Source: Flavimobilis marinus (GTDB lineage: Bacteria; Actinomycetota; Actinomycetes; Actinomycetales; Cellulomonadaceae). From it: DNA of 64,000 nt. The stretch lies in assembly GCF_900113055.1 (NCBI RefSeq), contig NZ_FONZ01000001.1, forward strand, positions 806,001 to 870,000, read 5' to 3'. Below the pieces are notes generated by a model. That model saw only the letters and a list, made by a program, of their open reading frames with translations. It was not told the origin of the DNA and did not search any database. Shown piece after piece: positions 1 through 64,000 of this stretch (position 1 is the stretch's first letter; each line of letters starts with the position of its first letter). The position numbers and the translations under genes are program-made.

Positions 1-483
1 GATCGCCTCGCTGACGGCTTCCTCCGGGGTGATCCACGCCAGGTCGATCGCGTCCTGCTGCGGCGTGCAGTCCCCGTGCACCGGCACCACGTACGCGAGG
101 GACACCGCGTGCTGGCGGGGGTCGTGGTACGGGGTGACCCCCGGCGTCGGGAAGTACTCCGCGACCGTGAACGGCTGCGGGGACGCCGGGATCTGGGGGA
201 GCGCGACCGGGCCCAGGTCCTTCTCGATGTGCCGCTGCAGGGCATCGCGGACGCGCTCGTGGAACATCACGCGGCCGGAGACCAGGGCGCGGGACATCAC
301 CCCCTCGGGGGTGACGCGCAGCAGCAGGCCGACCTCGACGACGTCGCCGCACTCGTCCACGCGCACCGGCACGGCGTCGACGTAGACGACCGGCACCTGG
401 GTGCGCACGGCACCGATCTGGTCGGGGCTGAGCCAGCCGGAGGGACGGGGCTGGTCACCAGGGAAGTCGAGGGTCTCGGTCAC
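1..483 (-). CDS. NUDIX-family protein, DUF4916 type (3' part missing)
   Basis: The reading frame starts at a GTG whose first base is 483 and stays open for 161 codons to the window edge, so the C-terminus is lost. The N-terminus carries GWLSPDQI, followed by a beta-rich body with VYVDAVPV and an RVMFHERVRDALQRH helix; this resembles the actinobacterial DUF4916/NUDIX-like family. I do not see a complete NUDIX box (GX5EX7REUXEEXGU), so pyrophosphatase activity is uncertain. A TAGAAC hexamer lies 6 nt before the GTG and may be a weak leaderless -10 box. The gene is divergent from trxA. Confidence 0.7.
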   Translation of the reverse strand, partial: MTETLDFPGDQPRPSGWLSPDQIGAVRTQVPVVYVDAVPVRVDECGDVVEVGLLLRVTPEGVMSRALVSGRVMFHERVRDALQRHIEKDLGPVALPQIPASPQPFTVAEYFPTPGVTPYHDPRQHAVSLAYVVPVHGDCTPQQDAIDLAWITPEEAVSEAI

Positions 484-534
484 TTCTCAGTTCTACCCCG
501 ACAACACCACGGGAGGCGAATGGTCACCGAGTGG

Positions 535-560
535 GGGAATACTCGGAACCGGGGGACGTT
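535..560 (+). promoter_or_regulatory. Candidate sigma-R/SigH-type promoter of trxA
   Basis: GGGAAT at 535-540 is followed after 17 nt by GTT at 558-560. Disulfide-stress sigma factors of actinobacteria (SigR, SigH) use GGAAT/GGGAAT, a spacer of about 17-18 nt, then GTT. It would start transcription near 567, leaving a leader of about 40 nt before the trxA ribosome site. Thioredoxin genes are classical members of this regulon, so position and target agree. Confidence 0.6.
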
Positions 561-605
561 GACCCCACGAAGAGCAACGACAGACGACCTCGAGGGAGGA
601 CCCCC

Positions 606-989
606 ATGGCCACGGTGGCAGTGACCGAAGCGACGTTCGAAGAGACGATCAAGGACAACGACATCGTCCTGCTGGACTTCTGGGCCGAGTGGTGCGGACC
701 GTGCAAGCAGTTCGGTCCCATCTTCGAGAAGGCGTCGGGCGAGCACCCCGAGATCGTGTTCGGCAAGGTCGACACCGAGGCCGAGCAGGGCCTTGCGGCC
801 GGTGCCGGCATTACGTCGATCCCCACGATCATGGCGTTCCGCGAGCAGGTGCTCGTGTTCTCGCAGCCCGGCGCGCTGCAGGCCAGCCAGCTCGGCCAGG
901 TGATCGACGCCGTCAAGGCGCTCGACATGGACGAGGTACACAAGCAGGTTGCCGCGCAGGCGGCGGGCGAGGCCCCGGCCGAGGACTGA
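606..989 (+). CDS. trxA: Thioredoxin
   Basis: Small cytoplasmic dithiol oxidoreductase that reduces protein disulfides using electrons from thioredoxin reductase. The 127-residue product has the active site WCGPC at residues 29-33 and the cis-proline at residue 73 (SIPT), as in the family. A longer frame opens at 531, but the ATG at 606 is preferred because GGGAGGA (594-600) is well spaced before it and the protein then begins at the usual family position. The C-terminus has an acidic/alanine tail (AGEAPAED) beyond the fold. It is followed by a strong terminator and likely monocistronic, driven by the sigma-R-like promoter upstream. Confidence 0.95.
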   Translation: MATVAVTEATFEETIKDNDIVLLDFWAEWCGPCKQFGPIFEKASGEHPEIVFGKVDTEAEQGLAAGAGITSIPTIMAFREQVLVFSQPGALQASQLGQVIDAVKALDMDEVHKQVAAQAAGEAPAED

Positions 990-1002
990 GACCTCACGCA
1001 TG

Positions 1003-1040
1003 GACGAAGGCCCGGTGGGAGTACCCGCCGGGCCTTCGTC
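1003..1040 (+). terminator. Hairpin terminator after trxA
   Basis: GACGAAGGCCCGG (1003-1015) pairs perfectly with CCGGGCCTTCGTC (1028-1040) across a 12-nt loop. There is no T-run, as usual in high-GC genomes. It sits between the convergent trxA and tRNA-Leu genes and could serve both. Confidence 0.75.
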
Positions 1041-1044
1041 GTCG

Positions 1045-1126
1045 TGCGCGAGATGGGACTCGAACCCACACGCCCGAAGACACAGGAACCTAAATCCTGC
1101 GCGTCTACCAGTTCCGCCACTCGCGC
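1045..1126 (-). tRNA. tRNA-Leu (anticodon UAG)
   Basis: The acceptor stem GCGCGAG pairs with CTCGCGC. The anticodon arm is CAGGA, loop TTTAGGT, TCCTG, so the anticodon is UAG (CUA leucine codon) with G37. The long variable arm is typical of class II tRNA-Leu, and the T-arm has GGTTCGAGTCC. CCA is not encoded. Confidence 0.95.
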
Positions 1127-1171
1127 GCGCAGACATCCTACGGTCCGCCGGGCGCCGGGTGGCCTCCCGGC

Positions 1172-1639
1172 TCAGTCGATCTTGAGGTCGCGGCGGAGCT
1201 TGGCGACGTGGCCCGTGGCCTTCACGTTGTACTGCGCGAGCTCGACGGTGCCGTCGGCGCCGACGACGACCGTCGAGCGGATGACTCCCGTGACCGTCTT
1301 TCCGTACAGCTTCTTCTCCCCGTATGCGCCCCACGCCTCGAGAACCGTGTGCTCGGGATCGCTCAGGAGGGGGAAGGTGAGGGACTCGGCCTCGGCGAAC
1401 TTCGCGAGCTTGTCCACCTTGTCGACCGAGACGCCGACGACGCGGTAGCCAGCGCCCTGGAGGCTCGCGAGGGAGTCGCGGAAGTCGCAGGCCTGCGTGG
1501 TGCAGCCCGGTGTGCCGGCCGCCGGGTAGAAGTAGACGACGACGCGCTCGCCGCGCAGGTCCGACAGGGTGAGGGTCGAGCCGTCGGCGGCCGGGAGCGT
1601 GAAGTCGGGGGCGAGGTCACCCGGGGTGAGGCGCGGCAT
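1172..1639 (-). CDS. bcp: Thioredoxin-dependent thiol peroxidase (Bcp/PrxQ peroxiredoxin)
   Basis: Reduces hydrogen peroxide and alkyl hydroperoxides with electrons from thioredoxin. The 155-residue protein has the 2-Cys Bcp motif TPGCTTQAC with peroxidatic Cys46 and resolving Cys51. It also has the FYPAAGTPGC strand and the conserved late segment in which STVVVGADG follows the Arg of the active site (VIRS). Length is normal for the family. The ATG at 1639 is preceded on the minus strand by AAAGGACTTCCAC, with a usable AGGA. A TAGGCT element on the minus strand just upstream may be the -10. Proximity to trxA fits a thiol-defence neighbourhood. Confidence 0.95.
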   Translation of the reverse strand: MPRLTPGDLAPDFTLPAADGSTLTLSDLRGERVVVYFYPAAGTPGCTTQACDFRDSLASLQGAGYRVVGVSVDKVDKLAKFAEAESLTFPLLSDPEHTVLEAWGAYGEKKLYGKTVTGVIRSTVVVGADGTVELAQYNVKATGHVAKLRRDLKID

Positions 1640-1851
1640 GTGGAAGTCCTTTGGTCTCGGGGATGCGCCACGAGCCTAGTAGCCCCGGTGTGATGCCTCT
1701 CATCACCCGTCTCCTCACCTGGATTCCACTTGTGGCCCGCGCGCGGCGGTGTTTCCATGGAAGCGCGACAATCGGTGCAGAGCGTCTGCGATCGCCATTC
1801 CTGGCGGTTACAGCTGCACCGGGTGAGGTCGGTGAAAAGGGGGAGGGATCG

Positions 1852-2091
1852 ATGCTGCACGACCACAGGCCTCGCGGCGGCCGACGACCGGTCACGCCGA
1901 CCTCCCGCAGCACCGCGAGCGCCTGGACCACCCCGACGGCGCACAGCGCCCAGGGGACGGGCGCGCTCGCGGGCGCAGTCCTGGACGACGACTTCGACCT
2001 CGGACGCATCCCGCTCGCGCTGATGGCCGACCTCATGAACCCCTTCGGCCCCGGGACGGAGCGCATCCTCGAGGAGGAGCGTGGCCTGTGA
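1852..2091 (+). CDS. Hypothetical small protein (79 aa)
   Basis: A 79-codon frame starts at ATG 1852 after a purine-rich AAAAGGGGGAGGGATCG, a strong ribosome site. The N-terminal half is Arg/Thr/Ser-rich and low complexity. The C-terminal 35 residues, containing DDDFDLGRIPLALMADLMNPF, show normal codon choice for this genome, with G or C in nearly every third position. The conserved-looking tail suggests a real gene, but I do not recognise a family. The frame continues upstream to 1651 with poor codon use, so the later start is preferred. Confidence 0.45.
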   Translation: MLHDHRPRGGRRPVTPTSRSTASAWTTPTAHSAQGTGALAGAVLDDDFDLGRIPLALMADLMNPFGPGTERILEEERGL

Positions 2092-2185
2092 CACACCCCG
2101 CGAGGGCTCGGGAGCGTTGAAATCTCGCCGATTTCGCGGTGTCCCGTCGGGGTGGTAATGTCTTCCATCGTTGCTCCGGCAACAC

Positions 2186-2258
<73 letters not shown>

Positions 2259-2263
2259 CAGCA

Positions 2264-2303
2264 GAAGGCCCGGTCCCAGCGGAGACGCTGAGGCCGGGCC
2301 TTC
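2264..2303 (+). terminator. Terminator after tRNA-Lys
   Basis: GAAGGCCCGG (2264-2273) pairs with CCGGGCCTTC (2294-2303). The arm sequence is nearly the same as that of the hairpin after trxA, suggesting a recurrent local terminator type. Confidence 0.7.
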
Positions 2304-2466
2304 GTCGTGTCTCCCCGTGGTCGCGGTGGACGACGAGCACCTGGACAGCCTCGGGCGAGCGACGGCGGGACGCTACGCTCGCCAGCAACCCGCTCCGACG
2401 CGGGTGGCATGGCACCACGGCGCGCCCAGTGCGCTGCGCAGCGAGACCGAGGGCAGAGGCAAGCAC

Positions 2467-2868
2467 ATGACAGCACAGCAGGGAACGGCGGGACGCGGGC
2501 CTTCGCTCGTCCTGGCAACGGTCGTCGCCGTCGGCGCATTCGTCGCGGCGATGGTCCTCTATGACGTCGTGCTCGGCATCAGCGGATACGGCGGCAACGA
2601 GTTCTGGTGGGCGCGTGCCGTCGAGGGCGTGCTGATCGGGGGCGCGGCGCTCGTGGCGTGGACCGTCGCCGCGGTGCGGCTGGGGGCCATCGTGGGTCTG
2701 GCCGTGACGACGGTCCTCCTGGCCCTCGGGCTGGCTGAACCCTCGAGTGAGCTGTGGTCCAGCGGCCAGTCACCGGTGATCTGGGCGTTGGCCGTCGTGT
2801 TCGCCGTGCGCGCTGTTGTCCCCGCGGCGCGCAGAGCCGAGACGCTCCCCGGGATGTCGGCGTCGTGA
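2467..2868 (+). CDS. Small integral membrane protein of unknown function
   Basis: A 133-residue protein with about four hydrophobic helices: LVLATVVAVGAFVAAMVLYDVV, then VEGVLIGGAALVAWTVAAV, then IVGLAVTTVLLALGL, then VIWALAVVFAVRAVV. There is a short polar N-terminus (MTAQQGTAGRG) and an Arg-rich C-terminus, so the tail is probably cytoplasmic. I do not recognise a named family. The start at ATG 2467 is chosen over the upstream frame opening at 2251, which would run through tRNA-Lys. The stop TGA overlaps the GTG of the next gene (GTGA), so the two are very likely co-translated. Confidence 0.75.
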   Translation: MTAQQGTAGRGPSLVLATVVAVGAFVAAMVLYDVVLGISGYGGNEFWWARAVEGVLIGGAALVAWTVAAVRLGAIVGLAVTTVLLALGLAEPSSELWSSGQSPVIWALAVVFAVRAVVPAARRAETLPGMSAS

Positions 2869-3677
2869 CGACAACGACGGCCAGGGCCCGCGAAGAGTTC
2901 GACAGGTTCACTCAAGACTTGGTGACGTCGGCGTCGGCGCGCGACGACGTCGTCGGCCTCGTGCTCCTCGGGTCGGGCGCGGACACCGCGCGGGTTGACG
3001 AGTGGAGCGACCACGACTTCTACCTGGTGAGCACCCCGGGCGCGCAGGAGGCGCTGCGGACGGACCTGTCGTGGCTACCGCGGTCGGTCTCGATCGTGCT
3101 CGCGGCGCGCGAGACCGAGCACGGGCTCAAGGTCGTGTACGACGACGGGCACGTGCTCGAGTTCGCCGTCGCCGACCTCGACGAGGTGCGCGGGTTCGGG
3201 ACGAACCACTGGCGCGTCGTGCTCGACCGCGGAGGAGTGGCCGAGGCGGTCGGGTCCGCGGCCCTGGTGACGCACGCGCGTCCGGGCCGGCCCGCGCGCG
3301 ACGCCGTGGGGCTCGCGGTCACCCTCGTGCTGATCGCCGCCGGACGCGCCCGTCGGGGCGAGACGCTCACCGCCCAGCGTTCGGTCGCGCAGGCGGTCGA
3401 CCTGGTGCTCGAGGCCGTCACGGCGCGCATCGCGTCCGCCGACCCAGCCGTGACGGACGTGCTCGACGCGCGGCGCAGGGCTGAGGCGGCCTATCCCGAC
3501 GTCGCCGCAGCGCTGAGCCAGGCACTCATGGCAGCGCCCGAGGAGGGCGCGCGGCGCGTGCTGGACGCCGCCGAGGGTGCGCTGGCGCGCGGGTGGGACG
3601 GGTGGCCCCACGCGGCTGTCGCTGCGGTCCGGCGCCGCCTGGGCTGGGCGAGGCCGGCCCCCTGGGCAAGAAGCTGA
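2865..3677 (+). CDS. Nucleotidyltransferase-like protein
   Basis: A 270-residue protein. Residues about 30-50 contain LLGSGADTARVDEWSDHDFYLV, which spells the pol-beta-type nucleotidyltransferase signature GS...D-x-D (here DHD), as in aminoglycoside adenylyltransferases and related kanamycin-type or toxin-antitoxin enzymes. The remainder is alpha-helical, Ala/Arg-rich and probably a helical substrate domain. The GTG start overlaps the preceding stop codon by four bases, so translation is coupled to the membrane protein. Substrate cannot be predicted; antibiotic resistance, protein AMPylation or RNA modification are all possible. Confidence 0.75.
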   Translation: MTTTTARAREEFDRFTQDLVTSASARDDVVGLVLLGSGADTARVDEWSDHDFYLVSTPGAQEALRTDLSWLPRSVSIVLAARETEHGLKVVYDDGHVLEFAVADLDEVRGFGTNHWRVVLDRGGVAEAVGSAALVTHARPGRPARDAVGLAVTLVLIAAGRARRGETLTAQRSVAQAVDLVLEAVTARIASADPAVTDVLDARRRAEAAYPDVAAALSQALMAAPEEGARRVLDAAEGALARGWDGWPHAAVAAVRRRLGWARPAPWARS

Positions 3678-4013
3678 GACGTGGGAAACAAGGAGCCGCT
3701 TCCCGAGAGTCGGGCGCTGCGTCGCGCTGGGTCAGGACTGACGCAGCTGGGACCTTGTGTCAGAAGGCTCCAACTCGTGCCGATATCACCACGGTTAGTT
3801 CGACCGAGTGTCCTTCAGTGTCAGGAGCGTGACTGACGGAGCAATAGCCGACGAGGCAGCGGGTGCGGCAAGGCTCAGTCACGCTGATCGGGCGCTCGGG
3901 GCCGCCTCACCGAGCGCTGCCATCACCTATCCGTGCAGCAGACACCCGCTGCTACGCTCCCACCAACCACGCGTTCACCGACGCGTCGTCAGTGCATCGA
4001 GTCAGGGGCCCTC
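3678..4013. other. Intergenic leader region of the secreted hydrolase
   Basis: 336 bases with clearly lower GC than the flanks and no convincing gene. It holds a hairpin, GCGCTCGG (3892-3899) with CCGAGCGC (3910-3917), and a possible -10 TACGCT at 3953-3958, which would give the next gene a leader of about 50 nt. Several short frames cross it but show poor codon choice. Confidence 0.5.
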
Positions 4014-6797
4014 ATGCGTGTACGCGGTTACTCAAAGACGGCTGTGGTTATGGCTCTCTGTCTGGCCGTCACTTCCCTCGGCGGATCGTCCGCGCACGCG
4101 GATGCGGCCGATCCCGCCACAAGCCTGTCGGCACCGACCGGTCAGTCAGAGCACGGCAACTTCGTCGTGCATGAAGACAGCTATGGCTCTACCTTCACAT
4201 GGCGCCCGCGGGAAGAACTTCCGATGGGCGGCGCCCGCCCCGAGTTCTTCCTCGATGGTCAGTTCGTGGGCGCGCCCCTGGCCAAGGGTGGGGTCCTCAC
4301 CCTGCGCGTTCCGGGGCTGCAGGGCGCCAAGGCTCGCAGTGTGAGCGCCGTCAGTGGCGGGCGGGTGCTGGACGGCAGGGCGCTGCCGTCCGCCAAGAAG
4401 CGGACCACCACGAAGGCCCCCGTGCAGCCAGCAGCGATCCTCAAGGACGACCCAGGAAAGAAGGGCAGGTACAAGACCGAGTCCTTCACCTACACGGCGA
4501 AGTCCCTCAAGGTCGCTGGCTACCCCTCGCGACTGGAGATGAAGGCACTTGTCGTTGCCCCCAAGGGTGCCAAGGGAAAGCGGCCCGTCGTGCTGTTTCT
4601 GCACGGGCGGCACGGCACGTGCTACGTCGGCGAGGAAGTCGACCTCGCGTGGCCGTGCGCGGACGGTATGAAATCTATCCCGAGCTACCGTGGCTACGCC
4701 GAGCAGCAGCGGCTGCTCGCGAGCCAGGGCTACGTGACGGTCTCGGTCTCCGCGAACGGCATCAACGCTCAGGACGCTGAGGTTGCTGACGCGGGATCAG
4801 GTGCGCGTGCGCTCGTCGTGCGTGAGCACCTCGCCCTCCTGGCCAAGTGGAACGCCGGCGTCAAGGCGACCGGCAAGGACGCACGCGTGATCAAGCGCGT
4901 CCTGTCCGGCCACATGAACCTGAAGAAGGTCATGACCGTGGGGCACAGTCGCGGAGGTGAGGGCGTCAACCGCGCCGCACTGCAGGAGAAGAAGGGCGAC
5001 CCGTTCAGAATCGTCGCGCAGGTGCTCGTGGCGCCGACGGACTTCGGCCGCCAGGTCGCTGTCGGAGTCCCCACGACCGTCCTCCTGCCATTCTGCGACG
5101 GCGACGTCTCGGACCTCCAGGGCCAGCAATACGTCGACCAGGGTGCGCGCATCGCCGCAGGCGACAACTCCCTCAAGACGTCCGTGCTCGTCATGGGCGC
5201 CAACCACAACTACTTCAACACCTACTGGACCCCGAACGCGACGGCCGCCCCGGCGAGTGACGACTGGTGGGACGCCGGCGATGCTGCTTGTGGTAGCAAA
5301 GCGAGATCGCGGCTCAAGCCCGCAGCGCAGCGAGCCGTGGGATCGACGTACATCGCCGCTGCTGCCCGGACCTTCCTCACCAGGAGCACCAGCGCTGTCA
5401 AGCTGCTTGACGGTACCGCGGTCCGGGCGGCCTCGGCCGGCCGGGCGGTCGTGCTGACCTCCGCAGTCGGAGGCAAGCGGCGTGCGGTCGTCGTGCCCTC
5501 GTCGGCTCTGAAAGTCAAGGCGAGCGTGAACGCGTCCGCCACGGTGTGCGACGGCTTCGCGCTGGACGAAGGCGTCGGAACTCCTTGCACACTGGACGGA
5601 TCCTGGGCATCCCCGCACTGGCTTCCCTCGAGCTACCAGACGACCGGCTCCCCGAGCCCCCGGGCGTTGCGATTCGCATGGAAGAAGACGGGGGGCGCCG
5701 TCACGATCTCGGCGCCGCGTGACCTCGGGTCCTATCGCCACATCGACTTGCGCGTCATCGCGGACCCCTCGGTCACTGCGGGAAGGTTCGCATTGGTGCT
5801 GCGCGACGCGTCCGGGCGCAAGGTGAAGATCAAGTCCCAGAACGATGCAGCACACCTACCCGCCGCTGGCGAGACGGCACGGCTGTGGGCGCAGACCGTC
5901 CGGTTCACGCTGCCGAAGCGCTCCCGGGTCAACATGAGCAAGATCGCGTCGATCTCCCTCGTCGGCACGAGCGCGCGCGGCAAGGTCTACGTGCTGGACG
6001 GCCACCTGTCCTCGTCTGGCCTTCGCGCCACGAAGGTGACGAGTAAGAACGTCGCGCGGTTCAACGTGCAGGATGCGGTGGTCACTCGCGACGCCCGGCA
6101 GTCCGAGCAGACCGGGTACCTCACCGTCCCGATCTCCAACGCGTTCACGAGCGCAGCACGGGTGTGGGTCGAGGTCTCCGATCTCAACGCGTTTGCTGGC
6201 TACAGCGGCAAGTACTACACCGTCCAGCCCGGGCAGCGGGAGATCAAGGTTCCCGTGGTCTTTGCCGGCGACGACATCTTCACAGATGACTCCTTCGCGG
6301 ATCAGGGCGGATACGGAGTCAGAATCGAAGCGAAGCGGAACGCGGTCGTGGACCGCGTGGAGGGTCGCCTGACCGTCCGCAACTCTGCCCCGCGCCCGAC
6401 TCTGTCAGTCGAACAGACCGATGTCGTGGCGAAGCCCGGGGGAGTCGTCCGCTGGGTGCTGTCGCTCTCCGCGCCGATGACGCAGGACTACTACGGCTTT
6501 GCGACGGCGGTTCCGCCTACGCTTCCGGGGGGCGAGCTCACGCTCGCCTCGGCGGTGCCGAGCTGGTTCGCCCAGTTTGGGCAGGGCGCTGCCAAGGCGA
6601 TGACCTTCTCTCAGGCGGGGGTGGTCGTGGGCGTGTCGGTCCCGGCCTACAGCACCACCACGACGATCGAGGTTCCGGTCCGTGACCTCGCGTACGTGGG
6701 AGACGGGCGGACGCTGGAGTTCGTCGTCGAACCCGATGGCGCCTTCGTGCCCGAGCCGATCACGCTGCGCGCCCGGATCGAACCCAAGGAGGGCTAG
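4014..6797 (+). CDS. Secreted multidomain alpha/beta hydrolase
   Basis: A 927-residue exported protein. Residues 1-30 form a Sec signal peptide (VVMALCLAVTSLGG core, AHA-D cleavage). Residues about 150-470 are an alpha/beta hydrolase: oxyanion segment LFLHGRHG near 195, nucleophile GHSRGG with Ser312, probable acid in PFCDGD (Asp362 or Asp364), and His398 in GANHNYF. After about residue 500 there is a beta-rich module (VTISAPRDLGSYRHIDLRV) resembling carbohydrate-binding or laminin-like folds, then a region around 690-800 with the rhythm of Calx-beta-like repeats and a final beta domain. ATG 4014 is chosen for AGGGG spacing and the signal peptide. GC is lower and codon use looser than in neighbours, suggesting acquisition. 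Substrate is unknown; an ester of a polymer or polysaccharide is an inference. Confidence 0.8.
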   Translation: MRVRGYSKTAVVMALCLAVTSLGGSSAHADAADPATSLSAPTGQSEHGNFVVHEDSYGSTFTWRPREELPMGGARPEFFLDGQFVGAPLAKGGVLTLRVPGLQGAKARSVSAVSGGRVLDGRALPSAKKRTTTKAPVQPAAILKDDPGKKGRYKTESFTYTAKSLKVAGYPSRLEMKALVVAPKGAKGKRPVVLFLHGRHGTCYVGEEVDLAWPCADGMKSIPSYRGYAEQQRLLASQGYVTVSVSANGINAQDAEVADAGSGARALVVREHLALLAKWNAGVKATGKDARVIKRVLSGHMNLKKVMTVGHSRGGEGVNRAALQEKKGDPFRIVAQVLVAPTDFGRQVAVGVPTTVLLPFCDGDVSDLQGQQYVDQGARIAAGDNSLKTSVLVMGANHNYFNTYWTPNATAAPASDDWWDAGDAACGSKARSRLKPAAQRAVGSTYIAAAARTFLTRSTSAVKLLDGTAVRAASAGRAVVLTSAVGGKRRAVVVPSSALKVKASVNASATVCDGFALDEGVGTPCTLDGSWASPHWLPSSYQTTGSPSPRALRFAWKKTGGAVTISAPRDLGSYRHIDLRVIADPSVTAGRFALVLRDASGRKVKIKSQNDAAHLPAAGETARLWAQTVRFTLPKRSRVNMSKIASISLVGTSARGKVYVLDGHLSSSGLRATKVTSKNVARFNVQDAVVTRDARQSEQTGYLTVPISNAFTSAARVWVEVSDLNAFAGYSGKYYTVQPGQREIKVPVVFAGDDIFTDDSFADQGGYGVRIEAKRNAVVDRVEGRLTVRNSAPRPTLSVEQTDVVAKPGGVVRWVLSLSAPMTQDYYGFATAVPPTLPGGELTLASAVPSWFAQFGQGAAKAMTFSQAGVVVGVSVPAYSTTTTIEVPVRDLAYVGDGRTLEFVVEPDGAFVPEPITLRARIEPKEG

Positions 6798-6829
6798 TCG
6801 ATGCATCTCCGAGCAGAAGGGTTCCCGCC

Positions 6830-7078
6830 TTGAGCGGCTTCACATTCTTCACCTTGTTGTTCTGGCTCCTTCCGCTGCTCTCTGTCGTGTTGATGATCGC
6901 GGCGCTCCTGAGCCTGGCGAAAGCGGACGTGAATCAACGCGAGTTCCTGGCCTGGCTTGCCATCATCGTCTTTGCGCCCGTCGTCGGGCCTGTCGTGTGG
7001 TTCTTCATGGGCCGCGGGCCGCGCGCGGCGGAGCCTGCAGCGCACGTCGATCCGATTCGGGTGCCACCGACGGCCTGA
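6830..7078 (+). CDS. Small membrane protein, phospholipase-D N-terminal-like (PLDc_N)
   Basis: An 82-residue protein with two hydrophobic helices (FTLLFWLLPLLSVVLMIAALLSLA and LAWLAIIVFAPVVGPVVWFFMGR). The second has the WFFMGR ending typical of the PLDc_N module found at the start of cardiolipin synthases and as stand-alone short proteins. The TTG start at 6830 is supported by AGAAGGG nine bases upstream; an ATG at 6801 is out of frame. It lies 32 bases after the hydrolase and shares its lower GC, so the two may have arrived together. Confidence 0.65.
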   Translation: MSGFTFFTLLFWLLPLLSVVLMIAALLSLAKADVNQREFLAWLAIIVFAPVVGPVVWFFMGRGPRAAEPAAHVDPIRVPPTA

Positions 7079-7096
7079 GCTACAGTCGCGCCCATC

Positions 7097-7834
7097 ATGA
7101 GCGAGACGCCCAGCCCTCACGGCACCTTCCGCACCGAGCCGGTGTCGTTCATCCGGCGCAGCGGCCGCCTGTCCGCGGGGCAGGAGCTCGCGCTGGAACG
7201 CTCGGGCGGGACGTACGTGGTCGACGTGCCTCGCGCGATCGCGCGCACCTCGGTGGACCCGGACTACGTCCTCGACCCCGCCGCGGTGTTCGGCCGGACC
7301 GCTGCAATCGTCGTGGAGATCGGGTCGGGCATGGGGGAGTGCGCGGTGGCGGCCGCGACCGCACGCCCCGACGTCGACCATCTCGCCCTCGAGGTGTACC
7401 TGCCGGGGATCGCCCAGGCCGTGCGCGGAGCCGAGCGCGCCGGCCTGGCCAACCTCCGCCTGCTCCAGGCCAACGCGCCCGAGGTCTTCGCGACAGCCCT
7501 CCCCGTCGCGAGCGTCGACGAGGTGTGGATCTTCTTCCCCGACCCGTGGCCCAAGGCGCGCCACCACAAGCGGCGCCTGGTGACGCCGTCGTTCGTCGAG
7601 CTCGTCGCCCGGGTGCTCAAGCCGGGCGGAGTGTGGCGCCTCGCGACCGACTGGCGCCCCTACGCCGAGCAGATGATCGAGGTGATCAGCGGCTCGGACG
7701 CGTTCGCCCCGCTCGTCCCAGGCAGCGACGGCACGGCGCCGCGCTTCGACGGCCGGGTCCTGACGACGTTCGAGGCGAAGGGTCACCGGGCGGGACGCGA
7801 GGTCACCGACCTGGCCTACGTGCGGACCCGGTGA
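7097..7834 (+). CDS. trmB: tRNA (guanine-N7)-methyltransferase
   Basis: Makes m7G46 in the variable loop of tRNAs using S-adenosylmethionine. The 245-residue protein has an N-terminal FIRRSGRLSAGQ segment, the SAM-binding EIGSGMGE motif near residue 75, LALEVYLPGI, and the family signature FFPDPWPKARHHKRRL with the catalytic and tRNA-binding residues. The C-terminal TTFEAKGHRAGREVTDLAY is also diagnostic (TKFexrGxxxGhxvxDL). TACAGT lies 10 nt before the ATG and may be its -10. The ATP-grasp gene follows within 20 bases. Confidence 0.96.
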   Translation: MSETPSPHGTFRTEPVSFIRRSGRLSAGQELALERSGGTYVVDVPRAIARTSVDPDYVLDPAAVFGRTAAIVVEIGSGMGECAVAAATARPDVDHLALEVYLPGIAQAVRGAERAGLANLRLLQANAPEVFATALPVASVDEVWIFFPDPWPKARHHKRRLVTPSFVELVARVLKPGGVWRLATDWRPYAEQMIEVISGSDAFAPLVPGSDGTAPRFDGRVLTTFEAKGHRAGREVTDLAYVRTR

Positions 7835-7851
7835 CGGTTACGCTTCACCTC

Positions 7852-8760
7852 GTGACGCGAATCGCCCTGGCCACCAGCAACTTCCACCCCGATCTCACCG
7901 AGGACGACGTGCCGGTCCTCGAAGCGCTGCGCAAGCACGACGGCGTCGAAGCCGTTGCTGCGATCTGGGACGACCCCGACGTCGACTGGTCGTCCTTCGA
8001 CCTCGTCGTTCTTCGGTCGACGTGGGACTACTCCTCCCGCCGCGAGGAGTTCCTCGCGTGGGCCAAGAGCGTGCCCCGTCTGGTCAACCCCGCCGGTCTG
8101 GTCGAGTGGAACACCGACAAGTCCTACCTGCGCGAGCTCGCCGATGCGAGCCTGCCGACGATCCCGACCATCTGGCTCGACCCGGCGCGCAACCTCTCCT
8201 CGCGTGCCGTGCACACGCGCATGCCCGCCCACGGGGACTTCGTCATCAAGCCGACCGTCTCGCGTGGCTCGCGGGACACGGGCCGCTACGAGGCCGGCGA
8301 GGCGCACTCGCGCGGGCTCGCCATCCGGCACGCCGTCGAGCTGCTCAAGGACGAGCGGCACGTCATGGTGCAGCCCTACCTCACGCAGGTCGACACCGAG
8401 GGCGAGTCGGTGCTCGTCTACATCGACGGCGAGTTCTCCCACTCCGTCCGCAAGGGCGCGATGCTGCAGGGGCCGTTCCGCGGCATGGCTGGCCTGTACA
8501 AGCAGGAGGAGATCTCCGACCGCGAGGCCACGGACGCCGAGCGCGCCGTCGCCGACCGCGTCGTCGCGCACGCCCGCGAGGTGTTGCACCGCGTCTCGGA
8601 CGAGCAGGAACTGCTCTACGCCCGCGTGGACCTGGTGCCCGGCAACGACGGCGAGCCCGTCGTCATCGAGTTCGAGGTCGCCGAGCCGTCGCTGTTCCTG
8701 GCCTTCAAGCCGGGTGCCGCGGAGAAGCTCGCCGAGGCGATCCTCGCGCGTCTGGCCTGA
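7852..8760 (+). CDS. ATP-grasp domain protein (RimK-like ligase)
   Basis: A 302-residue ATP-dependent carboxylate-amine ligase-type enzyme. The start IALATSNFHPDLTEDD and the later FVIKPTVSRGSRDTGRY (ATP-binding lysine strand), LVYIDGEFSHSVRKGAM, and YARVDLVPGNDGEPVVIEFE (metal-binding Asp and Glu) are typical of the cytosolic ATP-grasp family related to RimK and glutathione synthetase-like enzymes. Substrates are not predictable. Two GTG starts are possible: 7831, overlapping the trmB stop, and 7852. The latter is preferred because TACGCT sits 7 nt upstream (leaderless arrangement) and the protein then starts directly with the first beta strand. Confidence 0.85.
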   Translation: MTRIALATSNFHPDLTEDDVPVLEALRKHDGVEAVAAIWDDPDVDWSSFDLVVLRSTWDYSSRREEFLAWAKSVPRLVNPAGLVEWNTDKSYLRELADASLPTIPTIWLDPARNLSSRAVHTRMPAHGDFVIKPTVSRGSRDTGRYEAGEAHSRGLAIRHAVELLKDERHVMVQPYLTQVDTEGESVLVYIDGEFSHSVRKGAMLQGPFRGMAGLYKQEEISDREATDAERAVADRVVAHAREVLHRVSDEQELLYARVDLVPGNDGEPVVIEFEVAEPSLFLAFKPGAAEKLAEAILARLA

Positions 8761-8855
8761 GGCGCCGCTGCGAATTCCCGGGCACGTGGTCAGAGTGCCG
8801 CCGGAAAGCAGGTACACTTTTCGTCGGCCCAGGCACGCATGTTCGCCCGGGTCAT

Positions 8856-8932
8856 GGTGGGTATAGCTCAGTTGGTAGAGCACCTGGTTGTGGTCCAGGG
8901 GGTCGCGGGTTCAAGTCCCGTTACTCACCCCA
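8856..8932 (+). tRNA. tRNA-His (anticodon GUG)
   Basis: G-1 is encoded at 8856, followed by acceptor GTGGGTA pairing with TACTCAC, discriminator C73 opposite G-1, and an encoded CCA at 8930-8932. The anticodon loop TTGTGGT gives GUG, and the T-loop is TTCAAGT. A candidate -10 TACACT lies at 8813-8818. Confidence 0.96.
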
Positions 8933-8939
8933 TGAGAAC

Positions 8940-8975
8940 GAGCCCCTGATCGGCGGAGACGCTGGTCAGGGGCTC
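8940..8975 (+). terminator. Terminator after tRNA-His
   Basis: GAGCCCCTGA (8940-8949) pairs perfectly with TCAGGGGCTC (8966-8975) around a 16-nt loop. Confidence 0.7.
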
Positions 8976-9054
8976 GTCTCGTCTCCGGTCCCGCCCTAGC
9001 CAGGACGGCCTCGCCAGCAGCACAATGGCCCCGACCCCCACGGAAGGACCGCAC

Positions 9055-9588
9055 GTGACCGAGCCGCAGCCGCCCATCGAGCCCGACACCAAGGACTGGA
9101 CGTGGGTGCTCGTCCGTCCGTGCGCGGAGTGTGGGACCGACGTCAGCGCGATGGGCCCCAAGGACGTCGCTGCGGCCGTGCGGGACTCGCTGCCCCGCTG
9201 GCGAGCAGCGCTCGAGCGGCCGCACGTGGCCCAGCGTCCCGACCCGGCCACGTGGAGCCCGCTCGAGTACGGCGCGCACGTCCGCGACGTCTTTCGTGTC
9301 ATGCGGTTCCGACTGGACCTCATGCTCACCACGGAGAACCCCGAGTTCCCGGACTGGGACCAGGACGCCACCGCCCTCGAGGACGCGTACGCCGAGCAGG
9401 ACCCGCCCGCCGTCGTCGTCGCCCTGGCCGACGCCGGGCGGGCGTTCGCGGACGGGCTCGAGGCGGTCCGGCGCCGGGACTGCGAGCGCATGGGCCGCAG
9501 GAGCAATGGCTCCGTCTTCACCGTCGAGACGCTCGCCCGGTACGCGTGGCACGACGTCGCCCACCACCTGCACGACGTCGGGGCCTGA
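9055..9588 (+). CDS. DinB-like metal-dependent four-helix protein
   Basis: A 177-residue protein. WVLVRPCAECGTDVS near the start, ATWSPLEYGAHVRDVFRVM in the middle and TLARYAWHDVAHHLHDV at the end match the DinB/YfiT-like superfamily, a four-helix bundle using three His as metal ligands (His in EYGAHVRDV and in the final HDVAHHLHDV). Members are linked to bacillithiol or mycothiol transfer and related thiol chemistry, but this one is not assignable to a substrate. The GTG at 9055 is preferred because GGAAGG lies 8 nt upstream; an ATG at 9025 in the same frame has no ribosome site. Confidence 0.7.
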   Translation: MTEPQPPIEPDTKDWTWVLVRPCAECGTDVSAMGPKDVAAAVRDSLPRWRAALERPHVAQRPDPATWSPLEYGAHVRDVFRVMRFRLDLMLTTENPEFPDWDQDATALEDAYAEQDPPAVVVALADAGRAFADGLEAVRRRDCERMGRRSNGSVFTVETLARYAWHDVAHHLHDVGA

Positions 9589-9611
9589 GCGGAGCACGCG
9601 CGCGCGGCGAC

Positions 9612-9656
9612 TTGACGCACGGCCAGGCTCCAACAATCATCGCCATATGACGATGA
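9612..9656 (+). promoter_or_regulatory. Promoter and operator of the arsR-type/CDF operon
   Basis: TTGACG (9612-9617) and AATCAT (9635-9640) are separated by 17 nt, and the -10 ends 6 nt before the ATG at 9647, predicting a leaderless mRNA. The inverted repeat TCATCG (9637-9642) and CGATGA (9651-9656) with an 8-nt spacer covers the -10, the start point and the first codons. It is a good candidate operator for the encoded repressor, in the position usual for ArsR/SmtB-family autoregulation. Confidence 0.55.
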
Positions 9657-10036
9657 CAACCGAGAGTGCGATGGACGGCGACGCGCGAGACGCCGCGGGC
9701 CGCACCGCCGCGGCGTGCCTGTTCCACGGCTTCAGCGACCCGAACCGGATCGCGATCCTGCAGCACCTGGCGCTCGGTGAGCACCGCGTGGTCGACCTCA
9801 CCGCGCACCTCGGGCTCGCGCAGTCGACCGTGTCCAAGCATCTCGTGTGCTTGCGCGACTGCGGACTCGTCACGGGCCGGGCCGAGGGCCGCGCGACGGT
9901 CTACTCGCTCAACCACGCCGACGCGCTGCACGAGCTGTGGGCAGCTGCCGAGCGGCTGCTCGCACGCACTGGCGAGCAGGTCACCCTGTGCGCCAACCAC
10001 GGCCTCGCGGCGGTCGCCGCCGAGGACGCGCTGTGA
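9647..10036 (+). CDS. ArsR/SmtB-family metal-sensing repressor, CmtR-like
   Basis: A 129-residue winged-helix repressor. DPNRIAILQHLALGEHRVVDLTAHLG followed by AQSTVSKHLVCLRDCGLV is the ArsR DNA-binding core. Cys68 and Cys72 within the recognition helix (HLVCLRDCGL) plus a C-terminal Cys115 (VTLCANHG) reproduce the CxxxC plus distal Cys pattern of mycobacterial CmtR, which senses Cd(II)/Pb(II). Cys24 is extra. Binding of metal would release DNA and induce the operon. The stop overlaps the GTG of the CDF transporter by four bases. Inferred ligand: a soft metal such as Cd, Pb or Zn. Confidence 0.88.
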   Translation: MTMTTESAMDGDARDAAGRTAAACLFHGFSDPNRIAILQHLALGEHRVVDLTAHLGLAQSTVSKHLVCLRDCGLVTGRAEGRATVYSLNHADALHELWAAAERLLARTGEQVTLCANHGLAAVAAEDAL

Positions 10037-10704
10037 CCCACGAGCACGCAGTCCTCGCCCCCGCCGAGCGCCGAGCGCTGGGCCGCCGCGCGCAGCTGCT
10101 CGCTGGTGCCTCGGTTACCTACAACGTCGTCGAGGCGGTCATCGCCATCGCCGCAGGCCTTGTGGCGGGGTCGGTGGCGCTGGTCGGCTTCGGTCTCGAC
10201 TCGGTGGTCGAGGTGTCCTCGGGCCTGATCATCCTGTGGCAGTTCCGCCACGCACTGCCGGAGTCCCGCGAGCGGCTCGCGCTGCGGGGCATGGCGGTGT
10301 CGTTCTTCGCCCTGGCTGCCTACGTCACGGTCGAGTCCGTCCGGGCGCTGTGGACCGGTGCCGAGCCCGAGACCTCGGCCGTCGGGATCGCGCTCGCTGC
10401 CGCGTCCCTCGTGATCATGCCCGTGCTGTCCTGGGCGCAACGGCGCACCGGTCGGGCGCTGGGGTCAAACGCGGTCGTCGCCGATGGCACCCAGACCTTG
10501 CTGTGCACCTACATGTCGGCAGCCGTGCTCGGCGGACTCGTGCTGAACGCGACCCTCGGCTGGTCCTGGGCCGATCCCGTCGCGGGTCTGGTGATCGCCG
10601 CGATCGCGGTGAAGGAGGGCCGGGAGGCGTGGCGCGGCGAGGGGTGCTGCGGCGGCCTGGGCGCGAGCTCGTGCGCGTCGACCGGCGCCGTCGAGCGGCG
10701 CTAG
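10033..10704 (+). CDS. CDF-like heavy-metal cation transporter
   Basis: A 223-residue integral membrane protein with five to six helices, matching the short actinobacterial cation-transporter branch of the cation diffusion facilitator family. The helix-2 motif [15 protein letters not shown] and helix-5 motif [14 protein letters not shown] carry the acidic/polar metal-site residues, and there is no large cytosolic C-terminal domain. The C-terminus instead ends with a Cys-rich tail (GEGCCGG...SSCAS) that could bind metal. It is translationally coupled to the CmtR-like repressor, so Cd/Pb/Zn efflux induced by metal is the natural reading. Its TAG stop shares bases with the convergent orn stop. 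Confidence 0.88.
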
Positions 10705-11342
10705 GGAGCGTCGCGCGGCGCGAGCGCGACGGACGTCTCGCTGACTCCCGCAGCGATCTTCCGCGCGGTGTTCGAGTCCGGGCCAGGCTGGGGCACGAAC
10801 ATCGCGGCGCGGTAGTAGCGCAGCTCGTCGATCGACTCCAGGATGTCCGCCAGCGCGCGGTGGCCGCCGTTCTTCTTGGGCGACTGGAAGTAGATGCGCG
10901 GGTACCAGCGGCGGGCCAGCTCCTTGACCGACGAGACGTCGATGACGCGGTAGTGCAGGTGATCGGCGAGGGTCGGCATGTCGCGCGCGAGGAACACCTT
11001 GTCGGTCCCGACCGAGTTGCCTGCCAGCGGGGCCTTGCCGGCGTCCGGCACCCACGTGCGGATGTAGTCGAGCACCCGCTCCTCGGCCTCGGCCATGGTC
11101 AGGCCCGCGTCGAGCTCGTCGATGAGCCCCGAAGACGTGTGCATGGCGCGCACGAAGTCGTTCATCTGCTCGACCGCCTCCGCAGGAGGACGGATGACGA
11201 CGTCGACGCCTTCGCCCAGCACCGTCAGCTCGGAGTCGGTCACGACGACGGCGACCTCGACGAGTGCGTCGGCGACGGGGTCGAGTCCCGTCATCTCGCA
11301 GTCGATCCACACGATCCGGTCGTTGTTCAATGGCCTGCTCAC
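10701..11342 (-). CDS. orn: Oligoribonuclease (DEDDh 3'-5' exonuclease)
   Basis: Degrades two-to-five-nucleotide RNAs and pGpG to mononucleotides, completing mRNA turnover. The 213-residue protein has all DEDDh motifs: [10 protein letters not shown] (Asp and Glu), the central Asp in [12 protein letters not shown], and [12 protein letters not shown] with the catalytic His and Asp. Start choice: the frame stays open to an ATG at 11384, but the GTG at 11342 is preferred because TACCCT ends exactly 6 nt upstream (a leaderless -10) and gives the usual N-terminus just before [12 protein letters not shown]. It converges on the CDF gene, with overlapping stop codons. Confidence 0.93.
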
Positions 11343-11437
11343 CGGTCCAGGGTACGAGATCTGCGGAATATCGCCCCTGGTCATCCATCAGGACAGCCTC
11401 GCCGAGCCGTCGCCGGTACGTATCGCGGGCATGGAAG

Positions 11438-11470
11438 AGCCCCGCAGGCGTCGTGCGTGCCTGCGGGGCT
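11438..11470 (-). terminator. Terminator downstream of the 49-aa gene
   Basis: AGCCCCGCAGGC (11438-11449) pairs perfectly with GCCTGCGGGGCT (11459-11470), with a 9-nt loop. It lies 10 bases beyond the stop codon of the small minus-strand gene and upstream of orn, insulating the two. Confidence 0.75.
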
Positions 11471-11480
11471 CAGCCGCCGT

Positions 11481-11630
11481 TCACGAGGTGCGGCGGGGGA
11501 GGCGGGTCGTCCGACGAGGGACGGCCACACGGGTCGGGCGCGCGTTGCGGGCCTGCGCGAAGGTGTTCGCCCTCAGGTCCTCGCGTCGCGTGCGGACGGC
11601 TATCTCGTAACTGATCAACGGGTGGGTCAT
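11481..11630 (-). CDS. Small basic protein (49 aa)
   Basis: Begins MTHPLISYEIAVRTRREDL and continues with an Arg-rich tail (VPRRTTRLPRRTS). Short actinobacterial proteins with a similar start, M-x(2-4)-ISYEIA followed by a charged helix, are common but uncharacterised. The ATG at 11630 has CGGAGCACC just upstream as a ribosome site, and a terminator follows the stop closely, so this is a complete transcription unit. Net charge is strongly positive, which allows an RNA- or membrane-binding role, but nothing can be concluded. Confidence 0.65.
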   Translation of the reverse strand: MTHPLISYEIAVRTRREDLRANTFAQARNARPTRVAVPRRTTRLPRRTS

Positions 11631-11815
11631 GGTGGTGCTCCGTGACGGTCGGTTCGGATGGGCTCCGGCGTCGACTCCGGTGGCCCGCGACGTCACCGCG
11701 GTGTGGTCACAGCCAACCAGGAGCGGGTGGACGCACGCACGCCTTTTTCCGGTACAGGGTGCCCGACGACGGCGCTCGCCGAGAAGGATCGGCGCTGTTG
11801 TCGTAGCGTCGGCGC

Positions 11816-12532
11816 ATGCCTTCCGCGACCGTCCTCGACCGCTCCCTGGCCGTGCTGCGCGTCATCTGGCCCGGGCTGCTGCTCATCGGGATAGGCGGCG
11901 CCGCGTTCGCGAGCCTGCTCGACGCCCTCTGGGACCAGGAGGACCTGTGGGCCGCGGACACCCCCGTCCTCGAGTGGCTCGTCTCGCAGCGGTCGGAGAC
12001 GCTCACCAGCGTCTTCACCGTGATCACGAACACCTTCGGGCCGGTGATCCTGCCGATACTCGTCGCGATCGGTGCGTTGATCTGGGCGCGCGTCGACCGC
12101 CGCTGGTGGGCGCCGAGCCTGCTCGTGGGCGCGATGCTCCTCGCCGTCGGGATCTCCTCCGCGGTCAAGGCGATCGTAGGACGCCCGCGCCCGCCCGCCG
12201 AGGCGATGTCGGTCCCCGGCGCGGAGACGACGTTCTCCTTCCCGTCGGGCCACACGATCGGCGCCGCGACGCTCGTCCTCGTCGCCGGCTACCTGATCTG
12301 GACCATCGGCCACCGGCGCGCCGTCCTGGTGGTATGGGTCGTGTCGACCGTCGTCATCGTCGGTCTTGTCGCTGGCTCGCGCCTCTACCTGGGCTACCAC
12401 TTCGTCACGGACGTGCTGGCCGGCGCGAGCCTTGCCGTGGCGGTGCTCGGCGTCGTCGTCTGCGTGAACCGCTGGTGGGGGCCGCGCTCGCGTGAGCTGC
12501 GCGGTGTCCCGGCGGTCGACCAGGCCGCGTAA
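11816..12532 (+). CDS. PAP2-family membrane phosphatase
   Basis: A 238-residue protein with six membrane helices and the complete lipid phosphate phosphatase signature: KAIVGRPRP (K-x6-RP), FPSGHT (PSGH) and SRLYLGYHFVTDV (SR-x5-H-x3-D). Members dephosphorylate undecaprenyl pyrophosphate, phosphatidate or similar lipid phosphates at the outer membrane face; the precise substrate is not predictable. TAGCGT ends 6 nt before the ATG, so the mRNA is probably leaderless. tRNA-Arg follows 9 nt after the stop. Confidence 0.93.
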   Translation: MPSATVLDRSLAVLRVIWPGLLLIGIGGAAFASLLDALWDQEDLWAADTPVLEWLVSQRSETLTSVFTVITNTFGPVILPILVAIGALIWARVDRRWWAPSLLVGAMLLAVGISSAVKAIVGRPRPPAEAMSVPGAETTFSFPSGHTIGAATLVLVAGYLIWTIGHRRAVLVVWVVSTVVIVGLVAGSRLYLGYHFVTDVLAGASLAVAVLGVVVCVNRWWGPRSRELRGVPAVDQAA

Positions 12533-12541
12533 GATCGTCCC

Positions 12542-12614
<73 letters not shown>

Positions 12615-12615
12615 C

Positions 12616-14991
12616 TCAGCGACCCACGTAGGCCGCCAGGTGTTCTCCTGTCAGGGTCGACCTGCGGGCCACGAGGTCGGCGGGCGTGCCCTCGTAGACG
12701 ACCTGGCCGCCGTCGTGCCCGGCGCCCGGACCCAGGTCGATGATCCAGTCCGCGTGCGCCATCACTGCCTGGTGGTGCTCGATCACGATGACCGAGCTTC
12801 CGCCGTCGACCAGGCGGTCGAGCAGCGCGAGCAACTGCGCGACGTCGGCCAGGTGCAGGCCCGTCGTCGGCTCGTCGAGGACGTAGACGCTCGTGCCCTT
12901 CTCGCCCATGTGCGAGGCGAGCTTGAGGCGCTGGCGCTCGCCGCCCGACAGCGTGGTGAGGGGTTGGCCGAGGCCGAGGTACCCGAGGCCGACGTCGGAC
13001 AGTCGCTCGAGGACCGCGTGGGCGGCGGGCGTGCGCGCCTCGCCCTCGCCGAAGAAGTCGAGCGCCTCGGTGACGGGCATCGCGAGGACCTCGGCGATGT
13101 TCTTGCCGCCCAGGCGGTACTCAAGCACGGACGCCTGGAACCGGCGGCCCTCGCAGTCCTCACAGGTCGTGGCCACCCCGGCCATCATCGCGAGGTCCGT
13201 GTAGATGACGCCCGCGCCGTTGCACGTCGGGCACGCGCCCTCGGAGTTCGCGCTGAACAGCGCCGGCTTGACGCCGTTGGCCTTGGCGAAGGCCTTGCGG
13301 ATCGGCTCGAGCAGGCCCGTGTACGTCGCGGGGTTGGAGCGCCGCGACCCTCGGATGGGCGTCTGGTCGACCGTGACCACGCCGTCGCGCCCCGCCACCG
13401 AGCCGTGGATCAGCGAGCTCTTGCCCGATCCGGCCACCCCGGTCACGGCGACCAGGACACCCAGGGGGATGTCGACGTCGACGTCGCGCAGGTTGTGCGT
13501 GGCGGCGCCTCGGACCTCGAGGGTGCCCGTCGCAGCGCGGACCGACTCCTTGAGCGACGCGCGGTCGTGCAGGTGCCGGCCCGTGATCGTGTCGCTCGCC
13601 GCGAGCTCGGCGACCGACCCGGTGAAGCACACCGTCCCGCCGGCGGACCCGGCGCCCGGGCCGAGGTCGACCACGTGGTCGGCGATCCGGATGGTCTCGG
13701 GCTTGTGCTCGACGACGAGGACGGTGTTGCCCTTGTCCCGCAGGCGCAGCAGCAGCTCGTTCATCCGCGCGATGTCGTGCGGGTGCAGGCCGATGCTCGG
13801 CTCGTCGAACACGTACGTGACGTCCGTCAGCGCGGAGCCCAGGTGCCGGATCAGCTTGGTGCGCTGGGACTCGCCGCCGGACAGCGTGCCCGACGGGCGG
13901 TCGAGCGAGAGGTAGCCCAGCCCGATCTCGACGAACGAGTCCAGGGTGTGGCGAAGCGTCCCGAGCAGGGGAGCGACCGACGGCTCGTCGAGGCCGCTGA
14001 CCCACGCGGCGAGGTCGCTGATCTGCATCGCGCACGCGTCCGCGATGGACACCCCGCCGATCGTGGAGGTCCGGGCCGGCTCGGCCAGGCGCGTCCCCTC
14101 GCACTCGGGGCACGTGGTGAACGTGACGGCTCGGTCGACGAACGCCCGCACGTGCGGCTGCATCGCGTCGCGGTCCTTGGACAGGAACGACTTGCGGATC
14201 TTCGGGATCAGCCCCTCGTAGGTGAGGTTGATGCCGTCGACCTTGATCTTCGTCGGCTCCTGGTGGAGCAGCGCGTGCAGCTCCTTCTTGGTGAACTTCG
14301 CGATCGGCTTGTCCGGGTCGAAGAACCCGCTGCCCGCGAAGATCCGCCCGTACCAGCCGTCCGCGCTGTACCCCGGGATGGTGAACGGGCCCTCGTTGAT
14401 CGACTTGGCGTCGTCGTACAGCGCCGTGACGTCGATGTCGGTGACCGAGCCCATGCCCTCGCAGCGCGGGCACATGCCGCCCAGGCGGTTGAACGTCGCC
14501 TTCTCCGCGCGCGTCTTGCCGCCCCGCTCCACGGTGATGGCACCGCTCGCGTGCACGGACGGAGTGTTGAACGAGTACGCGTTGGGTGGGCCGATGTGCG
14601 GCGTCGCCGCGCGGCTGAACAGGATCCGCAGGAGCGCGTTCGCGTCCGTGACGGTGCCGACCGTGGACCGCGGGTTCGCCCCGATCCGGTCCTGCCCGAC
14701 GATGATCGCCGTGGTCAGGCCGTCGAGCAGGTCCACCTCAGGGCGCGCGAGCGTCGGCATGAACCCCTGCACGAACGCGCTGTAGGTCTCGTTGATCATC
14801 CGCTGCGACTCCGCGGCGATCGTCGCGAACACCAGCGAGCTCTTGCCCGAGCCGGAGACTCCGGTGAAGACCGTCAGGCGGCGCTTGGGCAGCTCGACGC
14901 TCACGTCCTTGAGGTTGTTCTCTCGCGCCCCGTGCACGCGGATCGTGTCGTGCGAGTCGGCGGGGTGGGCAGCACGCGGGGTGGTCGTCAT
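12616..14991 (-). CDS. UvrA-like ABC ATPase (DrrC-type paralogue)
   Basis: A 791-residue cytoplasmic ABC protein with two nucleotide-binding domains. Walker A motifs are TGVSGSGKSS near residue 45 and TGVAGSGKSS in the second half; signatures LSGGESQR and LSGGERQR are present. Four CxxC pairs form the two UvrA-type zinc modules (CPRCEGMG and CPECEGTRL in the first half, CPTCNGAGV and CEDCEGRRF in the second). It is about 150 residues shorter than true UvrA, as in DrrC and UvrA2-type paralogues associated with resistance to DNA-intercalating drugs. ATG 14991 follows GAGGGAGAACC. Repair versus drug protection cannot be settled from sequence. Confidence 0.9.
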   Translation of the reverse strand: MTTTPRAAHPADSHDTIRVHGARENNLKDVSVELPKRRLTVFTGVSGSGKSSLVFATIAAESQRMINETYSAFVQGFMPTLARPEVDLLDGLTTAIIVGQDRIGANPRSTVGTVTDANALLRILFSRAATPHIGPPNAYSFNTPSVHASGAITVERGGKTRAEKATFNRLGGMCPRCEGMGSVTDIDVTALYDDAKSINEGPFTIPGYSADGWYGRIFAGSGFFDPDKPIAKFTKKELHALLHQEPTKIKVDGINLTYEGLIPKIRKSFLSKDRDAMQPHVRAFVDRAVTFTTCPECEGTRLAEPARTSTIGGVSIADACAMQISDLAAWVSGLDEPSVAPLLGTLRHTLDSFVEIGLGYLSLDRPSGTLSGGESQRTKLIRHLGSALTDVTYVFDEPSIGLHPHDIARMNELLLRLRDKGNTVLVVEHKPETIRIADHVVDLGPGAGSAGGTVCFTGSVAELAASDTITGRHLHDRASLKESVRAATGTLEVRGAATHNLRDVDVDIPLGVLVAVTGVAGSGKSSLIHGSVAGRDGVVTVDQTPIRGSRRSNPATYTGLLEPIRKAFAKANGVKPALFSANSEGACPTCNGAGVIYTDLAMMAGVATTCEDCEGRRFQASVLEYRLGGKNIAEVLAMPVTEALDFFGEGEARTPAAHAVLERLSDVGLGYLGLGQPLTTLSGGERQRLKLASHMGEKGTSVYVLDEPTTGLHLADVAQLLALLDRLVDGGSSVIVIEHHQAVMAHADWIIDLGPGAGHDGGQVVYEGTPADLVARRSTLTGEHLAAYVGR

Positions 14992-15157
14992 GGTTCTCCC
15001 TCGGTGGGCCGGGTGCCCCGGGCGCGGCGGGCGTCGTCGGCGTGGGCAGCGGTCTTCTCGATTGTTGCGCGCAGGCACCCCCGGTGGCGAGCACTCGTGG
15101 CCTCGGCGACGGCGCGCGCGTTTGGCTCCGGTCGCAGCGACGGGCGAGGATGGTCGG

Positions 15158-16732
15158 GTGAGCACCCACGGGCTGAGCGAGACGGACGGCACCGAGCCGC
15201 ACCCCAGCCCGACGCTGCTCGACGTGGTGACTGACCTGCGCCGAGACCTCGCTGCGCTGCGGCTGGGCGCGGACGACGGCGCCGACGCGGGCCCCGACCG
15301 CGCCGACGCGCGTGCGCTGCGCGACCGGCTCGCCCGCCAGCTCGACGAGCGGGTGCTGCCGCGCCTGCGGGCCCTCGCGCTGCCCGCCGTCGTCGTGGTC
15401 GCCGGATCCACCGGGGCTGGGAAGTCGACCCTGGTGAACTCGCTCGTCGGGGCCGACGTCAGCCCCGCCTCGGTGCTGCGCCCCACCACGCGCGAGCCCG
15501 TCGTCGTGCACCATCCCGAGGACGGGCCCCTGCTCGCCGCGCACCCGGTCCTGGCGCTCGCGCGTGCTCACGAGCACGACGCCGTCCCGCGGGGCGTCGC
15601 GCTGCTCGACGCGCCCGACCTCGACTCGTTCGAGGAAGCCAACCGCACCCTCGCCGGCCGGCTCATGGACGCCGCCGACCTCTGGCTCTTCGTCACCACC
15701 CCCGCCCGCTACGGCGACGCCCTGCCGTGGGCGGCCCTGGCCCGCGCCCAGGAGCGCGGCACCGCCGTCGCCGTCGTCCTCAACCGGGTCCGGGACGCCG
15801 ACGCGCCCACGCTGCGCCGCGCGCTCCTCGAGCGCCTCCGCGACCAGGAGCTCGTCGACGCCCCGATGTTCGTCGTGCCCGACGCCGGTCCGACCACCGC
15901 GCTGCTCGCGCCCGACGCCGTCGCGGACCTGCGCGCGTGGCTCACGACGCTCGCCGGACGCGACCAGGGCCGCACCGCCGTCCTGCGCTCCCTGCGCGGC
16001 TCGCTCGCGTCACTCGAGGCCGACGTCCGCGCACTCATCGCAGCCGCCGAGGAGCAGGACACGGGCGCGCACGACCTCGCCGGACGCCTGCGCGAGGTCG
16101 CCGATGCCCACGCGGCGACCGCCATCGACGCGCTCGAGACCGGTGTGCTCGCCGCGGGACGCCTCGGCGCCGCGTGGCATGCCGTGCTGGACGCCGACCC
16201 CGGCATGCTGCGCCTGACCCAGCCCCGGCTCGTGCTCCCACGCCGCGCCGCCCGCGCGCGGACCGTCGCGCTCGCGGGCGTCCGGACCCGCGTGCGCGAC
16301 GTGGTCGCCGAGCTCGTCGACCTGCACCGCGCCGCCGCCGCGTCCGACGCCGCGGGGGAGCCGGTCGTCGCGGCCGACGCCGGGCTGCGCCTCGCCGAGT
16401 CCTGGCTCGACGCGACCACCGTGCGCGTCGCCCCGGTCGAGTCCCGCGGTGCGCGGGCCGCCCGGGCCGCCGTCGGCGACGCCGGTCTCGGCACGCTGCT
16501 GGCCGGTGCCGCCGTGGGCGTGACCGGGATGGAGCGTCTCCTCGCCTCTGCTGCCGGGGCCCACGAGGGCGCCCAGATGGTCCGTGGGGTGCGGGCCGAC
16601 CTGGCCGAGCGCGTCCGGCGCGCGATCGACGACGCCGTCGTGCCCTACGTCGACGCCGCAGGTGCGTCCGCGCCCGGCGACGAGGTCGCCGCGCTCCACC
16701 TGCGCGCCGGGGAGCTCCGCCGGCTCGTCTGA
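15158..16732 (+). CDS. Dynamin/YfjP-like GTPase A
   Basis: A 524-residue large GTPase. P-loop GSTGAGKST at residues 83-91, switch threonines in VLRPTTREP, G3 motif LLDAPDLDS and a G4-like VLNRV followed by a helical C-terminal half rich in Ala/Arg. A short hydrophobic stretch (GLGTLLAGAAVGVTG) near residue 450 may touch membrane. It is clearly homologous to GTPase C in this window around the P-loop and G3. GTG 15158 has GAGGAT exactly 6 nt upstream, a weak leaderless -10. The role is unknown; relatives are thought to act at the membrane or in stress responses. Confidence 0.8.
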   Translation: MSTHGLSETDGTEPHPSPTLLDVVTDLRRDLAALRLGADDGADAGPDRADARALRDRLARQLDERVLPRLRALALPAVVVVAGSTGAGKSTLVNSLVGADVSPASVLRPTTREPVVVHHPEDGPLLAAHPVLALARAHEHDAVPRGVALLDAPDLDSFEEANRTLAGRLMDAADLWLFVTTPARYGDALPWAALARAQERGTAVAVVLNRVRDADAPTLRRALLERLRDQELVDAPMFVVPDAGPTTALLAPDAVADLRAWLTTLAGRDQGRTAVLRSLRGSLASLEADVRALIAAAEEQDTGAHDLAGRLREVADAHAATAIDALETGVLAAGRLGAAWHAVLDADPGMLRLTQPRLVLPRRAARARTVALAGVRTRVRDVVAELVDLHRAAAASDAAGEPVVAADAGLRLAESWLDATTVRVAPVESRGARAARAAVGDAGLGTLLAGAAVGVTGMERLLASAAGAHEGAQMVRGVRADLAERVRRAIDDAVVPYVDAAGASAPGDEVAALHLRAGELRRLV

Positions 16733-16810
16733 GCTCGTCGGCCGCATGACATCGAGTCACACGGACCGGTGACGCCAGGGCACTGACGCTCGCCGGCGTC
16801 CGCGCGCCAA

Positions 16811-16843
16811 CCTTGAAGGGCCCGACCGAGACCCTCAAGGAGC
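16811..16843 (+). promoter_or_regulatory. Hairpin overlapping the ribosome site of the DUF393 gene
   Basis: CCTTGAAGGG (16811-16820) pairs with CCCTCAAGG (16832-16840), with one bulged A. The right arm overlaps AAGGAG (16838-16843), the Shine-Dalgarno sequence for ATG 16848. It could act as a small translational control element. Confidence 0.4.
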
Positions 16844-16847
16844 CCCC

Positions 16848-17222
16848 ATGGCACTCGACAAGGACCTCTTCCTCTTCGACGGCGACTGCCGGTTCTGCGC
16901 CCGCTCCGTGGCCTGGCTGTCGGCACGCACCGACGGGTCCGTCACGTTCCGGGCCTGGCAGCACGTCGACACCGACGCGCTCGGCGTGAGCGCCGCAGCG
17001 TTGGAGCAGAAGGCGGTGCTCGTGGCCACGGACGGGCGTCGCTTCGACGGCCACCTCGCCTACGGCGAGTGCCTGCGCCGATCCCCGCGGCGCGACGTCA
17101 ACCTGCTGGGGCGGCTCATCCTCGAGGAGCCCACGCGCGAGGTGTCCCGCTGGGTCTACGGGTGGGCCTCGAAGAACCGGCATCGGCTCGGCGGCCAGGC
17201 GGCCCGCTCTGCGGCCGGGTAG
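16848..17222 (+). CDS. DUF393 thiol-disulfide oxidoreductase-like protein (DCC family)
   Basis: A 124-residue protein starting LFLFDGDCRFCARSVAWL. The DGDCRFC segment is the DxDCxxC (DCC) hallmark of the DUF393 family, a thioredoxin-fold group with an N-terminal CxxC (Cys near residues 15 and 18). HVDTDALGVS and the later LGRLILEEP helix fit the family pattern. Many members reduce disulfides or bind heme; none is well defined. An excellent AAGGAG lies 4-5 nt before the ATG. It sits between GTPase A and a convergent two-component system. Confidence 0.85.
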   Translation: MALDKDLFLFDGDCRFCARSVAWLSARTDGSVTFRAWQHVDTDALGVSAAALEQKAVLVATDGRRFDGHLAYGECLRRSPRRDVNLLGRLILEEPTREVSRWVYGWASKNRHRLGGQAARSAAG

Positions 17223-17259
17223 CAGGAGCGCTCGCCCGCACCGCGCTCGGTCGCCCGCC

Positions 17260-17958
17260 TCAGATCCAGCCCTCGGTCCAGGCGCGGTCCGCCGCCTCGC
17301 GGCCCGTCGTGACCCCGAGGCGTGCGATCGCGCCCGACACGTAGTTGCGGACGGTGCCCTGCGCGAGCGAGAGGTCGCGGGCGATCTCCTTGGTCGTGCG
17401 ACCCCCGCGGACCAGCTCGAGGATCTGCAGCTCACGGTCGTTGAGCGGGCTGGTGCGCGCCGTCAGCGCGAGCGCCGCGATCTCGGGGTCGATGTAGCGA
17501 TGCCCGGCACGGACGTCCAGCAGGATCCGGGCGAGGCGGTCGGCGGGCGTCGTCTTCAGCACGAAGCCCTTGGCGCCCGCCTCGAGCGCGCGGCGCAGCA
17601 GCGTCGGGCGGGCGTGCCGCGTCATCACCACCACGTCGACCCCGAGGGGGCGCAGCGCCGCCGCAGCCTCGAGCCCACCGAGGACAGGCATCTCCAGGTC
17701 GAGCAGCGCGACGTGCGGCCGGAGCGTGCGCGCGAGGTCGACCGCCTCCTGCCCGTCGCGCGCCTGCCCGACGACGCGGATCCCGTCCTGGAGGTCCAGC
17801 ACCTGCGCCAGCGCTGAGCGCAGCAACGACTCGTCGTCGGCTACGAGGACGGCGAGCTCCCCAGGGCTCGAGGCGTCAGGGGGCGCCTCGGGCCCGGCGG
17901 GGAGCGAAGGATCGACGGCGGGCACGGACCCGGTCCCGTCCTGGTGGCCGGCGGTCAT
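17260..17958 (-). CDS. NarL/DesR-type response regulator
   Basis: A 232-residue regulator with an unusual Pro/Ala-rich N-terminal extension of about 35 residues before the receiver domain (AVLVADDESLLRSAL). The phosphoacceptor Asp lies in HVALLDLEMPVLGG, the conserved Lys in GFVLKTTPA. The C-terminal LuxR helix-turn-helix is complete: SPLNDRELQILELV, TTKEIARDLSLAQGTVRNYVSGAI. Its ATG overlaps the histidine kinase stop (ATGA), so the pair is one transcription unit. Similar kinase/regulator pairs (DesKR, LiaSR) respond to membrane state. Confidence 0.92.
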   Translation of the reverse strand: MTAGHQDGTGSVPAVDPSLPAGPEAPPDASSPGELAVLVADDESLLRSALAQVLDLQDGIRVVGQARDGQEAVDLARTLRPHVALLDLEMPVLGGLEAAAALRPLGVDVVVMTRHARPTLLRRALEAGAKGFVLKTTPADRLARILLDVRAGHRYIDPEIAALALTARTSPLNDRELQILELVRGGRTTKEIARDLSLAQGTVRNYVSGAIARLGVTTGREAADRAWTEGWI

Positions 17959-19205
17959 GGGTTCTCCTCGGTCGAGCAGGTGAGCGTGAGCTGCCAGCCG
18001 GAGCCGTCCGGTCCGTGGTCGAGCCGCAGGCCGGCGCTCGCGGCGCGCTCGGTGAGGCTCTCGAGCCCGGACCCGTGGTCGAGGCCGAGGTGGCCCTCGG
18101 GGCGCGGCGGTCCCGGGTCACGCACCACCACGCGCACCTCGTCGCCCGCGCGGGTCACCGCGAGGTCGGCGGTCGTCGCGGCGGAGTGCCGCAGCAGGTT
18201 GGTGGCGGCCTCGCGCACGAGCAGGCCGGCCAGGTGGCGGGCGTCCGGCGGCACCGCGGCGAGGCGGCCCGACACCGTCAGCGCGACGCCCGCGGCTCTG
18301 AGCACCTCGACCGCGCCCGCGACCTCCTGCTCGAAGTCCACGGCGCGGTACCCGTGGGCGATGGCGCGCGTCTGGCGCAGCGTGCCGGCTGCGGTCTCGT
18401 GGATCGCGTCGAGGATCTCGGCGACCTGGGTGGCGTCTCCCGGCTCGTCCCGGCGCAGGAGGGTGCGCGCGAGGTCCGCCTGCATCACGATGTTCTGCAG
18501 CTCGTGGCCCTGGAGGTCGTGCAGCTCGCCGGCGAAGCGCAGCCGTTCTTCGGTGCGGGCGAGCGCGACCGAGGTGCCACGGGATGCCTCGAGCGCCGCG
18601 ACGACGTCGAGCCACCAGACCTGCCCCACCTGCACGACGAGCGCGCCAGCGACGACGGCTGCCACGGACAGGCCGGACCAGTCTGGGGTCATGACGAGCG
18701 CGACGACCACGGGCGCGAGTACCGCGAGCGCGAGCGCAGCGGCGTCGCCCCGCGGGAGGCGAGGGAGCAGTCCGTCGTCGCTGCGCACCGTGCGGGCGAG
18801 CGTCGCGTCCGCGAGCGTGACGGCGTACGGGAGCGCCCACAGCCAGGCAGGGCGCCCCTCGCGCAGCCCGTAGGCGAGCAGACCGAGCCCGGCGAGCAGC
18901 ACGACGACGACGGCCACGCGGCTGGTCGCCCAGGCGCCGATCCCCGCGCCGGACCACCAGCGCGACGGGAGCAGACCGGCACGGACGACCAGCGCGAGCT
19001 GTTGGACCCAGACGGCCGCGACCGTCGCCCAGACCGCGAACGTCGCGAGGGTCGGCACCGGGTGGTCGAACGCCACAAGCAGGCCGGCGATCAGCGTGGG
19101 CGCGAGCAGCGAGACCTGGGTGTAGAGCTCGAAGGCGTGCGGGACATGGGCCGACTCGTCGCTGCCGGCCGCGTCGCCCCCTGCCACGTCGGTCACCTCG
19201 CGCAT
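17955..19205 (-). CDS. Membrane sensor histidine kinase, DesK/LiaS class
   Basis: A 416-residue kinase with about six N-terminal membrane helices (residues 25-190) and almost no extracellular loop, followed by a HisKA_3 dimerisation helix with the phosphoacceptor in GELHDLQGHELQN and an HATPase_c domain (LLVREAATNLLRHS N-box, DHGSGLESLTERAASAG G-box). The lack of an external sensor domain suggests that the membrane itself or a partner protein is sensed. GGAGGTGA lies 5 nt before ATG 19205, a very strong ribosome site. It is divergent from GTPase B, whose start is about 100 bases away, so the two share a regulatory region. Confidence 0.92.
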   Translation of the reverse strand: MREVTDVAGGDAAGSDESAHVPHAFELYTQVSLLAPTLIAGLLVAFDHPVPTLATFAVWATVAAVWVQQLALVVRAGLLPSRWWSGAGIGAWATSRVAVVVVLLAGLGLLAYGLREGRPAWLWALPYAVTLADATLARTVRSDDGLLPRLPRGDAAALALAVLAPVVVALVMTPDWSGLSVAAVVAGALVVQVGQVWWLDVVAALEASRGTSVALARTEERLRFAGELHDLQGHELQNIVMQADLARTLLRRDEPGDATQVAEILDAIHETAAGTLRQTRAIAHGYRAVDFEQEVAGAVEVLRAAGVALTVSGRLAAVPPDARHLAGLLVREAATNLLRHSAATTADLAVTRAGDEVRVVVRDPGPPRPEGHLGLDHGSGLESLTERAASAGLRLDHGPDGSGWQLTLTCSTEENP

Positions 19206-19307
19206 GCTGTCACCTCCGTCCCATCGCGGCAAGCATCCGCGCGTCGCGTTGGCGCCGCGGGTGTCGGCACGGCACGCTGGGCCCAGAGCCGAACAAGAGG
19301 GGACCTC

Positions 19308-20816
19308 ATGACCACGGACGGTGACACGCTCCGCGGGCGGGCGGGCGACCTGCTGCGCGCACTCGAGACGGCGGGCACCCGGCTCGATCGGGAGGTCGCC
19401 ACGGCGGCACGCAGTGCCGTCGGCCTCGCCCAGGAGCGCCTCGACCTGGGTGTGGACCTCACGGTCGTCGCCCTCGTCGGGGGTACCGGCTCGGGCAAGT
19501 CCTCGCTGTTCAACCGGGTCTCCGGCCTGCCCCTGGCCGAGGTCGGGCCCGAGCGCCCGACGACGTCGCAGGTGTCGGCCTGCGTGTGGGGCGAGGGGGC
19601 GGCGGCGCTCCTGGACTGGTTGGACGTGCCGCGCGAGCGCCGCACCGACCGGGTGAGCGCGCTCGACGCGGACGACGAGGAGGACCTGCGCGGGCTGGTG
19701 CTCCTCGACCTGCCCGACTACGACTCGATCGCGCGCGAGCACAAGGACGTGGTCGACCGCGTGCTGCCGCACGCCGACCTGGTCGTCTGGGTCGTCGACC
19801 CGCAGAAGTACGCCGACCACGCCCTGCACGCCGGCTACCTCGACGCCGGTGGGAGCCGCGCGACGGTGGTCCTGAACCAGATCGACACCGTCGCGCCGGA
19901 GGCTGCCGAGCGGCTGGTCGAGGACGTGCGCCGGCTCGTGGCCCCGCACGGGCTCACCGACGTGCTCGCGGTCTCGGCCGTGACGGGGCAGGGCATGGAA
20001 GAGCTTCGCACGGCGCTGGGGACTGCGGTCCGGACCCGGTCCGTCGCGGCGCGTGCGGTCGCGGAGACCCTGCACGGCGCAGCCCGGCTGCTCGGCGAGG
20101 CGCTTCCCGCCGACGCCATGTGGAGCCTGGACGCTGCTGCCGAGGATTTCCTGGACCAGGCGGCCGACCTCGTCGGGCTCGACGAGCGCGCGGCGAGCGC
20201 CGGCACGGGCGCCGACGACGGAGCCCGGGCGAGCGGGGACGCTGACCTGCCCGCGGCCGCGGTGGAGCCGCTGCGCGACCGGTGGCTGGCGCGCGTGGCC
20301 GCACCGCTCGCACCGCGCTGGCGCGGAGCGGTGGAGGAGGCCGTCGCCTCACCCGGCGACCTCGCCCGGCGGCTGTCGTCCGCGGTGAGCGGGACCAGGA
20401 TCGCGGACGGACGGGGCGGCGCAGCCCGGGCGCGCGTGGTGGCGCTGACCCTCGGTGTGCTGGCGCTCCTGGCCGTGGTGGCGTTCGTCGTGCTCGCCGT
20501 CGTCGACCAACCGCTGGGTATCCCGGTGGGGGTCGGTGCCGTCGTGCTCGTCGCCGTCGCGCTCGTGGCCGCCTGGTGGTGGCGTCGCTGCGAGAAGCAC
20601 GCGACGCTCGCGCGGGCGGACGAGTTCCGGTCCCGCGCGCGTGAGCGCCTGCGGACCGCGCTCGACGAGACCCTGGTGAGTCCGGCGCGGGAGCAGCTCG
20701 ACGAGCACCACACGACCCGCGAGCTTGCGTTGGCGGGCCTCGACGCGGAGCTGGTGCGCGCGACCCCGGACGCTACCCCCACCCCGACCGCAGCTTCCTC
20801 CACAGCCGCGGTCTGA
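19308..20816 (+). CDS. Dynamin-like GTPase B with C-terminal membrane anchor
   Basis: A 502-residue GTPase. P-loop GGTGSGKSS at residues 58-66, switch region ERPTTSQVS, G3 DLPDYDS and the characteristic VVDPQKYADHALHAGYL block, G4 LNQID. After a helical region, two membrane helices (VVALTLGVLALLAVVAFVVLAVV and VGAVVLVAVALVAAWWW) precede a basic amphipathic tail, so the protein is membrane-anchored with both termini cytoplasmic. It is homologous to GTPase D over the whole length, sharing DPQKYAD-ALHAGYL. AGAGGGGACC precedes ATG 19308. Confidence 0.83.
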   Translation: MTTDGDTLRGRAGDLLRALETAGTRLDREVATAARSAVGLAQERLDLGVDLTVVALVGGTGSGKSSLFNRVSGLPLAEVGPERPTTSQVSACVWGEGAAALLDWLDVPRERRTDRVSALDADDEEDLRGLVLLDLPDYDSIAREHKDVVDRVLPHADLVVWVVDPQKYADHALHAGYLDAGGSRATVVLNQIDTVAPEAAERLVEDVRRLVAPHGLTDVLAVSAVTGQGMEELRTALGTAVRTRSVAARAVAETLHGAARLLGEALPADAMWSLDAAAEDFLDQAADLVGLDERAASAGTGADDGARASGDADLPAAAVEPLRDRWLARVAAPLAPRWRGAVEEAVASPGDLARRLSSAVSGTRIADGRGGAARARVVALTLGVLALLAVVAFVVLAVVDQPLGIPVGVGAVVLVAVALVAAWWWRRCEKHATLARADEFRSRARERLRTALDETLVSPAREQLDEHHTTRELALAGLDAELVRATPDATPTPTAASSTAAV

Positions 20817-20923
20817 GCCCGGGCTCCTCCACAGCCCGCGGCGCCAGCCACCGCGGCGGCCCCCGGACGGGAACTCTGGCTCGTGGCAGCACACGGCTGC
20901 CGCCACGACCAGGAGGTAGACCG

Positions 20924-21445
20924 ATGACCGCGACCGTGACGATCAAGGGGTGGGCGGGCGCGTCGCCCGTGCTCACCGCCACCAAGAACGGCAAGCCCTT
21001 CGCCCGCCTGCGCGTGGGCTCGACCGACCGGTACCGCAACGACAAGGACGAGTGGGTCGACGCGGAGACCGACTGGTACACCGTCCGCGTCTGGGGCGAG
21101 CGCGCGGAGAACCTTGCGGCGTCCGTGCGCAAGGGCGACCCGCTCGTCGTCACGGGCAGGCTCGAGCTGGAGAAGTGGACGACGAGCGAGGGCGAGCAGC
21201 GGGCGGACCTCGTCCTGCGGGCGACGGCGCTGGGGCACGACCTCTCGAACGGACAGACGGTCTTCCGGCGCACCGCCAAGGGCGGGGCGCACGTCCCGGA
21301 CGACCCGGCGGACGCCTTCCGCCGCGCGGGGAGTGCGGGGGCCGAGGAGCCGGACCCCTACGCGGCGGACGCTCTCGAGGATCTCGACGACGTCAGCGTC
21401 GACGAGCCCACCAGCGACGACGAGGTCGACGTTCGCGTGGCCTGA
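20924..21445 (+). CDS. ssb: Single-stranded DNA-binding protein (paralogue)
   Basis: A 173-residue protein with an N-terminal OB fold (VTIKGWAGASPVLTATKNGKPFARLRVGSTDRY; DWYTVRVWGERAENLAASVRKGDPLVVTGRLELEKW). The C-terminal half is acidic and disordered (DALEDLDDVSVDEPTSDDEVDVRVA) but lacks the DDIPF tip that recruits partner proteins in housekeeping SSB. This is therefore probably the secondary SSB or a specialised form, for example in DNA uptake or repair. CAGGAGG precedes the ATG by 7 nt. A strong terminator follows. Confidence 0.9.
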   Translation: MTATVTIKGWAGASPVLTATKNGKPFARLRVGSTDRYRNDKDEWVDAETDWYTVRVWGERAENLAASVRKGDPLVVTGRLELEKWTTSEGEQRADLVLRATALGHDLSNGQTVFRRTAKGGAHVPDDPADAFRRAGSAGAEEPDPYAADALEDLDDVSVDEPTSDDEVDVRVA

Positions 21446-21462
21446 GGGAGTGACGCGAGCGA

Positions 21463-21505
21463 GCGGCCGGGCGTCGCGCTGCGTCGCGGAGCGACCCCCG
21501 GCCGC
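21463..21505 (+). terminator. Terminator after ssb
   Basis: GCGGCCGGG (21463-21471) pairs with CCCGGCCGC (21497-21505). The inside contains a further GTCGCG/CGCGAC-like pairing. It lies 17 bases beyond the ssb stop. Confidence 0.6.
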
Positions 21506-21537
21506 CGCGCGTCCCGAGTGCACCCCGGGGTCCGGCA

Positions 21538-21566
21538 TTCACCGAGCGCGCGCGACGGCGTAGGCT
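21538..21566 (+). promoter_or_regulatory. Promoter of ettA
   Basis: TTCACC (21538-21543), a 17-nt spacer and TAGGCT (21561-21566) form a good housekeeping-type promoter, leaving a leader of about 78 nt before the ettA GTG. Confidence 0.55.
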
Positions 21567-21650
21567 GACCAGGTCCGGGTCGCGCGCTCGTCCGAGCGCG
21601 CTGTGCCCGCACGTCCCTGTTCATCCCCATGCGAGGCGGTCCAAGAGTCA

Positions 21651-23327
<1,677 letters not shown>

Positions 23328-23338
23328 CGCGCGCAGCT

Positions 23339-23394
23339 GAGTGCATGAAGATGGCGGTGTCTGAGACCTCGGACACCGCCATCTTCATGCACTC
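23339..23394. repeat. GAGTGC-family hairpin 1 (23-bp perfect stem)
   Basis: Left arm 23339-23361 begins GAGTGCATGA and ends GGCGGTGTC; right arm 23372-23394 is its perfect complement, ending TCATGCACTC. The loop is 10 nt. It shares its ends and inner part with hairpin 2, differing by compensated changes in the middle. It lies 11 bases after ettA and may work as its terminator. Confidence 0.85.
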
Positions 23395-23432
23395 GACGGG
23401 TTGAGACCGGGCGTCGGACCTAGGGTGGGGCC

Positions 23433-25277
23433 ATGGGTGGCACCGAGGACACGTCGCTGGTCGACGCGCTGGACGACGCCCGGCGGGTGCTGGACGGGCT
23501 GCGGCTACCCCTGGACGTGAGCGAGGCGGCAGGCGCCCGGCTCGAGCGCGCCGCGCTCGTCGCCGAGCTCGACGACTACGTCCTGCCGCGCGCCCGGACC
23601 ATGGACGCGCCCCTGCTGGCCGTCGTCGGCGGGTCGACCGGCGCCGGGAAGTCGACCCTGGTCAACTCGCTCCTGCGGCAGGTCGTCACTCCCGCCGGCG
23701 TGCTGCGGCCCACCACCCTCGCGCCCGTCCTCGTGCACCACCCGGCCGACGCGTGGCGCTTCGTCTCCGACGCGATCCTCCCCGGCCTCGACCGGGTGCG
23801 CGCCGACGAGCCCGTCCCGGCCGCCCGCTCGCACACGAGCCTGCGGCTCGCGCCGTCGGAGGTGCTGCCCCAGGGGCTCGCGCTCCTGGACGCTCCGGAT
23901 GTCGACTCGGTGGTCGACGAGAACCGACGCCTCGCAGGACAGCTGCTCGCGGCGGCCGACCTCTGGCTGTTCGTGACGACCGCGGCTCGCTACGCCGACG
24001 CCGTCCCGTGGGCGCTGCTGGCGGCCGCCGCACGCCGCCGGGCGCGCGTCGCGCTCGTGCTCAACCGGGTCGACCCCGGCACCGAGGAGACGATCAGCAG
24101 CCACCTGCGTCAGATGCTCGCCGAGCGCGGGCTGCCCGAGACGCCGGTGTTCACGGTCACCGAGGGCTCGACGACCCACGGGCTCCTCGACGTCGCCGCC
24201 GTCGCCGAGCTCTCCGCATGGCTCGCCGCCACCGGGGCCGACCCCTCCGCGCGGGCCCGGATCATCGCCGGCACCCTCGACGGGGCGGTCGACGACGTCG
24301 TGCAGCGCACCGCCGCGCTCGCGCACGCCGCGGAGGCGCAGGTGACGGCACGCGCACGGCTCGACGGCGCCGTCGACGCCGCTTACGGCGCTGCGGCCGC
24401 GGACATCGCGAGCGCCACCGCCGACGGCGTGCTCCTGCGCGGCGAGGTCCTGGCCCGGTGGCAGGACTTCGTCGGCACGGGCGAGCTGTTCCGCAAGATC
24501 GAGGCGGGCGTCGGTCGGTTCCGCGACCGCGTGTCCGGGTACTTCCGCGGGCAGGGCAGCACGACGGCGCCCGACGTCACCGAGGCGGTCGGCCACAGCC
24601 TCGAGGCGGTGATCCTCGACGCCGTGCACGGTGCCGCCGAGCGCACGTACGCGGCGTGGCGCGCCGACCCAGCCGGGACGTCGCTCGCGGACGGTCTGGG
24701 GCGGGGTGCGACCGGGCTGCGCGAGGAGGTCGGGGCCGAGATCCGCGCGTGGCAGGGCGACGTGCTCGCGCTCGTCGCGGAGGGCGGCGCGCACAAGCGC
24801 GGGCGTGCCCGGGCGCTCTCGTTCGGGGTGAACGGGCTCGGCGCGGCGCTGATGATCGTCGTGTTCGCCTCCACGGGCGGCCTGACCGGCGCGGAGATCG
24901 GGATAGCGGGCGGATCCGCCGTCCTCGCGCAGCGGCTGCTCGAGGCCGTGTTCGGCGACGAGGCGGTGCGCCAGCTCACCGCCGACGCGCGCACGCGGCT
25001 CGCCGTCCGCGTCCAGGGCGTCCTCGACGCCGATGCCCGCCGCTTCCGGGCACGGCTCGACGACGTCGCTCCGGACGCCGGTGCTCCCGCGGCCCTGCGC
25101 GCCACCGCCGCGGCCCTGCGCAGCGCGGCCCAGCGCTCCCGCGCGATGCGACCCGTCCCGCTGCCCGAGGCAGGACCAGCGACGTCCCTGGTCCCCTCGA
25201 GCGGCGACGAGGCGGCAGGGAACGGGCGCCCGGCTGCGGAGCGTCCCCGCTGGTGGCGACCCCGGGGCCGATCGTGA
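23433..25277 (+). CDS. Dynamin/YfjP-like GTPase C
   Basis: A 614-residue GTPase. P-loop GSTGAGKST at 67-75, VLRPTTLAP switch region, LLDAPDVDS G3, and VLNRVDPG at the G4 position. It is a close relative of GTPase A in this region. The C-terminal half is helical, with one hydrophobic hairpin (NGLGAALMIVVFASTGGLTG) about residues 465-500 that may insert into the membrane, and a disordered Pro/Arg tail. TAGGGT ends 6 nt before ATG 23433, predicting a leaderless mRNA. The stop overlaps the GTG of GTPase D, so C and D are made together and probably form a hetero-complex. Confidence 0.83.
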   Translation: MGGTEDTSLVDALDDARRVLDGLRLPLDVSEAAGARLERAALVAELDDYVLPRARTMDAPLLAVVGGSTGAGKSTLVNSLLRQVVTPAGVLRPTTLAPVLVHHPADAWRFVSDAILPGLDRVRADEPVPAARSHTSLRLAPSEVLPQGLALLDAPDVDSVVDENRRLAGQLLAAADLWLFVTTAARYADAVPWALLAAAARRRARVALVLNRVDPGTEETISSHLRQMLAERGLPETPVFTVTEGSTTHGLLDVAAVAELSAWLAATGADPSARARIIAGTLDGAVDDVVQRTAALAHAAEAQVTARARLDGAVDAAYGAAAADIASATADGVLLRGEVLARWQDFVGTGELFRKIEAGVGRFRDRVSGYFRGQGSTTAPDVTEAVGHSLEAVILDAVHGAAERTYAAWRADPAGTSLADGLGRGATGLREEVGAEIRAWQGDVLALVAEGGAHKRGRARALSFGVNGLGAALMIVVFASTGGLTGAEIGIAGGSAVLAQRLLEAVFGDEAVRQLTADARTRLAVRVQGVLDADARRFRARLDDVAPDAGAPAALRATAAALRSAAQRSRAMRPVPLPEAGPATSLVPSSGDEAAGNGRPAAERPRWWRPRGRS

Positions 25278-26926
25278 GAGCACGCCGAGGTCCCGGCGCC
25301 GACGTCGGTGCCCGGGTCGAGCTCCTCGACGCAGCGCGGGTCGCCGGGGGAGATGCGCTCGTGGACGTGGCCGCCCGCAGCGACCCCGAGCTCGTGGCCG
25401 AGGTCGAGGCCTTCGTCCGGCGCGCGCGCGAGCGGATCGCGCTGTCGCTCGACCGCACGGTCGTCGCCTTCGCGGGCTCGACCGGGTCGGGCAAGTCGTC
25501 GCTGGTCAACGCGGTCGCGGGCAGGCAGGTCGCGGTTCCGGGGGTGCGCCGCCCGACGACGGCCGAACCCGTCGCCGCCGTCTGGCCCGGACCGGAGCAG
25601 GGTCCCGAGACCGACGAGACCAGCCTCGCGCTGCTCCGGTGGCTCGACGTCAAGACCTGGCACGACGTGCCGCCAGCGCCGCCCGGAGCCGCGGCCGTCC
25701 CCGACGGGCTGCTCGTGCTCGACCTGCCCGACCACGACTCGGTGGTCGTCGAGCACCGCCTGCGCGCCGACCGGCTCCTCGCGCGCGCGGACGTCATGGT
25801 CTGGGTGACGGACCCGCAGAAGTACGCCGACGACGCGCTGCACGCGGGATACCTGCGCGAGCTCGCCGGCCACGAGGGCACGGTCGTCGTCGTGCTGAAC
25901 CAGGCCGACCGCCTGCAGCCGGCCGAGCGCGATCGTTGCCTGGCGGACCTGCGCCGGCTCGTCGACGCCGACGGCCTGCGCGACGCCGTCGTGCTGGCGA
26001 CTTCCGCCCAGGACGGCACGGGCGTCGCGGACCTGCGCGCCCTGCTCGCCCGCGCCGCCGCCCAGCGCACGGCCGCCAACGAGCGCCTCGCCCAGGACTG
26101 CCGCGGGCTCGCCCGGCGCGTCGTGGCGGTCTGCGGGGACGACGTCGTGGCCTCGGCCCCCGACGCACGGCTGCGGACGGCGCTCGCCAAGGCCGCGGGA
26201 GCCGACGTCGTCGTCGGGGCCGTGCGCTCCTCGACCCGACGGACCGTGCGCGCCCGCACGGGCTGGCCCGTCACGCGGTGGGTGGCGCAGCTGCGCCCGG
26301 ACCCGCTCCGCCGGCTCGGGCTCGGGAACGAGAAGTCGCGGGCCGAGCGGCCCGATCTCGCGCGCACCTCCCTGCCGCAGCAGTCGCAGGCCTCGCGGGC
26401 GGCCGTCTCGCTGGCGGTGCGCGACTACGTCACCGACGCCTCGGCCGGGGCACCCGAGGGCTGGACGCGCCGCCCCGACGTCGACGCCCTGACCGACGCC
26501 CTCGACCAGGCCGTCGCGGGCGTGCGGTTCGGTGCCGAGCGGGTGCCATGGTGGGCCCGCGCGGTCTCCGTGGCGCAGTACGTGCTGCTGGGCGTCGCCG
26601 TCGTCGGGCTCGCGTGGCTCGCGCTGCTCGCCGGGCTCGACTACCTGCGTGTCCCGTTCGGGGACCCTCCCACCTGGGAGCAGGGTCGGCTGACCGTGCC
26701 GGTGCCGACCGCGATGCTCGTGCTCGGTGTCCTGGCGGGGCTCCTGCTCGCCGTCGTCGGGGGACTGGCCGCGCGGGTGACGGCGGCCCGCCGCGCCCGG
26801 CGCGCCCGGGCGCGGATCGAGGCGGCCGTCGCCGACGTCGTCGCCGGTCACGTGACCGCGCCCGTCGCACGCCGCCTAGCCGCCCTCGCCGAGTGCCGCG
26901 AGGCAGCCCGACGCGCCGCCCGCTAG
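25274..26926 (+). CDS. Dynamin-like GTPase D with C-terminal membrane anchor
   Basis: A 550-residue GTPase. P-loop GSTGSGKSS near residues 68-76, RRPTTAEPV switch, DLPDHDS G3, TDPQKYADDALHAGYL and G4 LNQAD. Two C-terminal membrane helices (VLLGVAVVGLAWLALLAGL and AMLVLGVLAGLLLAVVGGLAA) are followed by a basic amphipathic helix with many Arg. Same architecture as GTPase B. The GTG overlaps the stop of GTPase C (GTGA), so production is translationally coupled. A product this size with paired partner C suggests a heterotypic membrane-remodelling GTPase, as in bacterial dynamin pairs, but function is unproven. Confidence 0.83.
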   Translation: MRARRGPGADVGARVELLDAARVAGGDALVDVAARSDPELVAEVEAFVRRARERIALSLDRTVVAFAGSTGSGKSSLVNAVAGRQVAVPGVRRPTTAEPVAAVWPGPEQGPETDETSLALLRWLDVKTWHDVPPAPPGAAAVPDGLLVLDLPDHDSVVVEHRLRADRLLARADVMVWVTDPQKYADDALHAGYLRELAGHEGTVVVVLNQADRLQPAERDRCLADLRRLVDADGLRDAVVLATSAQDGTGVADLRALLARAAAQRTAANERLAQDCRGLARRVVAVCGDDVVASAPDARLRTALAKAAGADVVVGAVRSSTRRTVRARTGWPVTRWVAQLRPDPLRRLGLGNEKSRAERPDLARTSLPQQSQASRAAVSLAVRDYVTDASAGAPEGWTRRPDVDALTDALDQAVAGVRFGAERVPWWARAVSVAQYVLLGVAVVGLAWLALLAGLDYLRVPFGDPPTWEQGRLTVPVPTAMLVLGVLAGLLLAVVGGLAARVTAARRARRARARIEAAVADVVAGHVTAPVARRLAALAECREAARRAAR

Positions 26927-26935
26927 GTTGGGCGC

Positions 26936-27397
26936 ATGATTCTGGAGATCCCGGTCCACCTGCGCTGGTCCGACATGGACGCGTACGGCCACGTCAACAA
27001 CGTCGAGTTTCTCCGCCTGCTCGAGCAGGCCCGGATCAGCGCTTTCTGGCACGTCGAGGGGCGCACGGACGCGCCCGGCACGGCGATCCTCGACGCCTCC
27101 GGCGCCGCGGGTCTCGTGACGCTGGTCGCCCGCCAGGAGATCGAGTACCTCGCACCGCTCGAGTACCACCCGGAGCCGATCATCGTGAAGCTGTGGCTCG
27201 CACACCTGGGGGGCGCGAGCATCGACGTCTGCTACGAGGTGTGCGACACCGCGCGCACCAAGACCTACGCGCGCGCCGTGACGACCCTGGTGCTCATCGA
27301 CACGGCGACGTCGTCACCCCGGCGCATCGGGCCGCGGGAGCGCGAGGCATGGGAGCCGTACGTCGGGGAGCCGATCAAGTTCCGGCGCCGCGCCTGA
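26936..27397 (+). CDS. Acyl-CoA thioesterase, hot-dog fold (4HBT/FcbC-like)
   Basis: A 153-residue single hot-dog domain. RWSDMDAYGHVNNVEFLRLLEQAR is the 4-hydroxybenzoyl-CoA thioesterase-type signature, with the catalytic Asp in WSDMD and the N-terminal end of the long helix at GHVNN. ARQEIEYLAPLEY is the second family landmark. Acyl-CoA hydrolysis is expected; chain specificity is unknown. TAGGTT ends 6 nt upstream of the ATG, so it is probably transcribed as a leaderless message separately from GTPase D, only 9 bases away. Confidence 0.9.
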   Translation: MILEIPVHLRWSDMDAYGHVNNVEFLRLLEQARISAFWHVEGRTDAPGTAILDASGAAGLVTLVARQEIEYLAPLEYHPEPIIVKLWLAHLGGASIDVCYEVCDTARTKTYARAVTTLVLIDTATSSPRRIGPREREAWEPYVGEPIKFRRRA

Positions 27398-27407
27398 CGC
27401 CGGTCGC

Positions 27408-28394
27408 TCACCCCAACAGCTCGATGACCGCGCGCTCGGCCGCCGCCGACGTCCGCGGCACCCCGATGGTGCGACCCCGCTCCCACAGGTCGAACAGCCG
27501 GGGGTCGATGTAGGACGCGCGGCAGACCGCCGGGGTGTTGCCCAGCTCGTCCGCGACGGCGCGCACGACGGCGGACATCGCGCGCTTGCGGCCCGCTGCC
27601 GACGTCGGGGGCGGGCCAGCCGCGCCGAGCTCGCGTGCCGCCATGACGGTGGCGTGCCACGTGCGGAAGTCCTTGGCCGTGGCGTCCTCGCCCAGCTGGG
27701 ACTTCACGTAGGCGACGATGTCCACGCTCGTGACGTCGTGCCACTCGCCGCGGGCCCCCTCACGCCACACCAGGAGACGGTCGCCACCGGAGCGGCGGCG
27801 CTTCAGGCGGGTGAGGATCGGCACGACCTGCTCGTCCTCGATCGCGTAGTCGCGGATCTGCCCGGACTTCGCCGGATACCGGAAGTGCGCGGAGCCGTCG
27901 GCACGCACGCGGACGTGCTCGCGCAGCAGCGTGGCCAGGCCGTAGCTGCCGTTGGTCTTGGTGTACGTCTCGGAGCCTGCACGAAAGTAGCCGAGGTCGA
28001 GAAGGCGGAACGCCACGGCCAGCACCTGCTCACGCCCGAGGTCCGGTGCCTCCTCGAGCGTCTGGGCCACGCGTCGTCGGGCCGTGGGCAGGGCGCGGGC
28101 GACGGCGAGGACGTGCTCGTGCTTGGCGCGGTCCCGGCGCTCGCGCCAGGCCGGGTGGTACAGGTACTGGAGGCGACCGGCGTCGTCCACCCCGGTCGCC
28201 TGGATGTGACCGTTCGGGTACGGGCAGATCCACACGTCGCGCCAGGCGGGCGGGATCACGAGGTGCGTGCACCGCTCGACCTCCTCGGGCTCGGTGAGGA
28301 GCGCTCCGTCGGCGTCGACGAACCGGAGCTCGCCGTCGCGCTCGACCCTGCCGAGCCCGGGGCGAGACGGGTCGGCGCGGCGCAGTCGTGGCAT
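27408..28394 (-). CDS. DNA topoisomerase IB (poxvirus/eukaryotic type)
   Basis: Relaxes supercoils through a 3'-phosphotyrosyl intermediate. The 328-residue protein carries the N-terminal ERCTHLVIPPAWRDVWICPYPNGHIQATG domain, the RDRAKHEHV region, catalytic Arg and Lys candidates in FRAGSETYTKTNGSYGLATL, and the active-site Tyr in CRASYIDPRLF. All catalytic positions seem intact. The ATG at 28394 is chosen because GACACT ends 6 nt upstream and the preceding GTG at 28412 has no ribosome site. Convergent with the thioesterase gene, 10 bases apart. Confidence 0.93.
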   Translation of the reverse strand: MPRLRRADPSRPGLGRVERDGELRFVDADGALLTEPEEVERCTHLVIPPAWRDVWICPYPNGHIQATGVDDAGRLQYLYHPAWRERRDRAKHEHVLAVARALPTARRRVAQTLEEAPDLGREQVLAVAFRLLDLGYFRAGSETYTKTNGSYGLATLLREHVRVRADGSAHFRYPAKSGQIRDYAIEDEQVVPILTRLKRRRSGGDRLLVWREGARGEWHDVTSVDIVAYVKSQLGEDATAKDFRTWHATVMAARELGAAGPPPTSAAGRKRAMSAVVRAVADELGNTPAVCRASYIDPRLFDLWERGRTIGVPRTSAAAERAVIELLG

Positions 28395-28489
28395 GCAGGA
28401 AGTGTCACCCACGGTGTGCGGGCGCGCAGGTCGAGGCGGGGATACCGTCGACGCACGACGAGAGTCGACACACGACGAGAGGAGATTCC

Positions 28490-28978
28490 ATGCGCCTGCA
28501 GGCGACGGTGGGCGAGCTGGTCGCGCTTGCGGAGGCCGGTGGCCCGCTGCCGGAGCTCGTGCGGTCCGTCCGCGCGGCCGACGGCGTCGTGCACGTCGAG
28601 CTCGACCCGACCCTGATCCCGGACGCGCCCAGCCTGCTGCGCTGGGCGGCGGCCGCAGCCGGGACGGTGTCGGTTGCCGTGCGCGTCGAGGGGCTGCGCG
28701 GGGGAGAGGCGGTGCTCGACGTCGAGGCGCACGTCCGTGGCCTGCCCGCGCACAAGCTGCTGCCCTACCTGATCGGGCCGGTGCGCTCGGCGCTGCGTGC
28801 GCGTGGCCTGCCCGAGCACCTCGTGGATGTGCGCCGGGAGGAGGCCGGCCCGCGCGTCGTCGTCGCCGTCCAGGAGGCGCTGAACCTCAAGACGACAGGC
28901 ATCCACCTGGCGGCGCTCACCCTCCAGGACGACACCCTCCAGGCCACTGTCACCCTGACCCCGCCGCTGACCTTCTGA
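28490..28978 (+). CDS. Hypothetical protein (162 aa)
   Basis: Soluble protein with no signal peptide or membrane helix. It begins MRLQATVGELVALAEAGGPLPELV and alternates amphipathic strands (VVHVELDP, GTVSVAVRVEGLRGGEAVLDVEAHV) with helices, then a conserved-looking RVVVAVQEALNLKTTGIHLAAL and a beta-rich C-terminus. Codon use is typical of the genome, and GAGAGGAGATTCC before ATG 28490 is a strong ribosome site, so the gene is real. I do not recognise the family. It is followed by GAGTGC hairpin 2. Confidence 0.75.
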   Translation: MRLQATVGELVALAEAGGPLPELVRSVRAADGVVHVELDPTLIPDAPSLLRWAAAAAGTVSVAVRVEGLRGGEAVLDVEAHVRGLPAHKLLPYLIGPVRSALRARGLPEHLVDVRREEAGPRVVVAVQEALNLKTTGIHLAALTLQDDTLQATVTLTPPLTF

Positions 28979-28984
28979 CAACCG

Positions 28985-29042
28985 TGAGTGCATGATTTTG
29001 GCGGTGTTTTTTGGCGATGACACCGCCAAAATCATGCACTCA
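28985..29042. repeat. GAGTGC-family hairpin 2 (23-bp perfect stem)
   Basis: Left arm 28985-29007 (TGAGTGCATGATTTT then GGCGGTGT) pairs perfectly with 29020-29042; the loop is 12 nt and starts with a T-run. The outer ten bases GAGTGCATGA and the inner TGGCGGTGT are identical to hairpin 1, while the middle triplet differs on both arms so that pairing is kept. It separates two convergent genes and could terminate both. Confidence 0.85.
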
Positions 29043-29067
29043 GCGGGAGGGGGAGAGAGGGGGGGAG

Positions 29068-29937
29068 TCAGGGGATACGGAGCATGCCCTCCTGCGCGAT
29101 CGAGGCGACCAGGGTGCCGTCCTGGGCGAAGACACGTGCGCTCCCGAGGCCGCGGCCGCCCTGCGCGCTCGGCGACGACTGCACGTACAGCAGCCACTCG
29201 TCCACGCGGGCGTCGCGGTGCCACCACATCGCGTGGTCGAGGCTCGCGATCGACATCCCCTTGAGTGCCCACGACAGCCCGCCGCGGCGCAGCACGGGCT
29301 CGAGCATCAGCTGGTCGCACGCGTACGCCATCAGCGCGCGGTGCGTGAGCTGGTCGTCGGCCACCGGGCCCCGGGCGCGCATCCACACCATCTGCCGGTC
29401 GGTGCGCTCCGACGCCGGGGCGAGGTAGAGCGGCTCCTCGACGTGCCGGATGTCGAACGCCGCCTGGCTCGTCCAGAACTTCGCGACCGGGTGGTCCATC
29501 GCGGAGAACTTCTCGACGGCGGAGTCGACCGTCATCGGGTCCGGCGCCTGGGGCATCTCCTGCGACTCCTCGATCCCGCCCTGCGGCTCCTGGAACGACG
29601 CCGTCATGGACAGGATCGGCTTGCCGAACTGCAGCGCGTGCGTGCGCCGGGCGGAGAAGGACCGGCCGTCGCGCAGCCGCTCGACCTGGAACTCGATGGG
29701 CTCCTCAAGGTCGCCGGGGCGCAGGAAGTAGCCGTGCAGCGAGTGCGGGGTGCGGGTGGGGTCGACGGTCCGTCCCGCCGCGAGCAGGGTCTGGGCGAGG
29801 ACCTGACCGCCGTACACGCGGCCGTTGAGCTGCGGCAGGGAGCGACCGCGGAAGCTGTTCTCCCCGGTCTGCTCGAGCTGGAGCACGTCGAGGAGCCCGG
29901 CGAGCGGGGCAGACATCTCGGGGGTGGTTCCGGTCAC
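29068..29937 (-). CDS. tesB: Acyl-CoA thioesterase II
   Basis: A 289-residue double hot-dog thioesterase hydrolysing medium- and long-chain acyl-CoAs. GRVYGGQVLAQTLLAAGRTV in the first domain, HSLHGYFLRPGDLEEPIEF, ASLDHAMWWHRD with the catalytic Asp, and the final QSSPSAQGGRGLGSARVFAQDG (Gln/Ser/Thr region) are those of TesB. The GTG start at 29937 has GAGG about 7 nt upstream; an internal ATG at 29916 lacks a ribosome site. The globin gene is 7 bases upstream, so the two probably form an operon. Confidence 0.94.
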   Translation of the reverse strand: MTGTTPEMSAPLAGLLDVLQLEQTGENSFRGRSLPQLNGRVYGGQVLAQTLLAAGRTVDPTRTPHSLHGYFLRPGDLEEPIEFQVERLRDGRSFSARRTHALQFGKPILSMTASFQEPQGGIEESQEMPQAPDPMTVDSAVEKFSAMDHPVAKFWTSQAAFDIRHVEEPLYLAPASERTDRQMVWMRARGPVADDQLTHRALMAYACDQLMLEPVLRRGGLSWALKGMSIASLDHAMWWHRDARVDEWLLYVQSSPSAQGGRGLGSARVFAQDGTLVASIAQEGMLRIP

Positions 29938-29944
29938 GGTGGCC

Positions 29945-30328
29945 TCAGTCCTCGAAGGTGTTGAGCAGGGAGTGGGCGGCGCGCTCGAGGTAGTCGAGCA
30001 GCGTGGACTCGTGCAGGGGCGACAGCCCCAGGGAGCCGACGGCGGCGCGCATGTGAGCGAGCCAGCGGTCGCGCGCGTCGGGGTTGACCTTGTAGGGCGC
30101 GTGCCGCATCCGCAGCCGCGGGTGGCCGCGGGTGTCCGAGTACGTCGTCGGGCCGCCCCAGTACTGCTCGAGGAACAGCACGAGGCGCTCCTTGGCGGGC
30201 CCGAGGTCCTCCTCGGGGTACATGGGCCGCAGCACCTCGTCGTGGGCGACGCCCGCATAGAACGCGTCGACCAGGCGGACGAACGTCTCGTGGCCCCCGA
30301 CGGCGGCGAAGAAGGAGGACTCGGTCAC
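29945..30328 (-). CDS. glbO: Group II truncated hemoglobin
   Basis: A 127-residue 2-on-2 globin. [27 protein letters not shown] gives the B/E region with the distal Tyr; [14 protein letters not shown] carries the proximal His in the F helix; RDRWLAHM has the Trp G8 typical of group II (TrHbO). These proteins bind oxygen tightly and are associated with peroxide or nitric oxide chemistry and respiration. The GTG at 30328 has CAGAAT ending 6 nt upstream, a plausible leaderless -10, and no clear ribosome site. Confidence 0.93.
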
Positions 30329-30395
30329 GCCGCGATTCTGCCACGCCGGCTCCCGGGGCCACCTGCGAGGGCGCCCGGAGCGAGGGTGCGTCCCG

Positions 30396-32084
30396 TCACA
30401 GACCGAGGGCGTCCAGCTGCGGGAGGCGGGCACGGACGGCGGCGCGGGCGTCGTGCGCGCTCGACGCAGCCAGGGCGATCCGGGCCACGGTGCGGCACTC
30501 CTCGAGGGTGACCGCGCCCAGGGCGGCGGCAACGTCGGGCAGCGCCCGCGGGGCCATCGACAGCGAGGAGACACCGAGCCCCACGAGCACGGTCGCCAGC
30601 GCCGTGTGCGAGGCCGCCTCGCCGCAGACCCCGACGGGCCGTCCCTGCTGGGCCCCTCCCGCGCACGTGCTCGCGATCAGCTGCAGGACGGCCGGCTGCC
30701 ACGGGTCCGACAGGTGCGCGAGCGAGCCGAGCAGACGGTCCGCGGCCATGGCGTACTGGGTGAGGTCGTTGGTGCCGATCGAGGCGAAGTGCGCGTGCGC
30801 GAGGATCTGCCCGGACAGCAGCGCGGCGCTCGGGACCTCGACCATGACCCCGGGCTCCGCGAGGCCGTGCCGGTGGCACGCGGCCACAAAGTCCTCGGCC
30901 TCGTCGACGGTGGCGACCATGGGCGCCATCACCCACACGGTGGCGTCCTCGGCGGCGGAGGCCTCGGCGATCGCCGCCAGCTGCTCGTCGAGCAGCTCAG
31001 GCCAGCGCGCCGACGTGCGCAGCCCGCGCAGGCCCAGCGCGGGGTTCTCCTCGTATCCCATGGACAGGAACGGCAGTGGCTTGTCTGCCCCCGAGTCGAG
31101 GGTGCGGATCACGACCTTGCGCCCGGGGAAGGCGGCGAACACCTGGCGGTAGGCGTCGACCTGCTCGGCGCGCGAGGGGGCCTGCTCGCGGCCGAGGAAG
31201 CAGAACTCGGACCGGAACAGGCCGACGCCCTCGGCGCCGACCTCCGCGGCGAGGAGCGCCTGCTCGGGGTTGGCGACGTTGGCCAGCAGCTGCACCGGGT
31301 GGCCGTCCGAGGTGCGCCCGGGACCTGTCAGGACCCGGGGGCGCGCCGTCGCGGCGCGCGCGGCGGCGAGCTCGGCGGCGTCGGGCTCGATCGTCACGAG
31401 GCCCGTGGACCCGTTCACGAGCACCTGGGTGCCCTCGGCCAGCAGGGCGGACGCGCCCTGGGCGGCGACGACGGCGGGGATGCCGAGCGCGTTCGCGACG
31501 ATCGCCGTGTGGGACGTGGGCCCGGCGCCGTCCGTGACGACGGCGAGCACGCGGGCCGGGTCGAGGGCCGCGGTGGTCGACGGCGCCAGGTCGAGCGCGA
31601 CGAGGACGAACGGCTCGCTGTGCTCGGGGACGCCCGGCGCTGGCCGACCGGTCAGGGCAGCGATCACGCGGTCGCGGATGTCCTCGATGTCGCCCACGCG
31701 CTCGGCGAAGTGCCCGCCGAGCGCGAGGAACTGCCGGCTGACCTCGGCCGCGGCCTCCCAGACCGCGCGCTCGGGGACGAGGTGCTCGGTCTGGACGCGG
31801 CGCTGGGCGTCGGCGCTCAGGGTGGGGTCGGCCGCGATGGTCGCGGCGGCGGCCAGCACGTCCGCGGTGTCCCCGCTCGCGGCCGCGGCTGCACGTTCGA
31901 GGTCGGCGGTGACCTGTGCGGCGGCCGCGGGGATCCGGCGCGCCTCGGCGTCGTGGTCGTGGCTCGGGTGGAGGCGCACGCCCGCGGGTGGTTCCGAGAC
32001 GGGGTCGGGCAGGTGGACGACAGGGCCAGCGACGAGTCCGGCGCTGACCCCGATCCCTGACACGTGGCGCTGGGATGGGCTCAC
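30396..32084 (-). CDS. ptsI: PTS enzyme I (phosphoenolpyruvate-protein phosphotransferase)
   Basis: A 562-residue enzyme that autophosphorylates from PEP and passes phosphate to HPr. Phosphohistidine is in [19 protein letters not shown] (conserved TSH). The PEP-binding TIM barrel has [42 protein letters not shown] and the active Cys in GVCGEAA. Length is typical. The GTG start at 32084 is preceded by TAGCCT with exactly 6 nt between, so the transcript should be leaderless. It diverges from EIIB/EIIA, with overlapping -10 boxes. Confidence 0.95.
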
Positions 32085-32096
32085 CGGTCTAGGCTA
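32085..32096. promoter_or_regulatory. Overlapping divergent -10 boxes of ptsI and the EIIB gene
   Basis: The near-palindrome CTAGGCTAG supplies TAGCCT on the minus strand (complement of 32091-32096), 6 nt before the ptsI GTG, and TAGGCT on the plus strand (32090-32095) for EIIB, whose ATG is about 100 nt downstream. Polymerase binding would be mutually exclusive, coupling expression of the two arms. Confidence 0.5.
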
Positions 32097-32198
32097 GGAC
32101 ATCAGCCCTGCGTCACCCGCAGGGACAGCCCTTCGAGGTGTCGCGCGTCCGTCCCGACGGAGCCCGGCGGCCCGGCGCAGAACGTGGGAGAGCAGTTG

Positions 32199-32429
32199 AT
32201 GAGCAAGGCAGAGCAGATCCTCGCCGCCCTCGGCGGAGGCGCGAACGTCGTCGACCTCGAGCCGTGCATCACCCGCCTGCGGGTGGAGGTCACCGACCCG
32301 GAGCAGGTCAGCGACGACCAGCTCAAGGAGAGCGGCGCGTTCGGCGTCGTGCGCTCCGGCCGGGTCATCCAGGTCATCGTGGGTCCGGAGGCCGACAACC
32401 TCGCGGCCGAGCTCGAGGGCATGCGCTGA
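32199..32429 (+). CDS. PTS EIIB component, glucose/N-acetylglucosamine family
   Basis: A 76-residue stand-alone EIIB domain. ILAALGGGANVVDLEPCITRLRVEV contains the phosphocysteine in the invariant PCxTRLR motif (Cys24), followed by DDQLKESGAFGVVRSGRVIQVIVGPEADNLA. It takes phosphate from EIIA and gives it to the sugar bound by an EIIC, which is not in this window. A GGGAG lies about 8-10 nt before ATG 32199. The EIIA gene follows at once. Confidence 0.93.
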   Translation: MSKAEQILAALGGGANVVDLEPCITRLRVEVTDPEQVSDDQLKESGAFGVVRSGRVIQVIVGPEADNLAAELEGMR

Positions 32430-32443
32430 GCACGACGCTCGAG

Positions 32444-32884
32444 GTGCGGGCGCCGTTCCGCGGCGTCGTGCTGCCCCTCGCGGCGGTGCCTGACCCGGTG
32501 TTCGCCGGAGAGATGGTCGGGCCCGGCCTGGCCCTGCGCCCCGAGCCCGGCGTGCACGTGGTCTGTGCACCCGTCGCCGGGGTCGTCGCGTCGCTCTTCC
32601 CGCACGCGTGCGCGATCAGCGCGCCCGGTGACCGGACGGTCGTGCTACACCTGGGCATCGACACAGTCGGGCTCAAGGGCGTCGGCTTCGAGACGATCGT
32701 GGCGGTGGGCGACGTCGTCGACACCGGCGCCGTGCTGCTGCGGTGGGACACCGCGCCGACGCTCGCCGCGGGGCTGTCCACCGTGAGCCCGGTCGTCGCG
32801 CTCCAGGCGGAGGCGGGCATCAGGCTCGTGGCCGAGCCCGACGACGTCGTCGCACCCGGCGACCTTCTGCTCACCTGGGCGTAG
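32444..32884 (+). CDS. crr: PTS EIIA component, glucose type (Crr-like)
   Basis: A 146-residue EIIA: APFRGVVLPLAAVPDPVFAGEM at the start, CAPVAGVVASLFPHACAIS, and the phosphohistidine in VVLHLGIDTVGLKGVGF. Start uncertain: GTG 32444 gives a protein beginning VRAPFRG, a few residues shorter than usual. An in-frame CTG at 32426 overlaps the EIIB stop as CTGA and would add LSTTLE, restoring the normal length, so a rare CTG start with translational coupling is possible. The stop codon lies inside a 7-bp tandem repeat. Confidence 0.9.
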   Translation: MRAPFRGVVLPLAAVPDPVFAGEMVGPGLALRPEPGVHVVCAPVAGVVASLFPHACAISAPGDRTVVLHLGIDTVGLKGVGFETIVAVGDVVDTGAVLLRWDTAPTLAAGLSTVSPVVALQAEAGIRLVAEPDDVVAPGDLLLTWA

Positions 32885-32915
32885 GGCGTAGGGCGTAGGG
32901 CGTTGCGCGTAGGGC
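32881..32915 (+). repeat. 7-bp tandem repeat at the end of the EIIA gene
   Basis: Five consecutive GTAGGGC units, the fourth degenerate (GTTGCGC). The first unit contains the TAG stop codon. Such a run is prone to slippage, and gain or loss of units would alter the intergenic length rather than the protein. Confidence 0.8.
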
Positions 32916-32925
32916 CCGACGCCGC

Positions 32926-34011
32926 TCAGAGCTGAGACTCGCCGCTCACGTCCGCCTCGACGACGGTGCGGGACGCGTCTTCGTCGTCGGCTTCGCCGCC
33001 CTTCGCCGCGCCCGTGCTGGCACCCGACGAGGTCTTGTCGACCACCGTCATGCGCGTCCCGCCGACGAGCGGGATGCCCGCGGCGGTAAGCGACTCGAGC
33101 GCGGCGGCGCGCAGCTCGCGGGCGACCTCGAACTGGTCGCCGCTGGGGGTGCGGACGATGATGCGGAAGAGCATCGAGTCCTGGGCGAGGTCCTCGATGC
33201 CGGACACGAACGGCTCGTTGAGTAGCAGCGGTCCGAGCTCCGGGTCGGACTGGACCTTCGCGGTGGCCTGGGCGAGCAGCGACTGCACCTGGCGCGGGTC
33301 CTCGTCGTAGCCCACGCGGAGCTCGACGAACGCGCGGCCCCAGCCTTGGGTGCGGTTCGCGACGCGCAGGATCTCCCCGTTGCGCAGGTACCAGAGCGCC
33401 CCCTCGAAGTCGCGGACCTTGGTGACGCGCAGGGCGACCTCCTCGACCTCGCCGACGACGTCACCGAAGTCCACGAGGTCGCCGACGCCGTACTGGTCCT
33501 CGAACAGCATGAACGCGCCCGAGAGGAAGTCTTTGACGAGGCTCTGTGCGCCGAAGCCGAGGGCGACGCCCGCGACGCCGGCCGACGCGAGGAGCGGGGC
33601 GAGGTTGACGTCGAGCTCGGCGAGGACCAGGAGAGCCACGAGGCTGCCGATGACGATGTTGGCCGTGGACCGCAGCACGCTGCCCAGCGTCCGGGCGCGG
33701 TTCGCGCGGCGCTGCGTGGACAGGGCGTCCGCCGGGGTGCCGCGCAGCCGGTCGGGCAGGACGTTGCCCTCGGCGAGGCGCCCGGTCACCAGGCGGATGG
33801 CGCGGCGGAGCAGCGCGAGCAGGAGTGTGCCCACGACGAGGATGACGAGGATCCGCAGGGGCGCCCCGACCGCCCAGTCCATCAGCGAGTCGTTCTTCTC
33901 ACCTGGCTCCCGCTCGACGACGTCGAGGAAGCCCTCCGTCGTGCTCGTCGGCGACGGTTCTGGGTCGGCGTAGGGCAGGCGGGAGAGCACGGCGTAGACG
34001 GGTGACAGCAT
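32926..34011 (-). CDS. Small-conductance mechanosensitive channel (MscS family)
   Basis: A 361-residue membrane protein releasing solutes on osmotic downshock. After a Pro/Ser-rich N-terminus come helices ILVILVVGTLLLALLRRAI and IVIGSLVALLVLAEL, then the pore-lining TM3 LLASAGVAGVALGFGAQSLVKDFLSG and the beta domain FEDQYGVGDLVDFGDVVGEVEEVALRVTKVRDFEG. The C-terminal 40 residues are charged and disordered. The frame extends to a TTG at 34113, but ATG 34011 is preferred because TACCCT ends exactly 6 nt before it (leaderless). Divergent from malQ. Confidence 0.93.
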   Translation of the reverse strand: MLSPVYAVLSRLPYADPEPSPTSTTEGFLDVVEREPGEKNDSLMDWAVGAPLRILVILVVGTLLLALLRRAIRLVTGRLAEGNVLPDRLRGTPADALSTQRRANRARTLGSVLRSTANIVIGSLVALLVLAELDVNLAPLLASAGVAGVALGFGAQSLVKDFLSGAFMLFEDQYGVGDLVDFGDVVGEVEEVALRVTKVRDFEGALWYLRNGEILRVANRTQGWGRAFVELRVGYDEDPRQVQSLLAQATAKVQSDPELGPLLLNEPFVSGIEDLAQDSMLFRIIVRTPSGDQFEVARELRAAALESLTAAGIPLVGGTRMTVVDKTSSGASTGAAKGGEADDEDASRTVVEADVSGESQL

Positions 34012-34194
34012 CTGGCCAGGGTAGGCGGAGGGGCCGACGTCGTGCAGTTCCGGTCCGCCGTAGCGGTTGCTCCCAGAGGCTCGTGCAACAAGCGCCATGA
34101 AACATTTCTGCAACTTTCAGCCGACGCTGGTCCCTTTGGCCCGGTGTGTCGGGACGTCATCTGCAAAGATCGGCATGTGGATGCACCGGTTGAG

Positions 34195-36303
34195 ATGAGC
34201 GAGTCCCTGCTGCGCCTGGCCCGTGAGAGCGGCGTCGGCACCGAGTACTGGGCCTTCGACGGCTCTGAGCAGCGCGTCGAAGGGGGGACCCTGGTCGCGG
34301 TCCTCGGCGCGCTCGGGATCGACGCGACCTCCCCCGAGCGCATCGAGGTCGCGCTGCGGCACCTCGAGGACGAGCCGTGGCGCGAGCCCCTGCCGCCCAC
34401 CGTCATCGTCCGCCAGGGCAACGACGTGCAGTTCCCCGTCCACGTCTGGGACGGGGAGAGCGTCGAGGTCTGGCTCGAGCTCGACCCCGAGGCCGGGGGT
34501 GGCCGCCGCGAGCTCGAGCAGCGCGACGTCTACGTACCCCCGCGCCAGGTCGACGGGCGGATGATCGGCCGCGCGACCTTCGCCGTGCCCACCGACCTCC
34601 CGCTCGGCTGGCACGAGCTGCGCTCGCGGTCCGCCGACGGCGACCACCAGGCGACCCTCGTCGTCGTGCCCCAGCGCCTCGAGATCCCCGCGTCGCTGCA
34701 GCGCGACCGCGCGTGGGGCCTCATGGCCCAGCTGTACTCCGTGCGCTCGCGGCGGTCCTGGGGCGTGGGCGACCTCGCGGACCTGGCCGACGTCGCGTGG
34801 CTCAGCGCCCACGACCTCGGCGCCGACTTCCTCCTGATCAACCCGCTGCACGCCGCCGAGTCGTGCTCGCCCATGACGCCCTCGCCCTACCTGCCGACGT
34901 CGCGTCGGTTCGTGAACCCGCTGTACGTGCGCCCCGAGGACATCGACGAGACCGCCTACCTGTCCGCCGCCGACCGCGCGCTGGTCGAGTGGTCCGCGCA
35001 AGAGGTCCGCCCCCTCAACACCAGTGCGGGGCCCATCGACCGCGACGCCGCGTGGGACGCCAAGAAGCAGGCGCTCGAGATCATCTTCGCGGCTCCGCGC
35101 ACCGCCGCACGCGAGGCGTCGTTCCGGGCCTTTCGCGCTGCCGAGGGCAAGGGCCTCGAGGACTTCGCACTCTGGAGCGCCATCAAGGAGGTCCACCCCG
35201 AGGAGGACTGGCCTGCGGAGCTCCTCGACGTCGCCGGCCCGGCGGTCGCCGCGCTGCGCAAGAAGCTCGCGGACCGCATCGAGTTCTTCTGCTGGCTGCA
35301 GTGGGTCGCCGACACGCAGCTCGCCGCAGCCCAGCGCGGCGCGCTCGAGGGCGGCATGTCGCTCGGGATCATGCACGACCTCGCCGTGGGCGTGCACCCG
35401 GTGGGCGCGGACGCCTGGGCCCTGCGTTCGGTGCTCGCCACGGGCGCCTCCGTCGGGGCGCCGCCCGACATGTACAACCAGCAGGGGCAGGACTGGTCGC
35501 AGCCGCCGTGGCACCCGCGCGCCCTCGGCCGCGCCGGCTACAAGCCGCTGCGTGACATGCTCCGGACCGTGCTCCGCCACGCCGGGGCCATCCGGATCGA
35601 CCACATCATCGGGCTGTTCCGGCTGTGGTGGATCCCGGAGGGCCACGGCGCCCAGGAGGGCGCCTACGTCCGGTACGACCACGAGGCGATCATCGGGATC
35701 CTCTGCCTCGAGGCGCACCGCAGCGGCGCCGTCGTGATCGGCGAGGACCTCGGCACGTTCGAGGGCTGGGTCCGGGACTACCTCACGGACCGCGGCATCC
35801 TCGGCACGTCGATCCTGTGGTTCGAGAAGGACCACGAGGGCCGCGCGCTCGCGCCCGAGCACTACCGGCGCATGTCGTTGACGTCGGTCACCACCCACGA
35901 CCTCCCGCCCACCGCGGGCTACCTCGCCGGCGAGCACGTGGAGCTGCGCGAGAGCCTCGGGCTCCTGCAGGCCCCCGTGCAGGTGGTCCGCAACGAGGCG
36001 CGGGCGGAGCGCGACGACATGGTGCGGCTCCTCGCGACCCGCGGGCTGATCGGGGACGACCCGTCGGAGCGCGAGCTGGTCGAGGCGCTGCACGCGCTCA
36101 TCAAGGAGACCCCGGCGCTCCTGCTGGGGGTGTCCCTCGCAGACGCCGTGGGGGAGCGCCGGGCGCAGAACCAGCCGGGTACCGACACCGAGTACCCGAA
36201 CTGGAAGGTGCCGCTCGCGGACTCCGCGGGGAACGTCGTCCTGATCGACGACCTCTTCGACAACGCGCGGCTCCGCTCCCTCGCGGCGGTCTTCCAGCGC
36301 TGA
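34195..36303 (+). CDS. malQ: 4-alpha-glucanotransferase (amylomaltase)
   Basis: Transfers alpha-1,4-glucan segments in maltodextrin and glycogen metabolism. The 702-residue protein has the N-terminal beta extension typical of actinobacterial and enterobacterial MalQ, then the GH77 barrel: LINPLHAAE, SPYLPTSRRFVNPLY, nucleophile Asp in AIRIDHIIGLFRLWWIP, acid/base Glu in VIGEDLGTF, and the third Asp in TTHDLPPTAGYLAG. Start uncertain: ATG 34195 or GTG 34177 (adding VDAPVE); neither has a clear ribosome site. Confidence 0.94.
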   Translation: MSESLLRLARESGVGTEYWAFDGSEQRVEGGTLVAVLGALGIDATSPERIEVALRHLEDEPWREPLPPTVIVRQGNDVQFPVHVWDGESVEVWLELDPEAGGGRRELEQRDVYVPPRQVDGRMIGRATFAVPTDLPLGWHELRSRSADGDHQATLVVVPQRLEIPASLQRDRAWGLMAQLYSVRSRRSWGVGDLADLADVAWLSAHDLGADFLLINPLHAAESCSPMTPSPYLPTSRRFVNPLYVRPEDIDETAYLSAADRALVEWSAQEVRPLNTSAGPIDRDAAWDAKKQALEIIFAAPRTAAREASFRAFRAAEGKGLEDFALWSAIKEVHPEEDWPAELLDVAGPAVAALRKKLADRIEFFCWLQWVADTQLAAAQRGALEGGMSLGIMHDLAVGVHPVGADAWALRSVLATGASVGAPPDMYNQQGQDWSQPPWHPRALGRAGYKPLRDMLRTVLRHAGAIRIDHIIGLFRLWWIPEGHGAQEGAYVRYDHEAIIGILCLEAHRSGAVVIGEDLGTFEGWVRDYLTDRGILGTSILWFEKDHEGRALAPEHYRRMSLTSVTTHDLPPTAGYLAGEHVELRESLGLLQAPVQVVRNEARAERDDMVRLLATRGLIGDDPSERELVEALHALIKETPALLLGVSLADAVGERRAQNQPGTDTEYPNWKVPLADSAGNVVLIDDLFDNARLRSLAAVFQR

Positions 36304-36461
36304 CTCCGCCCGGCACGGCCCTCGCCGCGTCGCAGGTGGCAGCGAGCACAGTCCTGAACGGCTCCACCGGTCAGGAGTGTGCTGGCTGCGCTCTCCGTCG
36401 CTGACGGGAATGGGGTGCGCGCGCCGGACGTTGGAACGGTTCCGCCGTCTCAGGAGGTCTC

Positions 36462-37172
36462 GTGCCCGCTGCACAGCACGCTCCCACGCCCACCCATGCA
36501 TCGCCGGATCTGACCGAGGAGCTCGACCGCCAGATCCAGGTCCTGGTCGACCTCGGGTACCCGGCGCTGCTCGACCGGACCGAGCGCCAGCTGCGAGATG
36601 CCCTCGAGCCCCTGCGCGACGTCGTCGCACGGCTGCGGCCCGATCCAGCGTCCGCCGCCGACCCGGACGACCACGTGCCCTTCGTCGTCGTCCTTGACGG
36701 GCTCGAACTCGCTGCGGCCGCCAGCCGTATGAGTCTCGCCGGCCGGCCGGCCCGGCTCATGCTCACGCCCGAGGAGATTCCGCAGTACGTCCCGCTCGAC
36801 GTCGTGCGCGTGCCTGTCGGCGTGCCGCTCGGCTCCTCGGGCGCGACGCCGGGGCCCCGGGCCTACCTGCTGTCCGACGTGGACACCGGCTCGGAGTTCT
36901 GCGACGTCACGCCGGAGACCGCGCTGACCCAGATCGTGGCGCGCGGACGCACCCCCCTGACCATCGCCGAGGGGGTGGCGCTCGTGACGCAGCGCCCCGA
37001 CAAGCTGCGCAAGAACCGCTGCTTCTCGCTCGCGGGGTCGCGCCGCGGGGACCAGCGGGTGCCGGCGATCTGGATCAGTGAGCGGGCGCCCAAGCTCGGC
37101 TGGTGCTGGGACCGCAACCCGCACACGTGGCTGGGCACGGCGTCGGCGGGCGCCCGGAGCATCCCGGTCTGA
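36462..37172 (+). CDS. DUF5701 family protein
   Basis: A 236-residue soluble protein. LDRQIQVLVDLGYPALLDRTERQLRDALEPLR at the start and the C-terminal sequence KNRCFSLAGSRRGDQRVPAIWISERAPKLGWCWDRNPHTWLG match the actinobacterial DUF5701 family, whose role is unknown. It has conserved Cys and Trp near the end. AGGAGGTCTC directly precedes the GTG start, a near-perfect ribosome site. The next feature is GAGTGC hairpin 3. Confidence 0.85.
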   Translation: MPAAQHAPTPTHASPDLTEELDRQIQVLVDLGYPALLDRTERQLRDALEPLRDVVARLRPDPASAADPDDHVPFVVVLDGLELAAAASRMSLAGRPARLMLTPEEIPQYVPLDVVRVPVGVPLGSSGATPGPRAYLLSDVDTGSEFCDVTPETALTQIVARGRTPLTIAEGVALVTQRPDKLRKNRCFSLAGSRRGDQRVPAIWISERAPKLGWCWDRNPHTWLGTASAGARSIPV

Positions 37173-37187
37173 CGGCTGAACACCCCG

Positions 37188-37284
37188 CCCCACCGATCGA
37201 GTGCCCGGCAAGCGCGAACGAGTGCCCTGTCTCTTCCGGACTCCGGCGTCCGGACCGGCAGAGACAGGGCACTCGATCGTGGGG
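37188..37284. repeat. GAGTGC-family hairpin 3 with two alternative folds
   Basis: Inner fold: CGAGTGCCCTGTCTCT (37219-37234) pairs perfectly with 37260-37275, and the loop itself contains TCCGGAC (37235-37241) pairing with GTCCGGA (37248-37254). Outer fold: a second copy of CGAGTGCCC sits at 37198-37206, and 37188-37206 pairs with 37267-37284 over 18 bp with one bulged C. Both folds use the same right arm, so they exclude each other. It separates convergent genes. Confidence 0.8.
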
Positions 37285-37297
37285 TGGTGCGGGTGGC

Positions 37298-39862
37298 TCA
37301 GGCCTGGGCGTCGACCGCCTGGGCCGCCAGGGCGCGCTCGGTGCCCGCGAGGCTCTCGATCACCATGCGGCGCAGCGCCGTCGGGGCGACCTTGGGGGCC
37401 CCCTCGGCGTGCTGGTCGAGCCAGGCCTGCGTCGCGTCACGCAGCTCGGCGCTGGCGAGGACCGCCGGGTAGAGGCCCTCGATGAGCTCCTCGGCCATGT
37501 GGTACGTCCGGGACTCCCAGATCGGGAACAGGGCGTCCAGGTACGTCGTGACGAACGGCTGCAGGACGGCGGGATCGTGCACGTGCCCGAACCCGGCCGC
37601 CGTGGCGCGGATGATCGCGTTCGGGGCGTCGTCGCGAACCACGACGCTGTCCCACGCGGCCTGCTTGCCCTCGAGCGTCGGTACGGCTGCACGCGCGTGC
37701 GCGGCGTGCTGCTTGCCCGACGCCGTGTTGTCGCCCGCGAGCTCGGCAGCGATCTCCGCCTCGCCCGCGCGGCCACCCGCGACGAGCGCCGTGAGGAGCT
37801 CCCAACGCAGGTCGGTGTCGATGGCCAGGCCCTCGAGCGCGACCGACCCGTCGAACAAGCCCCCGACGGCGTCGAGCTGGCCCGGCGTCGCCGCGACCTG
37901 CGCGAGGAACTTCACGAACTGGAACTGCTCGTCCGAGCCGGGCTCGGCGCTCTGCGCCAACGCCCAGAGTCCGTCGCCGACCGCGGTGAGCATCTGCTCG
38001 CGGCGCTCTGGGGCGACGTAGCTGCGCGCGGCGAGCAGGAGCTGGCCGAGCGTGGTGCGGATGGTCGTCGACTCGGTCTCCGAGGCGATGTTGTTGAGCA
38101 CCAGGCGCACGTACTCGCTCGCCGGGACCTCCGCGTCTCGCGTCGCGTCCCACAGCGAGCCCCACACGAGGGAGCGGGCCAGCGGGTCGGCGATCTCGGC
38201 GAGGTGCTCGACGGCCGTGGCGCGCGAGACCTCGTCGAGGCGGATCTTCGCGTAGGCGAGGTCCTCGTCGTTGAGGAGCACGAGGTCGGGGCGCGTGGTC
38301 CCGACGAGCTCGGGCACCTCGGTGCGCTCGCCGTCGACGTCGAGCTCGACGCGGTGCGTGCGGGTCAGGCCGTCCTCGCCGAGGGTGTAGTAGCCGATCG
38401 CGAGGCGGTGCGGGCGGATCGTCGGGTAGTCCGCGGCCGCGGTCTGCAGGACGGCGAACGAGGTGAACACCCCGGCGTCGTCGACCTCGATCTCGGGACG
38501 CAGGGTGTTCACGCCCGCGGTCTCGAGCCACAGCTTTGACCATTCGCCCAGGTCGCGCCCGGAGGCGGCCTCGAGCTCGGCGAGGAGGTCCTTGAGCTCG
38601 GTGTTGCCGAACGCGTGCTTGGCGAAGTACGCCGCGACGCCGGCCATGAACGACTCGAGGCCCACCCACGCGACGAGCTGCTTGAGCACCGAGCCGCCCT
38701 TGGCGTACGTAATGCCGTCGAAGTTGACCTGGACGTCCTCGAGGTCGTTGATCGTCGCGACGATCGGGTGCGTGGAGGGCAGCTGGTCCTGGCGGTACGC
38801 CCAGGCCTTCTCCATCGCGGCGAACGTCGTCCATGCCTGCTTCCACTCGGTGGCCTCGGCCGTCGCGAGCGTCGAGGCCCACTCGGCGAAGGACTCGTTG
38901 AGCCACAGGTCGTTCCACCACTTCATCGTGACGAGGTCGCCGAACCACATGTGCGCGAGCTCGTGCAGGATCGTCACAACACGACGCTCCTTGACGGCGT
39001 CGGTCACCTTGGAGCGGAACACGTACGTCTCGGTGAACGTCACGCAGCCGGCGTTCTCCATCGCGCCCATGTTGTACTCGGGCACGAACAGCTGGTCGTA
39101 CTTGGTGAACGGGTACGGGTACTGGAAGTGCTTCTCGTAGAACTCGAAGCCCTCGCGGGTCTTGGCGAAGATGTAGTCGGCGTCCAGGTGCTCGGCGAGC
39201 GACGCGCGGCAGAACACGCCCAGGGGGATCACGCGGCCGTCGGCGCTGGTCAGCTCGCTGCGCTCGACGACGTACGGCCCCGCCACGAGCGCGGTGATGT
39301 ACGACGAGATGACGGGCGTGGGGTCGAACGCGTACGTCAGGCGACCCTCGCCGGCGGGCCTGGGCTCCGGCGTCGGCTCGTTGGACACGACCTGCCAGCC
39401 CTCGGGGGCGGTGACCGTGAAGGCGAACGTCGCCTTGAGGTCGGGCTGCTCGAATACCGCGAACACGCGGCGGGAGTCCGGGACCTCGAACTGGGTGTAC
39501 AGGTAGACCTCGTCGTCGACCGGGTCGACGAACCGGTGCAGGCCCTCGCCCGTGTTCGTGTAGGCGCAGTCGGCGACGACGCGCAGCTCGTTCTCGGCGG
39601 CGAGGTCGTCGAGCTGGATGCGGGAGTCGGCGAACACAGCCGCGACGTCGAGGCTGCGTCCGTTGAGCACGACCTCGTGCACGACGGGGGCGACCAGGTC
39701 GATGAACGTGCTCGAGCCGGGCGTGGCGGTGAAGCGGACGACCGAGGTCGAGGCGAAGGTGGTGGGCCCCGTGGTCAGGTCGAGGGCGATCTCGTAGGAC
39801 TGCGTGGCGACGGTGGTCGCGCGCTGCGTCGCCTCGTCGCGGGTCAGGTTCTCTGCGGGCAC
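37298..39862 (-). CDS. pepN: Aminopeptidase N (M1 family)
   Basis: An 854-residue zinc aminopeptidase of the actinobacterial PepN type. Start PAENLTRDEATQRA is the usual family start; VPEYNMGAMENAG holds the GAMEN exopeptidase motif; VTILHELAHMWFGDLVT plus NESFAEW form HEXXH-x18-E. The ERAP1-like C-terminal domain is complete. The GTG at 39862 is preferred over 39922 because AAGGAG lies 6 nt upstream. Confidence 0.96.
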   Translation of the reverse strand: MPAENLTRDEATQRATTVATQSYEIALDLTTGPTTFASTSVVRFTATPGSSTFIDLVAPVVHEVVLNGRSLDVAAVFADSRIQLDDLAAENELRVVADCAYTNTGEGLHRFVDPVDDEVYLYTQFEVPDSRRVFAVFEQPDLKATFAFTVTAPEGWQVVSNEPTPEPRPAGEGRLTYAFDPTPVISSYITALVAGPYVVERSELTSADGRVIPLGVFCRASLAEHLDADYIFAKTREGFEFYEKHFQYPYPFTKYDQLFVPEYNMGAMENAGCVTFTETYVFRSKVTDAVKERRVVTILHELAHMWFGDLVTMKWWNDLWLNESFAEWASTLATAEATEWKQAWTTFAAMEKAWAYRQDQLPSTHPIVATINDLEDVQVNFDGITYAKGGSVLKQLVAWVGLESFMAGVAAYFAKHAFGNTELKDLLAELEAASGRDLGEWSKLWLETAGVNTLRPEIEVDDAGVFTSFAVLQTAAADYPTIRPHRLAIGYYTLGEDGLTRTHRVELDVDGERTEVPELVGTTRPDLVLLNDEDLAYAKIRLDEVSRATAVEHLAEIADPLARSLVWGSLWDATRDAEVPASEYVRLVLNNIASETESTTIRTTLGQLLLAARSYVAPERREQMLTAVGDGLWALAQSAEPGSDEQFQFVKFLAQVAATPGQLDAVGGLFDGSVALEGLAIDTDLRWELLTALVAGGRAGEAEIAAELAGDNTASGKQHAAHARAAVPTLEGKQAAWDSVVVRDDAPNAIIRATAAGFGHVHDPAVLQPFVTTYLDALFPIWESRTYHMAEELIEGLYPAVLASAELRDATQAWLDQHAEGAPKVAPTALRRMVIESLAGTERALAAQAVDAQA

Positions 39863-40026
39863 TGCTGCTCCTTGTGATGGCGCGGTTCCGGGTCGTGCGT
39901 GCTGCTCGGTCGATCTTGTCACGGCGCACCCACACTCCCGCCAGCTTTTGGGCCGCGGGAATAGCGGACGCCCTTCGGGCGCTACGCACAGCAGTGCAGC
40001 GTCAGCCCTTCGACCCGAGGAGTCCC

Positions 40027-40650
40027 ATGTCCGAGCAGGCCACCACCCCCGTCGCCGACTTCTGGTTCGACCCGATGTGCCCCTGGGCGTGGATGACGTC
40101 GCGCTGGATGACGGAGGTCGAGCAGGTGCGGGACGTGACCGTCCGCTGGCACGTCATGAGCCTGGCGGTGCTCAACGAGGACAAGGACATCCCCGAGGAC
40201 TACCGGGCGATGCTGGCCGACGGGTGGGGCCCGGTGCGCGTAATCGTCGCGGCGGCGCGCGAGCACGGCGACGACGTCGTGAAGCCGCTGTACGACGCGA
40301 TCGGTACCCGCTTCCACCCGGACGGGCGCAGCGACCGGCGTGAGGTCGTCGCCGAGGCCCTGGCGGAGGTCGGGCTGCCGGCCGCGTTGCTGGAGCGCTA
40401 CGACAACGCGGCCGACGACATCGATGCGGCCTTGCGCGCCTCGCACGCCGAGGGCATCGCGCTCGTGGGCGAGGACGTCGGCACGCCCGTCGTCGCCTTC
40501 GAGGGCCGGGCGTTCTTCGGTCCCGTGCTCAGCCCGGCACCCAAGGGCGAGGCCGCCGGCCGGCTCTGGGACGGGGCGCTGCTGCTCGCTGAGTTCGACG
40601 GCTTCTACGAGCTCAAGCGCACCCGGACCGTGGGCCCGATCTTCGACTGA
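40027..40650 (+). CDS. DsbA-family oxidoreductase (mycothiol-dependent nitroreductase-like)
   Basis: A 207-residue thioredoxin-fold protein with the active-site-like segment FWFDPMCPWAWMTSRW. The CPWAW motif with only one Cys is typical of the actinobacterial DsbA/FrnE relatives that include mycothiol-dependent reductases such as mycobacterial Mrn. VGTPVVAFEGRAFFGPVLSP carries the cis-Pro. Likely cytoplasmic, as no signal peptide is seen. CGAGGAG precedes ATG 40027. A GGGAAT element 75 nt upstream resembles half of a sigma-R promoter. Confidence 0.85.
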   Translation: MSEQATTPVADFWFDPMCPWAWMTSRWMTEVEQVRDVTVRWHVMSLAVLNEDKDIPEDYRAMLADGWGPVRVIVAAAREHGDDVVKPLYDAIGTRFHPDGRSDRREVVAEALAEVGLPAALLERYDNAADDIDAALRASHAEGIALVGEDVGTPVVAFEGRAFFGPVLSPAPKGEAAGRLWDGALLLAEFDGFYELKRTRTVGPIFD

Positions 40651-40728
40651 CGCTCTGCGGAGGCGCGCCCGGTGCCCGGTCCGCGCTAGCGTGGGACGAG
40701 CATCCCCGACGCGTGTGGAGACTGATCG

Positions 40729-41385
40729 ATGAGCTATGCCGGTGCACCGCCGCCGCCCCCGGGCCCTCCAGGACCCGGTGGTGCGGGCGCGCGACGTCGC
40801 CTGAGCCCGGGCCTGCTGGCTTTCCTGATCGTCGACGTGGTCCTGGTGATCGCCGTCGTGATCGCCGCGGTGGTCATCCTCGGTGGTGACGACGGCGAGC
40901 CGACGGCGAACCCCACGACCACGTCCAGCGCGCCTGTGTCGCCGGACGCCACCGAGGCGCCCGCGCCCGAGCCCAGCGAGCCGACGACGACGGAGCCCGG
41001 CACCGAGACCACCTCGCCCGACGAGGGTCCCACCGAGGAGCCGACGCTGTTCGCCTCGCCGAGCGGCAACATCACCTGCGCGATCTCCGCGGAGGGGGCG
41101 CGCTGCGGCATCGCCCAGCTCGCCTCGAAGCCGGCGTCGATCGACACGTGCGACGGCTCCGTGGGCTACGTGTACATCGTGACCGAGGCGGGCGTCGAGG
41201 TCCCGTGCGTCGCGAAGGGCGACCGGCCCAAGACGGCCGAGGGCGGCACGACGGTCCTCGACTACGGCAAGGAGGCCACCGGGTTCGGCTTCACGTGCGA
41301 GTCGGCCGAGGATGGCGTCACGTGCCGCAACGACGCCTCGGGACGCGGTTTCCAGCTCGCCCGCGCCGGAGGTCAGGTGTTCTGA
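40729..41385 (+). CDS. Membrane-anchored extracellular protein with DUF6636-like domain
   Basis: A 218-residue protein: a Pro/Gly-rich cytoplasmic N-terminus (residues 1-25), one membrane helix (LLAFLIVDVVLVIAVVIAAVVIL), a Thr/Pro/Glu-rich linker and a C-terminal domain with four or more Cys (SPSGNITCAISAEGARCGIA, DTCDGSVGYV, VPCVAKGD, FTCESAEDGVTCRND). The SPSGNIxC start is that of DUF6636 proteins, which are extracellular with disulfides. Function unknown. The domain is followed by a short repeat and a terminator. Confidence 0.8.
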   Translation: MSYAGAPPPPPGPPGPGGAGARRRLSPGLLAFLIVDVVLVIAVVIAAVVILGGDDGEPTANPTTTSSAPVSPDATEAPAPEPSEPTTTEPGTETTSPDEGPTEEPTLFASPSGNITCAISAEGARCGIAQLASKPASIDTCDGSVGYVYIVTEAGVEVPCVAKGDRPKTAEGGTTVLDYGKEATGFGFTCESAEDGVTCRNDASGRGFQLARAGGQVF

Positions 41386-41411
41386 CCGGCACGCCGGCCC
41401 ACGCCAGCGGA

Positions 41412-41450
41412 ACAGACAGACAGCCAGACCGACAGCCAGACAGACACAGA
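41412..41450 (+). repeat. CAGA-rich short tandem repeat
   Basis: About 39 bases made of CAGACAGACAGC/CAGACCGACAGC-type units with period 4 and 12. It lies directly before a terminator and is outside any gene; it is markedly poorer in G/C clusters than its surroundings. Confidence 0.6.
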
Positions 41451-41481
41451 ACGCCCCGGCCGATCCCGGCCGGGGCGTTCT
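41448..41481. terminator. Bidirectional terminator between convergent genes
   Basis: AGAACGCCCCGGCC (41448-41461) pairs perfectly with GGCCGGGGCGTTCT (41468-41481) with a 6-nt loop. It lies between the DUF6636 gene and the convergent M13 peptidase gene. Confidence 0.8.
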
Positions 41482-41497
41482 GCTGCGTCGGCGCTGG

Positions 41498-43501
41498 CTA
41501 CCAGATGCGTACGCGCTCGGCGGGCTCGAGGTACAGCGCGTCCCCGGGCTGCACGTCGTACGCGGCGTAGAACTCGTCGAGGTTGCGCACCACGCCGTTG
41601 CAGCGGAACTCTGCGGGGGAGTGCGGGTCGATCGCGAGCAGGCGGATCGCCTCGGCCTCGCGGGCCTTGGTGCGCCACACCTGCGCCCAGCCGAGCAGCA
41701 CGCGCTGCACGCCGGTCAGCCCGTCGACGACGGGAGCGTCGTCGAGGTCGGTGCCGAGCGCGATCCGGTACGCCTTGAGCGCGATCGAGAGGCCGCCGAG
41801 GTCGCCGATGTTCTCGCCGATCGTCAGAGCGCCGTTGACCTTGTGCTCGGAGTCGAGGCCGAGCGGGGTGAACGCATCGTACTGGTCGATCAGGGCGGCC
41901 GTGCGCTTCTCGAACTCGGCGCGGTCCTGCTCGGTCCACCAGTCCTCGAGGCGGCCGGCGCCGTCGTACTTGGACCCCTGGTCGTCGAAACCGTGGCCGA
42001 TCTCGTGGCCGATCACCGAGCCGATGCCGCCGTAGTTCACGGCGTCCTCGGCCTCGGGGTCGAAGAACGGCGGCTGCAGGATCGCCGCGGGGAAGACGAT
42101 CTCGTTCATGCCCGGGTTGTAGTAGGCGTTGACCGTCTGCGGCGTCATGTACCACTCGTCGCGGTCGATCGGCTTGCCGACCTTGTTCAGCTCGTGGTCG
42201 AGGTCGAACGAGTTCGACCGGCGCACGTTGCCGAGCAGGTCGTCGGCCTGGACCTCGAGCGCGGAGTAGTCGCGCCACTTGACCGGGTAGCCGATCTTGG
42301 GCACGAACGCGTCGAGCTTGGCGAGCGCCTTGACCTTGGTGTCCTCACCCATCCAGTCGAGGCCGGTGATCGACTCGCGGTAGGCCTCGATGAGGTTCGC
42401 GACGAGCTCTTCCATCTTGGCCTTGTGACCGGCGGGGAAGTGGCGGCCGACGTACTCCTGGCCGACCGCCTCGCCGAGCGCGCCCTCGACCAGCGCGACG
42501 CCGCGCTTCCAACGGTCGCGGATCTCCTGGGCACCGGTCAGCGTCCGGCCGTAGAAGTCGAAGTTCGCCTCGACGAGCTCGCTGTGCAGGTACGGGGCGC
42601 GGGCGGAGACGGCGTGGTAGGCCATCCACAGCTTCCAGTCTTCGAGCGGCTCGGTGGTCCACAGCTCGGCGAAGCCCTGGGTGTAGCTCGGCTCGCGGAC
42701 GACGATCTGCGTGAACGCGGCCTCGGGCACGCGCAGCGCGACGGACCAGGCGTTCCAGTCGAAGCCCGGGGCGCTCGAGGCGAGCTCGGCGAGCGTCGTC
42801 GGGTTGTACGTGAGGTTCGCGTCGCGGTCGCGCACCACGTCCCAGTGGTGCCCCGCGAGCTTCGTCTCGAGCGCCATCACGCGCCCGGCGGCCGCGGTGG
42901 CGGCGTCCTCGGCGACGACGCCGGCGAGGGTGAGCATGCGCGCGATGTGCGCCGTGTAGGCGGCGCGGATCTCGGCGAAGTGCTCCTCGCGGTAGTACGA
43001 CTCGTCCGGCAGGCCCAGGCCGCCCTGGTAGAGGTACACGACGTAGCGCTCCGGGTCGTGCGCGTCGTTGTCGACGTAGAAGCCGACGGCGCCGGCCGCG
43101 CCGGTGCGCTGCAGGGCGCCGAGCGACCCGGTGAGCTCCTCCTGCGACGTCGCGGAGCGGATCAGGGCGAGGTCGGGCTCGAGCGGGGCGGCGCCGAGGG
43201 CGTCGATGGTCTCGACGTCCATGAAGCTGGCGTACATGGCACCCACCTTGGCGAGCGTCCCGCTGGGGTCGCCGTCGGCCGCGCCGGTGATGATGTCGCG
43301 CACCTGCTCCTCGGCGCGGTCCGCGAGCGTGCGGAACGCTCCGTCGCGGGCGCGGTCGGCGGGGATCTCGTACGTCGACAGCCAGCGGCCGTTCACGTGG
43401 CGGTAGAGGTCGTCCTGGGGGCGCGTGGCCGGGTCGAGCGCGTCGGTGTCGATGCCCGATCGGGGCGCACCCGCCTCGGCGGTGAGGTTCTCAGTCGTCA
43501 T
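41498..43501 (-). CDS. M13-family zinc metallopeptidase (PepO/neprilysin-like)
   Basis: A 667-residue endopeptidase. Catalytic motif VIGHEIGHGFDDQGSKYD (HEXXH), third ligand in GENIGDLGGLSIA, and the substrate-binding NAYYNPGMNEIVFPAAILQPPFF. The N-terminal domain begins with RPQDDLYRHVNGRWLSTYEIP, as in cytosolic or secreted M13 enzymes of actinobacteria; no signal peptide is seen, so the protein is probably cytoplasmic. It ends in ALYLEPAERVRIW with the conserved C-terminal Trp. TAGGGT ends exactly 6 nt upstream of ATG 43501. Confidence 0.95.
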   Translation of the reverse strand: MTTENLTAEAGAPRSGIDTDALDPATRPQDDLYRHVNGRWLSTYEIPADRARDGAFRTLADRAEEQVRDIITGAADGDPSGTLAKVGAMYASFMDVETIDALGAAPLEPDLALIRSATSQEELTGSLGALQRTGAAGAVGFYVDNDAHDPERYVVYLYQGGLGLPDESYYREEHFAEIRAAYTAHIARMLTLAGVVAEDAATAAAGRVMALETKLAGHHWDVVRDRDANLTYNPTTLAELASSAPGFDWNAWSVALRVPEAAFTQIVVREPSYTQGFAELWTTEPLEDWKLWMAYHAVSARAPYLHSELVEANFDFYGRTLTGAQEIRDRWKRGVALVEGALGEAVGQEYVGRHFPAGHKAKMEELVANLIEAYRESITGLDWMGEDTKVKALAKLDAFVPKIGYPVKWRDYSALEVQADDLLGNVRRSNSFDLDHELNKVGKPIDRDEWYMTPQTVNAYYNPGMNEIVFPAAILQPPFFDPEAEDAVNYGGIGSVIGHEIGHGFDDQGSKYDGAGRLEDWWTEQDRAEFEKRTAALIDQYDAFTPLGLDSEHKVNGALTIGENIGDLGGLSIALKAYRIALGTDLDDAPVVDGLTGVQRVLLGWAQVWRTKAREAEAIRLLAIDPHSPAEFRCNGVVRNLDEFYAAYDVQPGDALYLEPAERVRIW

Positions 43502-43505
43502 CTAC

Positions 43506-44207
43506 CTACCCTATGCGCCGGGCGAAGGTCGCCGTCAGGGTGTCGTCGCTGAGCGTGAGCCGGAGCGGAGCGCCGGAGGACGTCGGGATGATGGCCCCGT
43601 CCTCGGTGTGCGTGGCAGTCCCGAGAGCGTCGAGGTAGCCGACGAGCGCCGCGCGGTCGATGGCCAGGGCCTGCGGCTTGCCCACGGTGATCAGGTCGCC
43701 GTCCACGGCGCCGGGTGGGAACGCGACCCTGACGGCGTGGTCTCCCTGGCTGACCCTCGCTGTCTCGGCGACGAGCTCGTAGACCTCCTCGTCGGCCCTG
43801 GGCGCCACCGTGTAGCGGGTGCCCGCGTGCACCGCTGCGAACGTGTCGCCCGCGATCCTCCCACCGGGGTATGCCGCCTGGAGCTGCGCGAGGAGCTGGT
43901 CGCGAGGAGCGTCGGTGCGAAAGGTGTAGACGACGCCGTCGAAGGAGAGCCGCTCGTGGCGGAGCTCAGCGGTGAAGTCGGAGGCGGACTCGGAGATCCC
44001 GCCGGACGACCTGATCATCTCGTGCCGCTCGCCTATCCCAGCCATCCGCGCGGCGACGGTCGTGCCGCCAGCCACCCCGACGAGGCTCGCCGCGAGCAGC
44101 CCGACCGCGAGGCGACGGCGCGGACGCCACAGGACCGCTGCAGCGACGCCGAGCACGAGCGCGATGACGACGATCCCGAGCAGCGTGACGAGCCGCGGTA
44201 GCTCCAT
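43506..44207 (-). CDS. Membrane-anchored protein of unknown function
   Basis: A 233-residue protein with two N-terminal membrane helices (LVTLLGIVVIALVLGVAAAVLW and LAVGLLAASLVGVAGGTTVAARM), then an extracytoplasmic beta-rich domain without Cys (VVYTFRTDAPRDQLLAQLQAAYPGG; RYTVAPRADEEVYELVAE). I recognise no family. The ATG at 44207 has AGGGGG 11-12 nt upstream. It lies just 4 bases before the start of the peptidase gene on the same strand, so co-transcription is likely although the peptidase gene may also have its own leaderless promoter within this gap. Confidence 0.7.
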   Translation of the reverse strand: MELPRLVTLLGIVVIALVLGVAAAVLWRPRRRLAVGLLAASLVGVAGGTTVAARMAGIGERHEMIRSSGGISESASDFTAELRHERLSFDGVVYTFRTDAPRDQLLAQLQAAYPGGRIAGDTFAAVHAGTRYTVAPRADEEVYELVAETARVSQGDHAVRVAFPPGAVDGDLITVGKPQALAIDRAALVGYLDALGTATHTEDGAIIPTSSGAPLRLTLSDDTLTATFARRIG

Positions 44208-44310
44208 CGGTCGTGCCCCCTGTCGTCGGGCTGATCCTGGCGGATCGCGAGCGGCACGGTCAATAGCCCGAGGCCAGCGGGAGCGTCGCTCGATGCGGCA
44301 TGATGGCCCC

Positions 44311-44760
44311 ATGCGCGTTCACCTTGCCTCCGACCACGCCGGATATGCCCTCAAGAGCCACCTCCTGACCCACCTCACGGCCGCGGGACACGACGTCGTG
44401 GACCACGGTGCGTTCGAGTACGACGCAGAGGACGACTACCCCGCCTTCTGCTTCGCCGCGGGCGAGGCCGTGGTGGCGGAGCCGGGTTCGCTCGGCATCG
44501 TGATCGGCGGGTCGGGCAACGGTGAGCAGATCGCCGCGAACAAGGTCGCCGGCGTGCGGGCCGCGCTCGCGTGGAGCGTCGAGACCGCGAAGCTCGGCCG
44601 CCAGCACAACGACGCGAACGTCATCGCGATCGGGGAGCGCCAGCACTCGCTCGAGGAGGCCACGACGTTCGTCGACGCGTTCCTCGCGGAGCCGTTCAGC
44701 GGCGCGGACCGCCACCAGCGGCGCATCGACCAGCTCGCGGCGTACGAGTCCGCGCGCTGA
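44311..44760 (+). CDS. rpiB: Ribose-5-phosphate isomerase B
   Basis: Interconverts ribose- and ribulose-5-phosphate. The 149-residue protein has SDHAGYALKSHL at the start, VIGGSGNGEQIAANKV and RAALAWSVETAKLGRQHNDANVIAIGERQ. The actinobacterial form uses Glu in GNGEQ as catalytic base instead of the Cys found in E. coli RpiB, and that is what is seen here. The ATG at 44311 has CATGAT 6 nt upstream, a weak leaderless -10. The Nei-type glycosylase gene follows 10 bases later. Confidence 0.95.
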   Translation: MRVHLASDHAGYALKSHLLTHLTAAGHDVVDHGAFEYDAEDDYPAFCFAAGEAVVAEPGSLGIVIGGSGNGEQIAANKVAGVRAALAWSVETAKLGRQHNDANVIAIGERQHSLEEATTFVDAFLAEPFSGADRHQRRIDQLAAYESAR

Positions 44761-44770
44761 GCCTTCGCCC

Positions 44771-45811
44771 ATGCCTGAGGGCCACACCGTCCACCGCCTC
44801 GCGCGGACCTTCGCTGAGCTGTTCGGCGGGCAGACGCTGTCCGTGACGAGCCCGCAGGGCCGGTTCGCAGCGGGCGCCGCACTGCTCGACGGGCGCACGC
44901 TCGCCGACGCCGAGGCGTGGGGCAAGCAGATGTTCCTGCGGTTCGAGGGCCCCGACCCGGCATGGCTGCGCGTGCACCTCGGGCTCTACGGCGCGTGGAC
45001 CTTCGCCGGTGACGGCAGCGCCGACGTCGCGCACGCGATCGGCGCCCCCCGCAAGCGTGTGGGGGAGGGCGAGAAGACTCTCCCCGCGCTCGTGGTGGCT
45101 GAGGAGGGCGGGCCCGACGCCGACCAGCCCGACGCGGCCGGCGGCGGCTCGTCGGGCGACTTCGTGCCGCCCCCGCCGCGCGGTCAGGTGCGGGTGCGGA
45201 TCGCGAGCACGCACGCCGTCGCGGACCTCACCGGTCCCACGGCGTGCGAGGTGATCGGCGACGACGAGCGGGCGGCGGCGCTCGCCAAGCTGGGCCCCGA
45301 TCCCATCCGGGCCGGTACAGCGTCACCGAAGGAGGCGGCCGGGCTTGAGGACCGGTTCGTGGCTCGCGTGCAGCGCTCGCGGACAGCCGTCGGGGTGCAG
45401 CTCATGGACCAGGGCGTGTCCGCCGGCGTCGGGAACATCTACCGCGCCGAGGCCCTGTACCGCGCGCGCCTCGACCCCGCCCGTCCGGGAGCGACGGTGC
45501 CGGCGGAGGACCTGCGCGGGCTGTGGCGCGACCTCGTCGCGCTGATGACCGACGGCGTCGCGCGGGGCGCGATCGTCTCGACGCTGCCCGAGCACCGCGG
45601 CCTGGGGCACGAGCGGGGTCTGCACCGGCCGAGCGCACGGCCGGGCCGCGTGCGGCAGAACACCGACGCGGAGCCGGACGCCGTGCCGTCCGAGGAGGCG
45701 TTCTACGTCTACCACCGCGACGGTCTGGCCTGCCGGGTCTGCGGGACGACGGTGCTCGTGCGCGAGGTGGCCGGGCGCAACCTGTTCTGGTGCCCCGGGT
45801 GTCAGCGCTGA
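44771..45811 (+). CDS. nei: Fpg/Nei-family DNA glycosylase (endonuclease VIII type)
   Basis: A 346-residue bifunctional glycosylase/AP lyase. MPEGHTVHRLART gives the catalytic Pro2 and Glu3 of the Nei branch; QLMDQGVSAGVGNIYRAEALYRARLDP is the helix-two-turn-helix region; the C-terminal zinc finger is complete (CRVCGTTVLVREVAGRNLFWCPGCQ). An acidic, Pro-rich insertion of about 50 residues after residue 85 (AEEGGPDADQPDAAGGGSSGD) is unusual for the family and probably a disordered loop. Close to rpiB and probably co-transcribed. Confidence 0.93.
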   Translation: MPEGHTVHRLARTFAELFGGQTLSVTSPQGRFAAGAALLDGRTLADAEAWGKQMFLRFEGPDPAWLRVHLGLYGAWTFAGDGSADVAHAIGAPRKRVGEGEKTLPALVVAEEGGPDADQPDAAGGGSSGDFVPPPPRGQVRVRIASTHAVADLTGPTACEVIGDDERAAALAKLGPDPIRAGTASPKEAAGLEDRFVARVQRSRTAVGVQLMDQGVSAGVGNIYRAEALYRARLDPARPGATVPAEDLRGLWRDLVALMTDGVARGAIVSTLPEHRGLGHERGLHRPSARPGRVRQNTDAEPDAVPSEEAFYVYHRDGLACRVCGTTVLVREVAGRNLFWCPGCQR

Positions 45812-45818
45812 GCGCGCC

Positions 45819-47054
45819 TCAGCTGGCGTCGTGCTGCGCGAGCCACGCCAGCGCGCCCCGCGCGGCCGCGACGCCCGTGCTGAAGGACGCCTGCAGCAGG
45901 TAGCCGCCCGTGGGTGCCTCCCAGTCGAGCATCTCACCCGCGACGAACGTGCCCGGGCGCGCGTACAGCATCAGGGCGTCGTCGACGTCTGACCACGCGA
46001 CCCCACCGGCCGTGGAGATGGCGCGGTCGATCGGCCTGGTCGTGGTGACCGTGACGGGCACGGCCTTGATCAGCGCAGCGGCCGCGGCGGGCTCCTGGGT
46101 GATCGCGCCGCCGCTCGCCTCGCGCAGCAGCGCGGCGCCCACGGGGTCGAGCCCGACGGTGCGGCGCAGCCACGTAGAGGTGGAGTCCTTGGGGCGGCGG
46201 CGGCGGGCCAGCCGGTCGGTGAGGTGCTCGATGCTGAGGTCCGGCCGCAGGTCGACCTCGAGGACGCACGGCGGCGGGCCGTCGAGTGCGTCTCGGATCG
46301 CCGCGCCGATCGCGTAGACCGGGCCACCCTCGATCCCGTGCCGCGTGATCATCGCGTCCCCGCGGCCCACGAACCCGTGCTGGCCGCGGACGGTGACGGC
46401 GACGTTCTTCAGCGGCGTCCCGGCGAACCGGTCGGCGAAGACCTCGGACCACGATGCCTCGACCCCGACGTTCGCGGCGCGCAGGGGCGCGACGCGCACG
46501 CCGTGCTCACGGAACGCCTCGACCCAGCCGCCGTCGGAGCCCAGCCGCGGCCACGACGCGCCCCCGAGCGCGAAGACCGCGACGTCGCTGCGCGTCGTGG
46601 TCTCGACGCCGTCGGAGCCGGCGAACCGCAGCTCGCCGGGCTGGTCGGTCCAGGCCGTCCAGCGGCGCCGGGTCTCGATGCGCACCCCGAGCTCGTCGAG
46701 GCGGGCGAGCCAGGCGCGGACGAGCGGCGTCGCCCGGAACGCGACGGGGAAGACGCGCCCGCTCGACCCGACGAAGGTCTCCTGGCCCAGGCCCGCGCAC
46801 CAGTGACGCAATGCCGCCGCGTCGAATGCCGTGAGCATCGGCGCCAGCCGGTCCGCGGACGTGCCGTAGCGCGTGAGCATGCGCGTGAGGGGCTCGGAGT
46901 GCGTGATGTTCAGGCCCCCGCGGCCGGCGAGGAGGAACTTCCGGCAGACGGCGTTGGTGTGCTCGTAAACGGTGACCGTGACGCCCGCGCGGGCGAGCTC
47001 CTCGGCGGCGATCAGCCCGGCGGGTCCGCCGCCGACGATGCTCGCGGTTCTCAT
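45819..47054 (-). CDS. FAD-dependent oxidoreductase (HI0933/YhiN-like flavoprotein)
   Basis: A 411-residue flavoprotein. Dinucleotide-binding ASIVGGGPAGLIAAEELARAG, then the HI0933-family landmarks CRKFLLAGRGGLNITHSE and VFALGGASWPRLGSDGGW, ending with GGYLLQASFSTGVAAARGALAW for flavin contact. Close to the TIGR03862-like group of uncharacterised flavoproteins, whose electron acceptor is unknown. ATG 47054 gives the expected N-terminus MRTASIVGGG; the frame runs on to 47192 with low-complexity sequence that is not protein-like. Convergent with nei, 7 bases apart. Confidence 0.88.
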   Translation of the reverse strand: MRTASIVGGGPAGLIAAEELARAGVTVTVYEHTNAVCRKFLLAGRGGLNITHSEPLTRMLTRYGTSADRLAPMLTAFDAAALRHWCAGLGQETFVGSSGRVFPVAFRATPLVRAWLARLDELGVRIETRRRWTAWTDQPGELRFAGSDGVETTTRSDVAVFALGGASWPRLGSDGGWVEAFREHGVRVAPLRAANVGVEASWSEVFADRFAGTPLKNVAVTVRGQHGFVGRGDAMITRHGIEGGPVYAIGAAIRDALDGPPPCVLEVDLRPDLSIEHLTDRLARRRRPKDSTSTWLRRTVGLDPVGAALLREASGGAITQEPAAAAALIKAVPVTVTTTRPIDRAISTAGGVAWSDVDDALMLYARPGTFVAGEMLDWEAPTGGYLLQASFSTGVAAARGALAWLAQHDAS

Positions 47055-47155
47055 CGACCGGGCCGGACGACGTCGGCGGGGAGGAGGAGCATCTCCCGAA
47101 GATAGCCGAGCGCCGGCGCCGCCCGGGCCACCGGGCGCGGGCGACACCGTCGAGG

Positions 47156-48487
47156 CTAGAAGATGAAGCTCGAGACCGGCTGGACGGGCCACGCGAACGC
47201 GGCCGACGCCGTCGCGAGGGACCCCGTCGTGTGCTCGGTGACCAGACCCGCCAGAGCGAGGGACGCGAGCGTCGTGCCGCCCAGGTAGGCCGCGGCGAGC
47301 TCTCGGACGTCGAGCGACAGGTCAGCGGCGTCGTCGGTGCGCTCGACCGACGGCGCGGCGAACGCCTGGGCGCGCACGCGGTAGCTCCCGGTGTTCTCCG
47401 GCAGGCGCGCATCCTCGACCCGGACCACGACGTCGACGTCCGCCGCGTAACGCCGCTGCGCCAGGGCGGAGGGAACGTCGACCAGGCGGACCCAGACGTT
47501 GTCGGCGCCCTTCGTCCGCGCGGCCCGCGGGTCGACGAGCAGCGACAGGATCGCGTCGTCGGGGGCCACGACGAAGGTCGCGACCTCGCTCGTGAGGTCC
47601 AGGTCGAGCAGCACGGACCACAGTGCGTGGGCCGCGGCGGCGTCGAGCGCGACGATCTCGCTCAGGTGCACGGTTCCGCGGGGACCCTCGTCCTCCCAGC
47701 GCACCTCGCGCCGGAACGTCGCGTAGCCGCGGGCCTCCCCGTTGCGCTCGACGACGACGATCCGCCGGGTCTCCTTGCCGCCCCGGAACGGGGGCAGGTC
47801 CTCGAGGTGGCGACGGCGCATCTCGGGGGTGTCGCGGGTCGCCCACCCGGGGCGGTTGAGCAGCGCGCCGTGCGGGGCCCCGACGCCGAGGGGCCGGCGG
47901 CCCGCCTCCCGGTGCAGGGAGTCGACCAGCTCGAGGTGGTTCTCGGCGGTGAGCTCCTCGAGGCGCGCGCTGTGCTCGGTGGACCCGGTGACGGGACGGA
48001 GCTTCGCGCCGCGGGGGATCGTCAGGCGCACGTCGTGGGCGGCGAGGCCGTAGCCGAACCGGCCGTAGATCGCTGCCTCCGCGGCGAACAGCGCGGAGAT
48101 CGCTTCGCCGCGCTCCCGGCACTGCGCGAGGTGGTGGTCGATCATCGCGCTCAGGATCCCGCGGCGGCGGTGCGCCGGGTGCACGCCCACCCACGTCAGG
48201 CCGCTCACGCGCGTCTCGGCGCCGGGGACGTTGAAGTGCTCGAACGGGTAGGAGCCGTGCATCGCGACGAGCTCCGTCGTCGGGAGCGCGCCGTCGAGCG
48301 GGACGGCCGACTCGTCGGGCTCGTCCCGCACGACGCCGACGAACCGGTCCCACGGCAGCTCGAGGGGCAGCTTCTCCTGCGTCTCGAGGTCGACCCCGCT
48401 GGGGAACGCCCACAGGTCCAGCTGGATCACGGCGCGCTTGTCGTCGGCGGACAGGGGACGGAGGCGGTAGCCGTCGGGGAGGGTCAT
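47156..48487 (-). CDS. GNAT acetyltransferase, Eis-like
   Basis: A 443-residue protein with the three-part architecture of mycobacterial Eis: an N-terminal GNAT domain (YRLRPLSADDKRAVIQLDLWAF; GLTWVGVHPAHRRRGILSAMIDHHL with the acetyl-CoA loop RRRGIL), a second GNAT-like domain (GYATFRREVRW), and a C-terminal SCP2-like domain (SLDVRELAAAYLGGTTLASLALAG). The C-terminal carboxylate (FIF) is the likely general base, as in Eis. Eis enzymes acetylate aminoglycosides or protein lysines; specificity cannot be predicted here. Confidence 0.9.
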   Translation of the reverse strand: MTLPDGYRLRPLSADDKRAVIQLDLWAFPSGVDLETQEKLPLELPWDRFVGVVRDEPDESAVPLDGALPTTELVAMHGSYPFEHFNVPGAETRVSGLTWVGVHPAHRRRGILSAMIDHHLAQCRERGEAISALFAAEAAIYGRFGYGLAAHDVRLTIPRGAKLRPVTGSTEHSARLEELTAENHLELVDSLHREAGRRPLGVGAPHGALLNRPGWATRDTPEMRRRHLEDLPPFRGGKETRRIVVVERNGEARGYATFRREVRWEDEGPRGTVHLSEIVALDAAAAHALWSVLLDLDLTSEVATFVVAPDDAILSLLVDPRAARTKGADNVWVRLVDVPSALAQRRYAADVDVVVRVEDARLPENTGSYRVRAQAFAAPSVERTDDAADLSLDVRELAAAYLGGTTLASLALAGLVTEHTTGSLATASAAFAWPVQPVSSFIF

Positions 48488-48556
48488 AGATGCCACAGTG
48501 GCAGGCCGCCCGCGTCCGTGACCAGGGTTTTCCTGCGACCGGGTAGGTTGCCCGCC

Positions 48557-48862
48557 ATGGACGAGGAGTATGTGGAGGCGGTGCTGGACGTCGTCGAGCA
48601 GATCCCCGCCGGCCGGGTCATGACGTACGGGGACATCGCCGAGGTCGTCGGCCGCGTGCTCGAGCGCGGCGGCCCGCGACAGGTGGGGACCGCACTGCGC
48701 GACGCCGGGGGAGCAGTGCCGTGGTGGCGCGTGGTGAATGCCCAGGGGCTGCCGCCGGTGCACAAGCGGCAGACGGCGCTCGACCGGCTCCGGGCTGAGG
48801 GGACGACGATCACCGCCGCCGGGCGGGTGGCTCCGGGGTGCCGGTGGAGGTCCGGCGAATAA
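48557..48862 (+). CDS. Alkyltransferase-like (ATL) DNA-binding protein
   Basis: A 101-residue homologue of the O6-alkylguanine transferase C-terminal domain. VLDVVEQIPAGRVMTYGDIAEVVG and RQVGTALRDAGGAVPWWRVV are clear, but the PCHR active site is replaced by PWWR, so no alkyl transfer is possible. ATL proteins bind alkylated guanines and pass them to nucleotide excision repair. TAGGTT ends 7 nt before ATG 48557, suggesting a leaderless message. Confidence 0.9.
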   Translation: MDEEYVEAVLDVVEQIPAGRVMTYGDIAEVVGRVLERGGPRQVGTALRDAGGAVPWWRVVNAQGLPPVHKRQTALDRLRAEGTTITAAGRVAPGCRWRSGE

Positions 48863-49247
48863 TGCCGTGACAGCCGTCCCGGGACGCGGGAACATAAACG
48901 TGCCTCCCCCTGTTGGAGAGGATGCAGGTCAGATGCAGGTCATGAACCGGGCAGCTCCGCTGCCCACCCGCCGCGCCGGAGAGATCCCGCGGCTCACCTG
49001 CTCGCGTTGCTCTCCCGTCCCGTGCCGCACGGGAGAGGCAGTACGTATCGGCATGTGTTGCCCGGGTCCGTTGGCCCGGAACAGCCCATGGCCGAGGGCA
49101 CCACGGTGACGGCCCCGAACAGCTCGGGGCGGTTCAACGACCGGGATGATGACAACCGCCGGTCCGGGCACCGTGGGGCGGCACCTTCGTGGCGTCGGGC
49201 GTCCCCGCCATCGGTAGGGGCGCCCGACGCGGCGGTAGCATCGGCGG
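48863..49247. other. Intergenic region without a recognisable gene
   Basis: 385 bases between the ATL and lipoprotein genes. A 58-codon Cys-rich frame starts at ATG 48933 behind GGAGAGG, but its codon use is not convincing. It holds two hairpins: CTCCCGT (49012-49018) with ACGGGAG (49029-49035), and GTCGGGCGTCCCC (49194-49206) with GGGGCGCCCGAC (49217-49228). TAGCAT at 49236-49241 is the likely -10 of the next gene. A small RNA cannot be excluded. Confidence 0.4.
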
Positions 49248-49970
49248 ATGCTCTCCCTCCCTCGCGCCGCGGTCCTGCTCGGCGCGGTCGCGCTCGGTGT
49301 CGGCGGCTGCGCGTCGCCGGCGGAAGAGCCACCGCCAGTGGCAACCCCCGGGGCGACCTCACCCGGCGCGGACGACCTCGCACCCGGCTGGGACGAGTCC
49401 CCGGACAGCGCGGAGCCGACACCTGATGCTGCGCTCGACGCCAGCCAGCTCGCAGACATCGTGCGCCTGCCCGCATCCGGGGCCGTGACGGACGAGTCCT
49501 GTGCACCCGACGACGTCGCCGTCACCCTCACGTTCACGGACGCCGCGCTCGGGCACCGGTTCGGGGTGCTCGCCGTCGAGAACGCGTCTGCGGAGGCCTG
49601 CACGGTCGAGGGCTACCCGGGCCTGGGGGCCCGCGGTGCCTGGGGCTCGACGTTCCTTCTCGACGTCGAGCACCGCGACCCGATCCACGCCGATGCCGAG
49701 CCGACGACCGTGACGGTGGCGCCTGGCGAGCGCGCCCAGGCCAACGTCGAGTGGACGGGCGAGCTCGCAGGGGCAGCGTCGGAGCCGGTGTCGCTCCTCG
49801 TCGTCCAGCTCGCCACCGGCCAGGAGGCTCTCGGCCATGCCGTCTCGATGGACGGTCCGCCGGGTGAGCCGGACACCGGCATCGACATCGGGATGCTCAC
49901 GACCGTGCGGGTCGGGCCGTTCTCTGCGGCGCCTGAGGTCCCGGACGCGAGCGACTCACCGGGGGTCTGA
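49248..49970 (+). CDS. Lipoprotein with DUF4232 domain
   Basis: A 240-residue exported lipoprotein: signal LPRAAVLLGAVALGVGGC with a lipobox ending at Cys21, a Pro/Thr/Asp-rich spacer, then a DUF4232 domain beginning VTDESCAPDDVAVTLTFTDAALGHRFGVLAV and containing ENASAEACTVEGYPGL, so the two Cys probably form a disulfide. DUF4232 proteins are common in actinobacteria and uncharacterised. TAGCAT ends exactly 6 nt upstream of ATG 49248, so it is likely leaderless. Its 3' end overlaps the convergent SGNH gene by 15 bases. Confidence 0.88.
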   Translation: MLSLPRAAVLLGAVALGVGGCASPAEEPPPVATPGATSPGADDLAPGWDESPDSAEPTPDAALDASQLADIVRLPASGAVTDESCAPDDVAVTLTFTDAALGHRFGVLAVENASAEACTVEGYPGLGARGAWGSTFLLDVEHRDPIHADAEPTTVTVAPGERAQANVEWTGELAGAASEPVSLLVVQLATGQEALGHAVSMDGPPGEPDTGIDIGMLTTVRVGPFSAAPEVPDASDSPGV

Positions 49971-51125
49971 CGCCCCGAGCACGCGCTCCGCGAACCGCGC
50001 CCCGATCCGCGCGTGCCCCGCCGTGTCGGGGTGCAGGGCATCGGGGAGCGGCACCTCGGCGAAGTCCGCCTCCCCGTAGAGCTCGAGCCCGTCGAGGTAC
50101 GTCAGGTGCGGGTCGTCCGCCGAGCGCTGGGCGACGATCCGCGCGAGCTCGTCGCGGATGACCCGCAGCGTGAGCTTGCCCGCGGCGCGCTCGGACGGGT
50201 CGCCGGTCGCGCGGAACTGCATCCGGCCCTCAGCGAGTGCCGCCATGTCGAAGGCGCCAGGCCCGGGGGTGTCCTCGTGGATCGGGCAGAAGATCGGTGA
50301 GACGACGACGAGCGGCGTCTCGGGGTGCCCATCGCGGATCGTGTCGAGGAACCCGTGCACCGCCGGCCCGAAGGCCCGCAGGCGCATGACGTCGGCGTTG
50401 ACGAGGTTGATGCCGATCTTCACGGAGATGAGGTCGGCTGGCATGTCGCGGATGACTCGCGCGACGAACGGGTCCAGCATCGCGCTGCCCCCGAAGCCGA
50501 GGTTCACGAGCTCGACGCCACCTGTGGCCGCGGCCAGCGCCGGCCAGGTCGCCGACGGGCTGGTCGCGTTCGAGCCGTGGCTGATCGAGCTGCCGTGCTG
50601 CACCCACACGCGCCTGCCCGCGCGCACGAGGGGAGCCACCGTGGCGTCCGTCCGCAGCTCGACGAGCTCGGTCGTCTCGTTGTGCGGCAGCCAGAGCTCG
50701 ACGTCCTTCTCCCGCGCCTCGAGCCCGTCGAAGCGGATCGTGCCCGGCTCACCGGGGCGGACGTCAGGCACGCCGGTCGCCATGTCGATCGCGACGCTCG
50801 TGCCGCCGACGACGCTCGCCTGGGCGGTCAGCCGACCGTCGACGACGAGGTCGTAGACGCCGTCGGGCCGGGCCGGCGCGCCCACGTAGGAGTAGCGCGT
50901 CGGGTGGGCGTCCAGCTCGATCACCGTGGCCGCCGTGCGGAACGCGAGGCGCACCCCCGCCGGCTGGGACTCGACCATCGACAGCTGGGCGTCAGCGCCC
51001 TGCGCGCGCGCCCAGGCGGGCAGCCGGTGCGGCTGCACCCCGCGGACGGTGGGCTCGAGCTCGAGGGCGCCGCGGACGACGTCGGCGGTCAGGGGCGTGC
51101 GGATCCAGTGGTGCATGGGGGACAC
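49956..51125 (-). CDS. SGNH/GDSL-family hydrolase with N-terminal beta domain
   Basis: A 389-residue esterase-type protein. The N-terminal 160 residues are beta-rich (VRLAFRTAATVIELDAH; VYDLVVDGRLTAQASV). The catalytic domain starts VWVQHGSSISHGSNATSPSATWP (nucleophile Ser in the GSSISHG block), has LVNLGFGGSAMLDPFVAR (Gly block), ISVKIGINLVNAD (Asn block) and DALHPDTAGHARIG (Asp and His). No signal peptide. GTG 51125 is preferred because GGAGG lies 8 nt upstream; an ATG at 51116 is too far. The LLM oxidoreductase gene lies 40 bases upstream on the same strand, so an operon is likely. Confidence 0.87.
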   Translation of the reverse strand: MSPMHHWIRTPLTADVVRGALELEPTVRGVQPHRLPAWARAQGADAQLSMVESQPAGVRLAFRTAATVIELDAHPTRYSYVGAPARPDGVYDLVVDGRLTAQASVVGGTSVAIDMATGVPDVRPGEPGTIRFDGLEAREKDVELWLPHNETTELVELRTDATVAPLVRAGRRVWVQHGSSISHGSNATSPSATWPALAAATGGVELVNLGFGGSAMLDPFVARVIRDMPADLISVKIGINLVNADVMRLRAFGPAVHGFLDTIRDGHPETPLVVVSPIFCPIHEDTPGPGAFDMAALAEGRMQFRATGDPSERAAGKLTLRVIRDELARIVAQRSADDPHLTYLDGLELYGEADFAEVPLPDALHPDTAGHARIGARFAERVLGASDPR

Positions 51126-51165
51126 AGGTCGAACCTCCGGCTGGGGGAGCCCGCGCGGCGGGTCG

Positions 51166-52239
51166 TCACCCAGCCTGCGCCAGGAGCGGGCTCGACGCCA
51201 AGGCCAATAGTGTTGCCTGGTCGGCCTGCAGGACCATGGTCGTGACCGCCGTCTGCTCCCACGCGGCCATGCCCCGGGCGACGTCGTCGAGCGTGCCGAC
51301 GAGCGCGACGTCCTGGACGAGCTCGGTCGGGATCGCCCGGGCGGCATCCTCCTTGCGGCCCTCGAGATAGAGGCGCTGGACGTCGTCGCACACCTCGCGG
51401 TAGCCCAGGCGGGCGACGGCCTCGAGGTGGAAGTTCGCGCCCTTGGCGCCCATGCCGCCGATGTACAGCGCGAAGAACGGCCGGACAGCGTCGGCGGCCT
51501 CCTCGACGTCGTCGCGCACCACCACCGGCACGGTCGCCGAGATCTCGAACTGGTCCCGGGGCAGGCGCTCGTCCGAGCGCTTCGCGAAGCCGTCCTCGAG
51601 CAAGCCGCAGAACTCGCTGTCGAGGCGCGGCGCGTAGAACATCGGCAGCCAGCCGTCCGCGATCTCCGCGGACAGCGCGATGTTCTTCGGGCCCTCGGCG
51701 GCGAGGTGGATTGGCAGGTCGCGACGCAGCGGATGCACCGTGGGGCGCAGGGCACGGCCCAGGCCCATCGGCGTCGTGTCGCTGCGAACCGCGTCGTCGG
51801 GCTCGGCCAGGGGCAGCTGGAAGAAGTCGCCGTCGAACGACACGGGGCGCTCGCGGGCGAACACCTGCCTCACGATGTCGACGTACTCACGCGTGCGCGC
51901 CAGCGGGCGGCGGTACGGCTGGCCGTACCAGCCCTCGACGACCTGTGGGCCGGACGCGCCCAGCCCGAGGATGAAGCGGCCGCCGGAGAGGTGGTCGAGG
52001 GTGATCGCGGCCATGGCCGTGGCCGTAGGGGTCCGGGCGTACATCTGCGCGACGGCGGTGCCCAGGCGGATCTGATGGGTGCGCGCGCCCCACCAGGCGA
52101 GCGGCGTGAACGCGTCAGAGCCGTACGCCTCGGCCGTCCAGACGGAGTCGAGACCGGCCTGGTCCGCCAGGACGACGGCGTCCGCGACGCCGGCCGGGGG
52201 CCCCGCGGTCCAGTAGCCGGTGTGAAGGCCGATGCGCAT
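51166..52239 (-). CDS. LLM-class F420-dependent oxidoreductase
   Basis: A 357-residue luciferase-like TIM-barrel flavin or F420 enzyme. MRIGLHTGYWTAGPP, GLDSVWTAEAYGSDAFTPLAWWGARTHQIRLGTAVAQMYARTPTATAM and HLSGGRFILGLGASGPQVVEGWYG are the typical start, and DLPIHLAAEGPKNIALSAEIADGWLPMFY the typical middle of F420-dependent members. Substrate unknown. GAGGAG precedes ATG 52239. Together with the SGNH hydrolase it may handle an ester substrate. Confidence 0.92.
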   Translation of the reverse strand: MRIGLHTGYWTAGPPAGVADAVVLADQAGLDSVWTAEAYGSDAFTPLAWWGARTHQIRLGTAVAQMYARTPTATAMAAITLDHLSGGRFILGLGASGPQVVEGWYGQPYRRPLARTREYVDIVRQVFARERPVSFDGDFFQLPLAEPDDAVRSDTTPMGLGRALRPTVHPLRRDLPIHLAAEGPKNIALSAEIADGWLPMFYAPRLDSEFCGLLEDGFAKRSDERLPRDQFEISATVPVVVRDDVEEAADAVRPFFALYIGGMGAKGANFHLEAVARLGYREVCDDVQRLYLEGRKEDAARAIPTELVQDVALVGTLDDVARGMAAWEQTAVTTMVLQADQATLLALASSPLLAQAG

Positions 52240-52344
52240 GTGAGCTCCTCGTCGTTGAGGGGCGGCCGGGGCCGCGGGGCCGACGTCGGGCGTCGGAGGG
52301 CAAGGACAACGTACCTGAAACGGACCGTCCTAGATACTGCGTGG

Positions 52345-53334
52345 CTAGCGTGCGCGCGCAGCCAGCGTGTTGAGCAGCGCGGCCCCCGAGCCGGCGTCGT
52401 CGATCGTCACGACCAGGCGCTTGCCGCCCGAGTGCACGACCTCCAAGCCCTCGCCGTGACGGACCACGATGCCGAGCGAGCCGTCGCGTCCGGTGCGCCA
52501 GCCGAAGCCGCCGAACTCCCGGAACGGGGCGACGTCGCGTGCGGAGGCCTCCTCGATGCTCGCGAGCGGCACATGCGTCCGCGGCCATCCGAGAGCGGAT
52601 CGGACGTGCACGCCGCGGGAGTCGACGCGCACGGTCCAGGCAAGCATCCCGGCAAACAGCGCGAGCAGCAGCGCGGGGATGACCAGCAGCCACCACTCGC
52701 GCGTCACGACGGCGAGCACGCCCGTCACAAGGATCGAGCTCGCGCCGATCCACACCCCGGGGCCCCCGGCGATCGTCGCGATCCACACCGCCCGCTCGCT
52801 GGCGCCGAGGGCGGCGCGGGGTGCGTCGTCGGGCACGCTGCTCGTGGCTGCCGTCGGGCGATCGCCCGGGACGAGCAGCGCGGCCCCGATGCCGACGACG
52901 AGCGCTGCGAGCGTCGCGATCGCCAGGACGGCTCCGACACCTCCGGCGTCCGCGGCGTCCGTCAGACCGCGCTGCATGTCGAGCGAGCCGAGCTGCAGGC
53001 CGGCGACGAACGCGCTCATGCCGACGCTCGCACCGGCGGACAGGCGCCGGGTCGAGGCGAGCTGCCCCCACCAGAAGCCGATCGCCCAGAACATCACGGC
53101 CAGCAGGACGCCGATGATCGCCATCGTCGCCAGAGACGAGGTCAGGGAGGCGAAGCCGTCGGGACCCTCGCCGGTGCCCCAGTGGACCGCGACCGGGTCG
53201 GGCAGATCCTCCCGCCAGGACCACGTGAGCGCCGCGGCGGCCGTGAGCACGGCGGTCGGCGCGACCAGGGCGAGGAGGGTGGTGATCCCGCGGTGCGGGA
53301 CGGACGGGCGGGTGGGTACGGAGTTCGAGCTCAT
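52345..53334 (-). CDS. DUF1648 multi-pass membrane protein
   Basis: A 329-residue membrane protein. The first helix and loop (LLALVAPTAVLTAAAALTWSWREDLPDPVAVHWGTGEGPDGFAS) are the DUF1648 signature (LP-x-PxPxHWGxxGxPDG), followed by about five further helices and a soluble C-terminal PH-like domain (THVPLASIEEASARDVAPF; GSLGIVVRHGEGLEVVHSGGKRLVV). Its ATG overlaps the GntR stop (ATGA), so it is regulated with that gene. Similar pairs are linked to immunity or membrane stress in Firmicutes (SdpI-like), but no role is shown here. Confidence 0.88.
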   Translation of the reverse strand: MSSNSVPTRPSVPHRGITTLLALVAPTAVLTAAAALTWSWREDLPDPVAVHWGTGEGPDGFASLTSSLATMAIIGVLLAVMFWAIGFWWGQLASTRRLSAGASVGMSAFVAGLQLGSLDMQRGLTDAADAGGVGAVLAIATLAALVVGIGAALLVPGDRPTAATSSVPDDAPRAALGASERAVWIATIAGGPGVWIGASSILVTGVLAVVTREWWLLVIPALLLALFAGMLAWTVRVDSRGVHVRSALGWPRTHVPLASIEEASARDVAPFREFGGFGWRTGRDGSLGIVVRHGEGLEVVHSGGKRLVVTIDDAGSGAALLNTLAARAR

Positions 53335-53684
53335 CGCAGAGCCTCCTTGAGCAGGGTGAGGGTGGTGGTCGGGGGGACGCCGAGCGTGCGTGCGCGGTCG
53401 ACGACGACGTCGATCGCCGCGCGGAGCTCGTCGAGCGCGGGGGCGGGCGGGGCGCTGACGACGGCGCCGCGGCCGCGCCGCAGTTCGATCAGACCGTCGT
53501 CGCGCAGGGACTGGTAGGCGTGCAGGACGGTGTGGACGTTGATGTCGAGCGACTCGGCGAGCGCGCGGGCGGCGGGCAAGCGGTCGCCGGTGACGAGCGC
53601 GCCCGCTGTGACGGCCGCGCGCACCTGGGTGCCGAGTTGCTCGAACAGCGGCTCGGGGGCGTGGGGATCGACGCGGAAGATCAT
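53331..53684 (-). CDS. GntR-family regulator, YtrA subfamily
   Basis: A 117-residue repressor: FRVDPHAPEPLFEQLGTQVRAAV then LPAARALAESLDINVHTVLHAYQSLRDDGLIELRRGRGAVV, a complete winged-helix GntR domain, and a short C-terminal helix pair (ELRAAIDVVVDRARTLGV), which is the YtrA-type dimerisation region without a ligand domain. ATG 53684 has TATGGT ending 6 nt upstream, so it is predicted leaderless. It most likely represses its own operon through the palindrome at its promoter. Confidence 0.92.
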   Translation of the reverse strand: MIFRVDPHAPEPLFEQLGTQVRAAVTAGALVTGDRLPAARALAESLDINVHTVLHAYQSLRDDGLIELRRGRGAVVSAPPAPALDELRAAIDVVVDRARTLGVPPTTTLTLLKEALR

Positions 53685-53690
53685 GCGATG

Positions 53691-53718
53691 ACCATACTAG
53701 TTCTATGGCAACTAGAAC
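53691..53718 (-). promoter_or_regulatory. Promoter and operator of the gntR-DUF1648 operon
   Basis: On the minus strand TTGTTC, an 18-nt spacer and TATGGT (complement of 53691-53696) precede ATG 53684 by 6 nt. The inverted repeat GTTCTA (53700-53705) and TAGAAC (53713-53718), with a 7-nt spacer, lies between -35 and -10. YtrA-type regulators bind such short palindromes, so it is a good autoregulatory operator candidate. Confidence 0.55.
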
Positions 53719-53765
53719 AAGTTGCTCAGGACTGGACCGGCCGGTCGACCGCGCTGCGGGGCCGC

Positions 53766-53813
53766 CCGCCCGGCCAACCGCGCCGCTGCGCCGCCCGGCC
53801 AACCGCGCCGCTG
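53766..53813 (+). repeat. 23-bp tandem direct repeat
   Basis: Two exact copies of a 23-mer containing GGCCAACCGCGCCGCTG, at 53766-53788 and 53791-53813, period 25. Confidence 0.8.
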
Positions 53814-53824
53814 AGCCGGCGAGG

Positions 53825-53904
53825 CCGCGACTTCGTCACTTCGACCGCGACTTCGTGACTTCGAACTGACGAAGTCGCGGTCGAGCTGACGAAGTCGCGG
53901 TCGG
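53825..53904. repeat. 80-bp palindromic block of four 20-mers
   Basis: CCGCGACTTCGTCACTTCGA (53825-53844) is followed by a near-copy (53845-53864, one change), then two inverted copies, ACTGACGAAGTCGCGGTCGA (53865-53884) and GCTGACGAAGTCGCGGTCGG (53885-53904). Right units can pair with left units, giving one long or two nested stems. Confidence 0.85.
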
Positions 53905-54039
53905 GTCCGGTCGTCCGTAGGTACCGGGGGAGGCGCAGGCGCAGGCGCCGGGCCACCTGAGCGGCAAGCAGCCCGGGTGCCCGAGCAGCTCGGGTGCCCG
54001 GGCAGCCGGGATGGCCTCGTGGCGGGAGGAGCCGCGAGG

Positions 54040-54630
54040 CTAGATGACGTACTCGATGAGCTCCGCCGGGTCCTCGACCGGGCGGACCGCCTTGGGTGCG
54101 CGCTCGCGGACCTGCGCGGGGACGCCCACGGCGACCGCGCCGGCGGGCACGTCCTTGACGACGACGGCGTTCGCGCCGATCTGCGCGTCGTCACCGATCC
54201 ACACGGGGCCGAGCACCTTGGCGCCGGCGCCGAGGACGACCCGGTCGCCCACGGTGGGATGGCGCTTGCCGTGTGTCATCGAACGGCCGCCGAGGGTGAC
54301 GTTGTGGAACAGCACGACGTCGTCGCCCACGACCGCCGTCTGCCCGATCACGACGCCCATGCCGTGGTCGATGAACAGTCGACGCCCGAGCACGGCGCCG
54401 GGGTGGATCTCGATCCCCGTCGCGGCGCGCGTGGCCTGCGAGATCAGCCGCGCGGGCAGGCGCAGCAGCGGGGTGTGCCACATCCGGTGGGTCAGCCGGT
54501 GCGCCCACAGGGCGTGCACGCCGGGGTAAGCGAGCGCGACCTCGAGCGAGGACCTCGCGGCGGGGTCCTGGCTGCGGGCCGCCTCGAGGTCCTCGCGGAG
54601 GACGACGAGCGCGCGGTGGAGCAGTGACAT
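54040..54630 (-). CDS. cysE: Serine O-acetyltransferase
   Basis: First step of cysteine synthesis: acetyl-CoA plus serine gives O-acetylserine for CysK. The 196-residue protein is of the short actinobacterial type. It has an N-terminal helical region ([25 protein letters not shown]) and a left-handed beta helix ([78 protein letters not shown]). The catalytic Asp/His are in FIDHGMG. GAGG lies 5 nt before ATG 54630. It is downstream of cysK on the same strand. Confidence 0.96.
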
Positions 54631-54679
54631 GCACACCTCGGATCTGCCCCGGGGGACCGGGGGAGCAGGGACGGCGGGT

Positions 54680-54709
54680 GCGGGCGGACGACGCTGCGGC
54701 GCCGCCCGC
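54680..54709 (-). other. Hairpin in the cysK-cysE gap
   Basis: GCGGGCGG (54680-54687) pairs with CCGCCCGC (54702-54709). It could attenuate cysE relative to cysK or protect the cysK message; it has no T-run. Confidence 0.4.
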
Positions 54710-54719
54710 CCGCGGTCGA

Positions 54720-55655
54720 TCAGTCGAGCAGGTCCGCGTAGAGGATCGAGGACAGGTAGCGCTCACCGAACGACGGGACGACGACGACGATGAGCTTGCC
54801 CTCGTTCTCGGGGCGCTTGCCGACCTCGAGCGCGGCGTGGATCGCAGCGCCGGAGGAGATGCCGACGAGCAGGCCCTCCTCCTTGGCGGCGCGGCGCGCA
54901 ACCTCGACCGAGGTCTCCGCGTTCACGTCGAACACCTCGGTGTAGACGGACGTGTCGAGGATCTCGGGGACGAAGTTCGCGCCGAGGCCCTGAATCTTGT
55001 GGGGGCCGGGCGCGCCGCCGTTGAGGATCGCGGACTCCTCCGGCTCCACCGCGATGATCTGCACGTCGGGCTTGCGCTCCTTGAGGACCTGGCCGACGCC
55101 GGTGATGGTGCCGCCCGTGCCGATGCCGGCGACAAAGATGTCCACCTTGCCGTCGGTGTCGTTCCAGATCTCCTCGGCCGTGGTGCGGCGGTGGATCTCA
55201 GCGTTGGCCTCGTTGGCGAACTGCCGCGCGAGGATCGCCCCGTCGCGCTCGGCGGCGATCTCGTTCGCCTTGTCGACAGCGCCCTTCATCCCGCCGGAGC
55301 CGGGGGTGAGGATGAGCTCGGCACCGAACGCGCGCAGCAGCGCACGGCGCTCCTTCGACATGGTCTCGGGCATCGTCAGCACGACGTCGTAGCCCCGCGC
55401 CGCGCCGACCATGGCGAGCGCGATGCCGGTGTTGCCCGACGTCGCCTCGACGATCGTCCCGCCGGGCTTGAGCGCGCCCGCGGCCTCCGCCGCGTCGACG
55501 ATCGCGACGCCGATGCGGTCCTTGACGGAGTTCGCCGGGTTGTAGAACTCGAGCTTGGCGACGACGGTCGCGCCGACGCCCTCGGTCAGACGGTTGAGCC
55601 GGACGAGCGGGGTGTTGCCGACGAGCTTCGTGACGTCGTCTGCGATGTGAGCCAT
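54720..55655 (-). CDS. cysK: Cysteine synthase A (O-acetylserine sulfhydrylase)
   Basis: PLP enzyme joining O-acetylserine and sulfide. The 311-residue protein has [12 protein letters not shown], the PLP lysine in [13 protein letters not shown], the substrate loop [12 protein letters not shown], the PLP-phosphate loop [12 protein letters not shown], and SSGAAIHAA near the end. It is followed by cysE and preceded by a 220-nt leader with a Cys-rich leader peptide, so it is the first structural gene of a cysteine-controlled operon. GAGGG lies 11 nt before ATG 55655. Confidence 0.97.
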
Positions 55656-55852
55656 GGAATGGTCCCTCTTCTCTCGTGGGTGTGCCGGGCGGGTGCTGCG
55701 TCCGCGAGGAGGCACCCGGGCCGGCTCGGCACGCGGCGCCACCTCGCTGGGAGGGGCTGCCGGAGGGCTAACGAGGATGGGGGCCGGATTCTTCCGTGAT
55801 CCACCTGGTCGTCTCTTCCCACCGGCGTCGGGGGCGAGGAGCGATGCTCGGA

Positions 55853-55868
55853 GCAGGCGCACGCCTGC
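55853..55868 (-). promoter_or_regulatory. Hairpin just downstream of the cysteine leader peptide
   Basis: On the transcribed (minus) strand GCAGGC-GTGC-GCCTGC forms a perfect short hairpin, extendable by one pair, beginning about 10 nt after the leader-peptide stop. Its position allows ribosomes stalled at the Cys codons to affect it. Confidence 0.45.
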
Positions 55869-55877
55869 GGCACCGCT

Positions 55878-55922
55878 CTAGAGACAACAACAGCCGAGGT
55901 GGGAAGCGGGCACGTGGCGCAT
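55878..55922 (-). CDS. Cysteine leader peptide (attenuator) of cysK-cysE
   Basis: A 14-codon ORF, MRHVPASHLGCCCL, with three consecutive Cys codons (all TGT) directly before the final Leu and TAG stop. GAGGAGAGG lies 7 nt before its ATG, a very good ribosome site. A -10 element TATGGT at the complement of 55970-55975 would start the mRNA about 40 nt upstream. Short leader ORFs with consecutive Cys codons upstream of cysteine and sulfur genes have been described in mycobacteria, where ribosome progress through them senses cysteinyl-tRNA. Gene identity downstream (cysK, cysE) fits exactly. TGT is also rare in this GC-rich genome, which should sharpen the pause. Confidence 0.8.
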   Translation of the reverse strand: MRHVPASHLGCCCL

Positions 55923-56021
55923 CGCTGATCCTCTCCTCGACTGGGTGCGCTCAGGTGCGCACGGCCGTCACCATACTGCACGCGGCAGCGACGGGCGACG
56001 ACAGATCCGTGGATCTCAGGG

Positions 56022-56092
56022 AGCGGATGACGGGAATCGAACCCGCGTAATCAGTTTGGAAGACTGAGGCTCTACCATTGAGCTACATCCGC
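56022..56092 (-). tRNA. tRNA-Gly (anticodon UCC)
   Basis: Acceptor GCGGATG pairs with CATCCGC; D-arm GCTCAATGGTAGAGC; anticodon loop CTTCCAA gives UCC; T-arm GCGGGTTCGATTCCCGT. CCA is not encoded. Confidence 0.96.
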
Positions 56093-56165
56093 ACAGGTCC
56101 GCGAGCGGCGGACCAGCGCCCACACCTTAGCAAGTGACGCGGGGCGTCACGAACCAGGGGAAGAG

Positions 56166-56239
56166 TCGGGGTGACAGGATTCGAACCTGCGACCTTCCGG
56201 TCCCAAACCGGACGCGCTACCAACCTGCGCCACACCCCG
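56166..56239 (-). tRNA. tRNA-Pro (anticodon UGG)
   Basis: Acceptor CGGGGTG pairs with CACCCCG; D-arm GCGCAGGTTGGTAGCGC; anticodon arm CCGGT-TTGGGAC-CGG gives UGG; T-arm GCAGGTTCGAATCCTGT. It lies 73 bases upstream of tRNA-Gly in the transcribed direction; the pair may be one transcript, diverging from tig. Confidence 0.96.
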
Positions 56240-56441
56240 TGGGCCAGCAGACCTCGCTGGCGCCTCACCGAGTGTAGGCGACCGCGGCGGTGGGCCCGTG
56301 ATCCGCCCATGCCGTACGATCGACGGGTTACTCGCGCGCCTCGTGGCGTGCCAGTCCCTGAACTCCCGTGGCCACCGGGTCACGCCCGCCGGACGCACGC
56401 CGTCCGCCGGACCCCCTGCGAACAGTTGGAGACCATCGAAC

Positions 56442-57797
56442 GTGAAGAGCGCCGTCGAGAACCTGGAGCCCACCAAGGTCAAGCTGACCGTCGAGGTGGC
56501 GTACGACGAGCTCAAGCCGAGCATCGATCACGCCTACGAGCACATCGCTCAGGACATCTCGATCCCCGGCTTCCGCAAGGGAAAGGTGCCTGCGCGCATC
56601 ATCGACCAGCGCGTCGGCCGCGGTGCCGTGCTCGAGCACGCGATCAACGAGGGCCTTCCGAGCTTCTACACGCAGGCCGTGCGCGAGAACGAGCTGCGCC
56701 CCCTGGGGCAGCCGCAGGTCGAGGTCACGAAGGTGCCGGACCCCACCGACACCGCCGGTGAGCTGCACTTCACCGCCGAGGTCGAGGTCCGCCCTGAGCT
56801 CGACATCCCCGCGCTCGAGTCGCTCTCGGTGACCGTGGACGACGTCGAGGTCTCGGACGAGGACGTCGAGCAGCGCCTCGAGGCGTTGCGGGAGCGCTTC
56901 GGCTCGCTCGTGGGCGTCGACCGCCCCGCGGCCGACGGCGACTTCGTCGTGATCGACATGACGGCGAAGATCGAGGACGAGGAGATCGACTCGGTCTCCG
57001 GCACGAGCTACCAGATCGGCTCGGGCAACATGCTCGAGGGCATCGACGAGGCTCTCACGGGCCTTTCTGCTGGCGAGTCCTCGACGTTCACCTCGGCCCT
57101 GGCCGGCGGCGAGCACGAGGGCAAGGACGCCACGATCTCCGTGACCGTCACCTCGGTCAAGCAGCGCGACCTGCCGACCGCGGACGACGACTTCGCGCAG
57201 ATGGCGAGCGAATTCGACACGCTCGACGAGCTCAAGGCGGACCTGCGTACGCAGGTCGAGAGCGCCAAGGGCTCCAACCGTGCCGTGCAGGCGCGCGACG
57301 CCCTGCTCGACGCGCTCAAGGCTGCCGTCGACGTCCCGGTCCCGAGCGGCGTCGTCGACGCCGAGGTGCACCGCCACCTCGAGTCGGAGAACCGCCTCGA
57401 GGACGACGAGCACCGCACCGAGGTCACCGAGGAGGCTACGGTCGCTGTCAAGAACCAGATCCTGCTCGACACCCTGGCCGAGCAGCTCGAGGTCAAGGTC
57501 GGCCAGTCCGAGCTCCTCGACTACCTGCTGAACGCCTCGCGCCAGTACGGCATGGACCCGAACGAGTTCATCAAGACGCTCGACGAGTCCGGCCAGATCC
57601 CGTCCGTCGTCGCCGAGGTCGCGCGCTCCAAGGCGCTCGCCGTCGCGCTGCGCCGCGTCGAGGTCAAGGACGCCGCGGGCAACGCCGTCGACCTGTCGGA
57701 GTTCGTCGGCACCGACGAGGAGGACGCCGCCGCGGACGCGAGCGACGCCGCCGAGGTCGCCGCCGCCGAGGCTGCGGAGAACGACGAGCAGGCCTGA
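56442..57797 (+). CDS. tig: Trigger factor (ribosome-associated chaperone and prolyl isomerase)
   Basis: Binds ribosomal protein L23 and nascent chains. The 451-residue protein has the ribosome-binding GFRKGKVPARII loop near residue 45, an FKBP-type PPIase domain (residues about 155-240, GDFVVIDMTAKI; GSGNMLEGIDEALTGLSAGE) and the helical C-terminal chaperone arms, ending in an acidic Ala/Glu/Asp tail typical of actinobacteria. The GTG at 56442 is chosen because it yields the family start VKSAVENLEPTKVKLTVEV; GGAG lies somewhat far upstream. Terminator follows. Confidence 0.96.
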   Translation: MKSAVENLEPTKVKLTVEVAYDELKPSIDHAYEHIAQDISIPGFRKGKVPARIIDQRVGRGAVLEHAINEGLPSFYTQAVRENELRPLGQPQVEVTKVPDPTDTAGELHFTAEVEVRPELDIPALESLSVTVDDVEVSDEDVEQRLEALRERFGSLVGVDRPAADGDFVVIDMTAKIEDEEIDSVSGTSYQIGSGNMLEGIDEALTGLSAGESSTFTSALAGGEHEGKDATISVTVTSVKQRDLPTADDDFAQMASEFDTLDELKADLRTQVESAKGSNRAVQARDALLDALKAAVDVPVPSGVVDAEVHRHLESENRLEDDEHRTEVTEEATVAVKNQILLDTLAEQLEVKVGQSELLDYLLNASRQYGMDPNEFIKTLDESGQIPSVVAEVARSKALAVALRRVEVKDAAGNAVDLSEFVGTDEEDAAADASDAAEVAAAEAAENDEQA

Positions 57798-57813
57798 GCC
57801 TGACAGCACCCGA

Positions 57814-57847
57814 CGACGGCCGTCCCGCACCCGCGGGGCGGCCGTCG
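57814..57847 (+). terminator. Terminator after tig
   Basis: CGACGGCCGTCCCGC (57814-57828) pairs over 15 bp with GCGGGGCGGCCGTCG (57833-57847), with one G-U pair and a 4-nt loop. It insulates tig from the clp operon. Confidence 0.8.
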
Positions 57848-57884
57848 GCGTACCGGGAACGCGTCGTGCGTGACGTCCCCGGTG

Positions 57885-57897
57885 CGCCGACAGCGAA
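57885..57897 (+). promoter_or_regulatory. Candidate ClgR box upstream of clpP1P2
   Basis: CGCCGACAGCGAA matches the core of the actinobacterial ClgR consensus as I recall it (CGCY-NANR-GCGWW) at every specified position. It lies about 86 nt before the clpP1 start and about 43 nt before a possible -10 TAGGGT (57940-57945 region), suited to an activator. ClgR is the known activator of clpP1P2 in Corynebacterium, Streptomyces and Mycobacterium. Confidence 0.45.
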
Positions 57898-57970
57898 ACG
57901 CGCCTCCGCCCGGGCAGGACACCGGGTGCGTGCGCGTTAGGGTCGGGACAGTTGATCATCGACGAGGGAG

Positions 57971-58600
57971 ATGAGCGTGAACGAGCAGATGCCCATGGCG
58001 GCACGTGGTGATGTCGCGGGCCTGGGGCTGAACGACAGCATCTACAACCGGCTCCTCAAGGAGCGCATCATCTGGCTCGGGTCCGAGGTGCGCGACGAGA
58101 ACGCGAACGCCATCTGCGCGCAGATGATGCTGCTTGCGGCCGAGGACCCTGACAAGGACATCTACCTCTACATCAACTCGCCCGGTGGCTCGATCACGGC
58201 GGGCATGGCGATCTACGACACGATGCAGTTCATCCAGCCCGACGTCGCCACGGTCGCGATGGGCATGGCGGCCTCGATGGGGCAGTTCCTGCTCTCCTCC
58301 GGAACCAAGGGCAAGCGTTACGCCACGCCCCACGCGCGCGTCATGATGCACCAGCCCTCGGGCGGCATCGGCGGCACCGCGACGGACGTCCGCATCAACG
58401 CGGAGCTGATCCTGCACATGAAGCGCGTGCTCGCCGAGCTGATCGCCGAGCAGACCGGCAAGACGGTCGAGCAGATCCACACGGACTCCGACCGCGACCG
58501 CTGGTTCACCGCGCCCGAGGCCCTCGAGTACGGGTTCATCGACCACGTCGTCACCCACGCGGGCTCCGTCGCCGGCGGCGGCGGCACCACGGGCTCCTGA
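57971..58600 (+). CDS. clpP1: ATP-dependent Clp protease proteolytic subunit 1
   Basis: A 209-residue serine peptidase forming the mixed ClpP1P2 barrel. [34 protein letters not shown], catalytic Ser in [11 protein letters not shown], catalytic His in MMHQPSGG, and catalytic Asp in the ATDVRI region follow the family order. The ATG at 57971 directly abuts GAGGGAG; the in-frame GTG at 57977 (VNEQMP) is better spaced and may be the actual start. clpP2 follows after 52 bases and clpX after that. Confidence 0.95.
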
Positions 58601-58652
58601 GCCCGCAACCCCGCCCAGCCCTCCCGGACACCAGACTTCTCAGGAGCCAGTG

Positions 58653-59363
58653 ATGAGCATCGAGTCCCAGTACCTCAACACCGCCCAGCGCCTCGCTGGG
58701 CCCTATGCCGGCGCCCTCGCCGGTGGCACGGCGCCCGCCGGACCGTCGGCGCGCTACGTCCTGCCGAACTTCGAGGAGCGCACCCCCTACGGCTTCAAGC
58801 GCCAGGACCCGTACACCAAGCTGTTCGAGGACCGCATCATCTTCCTCGGCGTGCAGGTGGACGACGCCTCGGCCGACGACGTCATGGCCCAGCTCCTCGT
58901 GCTCGAGAGCCAGGACCCCGACCGCGACATCGTCATGTACATCAACTCGCCCGGCGGCTCGTTCACGGCGATGACGGCGATCTACGACACGATGCAGTAC
59001 ATCAAGTCGCAGGTCTCCACCGTGTGCCTCGGCCAGGCTGCCTCAGCGGCCGCCGTGCTGCTCGCGGCGGGTCAGCCGGGCAAGCGCCTGGCGCTGCCGA
59101 ACGCGCGCGTGCTGATCCACCAGCCGGCGATGGAGGGCGGCGGCTACGCCCAGGCCTCCGACATCGAGATCCACGCCAACGAGCTCATCCGGATGCGCGA
59201 GTGGCTCGAGGCCACGCTGGCCTCGCACACCGGCCGCGACGTCGAGCAGGTCCGCAAGGACATCGAGCGCGACAAGATCCTGTCGGCGGCCCAGGCCCTC
59301 GACTACGGGATCGTCGACCAGGTCCTCGAGAGCCGCAAGCCGAAGGTCCTCCCGGCCTCGTGA
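58653..59363 (+). CDS. clpP2: ATP-dependent Clp protease proteolytic subunit 2
   Basis: A 236-residue partner of ClpP1. It has the longer N-terminus of ClpP2 ([33 protein letters not shown]), [19 protein letters not shown], catalytic Ser in [13 protein letters not shown], catalytic His in [14 protein letters not shown], and the C-terminal [20 protein letters not shown] 58653 is preferred to the GTG three bases earlier because AGGAG then has a normal 6-nt spacing. Confidence 0.95.
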
Positions 59364-59512
59364 CGAGCCCGCACGGCTGACCCGCCGCCGTGGCCCGGAG
59401 CGTCGTGACAGACATCCGGGCTACGGTGGTGTGGAATGGACAGCACGGAGCGGTCGATCGACCGCGCTCAGCGCGCGGGGTACCGCCGACAGGCAGTGGA
59501 AGGGGAACAACA

Positions 59513-60773
<1,261 letters not shown>

Positions 60774-60781
<8 letters not shown>

Positions 60782-61106
60782 CGCGCCCCGGGTGCCCGCG
60801 GAGATCCTCCAGCTGCGCGAGAGCATCGACAACATCGACGCCGCCCTCATCTACATGCTGGCGGAGCGGTTCCGGTGCACCGAGCGCGTCGGGCAGCTGA
60901 AGGCCACCGGTGGCCTGCCTCCCGCGGACCTCGAGCGCGAGGGCCAGCAGATCGAGCGCCTGGCGGGCATCGCTCAGACCGCCGGCCTGGACCCCGTGTT
61001 CGCCGAGGCCCTGCGGGCGTTCATCGTGAGCGAGGTGATCCGCAGGCACGAGGCGATCGCCGCGGAGCGCGACGGCGAAGCCCCGGTCCTCGACATCTAC
61101 TCCTGA
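60774..61106 (+). CDS. Chorismate mutase (AroQ type)
   Basis: Converts chorismate to prephenate for Phe and Tyr synthesis. The 110-residue AroQ helical domain has [31 protein letters not shown] with the active-site Arg and Lys and a [30 protein letters not shown] second half. It is monofunctional and cytoplasmic (no signal peptide). GTG 60774 lies 8 bases inside the clpX reading frame, so it is translationally coupled to clpX, an arrangement seen in several Micrococcales. Confidence 0.9.
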
Positions 61107-61261
61107 GCAGCGGCCGCACGTCTTCGCCCGGTCACCTCGTGGCCCCGACCGCCGCGTGGCGGGTGCCGTCGCTATCCATTGCAGGAACCCCCACCGCGTA
61201 GCAGGGTAGGGAGGGACCCGGCGGCAGCGCCGCCACAGCCGACGTCATGAGGTGGTCTCGC

Positions 61262-62440
61262 GTGAAGATTGATTGGCTCCGTCCGCTCCTCGGCCAGGAA
61301 GCGCCGTTCACGACCGTGCATCTCGATGTGACAGGAGAGGGTGAGCCAGCCGCTCGAGAAGCGCGTGATCGCTGGCGCGGTCTCCGCCGCCAGCTCGCCG
61401 GCGAGGGAACGCCCGAGGCGACGCTCGACCTCATCGAGGAGGCGTTGACGCCCCCCACCGGCCGCGCACGGGGACGCGTCGTCATCGCGAACCCGCAGGG
61501 AATCCTCGTCGACCGCACCCTCATGGCCGCGCCGACGTCGTCGTCGGCGGTGCACGGGCCTGTCCCCGCGCTGCTTCCGGCCGCGCTGCACAACGACGAG
61601 GTCGTCGACCACATCATCGCGCGCGTCGACCGCAGCGGCGCCGATCTCGTCCGCCATCACTGGGGCTCCGCCGACGGCGACTGGCATGCGACCGTCGAGG
61701 GCGGCCACGACGACGTCGAGGTCACCCAGACCGGTCCCGGTCAGAGCCGCGGGGAGGCGCGCCAGCACGACTCGTGGGAGCGCAACGCTGAGGCTGTCGC
61801 GCAGGAGCTCGACCGACTCTGCGCGAGCGAGGCGCCGGAGGTCATCATCCTCACCGGCGACGTGCGCGCCGTCGCGCTCGTCAAGGGTGAGCTCGGCCAG
61901 AAGGCGTGCGCGTGCGTAATCGAGGTGCCCGGCGGCAGCCGGGGCGCTGGGGCTCACGAGGACGCCTTCGACACGCACGTCACGGCGGCGCTCGACGACT
62001 TCCGGGCGCGCCGCCGCGAGAAGGTCCTGGCGCGCTACCGGGAGGGCCACGGGCGCCAGGACGGCGCGGTGACCTCGCTCACCGACGTCGTCGAGGTGCT
62101 CACCAAGGGACAGGTCGCCGAGCTCGTGCTGGCCGAGGACGCCGCGCGGACCGCCGAGCCCGAGCCCGCGCTGTGGGTGGGGCCCGAGCCGCTGCACCTG
62201 GCTCTCGACGAGGCCACGCTGAGCGCGATGGGGCTGACGGACCTGCGGCAGATGCCGGCGTCGATCGCGCTCGTCCGGGCGGCCCTCGGCCAGGATGCGG
62301 GTCTGACCTTCGCCCCGGACGGCGCCGTGGACCTCAGGGACGGCGTCGGGGCCGTGCTGCGGTGGTCGGACCCGAGCACGCCGCACGAGTCCGCCCCGAG
62401 CCTTTCGAGCGACGCGGGGCGGCTCTCGGCCCACGGCTGA
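61262..62440 (+). CDS. Vms1/Ankzf1-like peptidyl-tRNA hydrolase-family protein (baeRF type)
   Basis: A 392-residue protein of the bacterial/archaeal eRF1-like (baeRF) group often annotated as Vms1/Ankzf1 family. IDWLRPLLGQEAPFTTVHLDVT then EARDRWRGLRRQLAGEGTPEATLDLIEEAL, later HDSWERNAEAVAQELDRLCASEAPEVIILTGDVRAVALVKGEL match its pattern. Eukaryotic Vms1 releases nascent chains from stalled 60S subunits; a bacterial role in ribosome quality control is an inference. The GTG at 61262 is preferred over ATG 61247 because GAGGTGG lies about 8 nt upstream. Confidence 0.75.
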   Translation: MKIDWLRPLLGQEAPFTTVHLDVTGEGEPAAREARDRWRGLRRQLAGEGTPEATLDLIEEALTPPTGRARGRVVIANPQGILVDRTLMAAPTSSSAVHGPVPALLPAALHNDEVVDHIIARVDRSGADLVRHHWGSADGDWHATVEGGHDDVEVTQTGPGQSRGEARQHDSWERNAEAVAQELDRLCASEAPEVIILTGDVRAVALVKGELGQKACACVIEVPGGSRGAGAHEDAFDTHVTAALDDFRARRREKVLARYREGHGRQDGAVTSLTDVVEVLTKGQVAELVLAEDAARTAEPEPALWVGPEPLHLALDEATLSAMGLTDLRQMPASIALVRAALGQDAGLTFAPDGAVDLRDGVGAVLRWSDPSTPHESAPSLSSDAGRLSAHG

Positions 62441-62453
62441 CGAGCGAGGCGGA

Positions 62454-62486
62454 CCGTGCCGAGCGCCACGCCGGTGCTCGGCACGG
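62454..62486. terminator. Bidirectional terminator
   Basis: CCGTGCCGAGC (62454-62464) pairs perfectly with GCTCGGCACGG (62476-62486), 11-nt loop, between convergent genes. Confidence 0.75.
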
Positions 62487-62502
62487 GCCGCCGCCGCTGA
62501 GG

Positions 62503-63249
62503 TCAGCGGTGCGTCGGGTCGAGCACCCGGTCGAGGAACTCGCGCGTGCGGGGTTCCCGAGGGGTCCCGATCACCTGGTCGGCCGGCCCTTCCTCGAGGA
62601 TCGTGCCCCCGTCCATGAACACCACGCGGTCGGCGACGTCGCGCGCGAACGCCATCTCGTGCGTCACCACGATCATGGTCATGCCGCCCTCGGCGAGCTC
62701 ACGCATGACGGCGAGCACCTCACCGACGAGCTCCGGGTCGAGCGCGGAGGTCGGCTCGTCGAACAGCATCAGCGCCGGGTCCATGCTCAGGGCACGCGCG
62801 ATCGCGACCCGCTGCTGCTGTCCGCCCGAGAGCTGGCTCGGCGTCGCGCCGGCACGGTCGGCAAGGCCCACCCGGGCGAGGTTCTCGAGTGCCACCTTCT
62901 CGGCCTCGGCCTTCGAGCGGCGCAGGACCTTGCGCTGGGCGACGGTGCAGTTCTCGAGCACGGTCTGGTGGGTGAAGAGGTTGAACGACTGGAACACCAT
63001 GCCCACGTGCTGGCGCACGGCGTCGATGTCGACGTCCGGGTCGTTGATCTCGGTGCCGAGCACGCGCACCGAGCCTGCGGTCGCGTGCTCCAGCTGGTTC
63101 ACGCAGCGCAGCAGGGTGGACTTGCCCGAGCCGGACGGCCCGATCACGCACACGACCTCGCCCGGTGCGACCGTGAGGTCCACACCGCGGAGCACCTCGC
63201 GCGGGCCGAAGGACTTGTGCAGGTCGGTGATCTCGACGACGGCGTTCAT
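62503..63249 (-). CDS. Amino-acid ABC transporter ATP-binding protein (GlnQ-like)
   Basis: A 248-residue ABC ATPase of the polar amino acid type. Walker [10 protein letters not shown] near residue 38, Q-loop [19 protein letters not shown], signature [15 protein letters not shown], Walker [17 protein letters not shown] and H-loop VVTHEMAFA. It energises uptake of glutamate, glutamine or a similar amino acid together with the permease, whose stop codon it overlaps (ATGA). The solute-binding protein must lie beyond the window. Confidence 0.95.
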
Positions 63250-64000
63250 GCGGCCGCTCCCTTCGTGCCACGACGCTCGAGGTGCCGAGCGACAAATCCG
63301 AGCGGGATGGTGATGACCAGGTAGCACAGGCCCGCCACGACGAGGCCGGTCATGCCGCCGCCAGCCGAGGAGTTCAGGGCGTTGTTGCCGACCTTGGTGA
63401 GCTCGAACTGCGCCTGGGTGACGCCCATGAGGTAGACGAGCGAGGTGTCCTTGGTGAGCAGGATGATCTCGTTGGTCATCGGCGGCAGCACGATCCGGAA
63501 GGCCTGCGGGATGACGACAGTGATCATCGTGCGGCTGTGCGACATGCCGAGCGAGCGTGCGGCCTCGATCTGACCGCGCGGCACGGCGGCGATGCCGGCG
63601 CGGAGCGTCTCGGCGATGTATGCCGCGGACACCAGCCCGAGCGCGATCGCGATCTTGATGATCAGGCTGTCGATCCGCAGGTCGAACGCGAGCGGCACGC
63701 CGTAGGCGACGCCGAGCACGACCAGCAGCGCCGGGATGCCGCGGAAGAACTCGATGTACACGGTCGCGATCGCCCGGTACGGGGCGACCGAGGACAGCTT
63801 CATGAGCGCGAGCACCGTGCCCAGCACGAGGCCGACGGCGAAGGCACCCAGCATGTACGTGAGGGTGTTCACGAACGCGCCGGGCAGGTCGGGGAGCATC
63901 GCGCGCGCGGCATCGAGGTTGAAGACGCTCGTCGTGAAGGTCTCGCGGTCGACGGCGCTCAGGACGGCGACGACGGCGACGAGGAGGATCGCGTACTGCA
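63246..64000 (-). CDS. Amino-acid ABC transporter permease (5' part missing)
   Basis: Reads in one frame from the right edge of the window ([16 protein letters not shown]..., a membrane helix) to the stop at 63246, at least 250 residues, so its start lies outside. Membrane segments continue through [25 protein letters not shown] and [24 protein letters not shown]. The EAA loop [29 protein letters not shown] contacts the ATPase. HisM/GlnP family of polar amino acid permeases. Confidence 0.94.

Follow-up and report, generated by a model that had tools for sequence, protein, structure and literature searches.

The window analysed here is a stretch of 64,000 nucleotides from contig NZ_FONZ01000001.1 of Flavimobilis marinus, and it encodes a 927-residue, probably secreted α/β hydrolase that is homologous to the protein of PDB entry 9xg1 (Table 1). 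A gap of 32 bases separates the end of this gene from a second open reading frame, whose product matches the PLDc_N family (PF13396) above the cutoff, with an E-value of 8.4e-10. The initial annotation of this DNA described the larger product as a secreted α/β hydrolase with a triad formed by Ser312, Asp362 or Asp364, and His398, and the smaller one as a PLDc_N-type membrane protein with the same bias; the residues are indeed where they were said to be, a probable signal peptide can be recognized by eye, and the small gene shares the bias, as described below. Long homologues of the hydrolase exist, which rules out a chance open reading frame, and an artefact of a contig end is ruled out by the position of the window in the interior of a 1.08-Mb contig. 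Searched against Pfam and NCBIfam, the hydrolase has no model at or above the cutoff, and its own genome contains no match that would represent a second copy.

Table 1. Features of the hydrolase locus, in window coordinates, with residue numbers of the hydrolase
Feature	Position	Strand	Remarks
Segment differing from G003 (replaced or acquired block)	3660..7074	.	DNA alignments; ends approximate
Probable ribosome-binding site, AGGGG	4004..4008	+	Read from the sequence upstream of the hydrolase ATG
Hydrolase open reading frame	4014..6797	+	927 aa, probably secreted α/β hydrolase; homologue of PDB 9xg1
Putative Sec-type signal peptide	4014..4106	+	Residues about 1-31; recognized by eye
N-terminal domain	4149..4448	+	Residues 46-145; common with 9xg1, 23/98 aligned residues identical
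Catalytic α/β hydrolase domain (predicted)	4449..5417	+	Residues 146-468; 138/312 aligned residues (44%) identical to 9xg1
His200 of HGRH	4611..4613	+	His in 46/46 aligned family sequences, Glu in 9xg1
Ser312 of GHSRGG	4947..4949	+	Predicted nucleophile; invariant
Asp362-Gly-Asp364	5097..5105	+	Predicted triad acid; both Asp invariant, spacing would favour Asp364
His398 of NHN	5205..5207	+	Predicted triad base; invariant
Module 1	5421..6029	+	Residues 470-672; 9xg1 the only solved match, profile E 1.5e-28
Module 2, Calx-beta-like (weak)	6027..6398	+	Residues 672-795; profile versus 9xg1, E 1.3e-9
Module 3	6390..6794	+	Residues 793-927; past the end of 9xg1; low-confidence β-rich model
PLDc_N membrane protein	6830..7078	+	82 aa; PF13396; putative TTG start

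A phmmer search with the hydrolase identified one solved relative, 9xg1_A, which carries the depositors' name "Protein-asparaginase" and aligns with residues 46-777 at an E-value of 2e-75; a profile of eight sequences matches the same structure with an E-value of 3.9e-189. From residue 46 to about residue 780 the order of domains is the same as in 9xg1, a chain of 793 amino acids, and so are the Ser-Asp-His motifs, so that the combination of domains, which had been considered unfamiliar, is for the most part that of a solved protein. The correspondence includes the first two of the three C-terminal modules. In module 1, 45 of 200 aligned residues are identical to 9xg1, and no Pfam family matches above chance. 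Module 2 is less similar (17 of 109 aligned residues identical), and its profile also gives weak matches to chains of Na/Ca exchangers (E-values of 0.016-0.041), the part matched there probably being the Calx-beta domain; the copy in the window has no Pfam match by itself. The 9xg1 chain stops before the last 135-residue module of the window protein. Module 3, aligned with 11 relatives from the same branch that were chosen for having it, has no convincing match among solved chains or in Pfam and no known relative outside the hydrolase family, and a comparison of modules 2 and 3 does not point to a duplication (probability 4%). Structure prediction was run for the whole protein with one relative and for module 3 alone, and the models are of low confidence (mean pLDDT 34.5 and 47.1, respectively), the latter being β-rich. 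The earlier description of the C-terminal modules as β-rich thus gains little from the models, apart from the match of the first two modules to the solved protein.

The conservation of the putative active site is consistent with an enzyme that functions as a serine hydrolase. Ser312, Asp362, Asp364 and His398 are identical in all 46 sequences of the family alignment, which includes the window protein, as well as in 9xg1, and the same is true of five cysteines (Cys203, Cys215, Cys361, Cys512 and Cys525). Judging from the fold, the equivalent Ser, Asp and His of 9xg1 would be catalytic. The active-site loop, in contrast, is not identical: it reads HGRH in 42 of the 46 family sequences, including that from the window, and HGNH in the other four, compared with HGRE in 9xg1, which thus has Glu where the window protein has His200. 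Furthermore, in the family tree 9xg1 falls in a branch separate from that of the window protein. Given this placement and the replacement of His200, the substrate of the window protein may differ from that of 9xg1, and the His/Glu difference could represent a specificity switch.

On the basis of the homology with 9xg1, we take deamidation of protein asparagine to be the most likely activity. The protein would be exported by the Sec route and then be free in the medium, and Ser312, His398 and Asp364 (or Asp362) would make up the catalytic set. The serine would attack the carbonyl carbon to produce an acyl-enzyme near the HGRH loop, from which water would free the acid; the side-chain amide of asparagine in extracellular proteins would in this way be removed, yielding ammonia and aspartate residues. 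The β modules may keep the enzyme attached to large substrates or stabilize it. The strongest competing view of the function is that of an extracellular ester hydrolase (a cutinase, polyester hydrolase or lipase-like enzyme) of the same fold, with the asparaginase activity of 9xg1 as a side branch, a reading that we regard as possible but less likely. It draws on weak matches of the profile to Lipase 1, a cutinase and a PET hydrolase (E-values from 1.6e-4 to 1.8e-3), on the PETase family PF12740, which is detected in three of eight members (best E-value 5.8e-7) and in three of eight longer relatives, one of them (L050) above the cutoff (29.6 versus 28 bits), and on the Glu in place of His200 that sets 9xg1 apart. 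However, these matches span about 120-200 residues around the nucleophile, compared with some 730 residues and the main motifs for 9xg1, and the window protein has no match to PF12740 at E-values up to 1. The PET hydrolase-like and cutinase enzymes (PF12740; 8ais, 8ait, 9vzr) resemble it in fold and around the nucleophile, weakly and through its relatives, whereas the window protein is much larger and multidomain and lacks a PF12740 match above the cutoff. The α/β hydrolase fold also supports peptidase and transferase reactions, and certain relatives, whose ends are of SLH, Ig-like or LAxTG type, resemble surface proteins. Even so, we consider it improbable that the window protein is not an asparagine side-chain amidase but a dedicated peptidase or transferase, acting for example on cell-wall peptides, since it has no match to a Pfam or NCBIfam family of this kind at E-values up to 1. 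Deamidation of protein asparagine therefore is retained here as the preferred function, with the caveat that a search of one literature collection lists no paper describing protein-asparaginase.

The initial annotation regarded the hydrolase as an orphan and proposed that the distribution of its homologues be examined. The search shows that it is not an orphan: apart from 9xg1, relatives are present in the genus, family, order and phylum samples. With the single protein as query (E-values up to 0.001), relatives were found in five of six genomes of the genus; with the profile (E-values up to 1e-10, some hits being partial), they were found in 20 of 221 genomes of the family-level sample, 36 of 396 of the order sample and 22 of 396 of the phylum sample, counts that include the genome of origin and come from overlapping samples. 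A scan of contigs for short peptide patterns taken from a single protein added one relative, from an uncultured Naasia. The hydrolase accordingly looks like a new and slightly extended representative of an enzyme family that is fairly widespread but lacks a name, and thus like a recognizable kind of protein, not an unknown kind of system; no curated full-length profile was found for it. Several relatives carry Ig-like, S-layer (SLH) or sortase-type (LAxTG-type) ends and, on that account, are probably surface proteins. No anchor or surface-type end was found in the window hydrolase, which would probably be released, not tethered. The HGRH majority, for which no Pfam or NCBIfam model above the cutoff was obtained with the window protein as query, might constitute a widespread class of secreted enzymes acting on extracellular proteins, either as asparagine deamidases or as relatives of these with another target, and exchanged between bacteria at variable sites, some being tethered to the surface by S-layer or sortase signals; we offer this generalization tentatively. 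Four relatives (L062, L066, L067, L079) have in-frame stop codons inside the match and are perhaps decaying copies or draft errors.

The region between 3.68 and 7.08 kb had been described as an island that differs from both flanks in base composition and codon choice, and only the second difference is distinctive. Plain G+C content ranges from 0.655 to 0.683 in 1-kb windows between 4.0 and 7.0 kb, which is not unique, since it is as low at 21.5-22.5 kb (0.668) and at 59.5-60.5 kb (0.658). Codon choice was compared among 47 genes, a set established by hand from 48 open reading frames by dropping four shorter than 125 aa, trimming starts and adding three genes. The PLDc_N gene and the hydrolase gene are the two most deviant, ranking lowest and second lowest both in GC3 (0.829 and 0.838) and in codon adaptation (0.44 and 0.57). 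Stretches of 927 codons were sampled at random from the remaining 45 genes 2000 times; their mean GC3 was 0.927, and in no case did the value fall to that of the hydrolase gene. Nor is the bias accounted for by amino-acid composition, from which a GC3 of 0.927 would likewise be expected. Among genes of at least 400 codons, the next most deviant is located at 18015-20816 (933 codons; codon adaptation 0.648, GC3 0.871).

A comparison with the nearest of five congeners, G003, whose TrmB is 92% identical (70-78% in the other four), places the limits of the differing segment close to those of the island, at about 3650-3660 on the left and about 7074 on the right. The DNA of G003 aligns with the window at 83% identity over 2494-3650 on the left flank and at 92.7% on the right flank; high identity stops where the preceding gene ends and restarts at about 7074, and a second alignment, of lower identity, extends back to 6887, inside the PLDc_N gene. 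Around the segment, the order of trx, bcp, NT and the seven genes compared between TrmB and PAP2 (both included) is kept, with products 88-99% identical in the two species (88-97% for NT, TrmB and an ATP-grasp protein); on the left, the product of the open reading frame at 1651-2091 (two pieces, 55 and 86%) and a membrane protein (61%) are less alike. The stretch between the flanks measures about 0.6 kb in G003 and contains two PLDc_N genes; the hydrolase gene is absent both from this site and from the rest of that genome (99% complete). The PLDc_N protein of the window is only 51-57% identical to the two G003 proteins, whose genes have a GC3 of 0.93-0.94; given this divergence, the contrast in GC3 and the shared break points, the hydrolase and PLDc_N genes seem to have changed together. 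As a sign of vertical inheritance, the five congeners were examined for an ortholog that shares both this locus and its composition, and none of them has the hydrolase gene here. In G001, G002, G004 and G005 the stretch before TrmB reads, by eye, as pntAB, and in the window genome and G003 it holds the membrane protein, a nucleotidyltransferase-like gene and PLDc_N genes. From these comparisons, the slot before TrmB (2186-7834 in the window; L022-L025; after tRNA-Lys where seen) appears to be a variable site. No mobility gene was recognized among the open reading frames of the block, which were judged by reading, and there is no direct repeat at its two ends; an imperfect inverted pair, 3631-3650 and 7107-7126 (20 nt, 80% complementary), straddles the block, similar chance-level pairs being present in the same list.

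The other four congeners encode the hydrolase at a different locus. In G001, G002, G004 and G005 the gene adjoins that of a 222-aa protein, on whose far side are rnhA and mqo. A gene for a secreted-looking zinc-peptidase-like protein (L009:5917-8061, with homologues in L010, L012 and L013) is located on the other side of the hydrolase in G002, G004 and G005 and between rnhA and the 222-aa gene in G001; its motif HExGHNFGLGH was recognized by eye in G005 and G001, with homologous genes in G002 and G004, and the two proteins may act together. The window genome and G003 have the mqo, rnhA and 222-aa genes together, and neither the hydrolase nor the peptidase-like gene is found within the 19 kb examined. 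The congeneric hydrolases have the full-length architecture of the window protein at 42-49% identity but differ in locus and in GC3 (0.90-0.92 versus 0.838). Since the family was thus probably ancestral in the genus at the mqo-rnhA locus (four of six genomes), it is not new to the lineage even if the window copy is.

This history makes relocation the main rival on origin: the gene would have shifted to this site from the mqo-rnhA locus, evolved fast and been lost in G003, all inside the lineage and without any foreign gain. The identities of the window hydrolase to the congeneric copies (49, 48, 43 and 42%) track the relatedness of the species as measured by TrmB (76, 78, 70 and 70%), a quick tree places it beside G002 and G005 with a support of 69, and tree tests do not reject a clade of all five genus genes (p-AU 0.246) or one of the window gene with G002 and G005 (p-AU 0.382). 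Against relocation stand the lower GC3 than in the four congeneric copies, the adjacent PLDc_N gene, which shares the bias and encodes a protein comparably distant from either G003 copy, and a more careful tree in which the window hydrolase weakly groups (79/89) with that of G030, from another genus. The trees as such neither demonstrate ordinary descent nor rule it out. Of the horizontal gain that had been proposed from composition, a gain, or at least a segment replacement, is favored by the codon bias, the site without the gene in G003 and the lack of the gene at this locus in all five congeners, but the gene tree does not demonstrate a transfer. Relocation therefore keeps some plausibility, although we consider it the less probable course, and the account that fits best is a recent replacement, private to this species, of about 3.66-7.07 kb, with the hydrolase gene probably newly placed in the window genome; that the site difference reflects a gain here and not a loss in G003 is what we infer from the whole of the evidence. 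No plasmid or phage origin can be named: no relative turned up when viral contigs were searched with the family profile, or among phage records, and the 16 relatives on plasmid records (15 from Streptomyces or Streptantibioticus and one from Cupriavidus) are all less than 60% identical.

The block at 3.66-7.07 kb, some 3.4 kb of foreign-looking DNA in a high-GC bacterium, would thus have been replaced recently, in this species alone among the six genomes of the genus, bringing in the hydrolase together with the PLDc_N protein. That such a replacement occurred and that it brought in a secreted serine hydrolase most likely deamidating protein asparagine is a joint proposal, covering origin and substrate at once, to which we assign about an even chance. 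In terms of genome biology the locus is unremarkable, a variable slot at which a gene was gained or to which it moved. Few enzymes are known to deamidate the asparagine of intact proteins, and such enzymes are useful in food processing; the presence of the family in 5.6-9.1% of the genomes across the three samples, partial hits counted, would make it a ready source of enzymes. The His/Glu difference near the active site provides a testable clue to specificity, and this unexplained switch and the unnamed last module (residues 793-927) are the points that deserve a specialist's attention.

The G030 homologue (L011:2990-6843) is located between trx and tRNA-Leu/bcp; trx and tRNA-Leu/bcp also occur in the window, 2-3 kb upstream of the hydrolase, a resemblance that may be due to chance. 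In G002, mqo is found twice with equal score, at 2051-3532 and 2865470-2866951 of contig C1, near both ends of this 2.89-Mb contig, and the duplicate probably reflects a contig-end overlap or a repeat.
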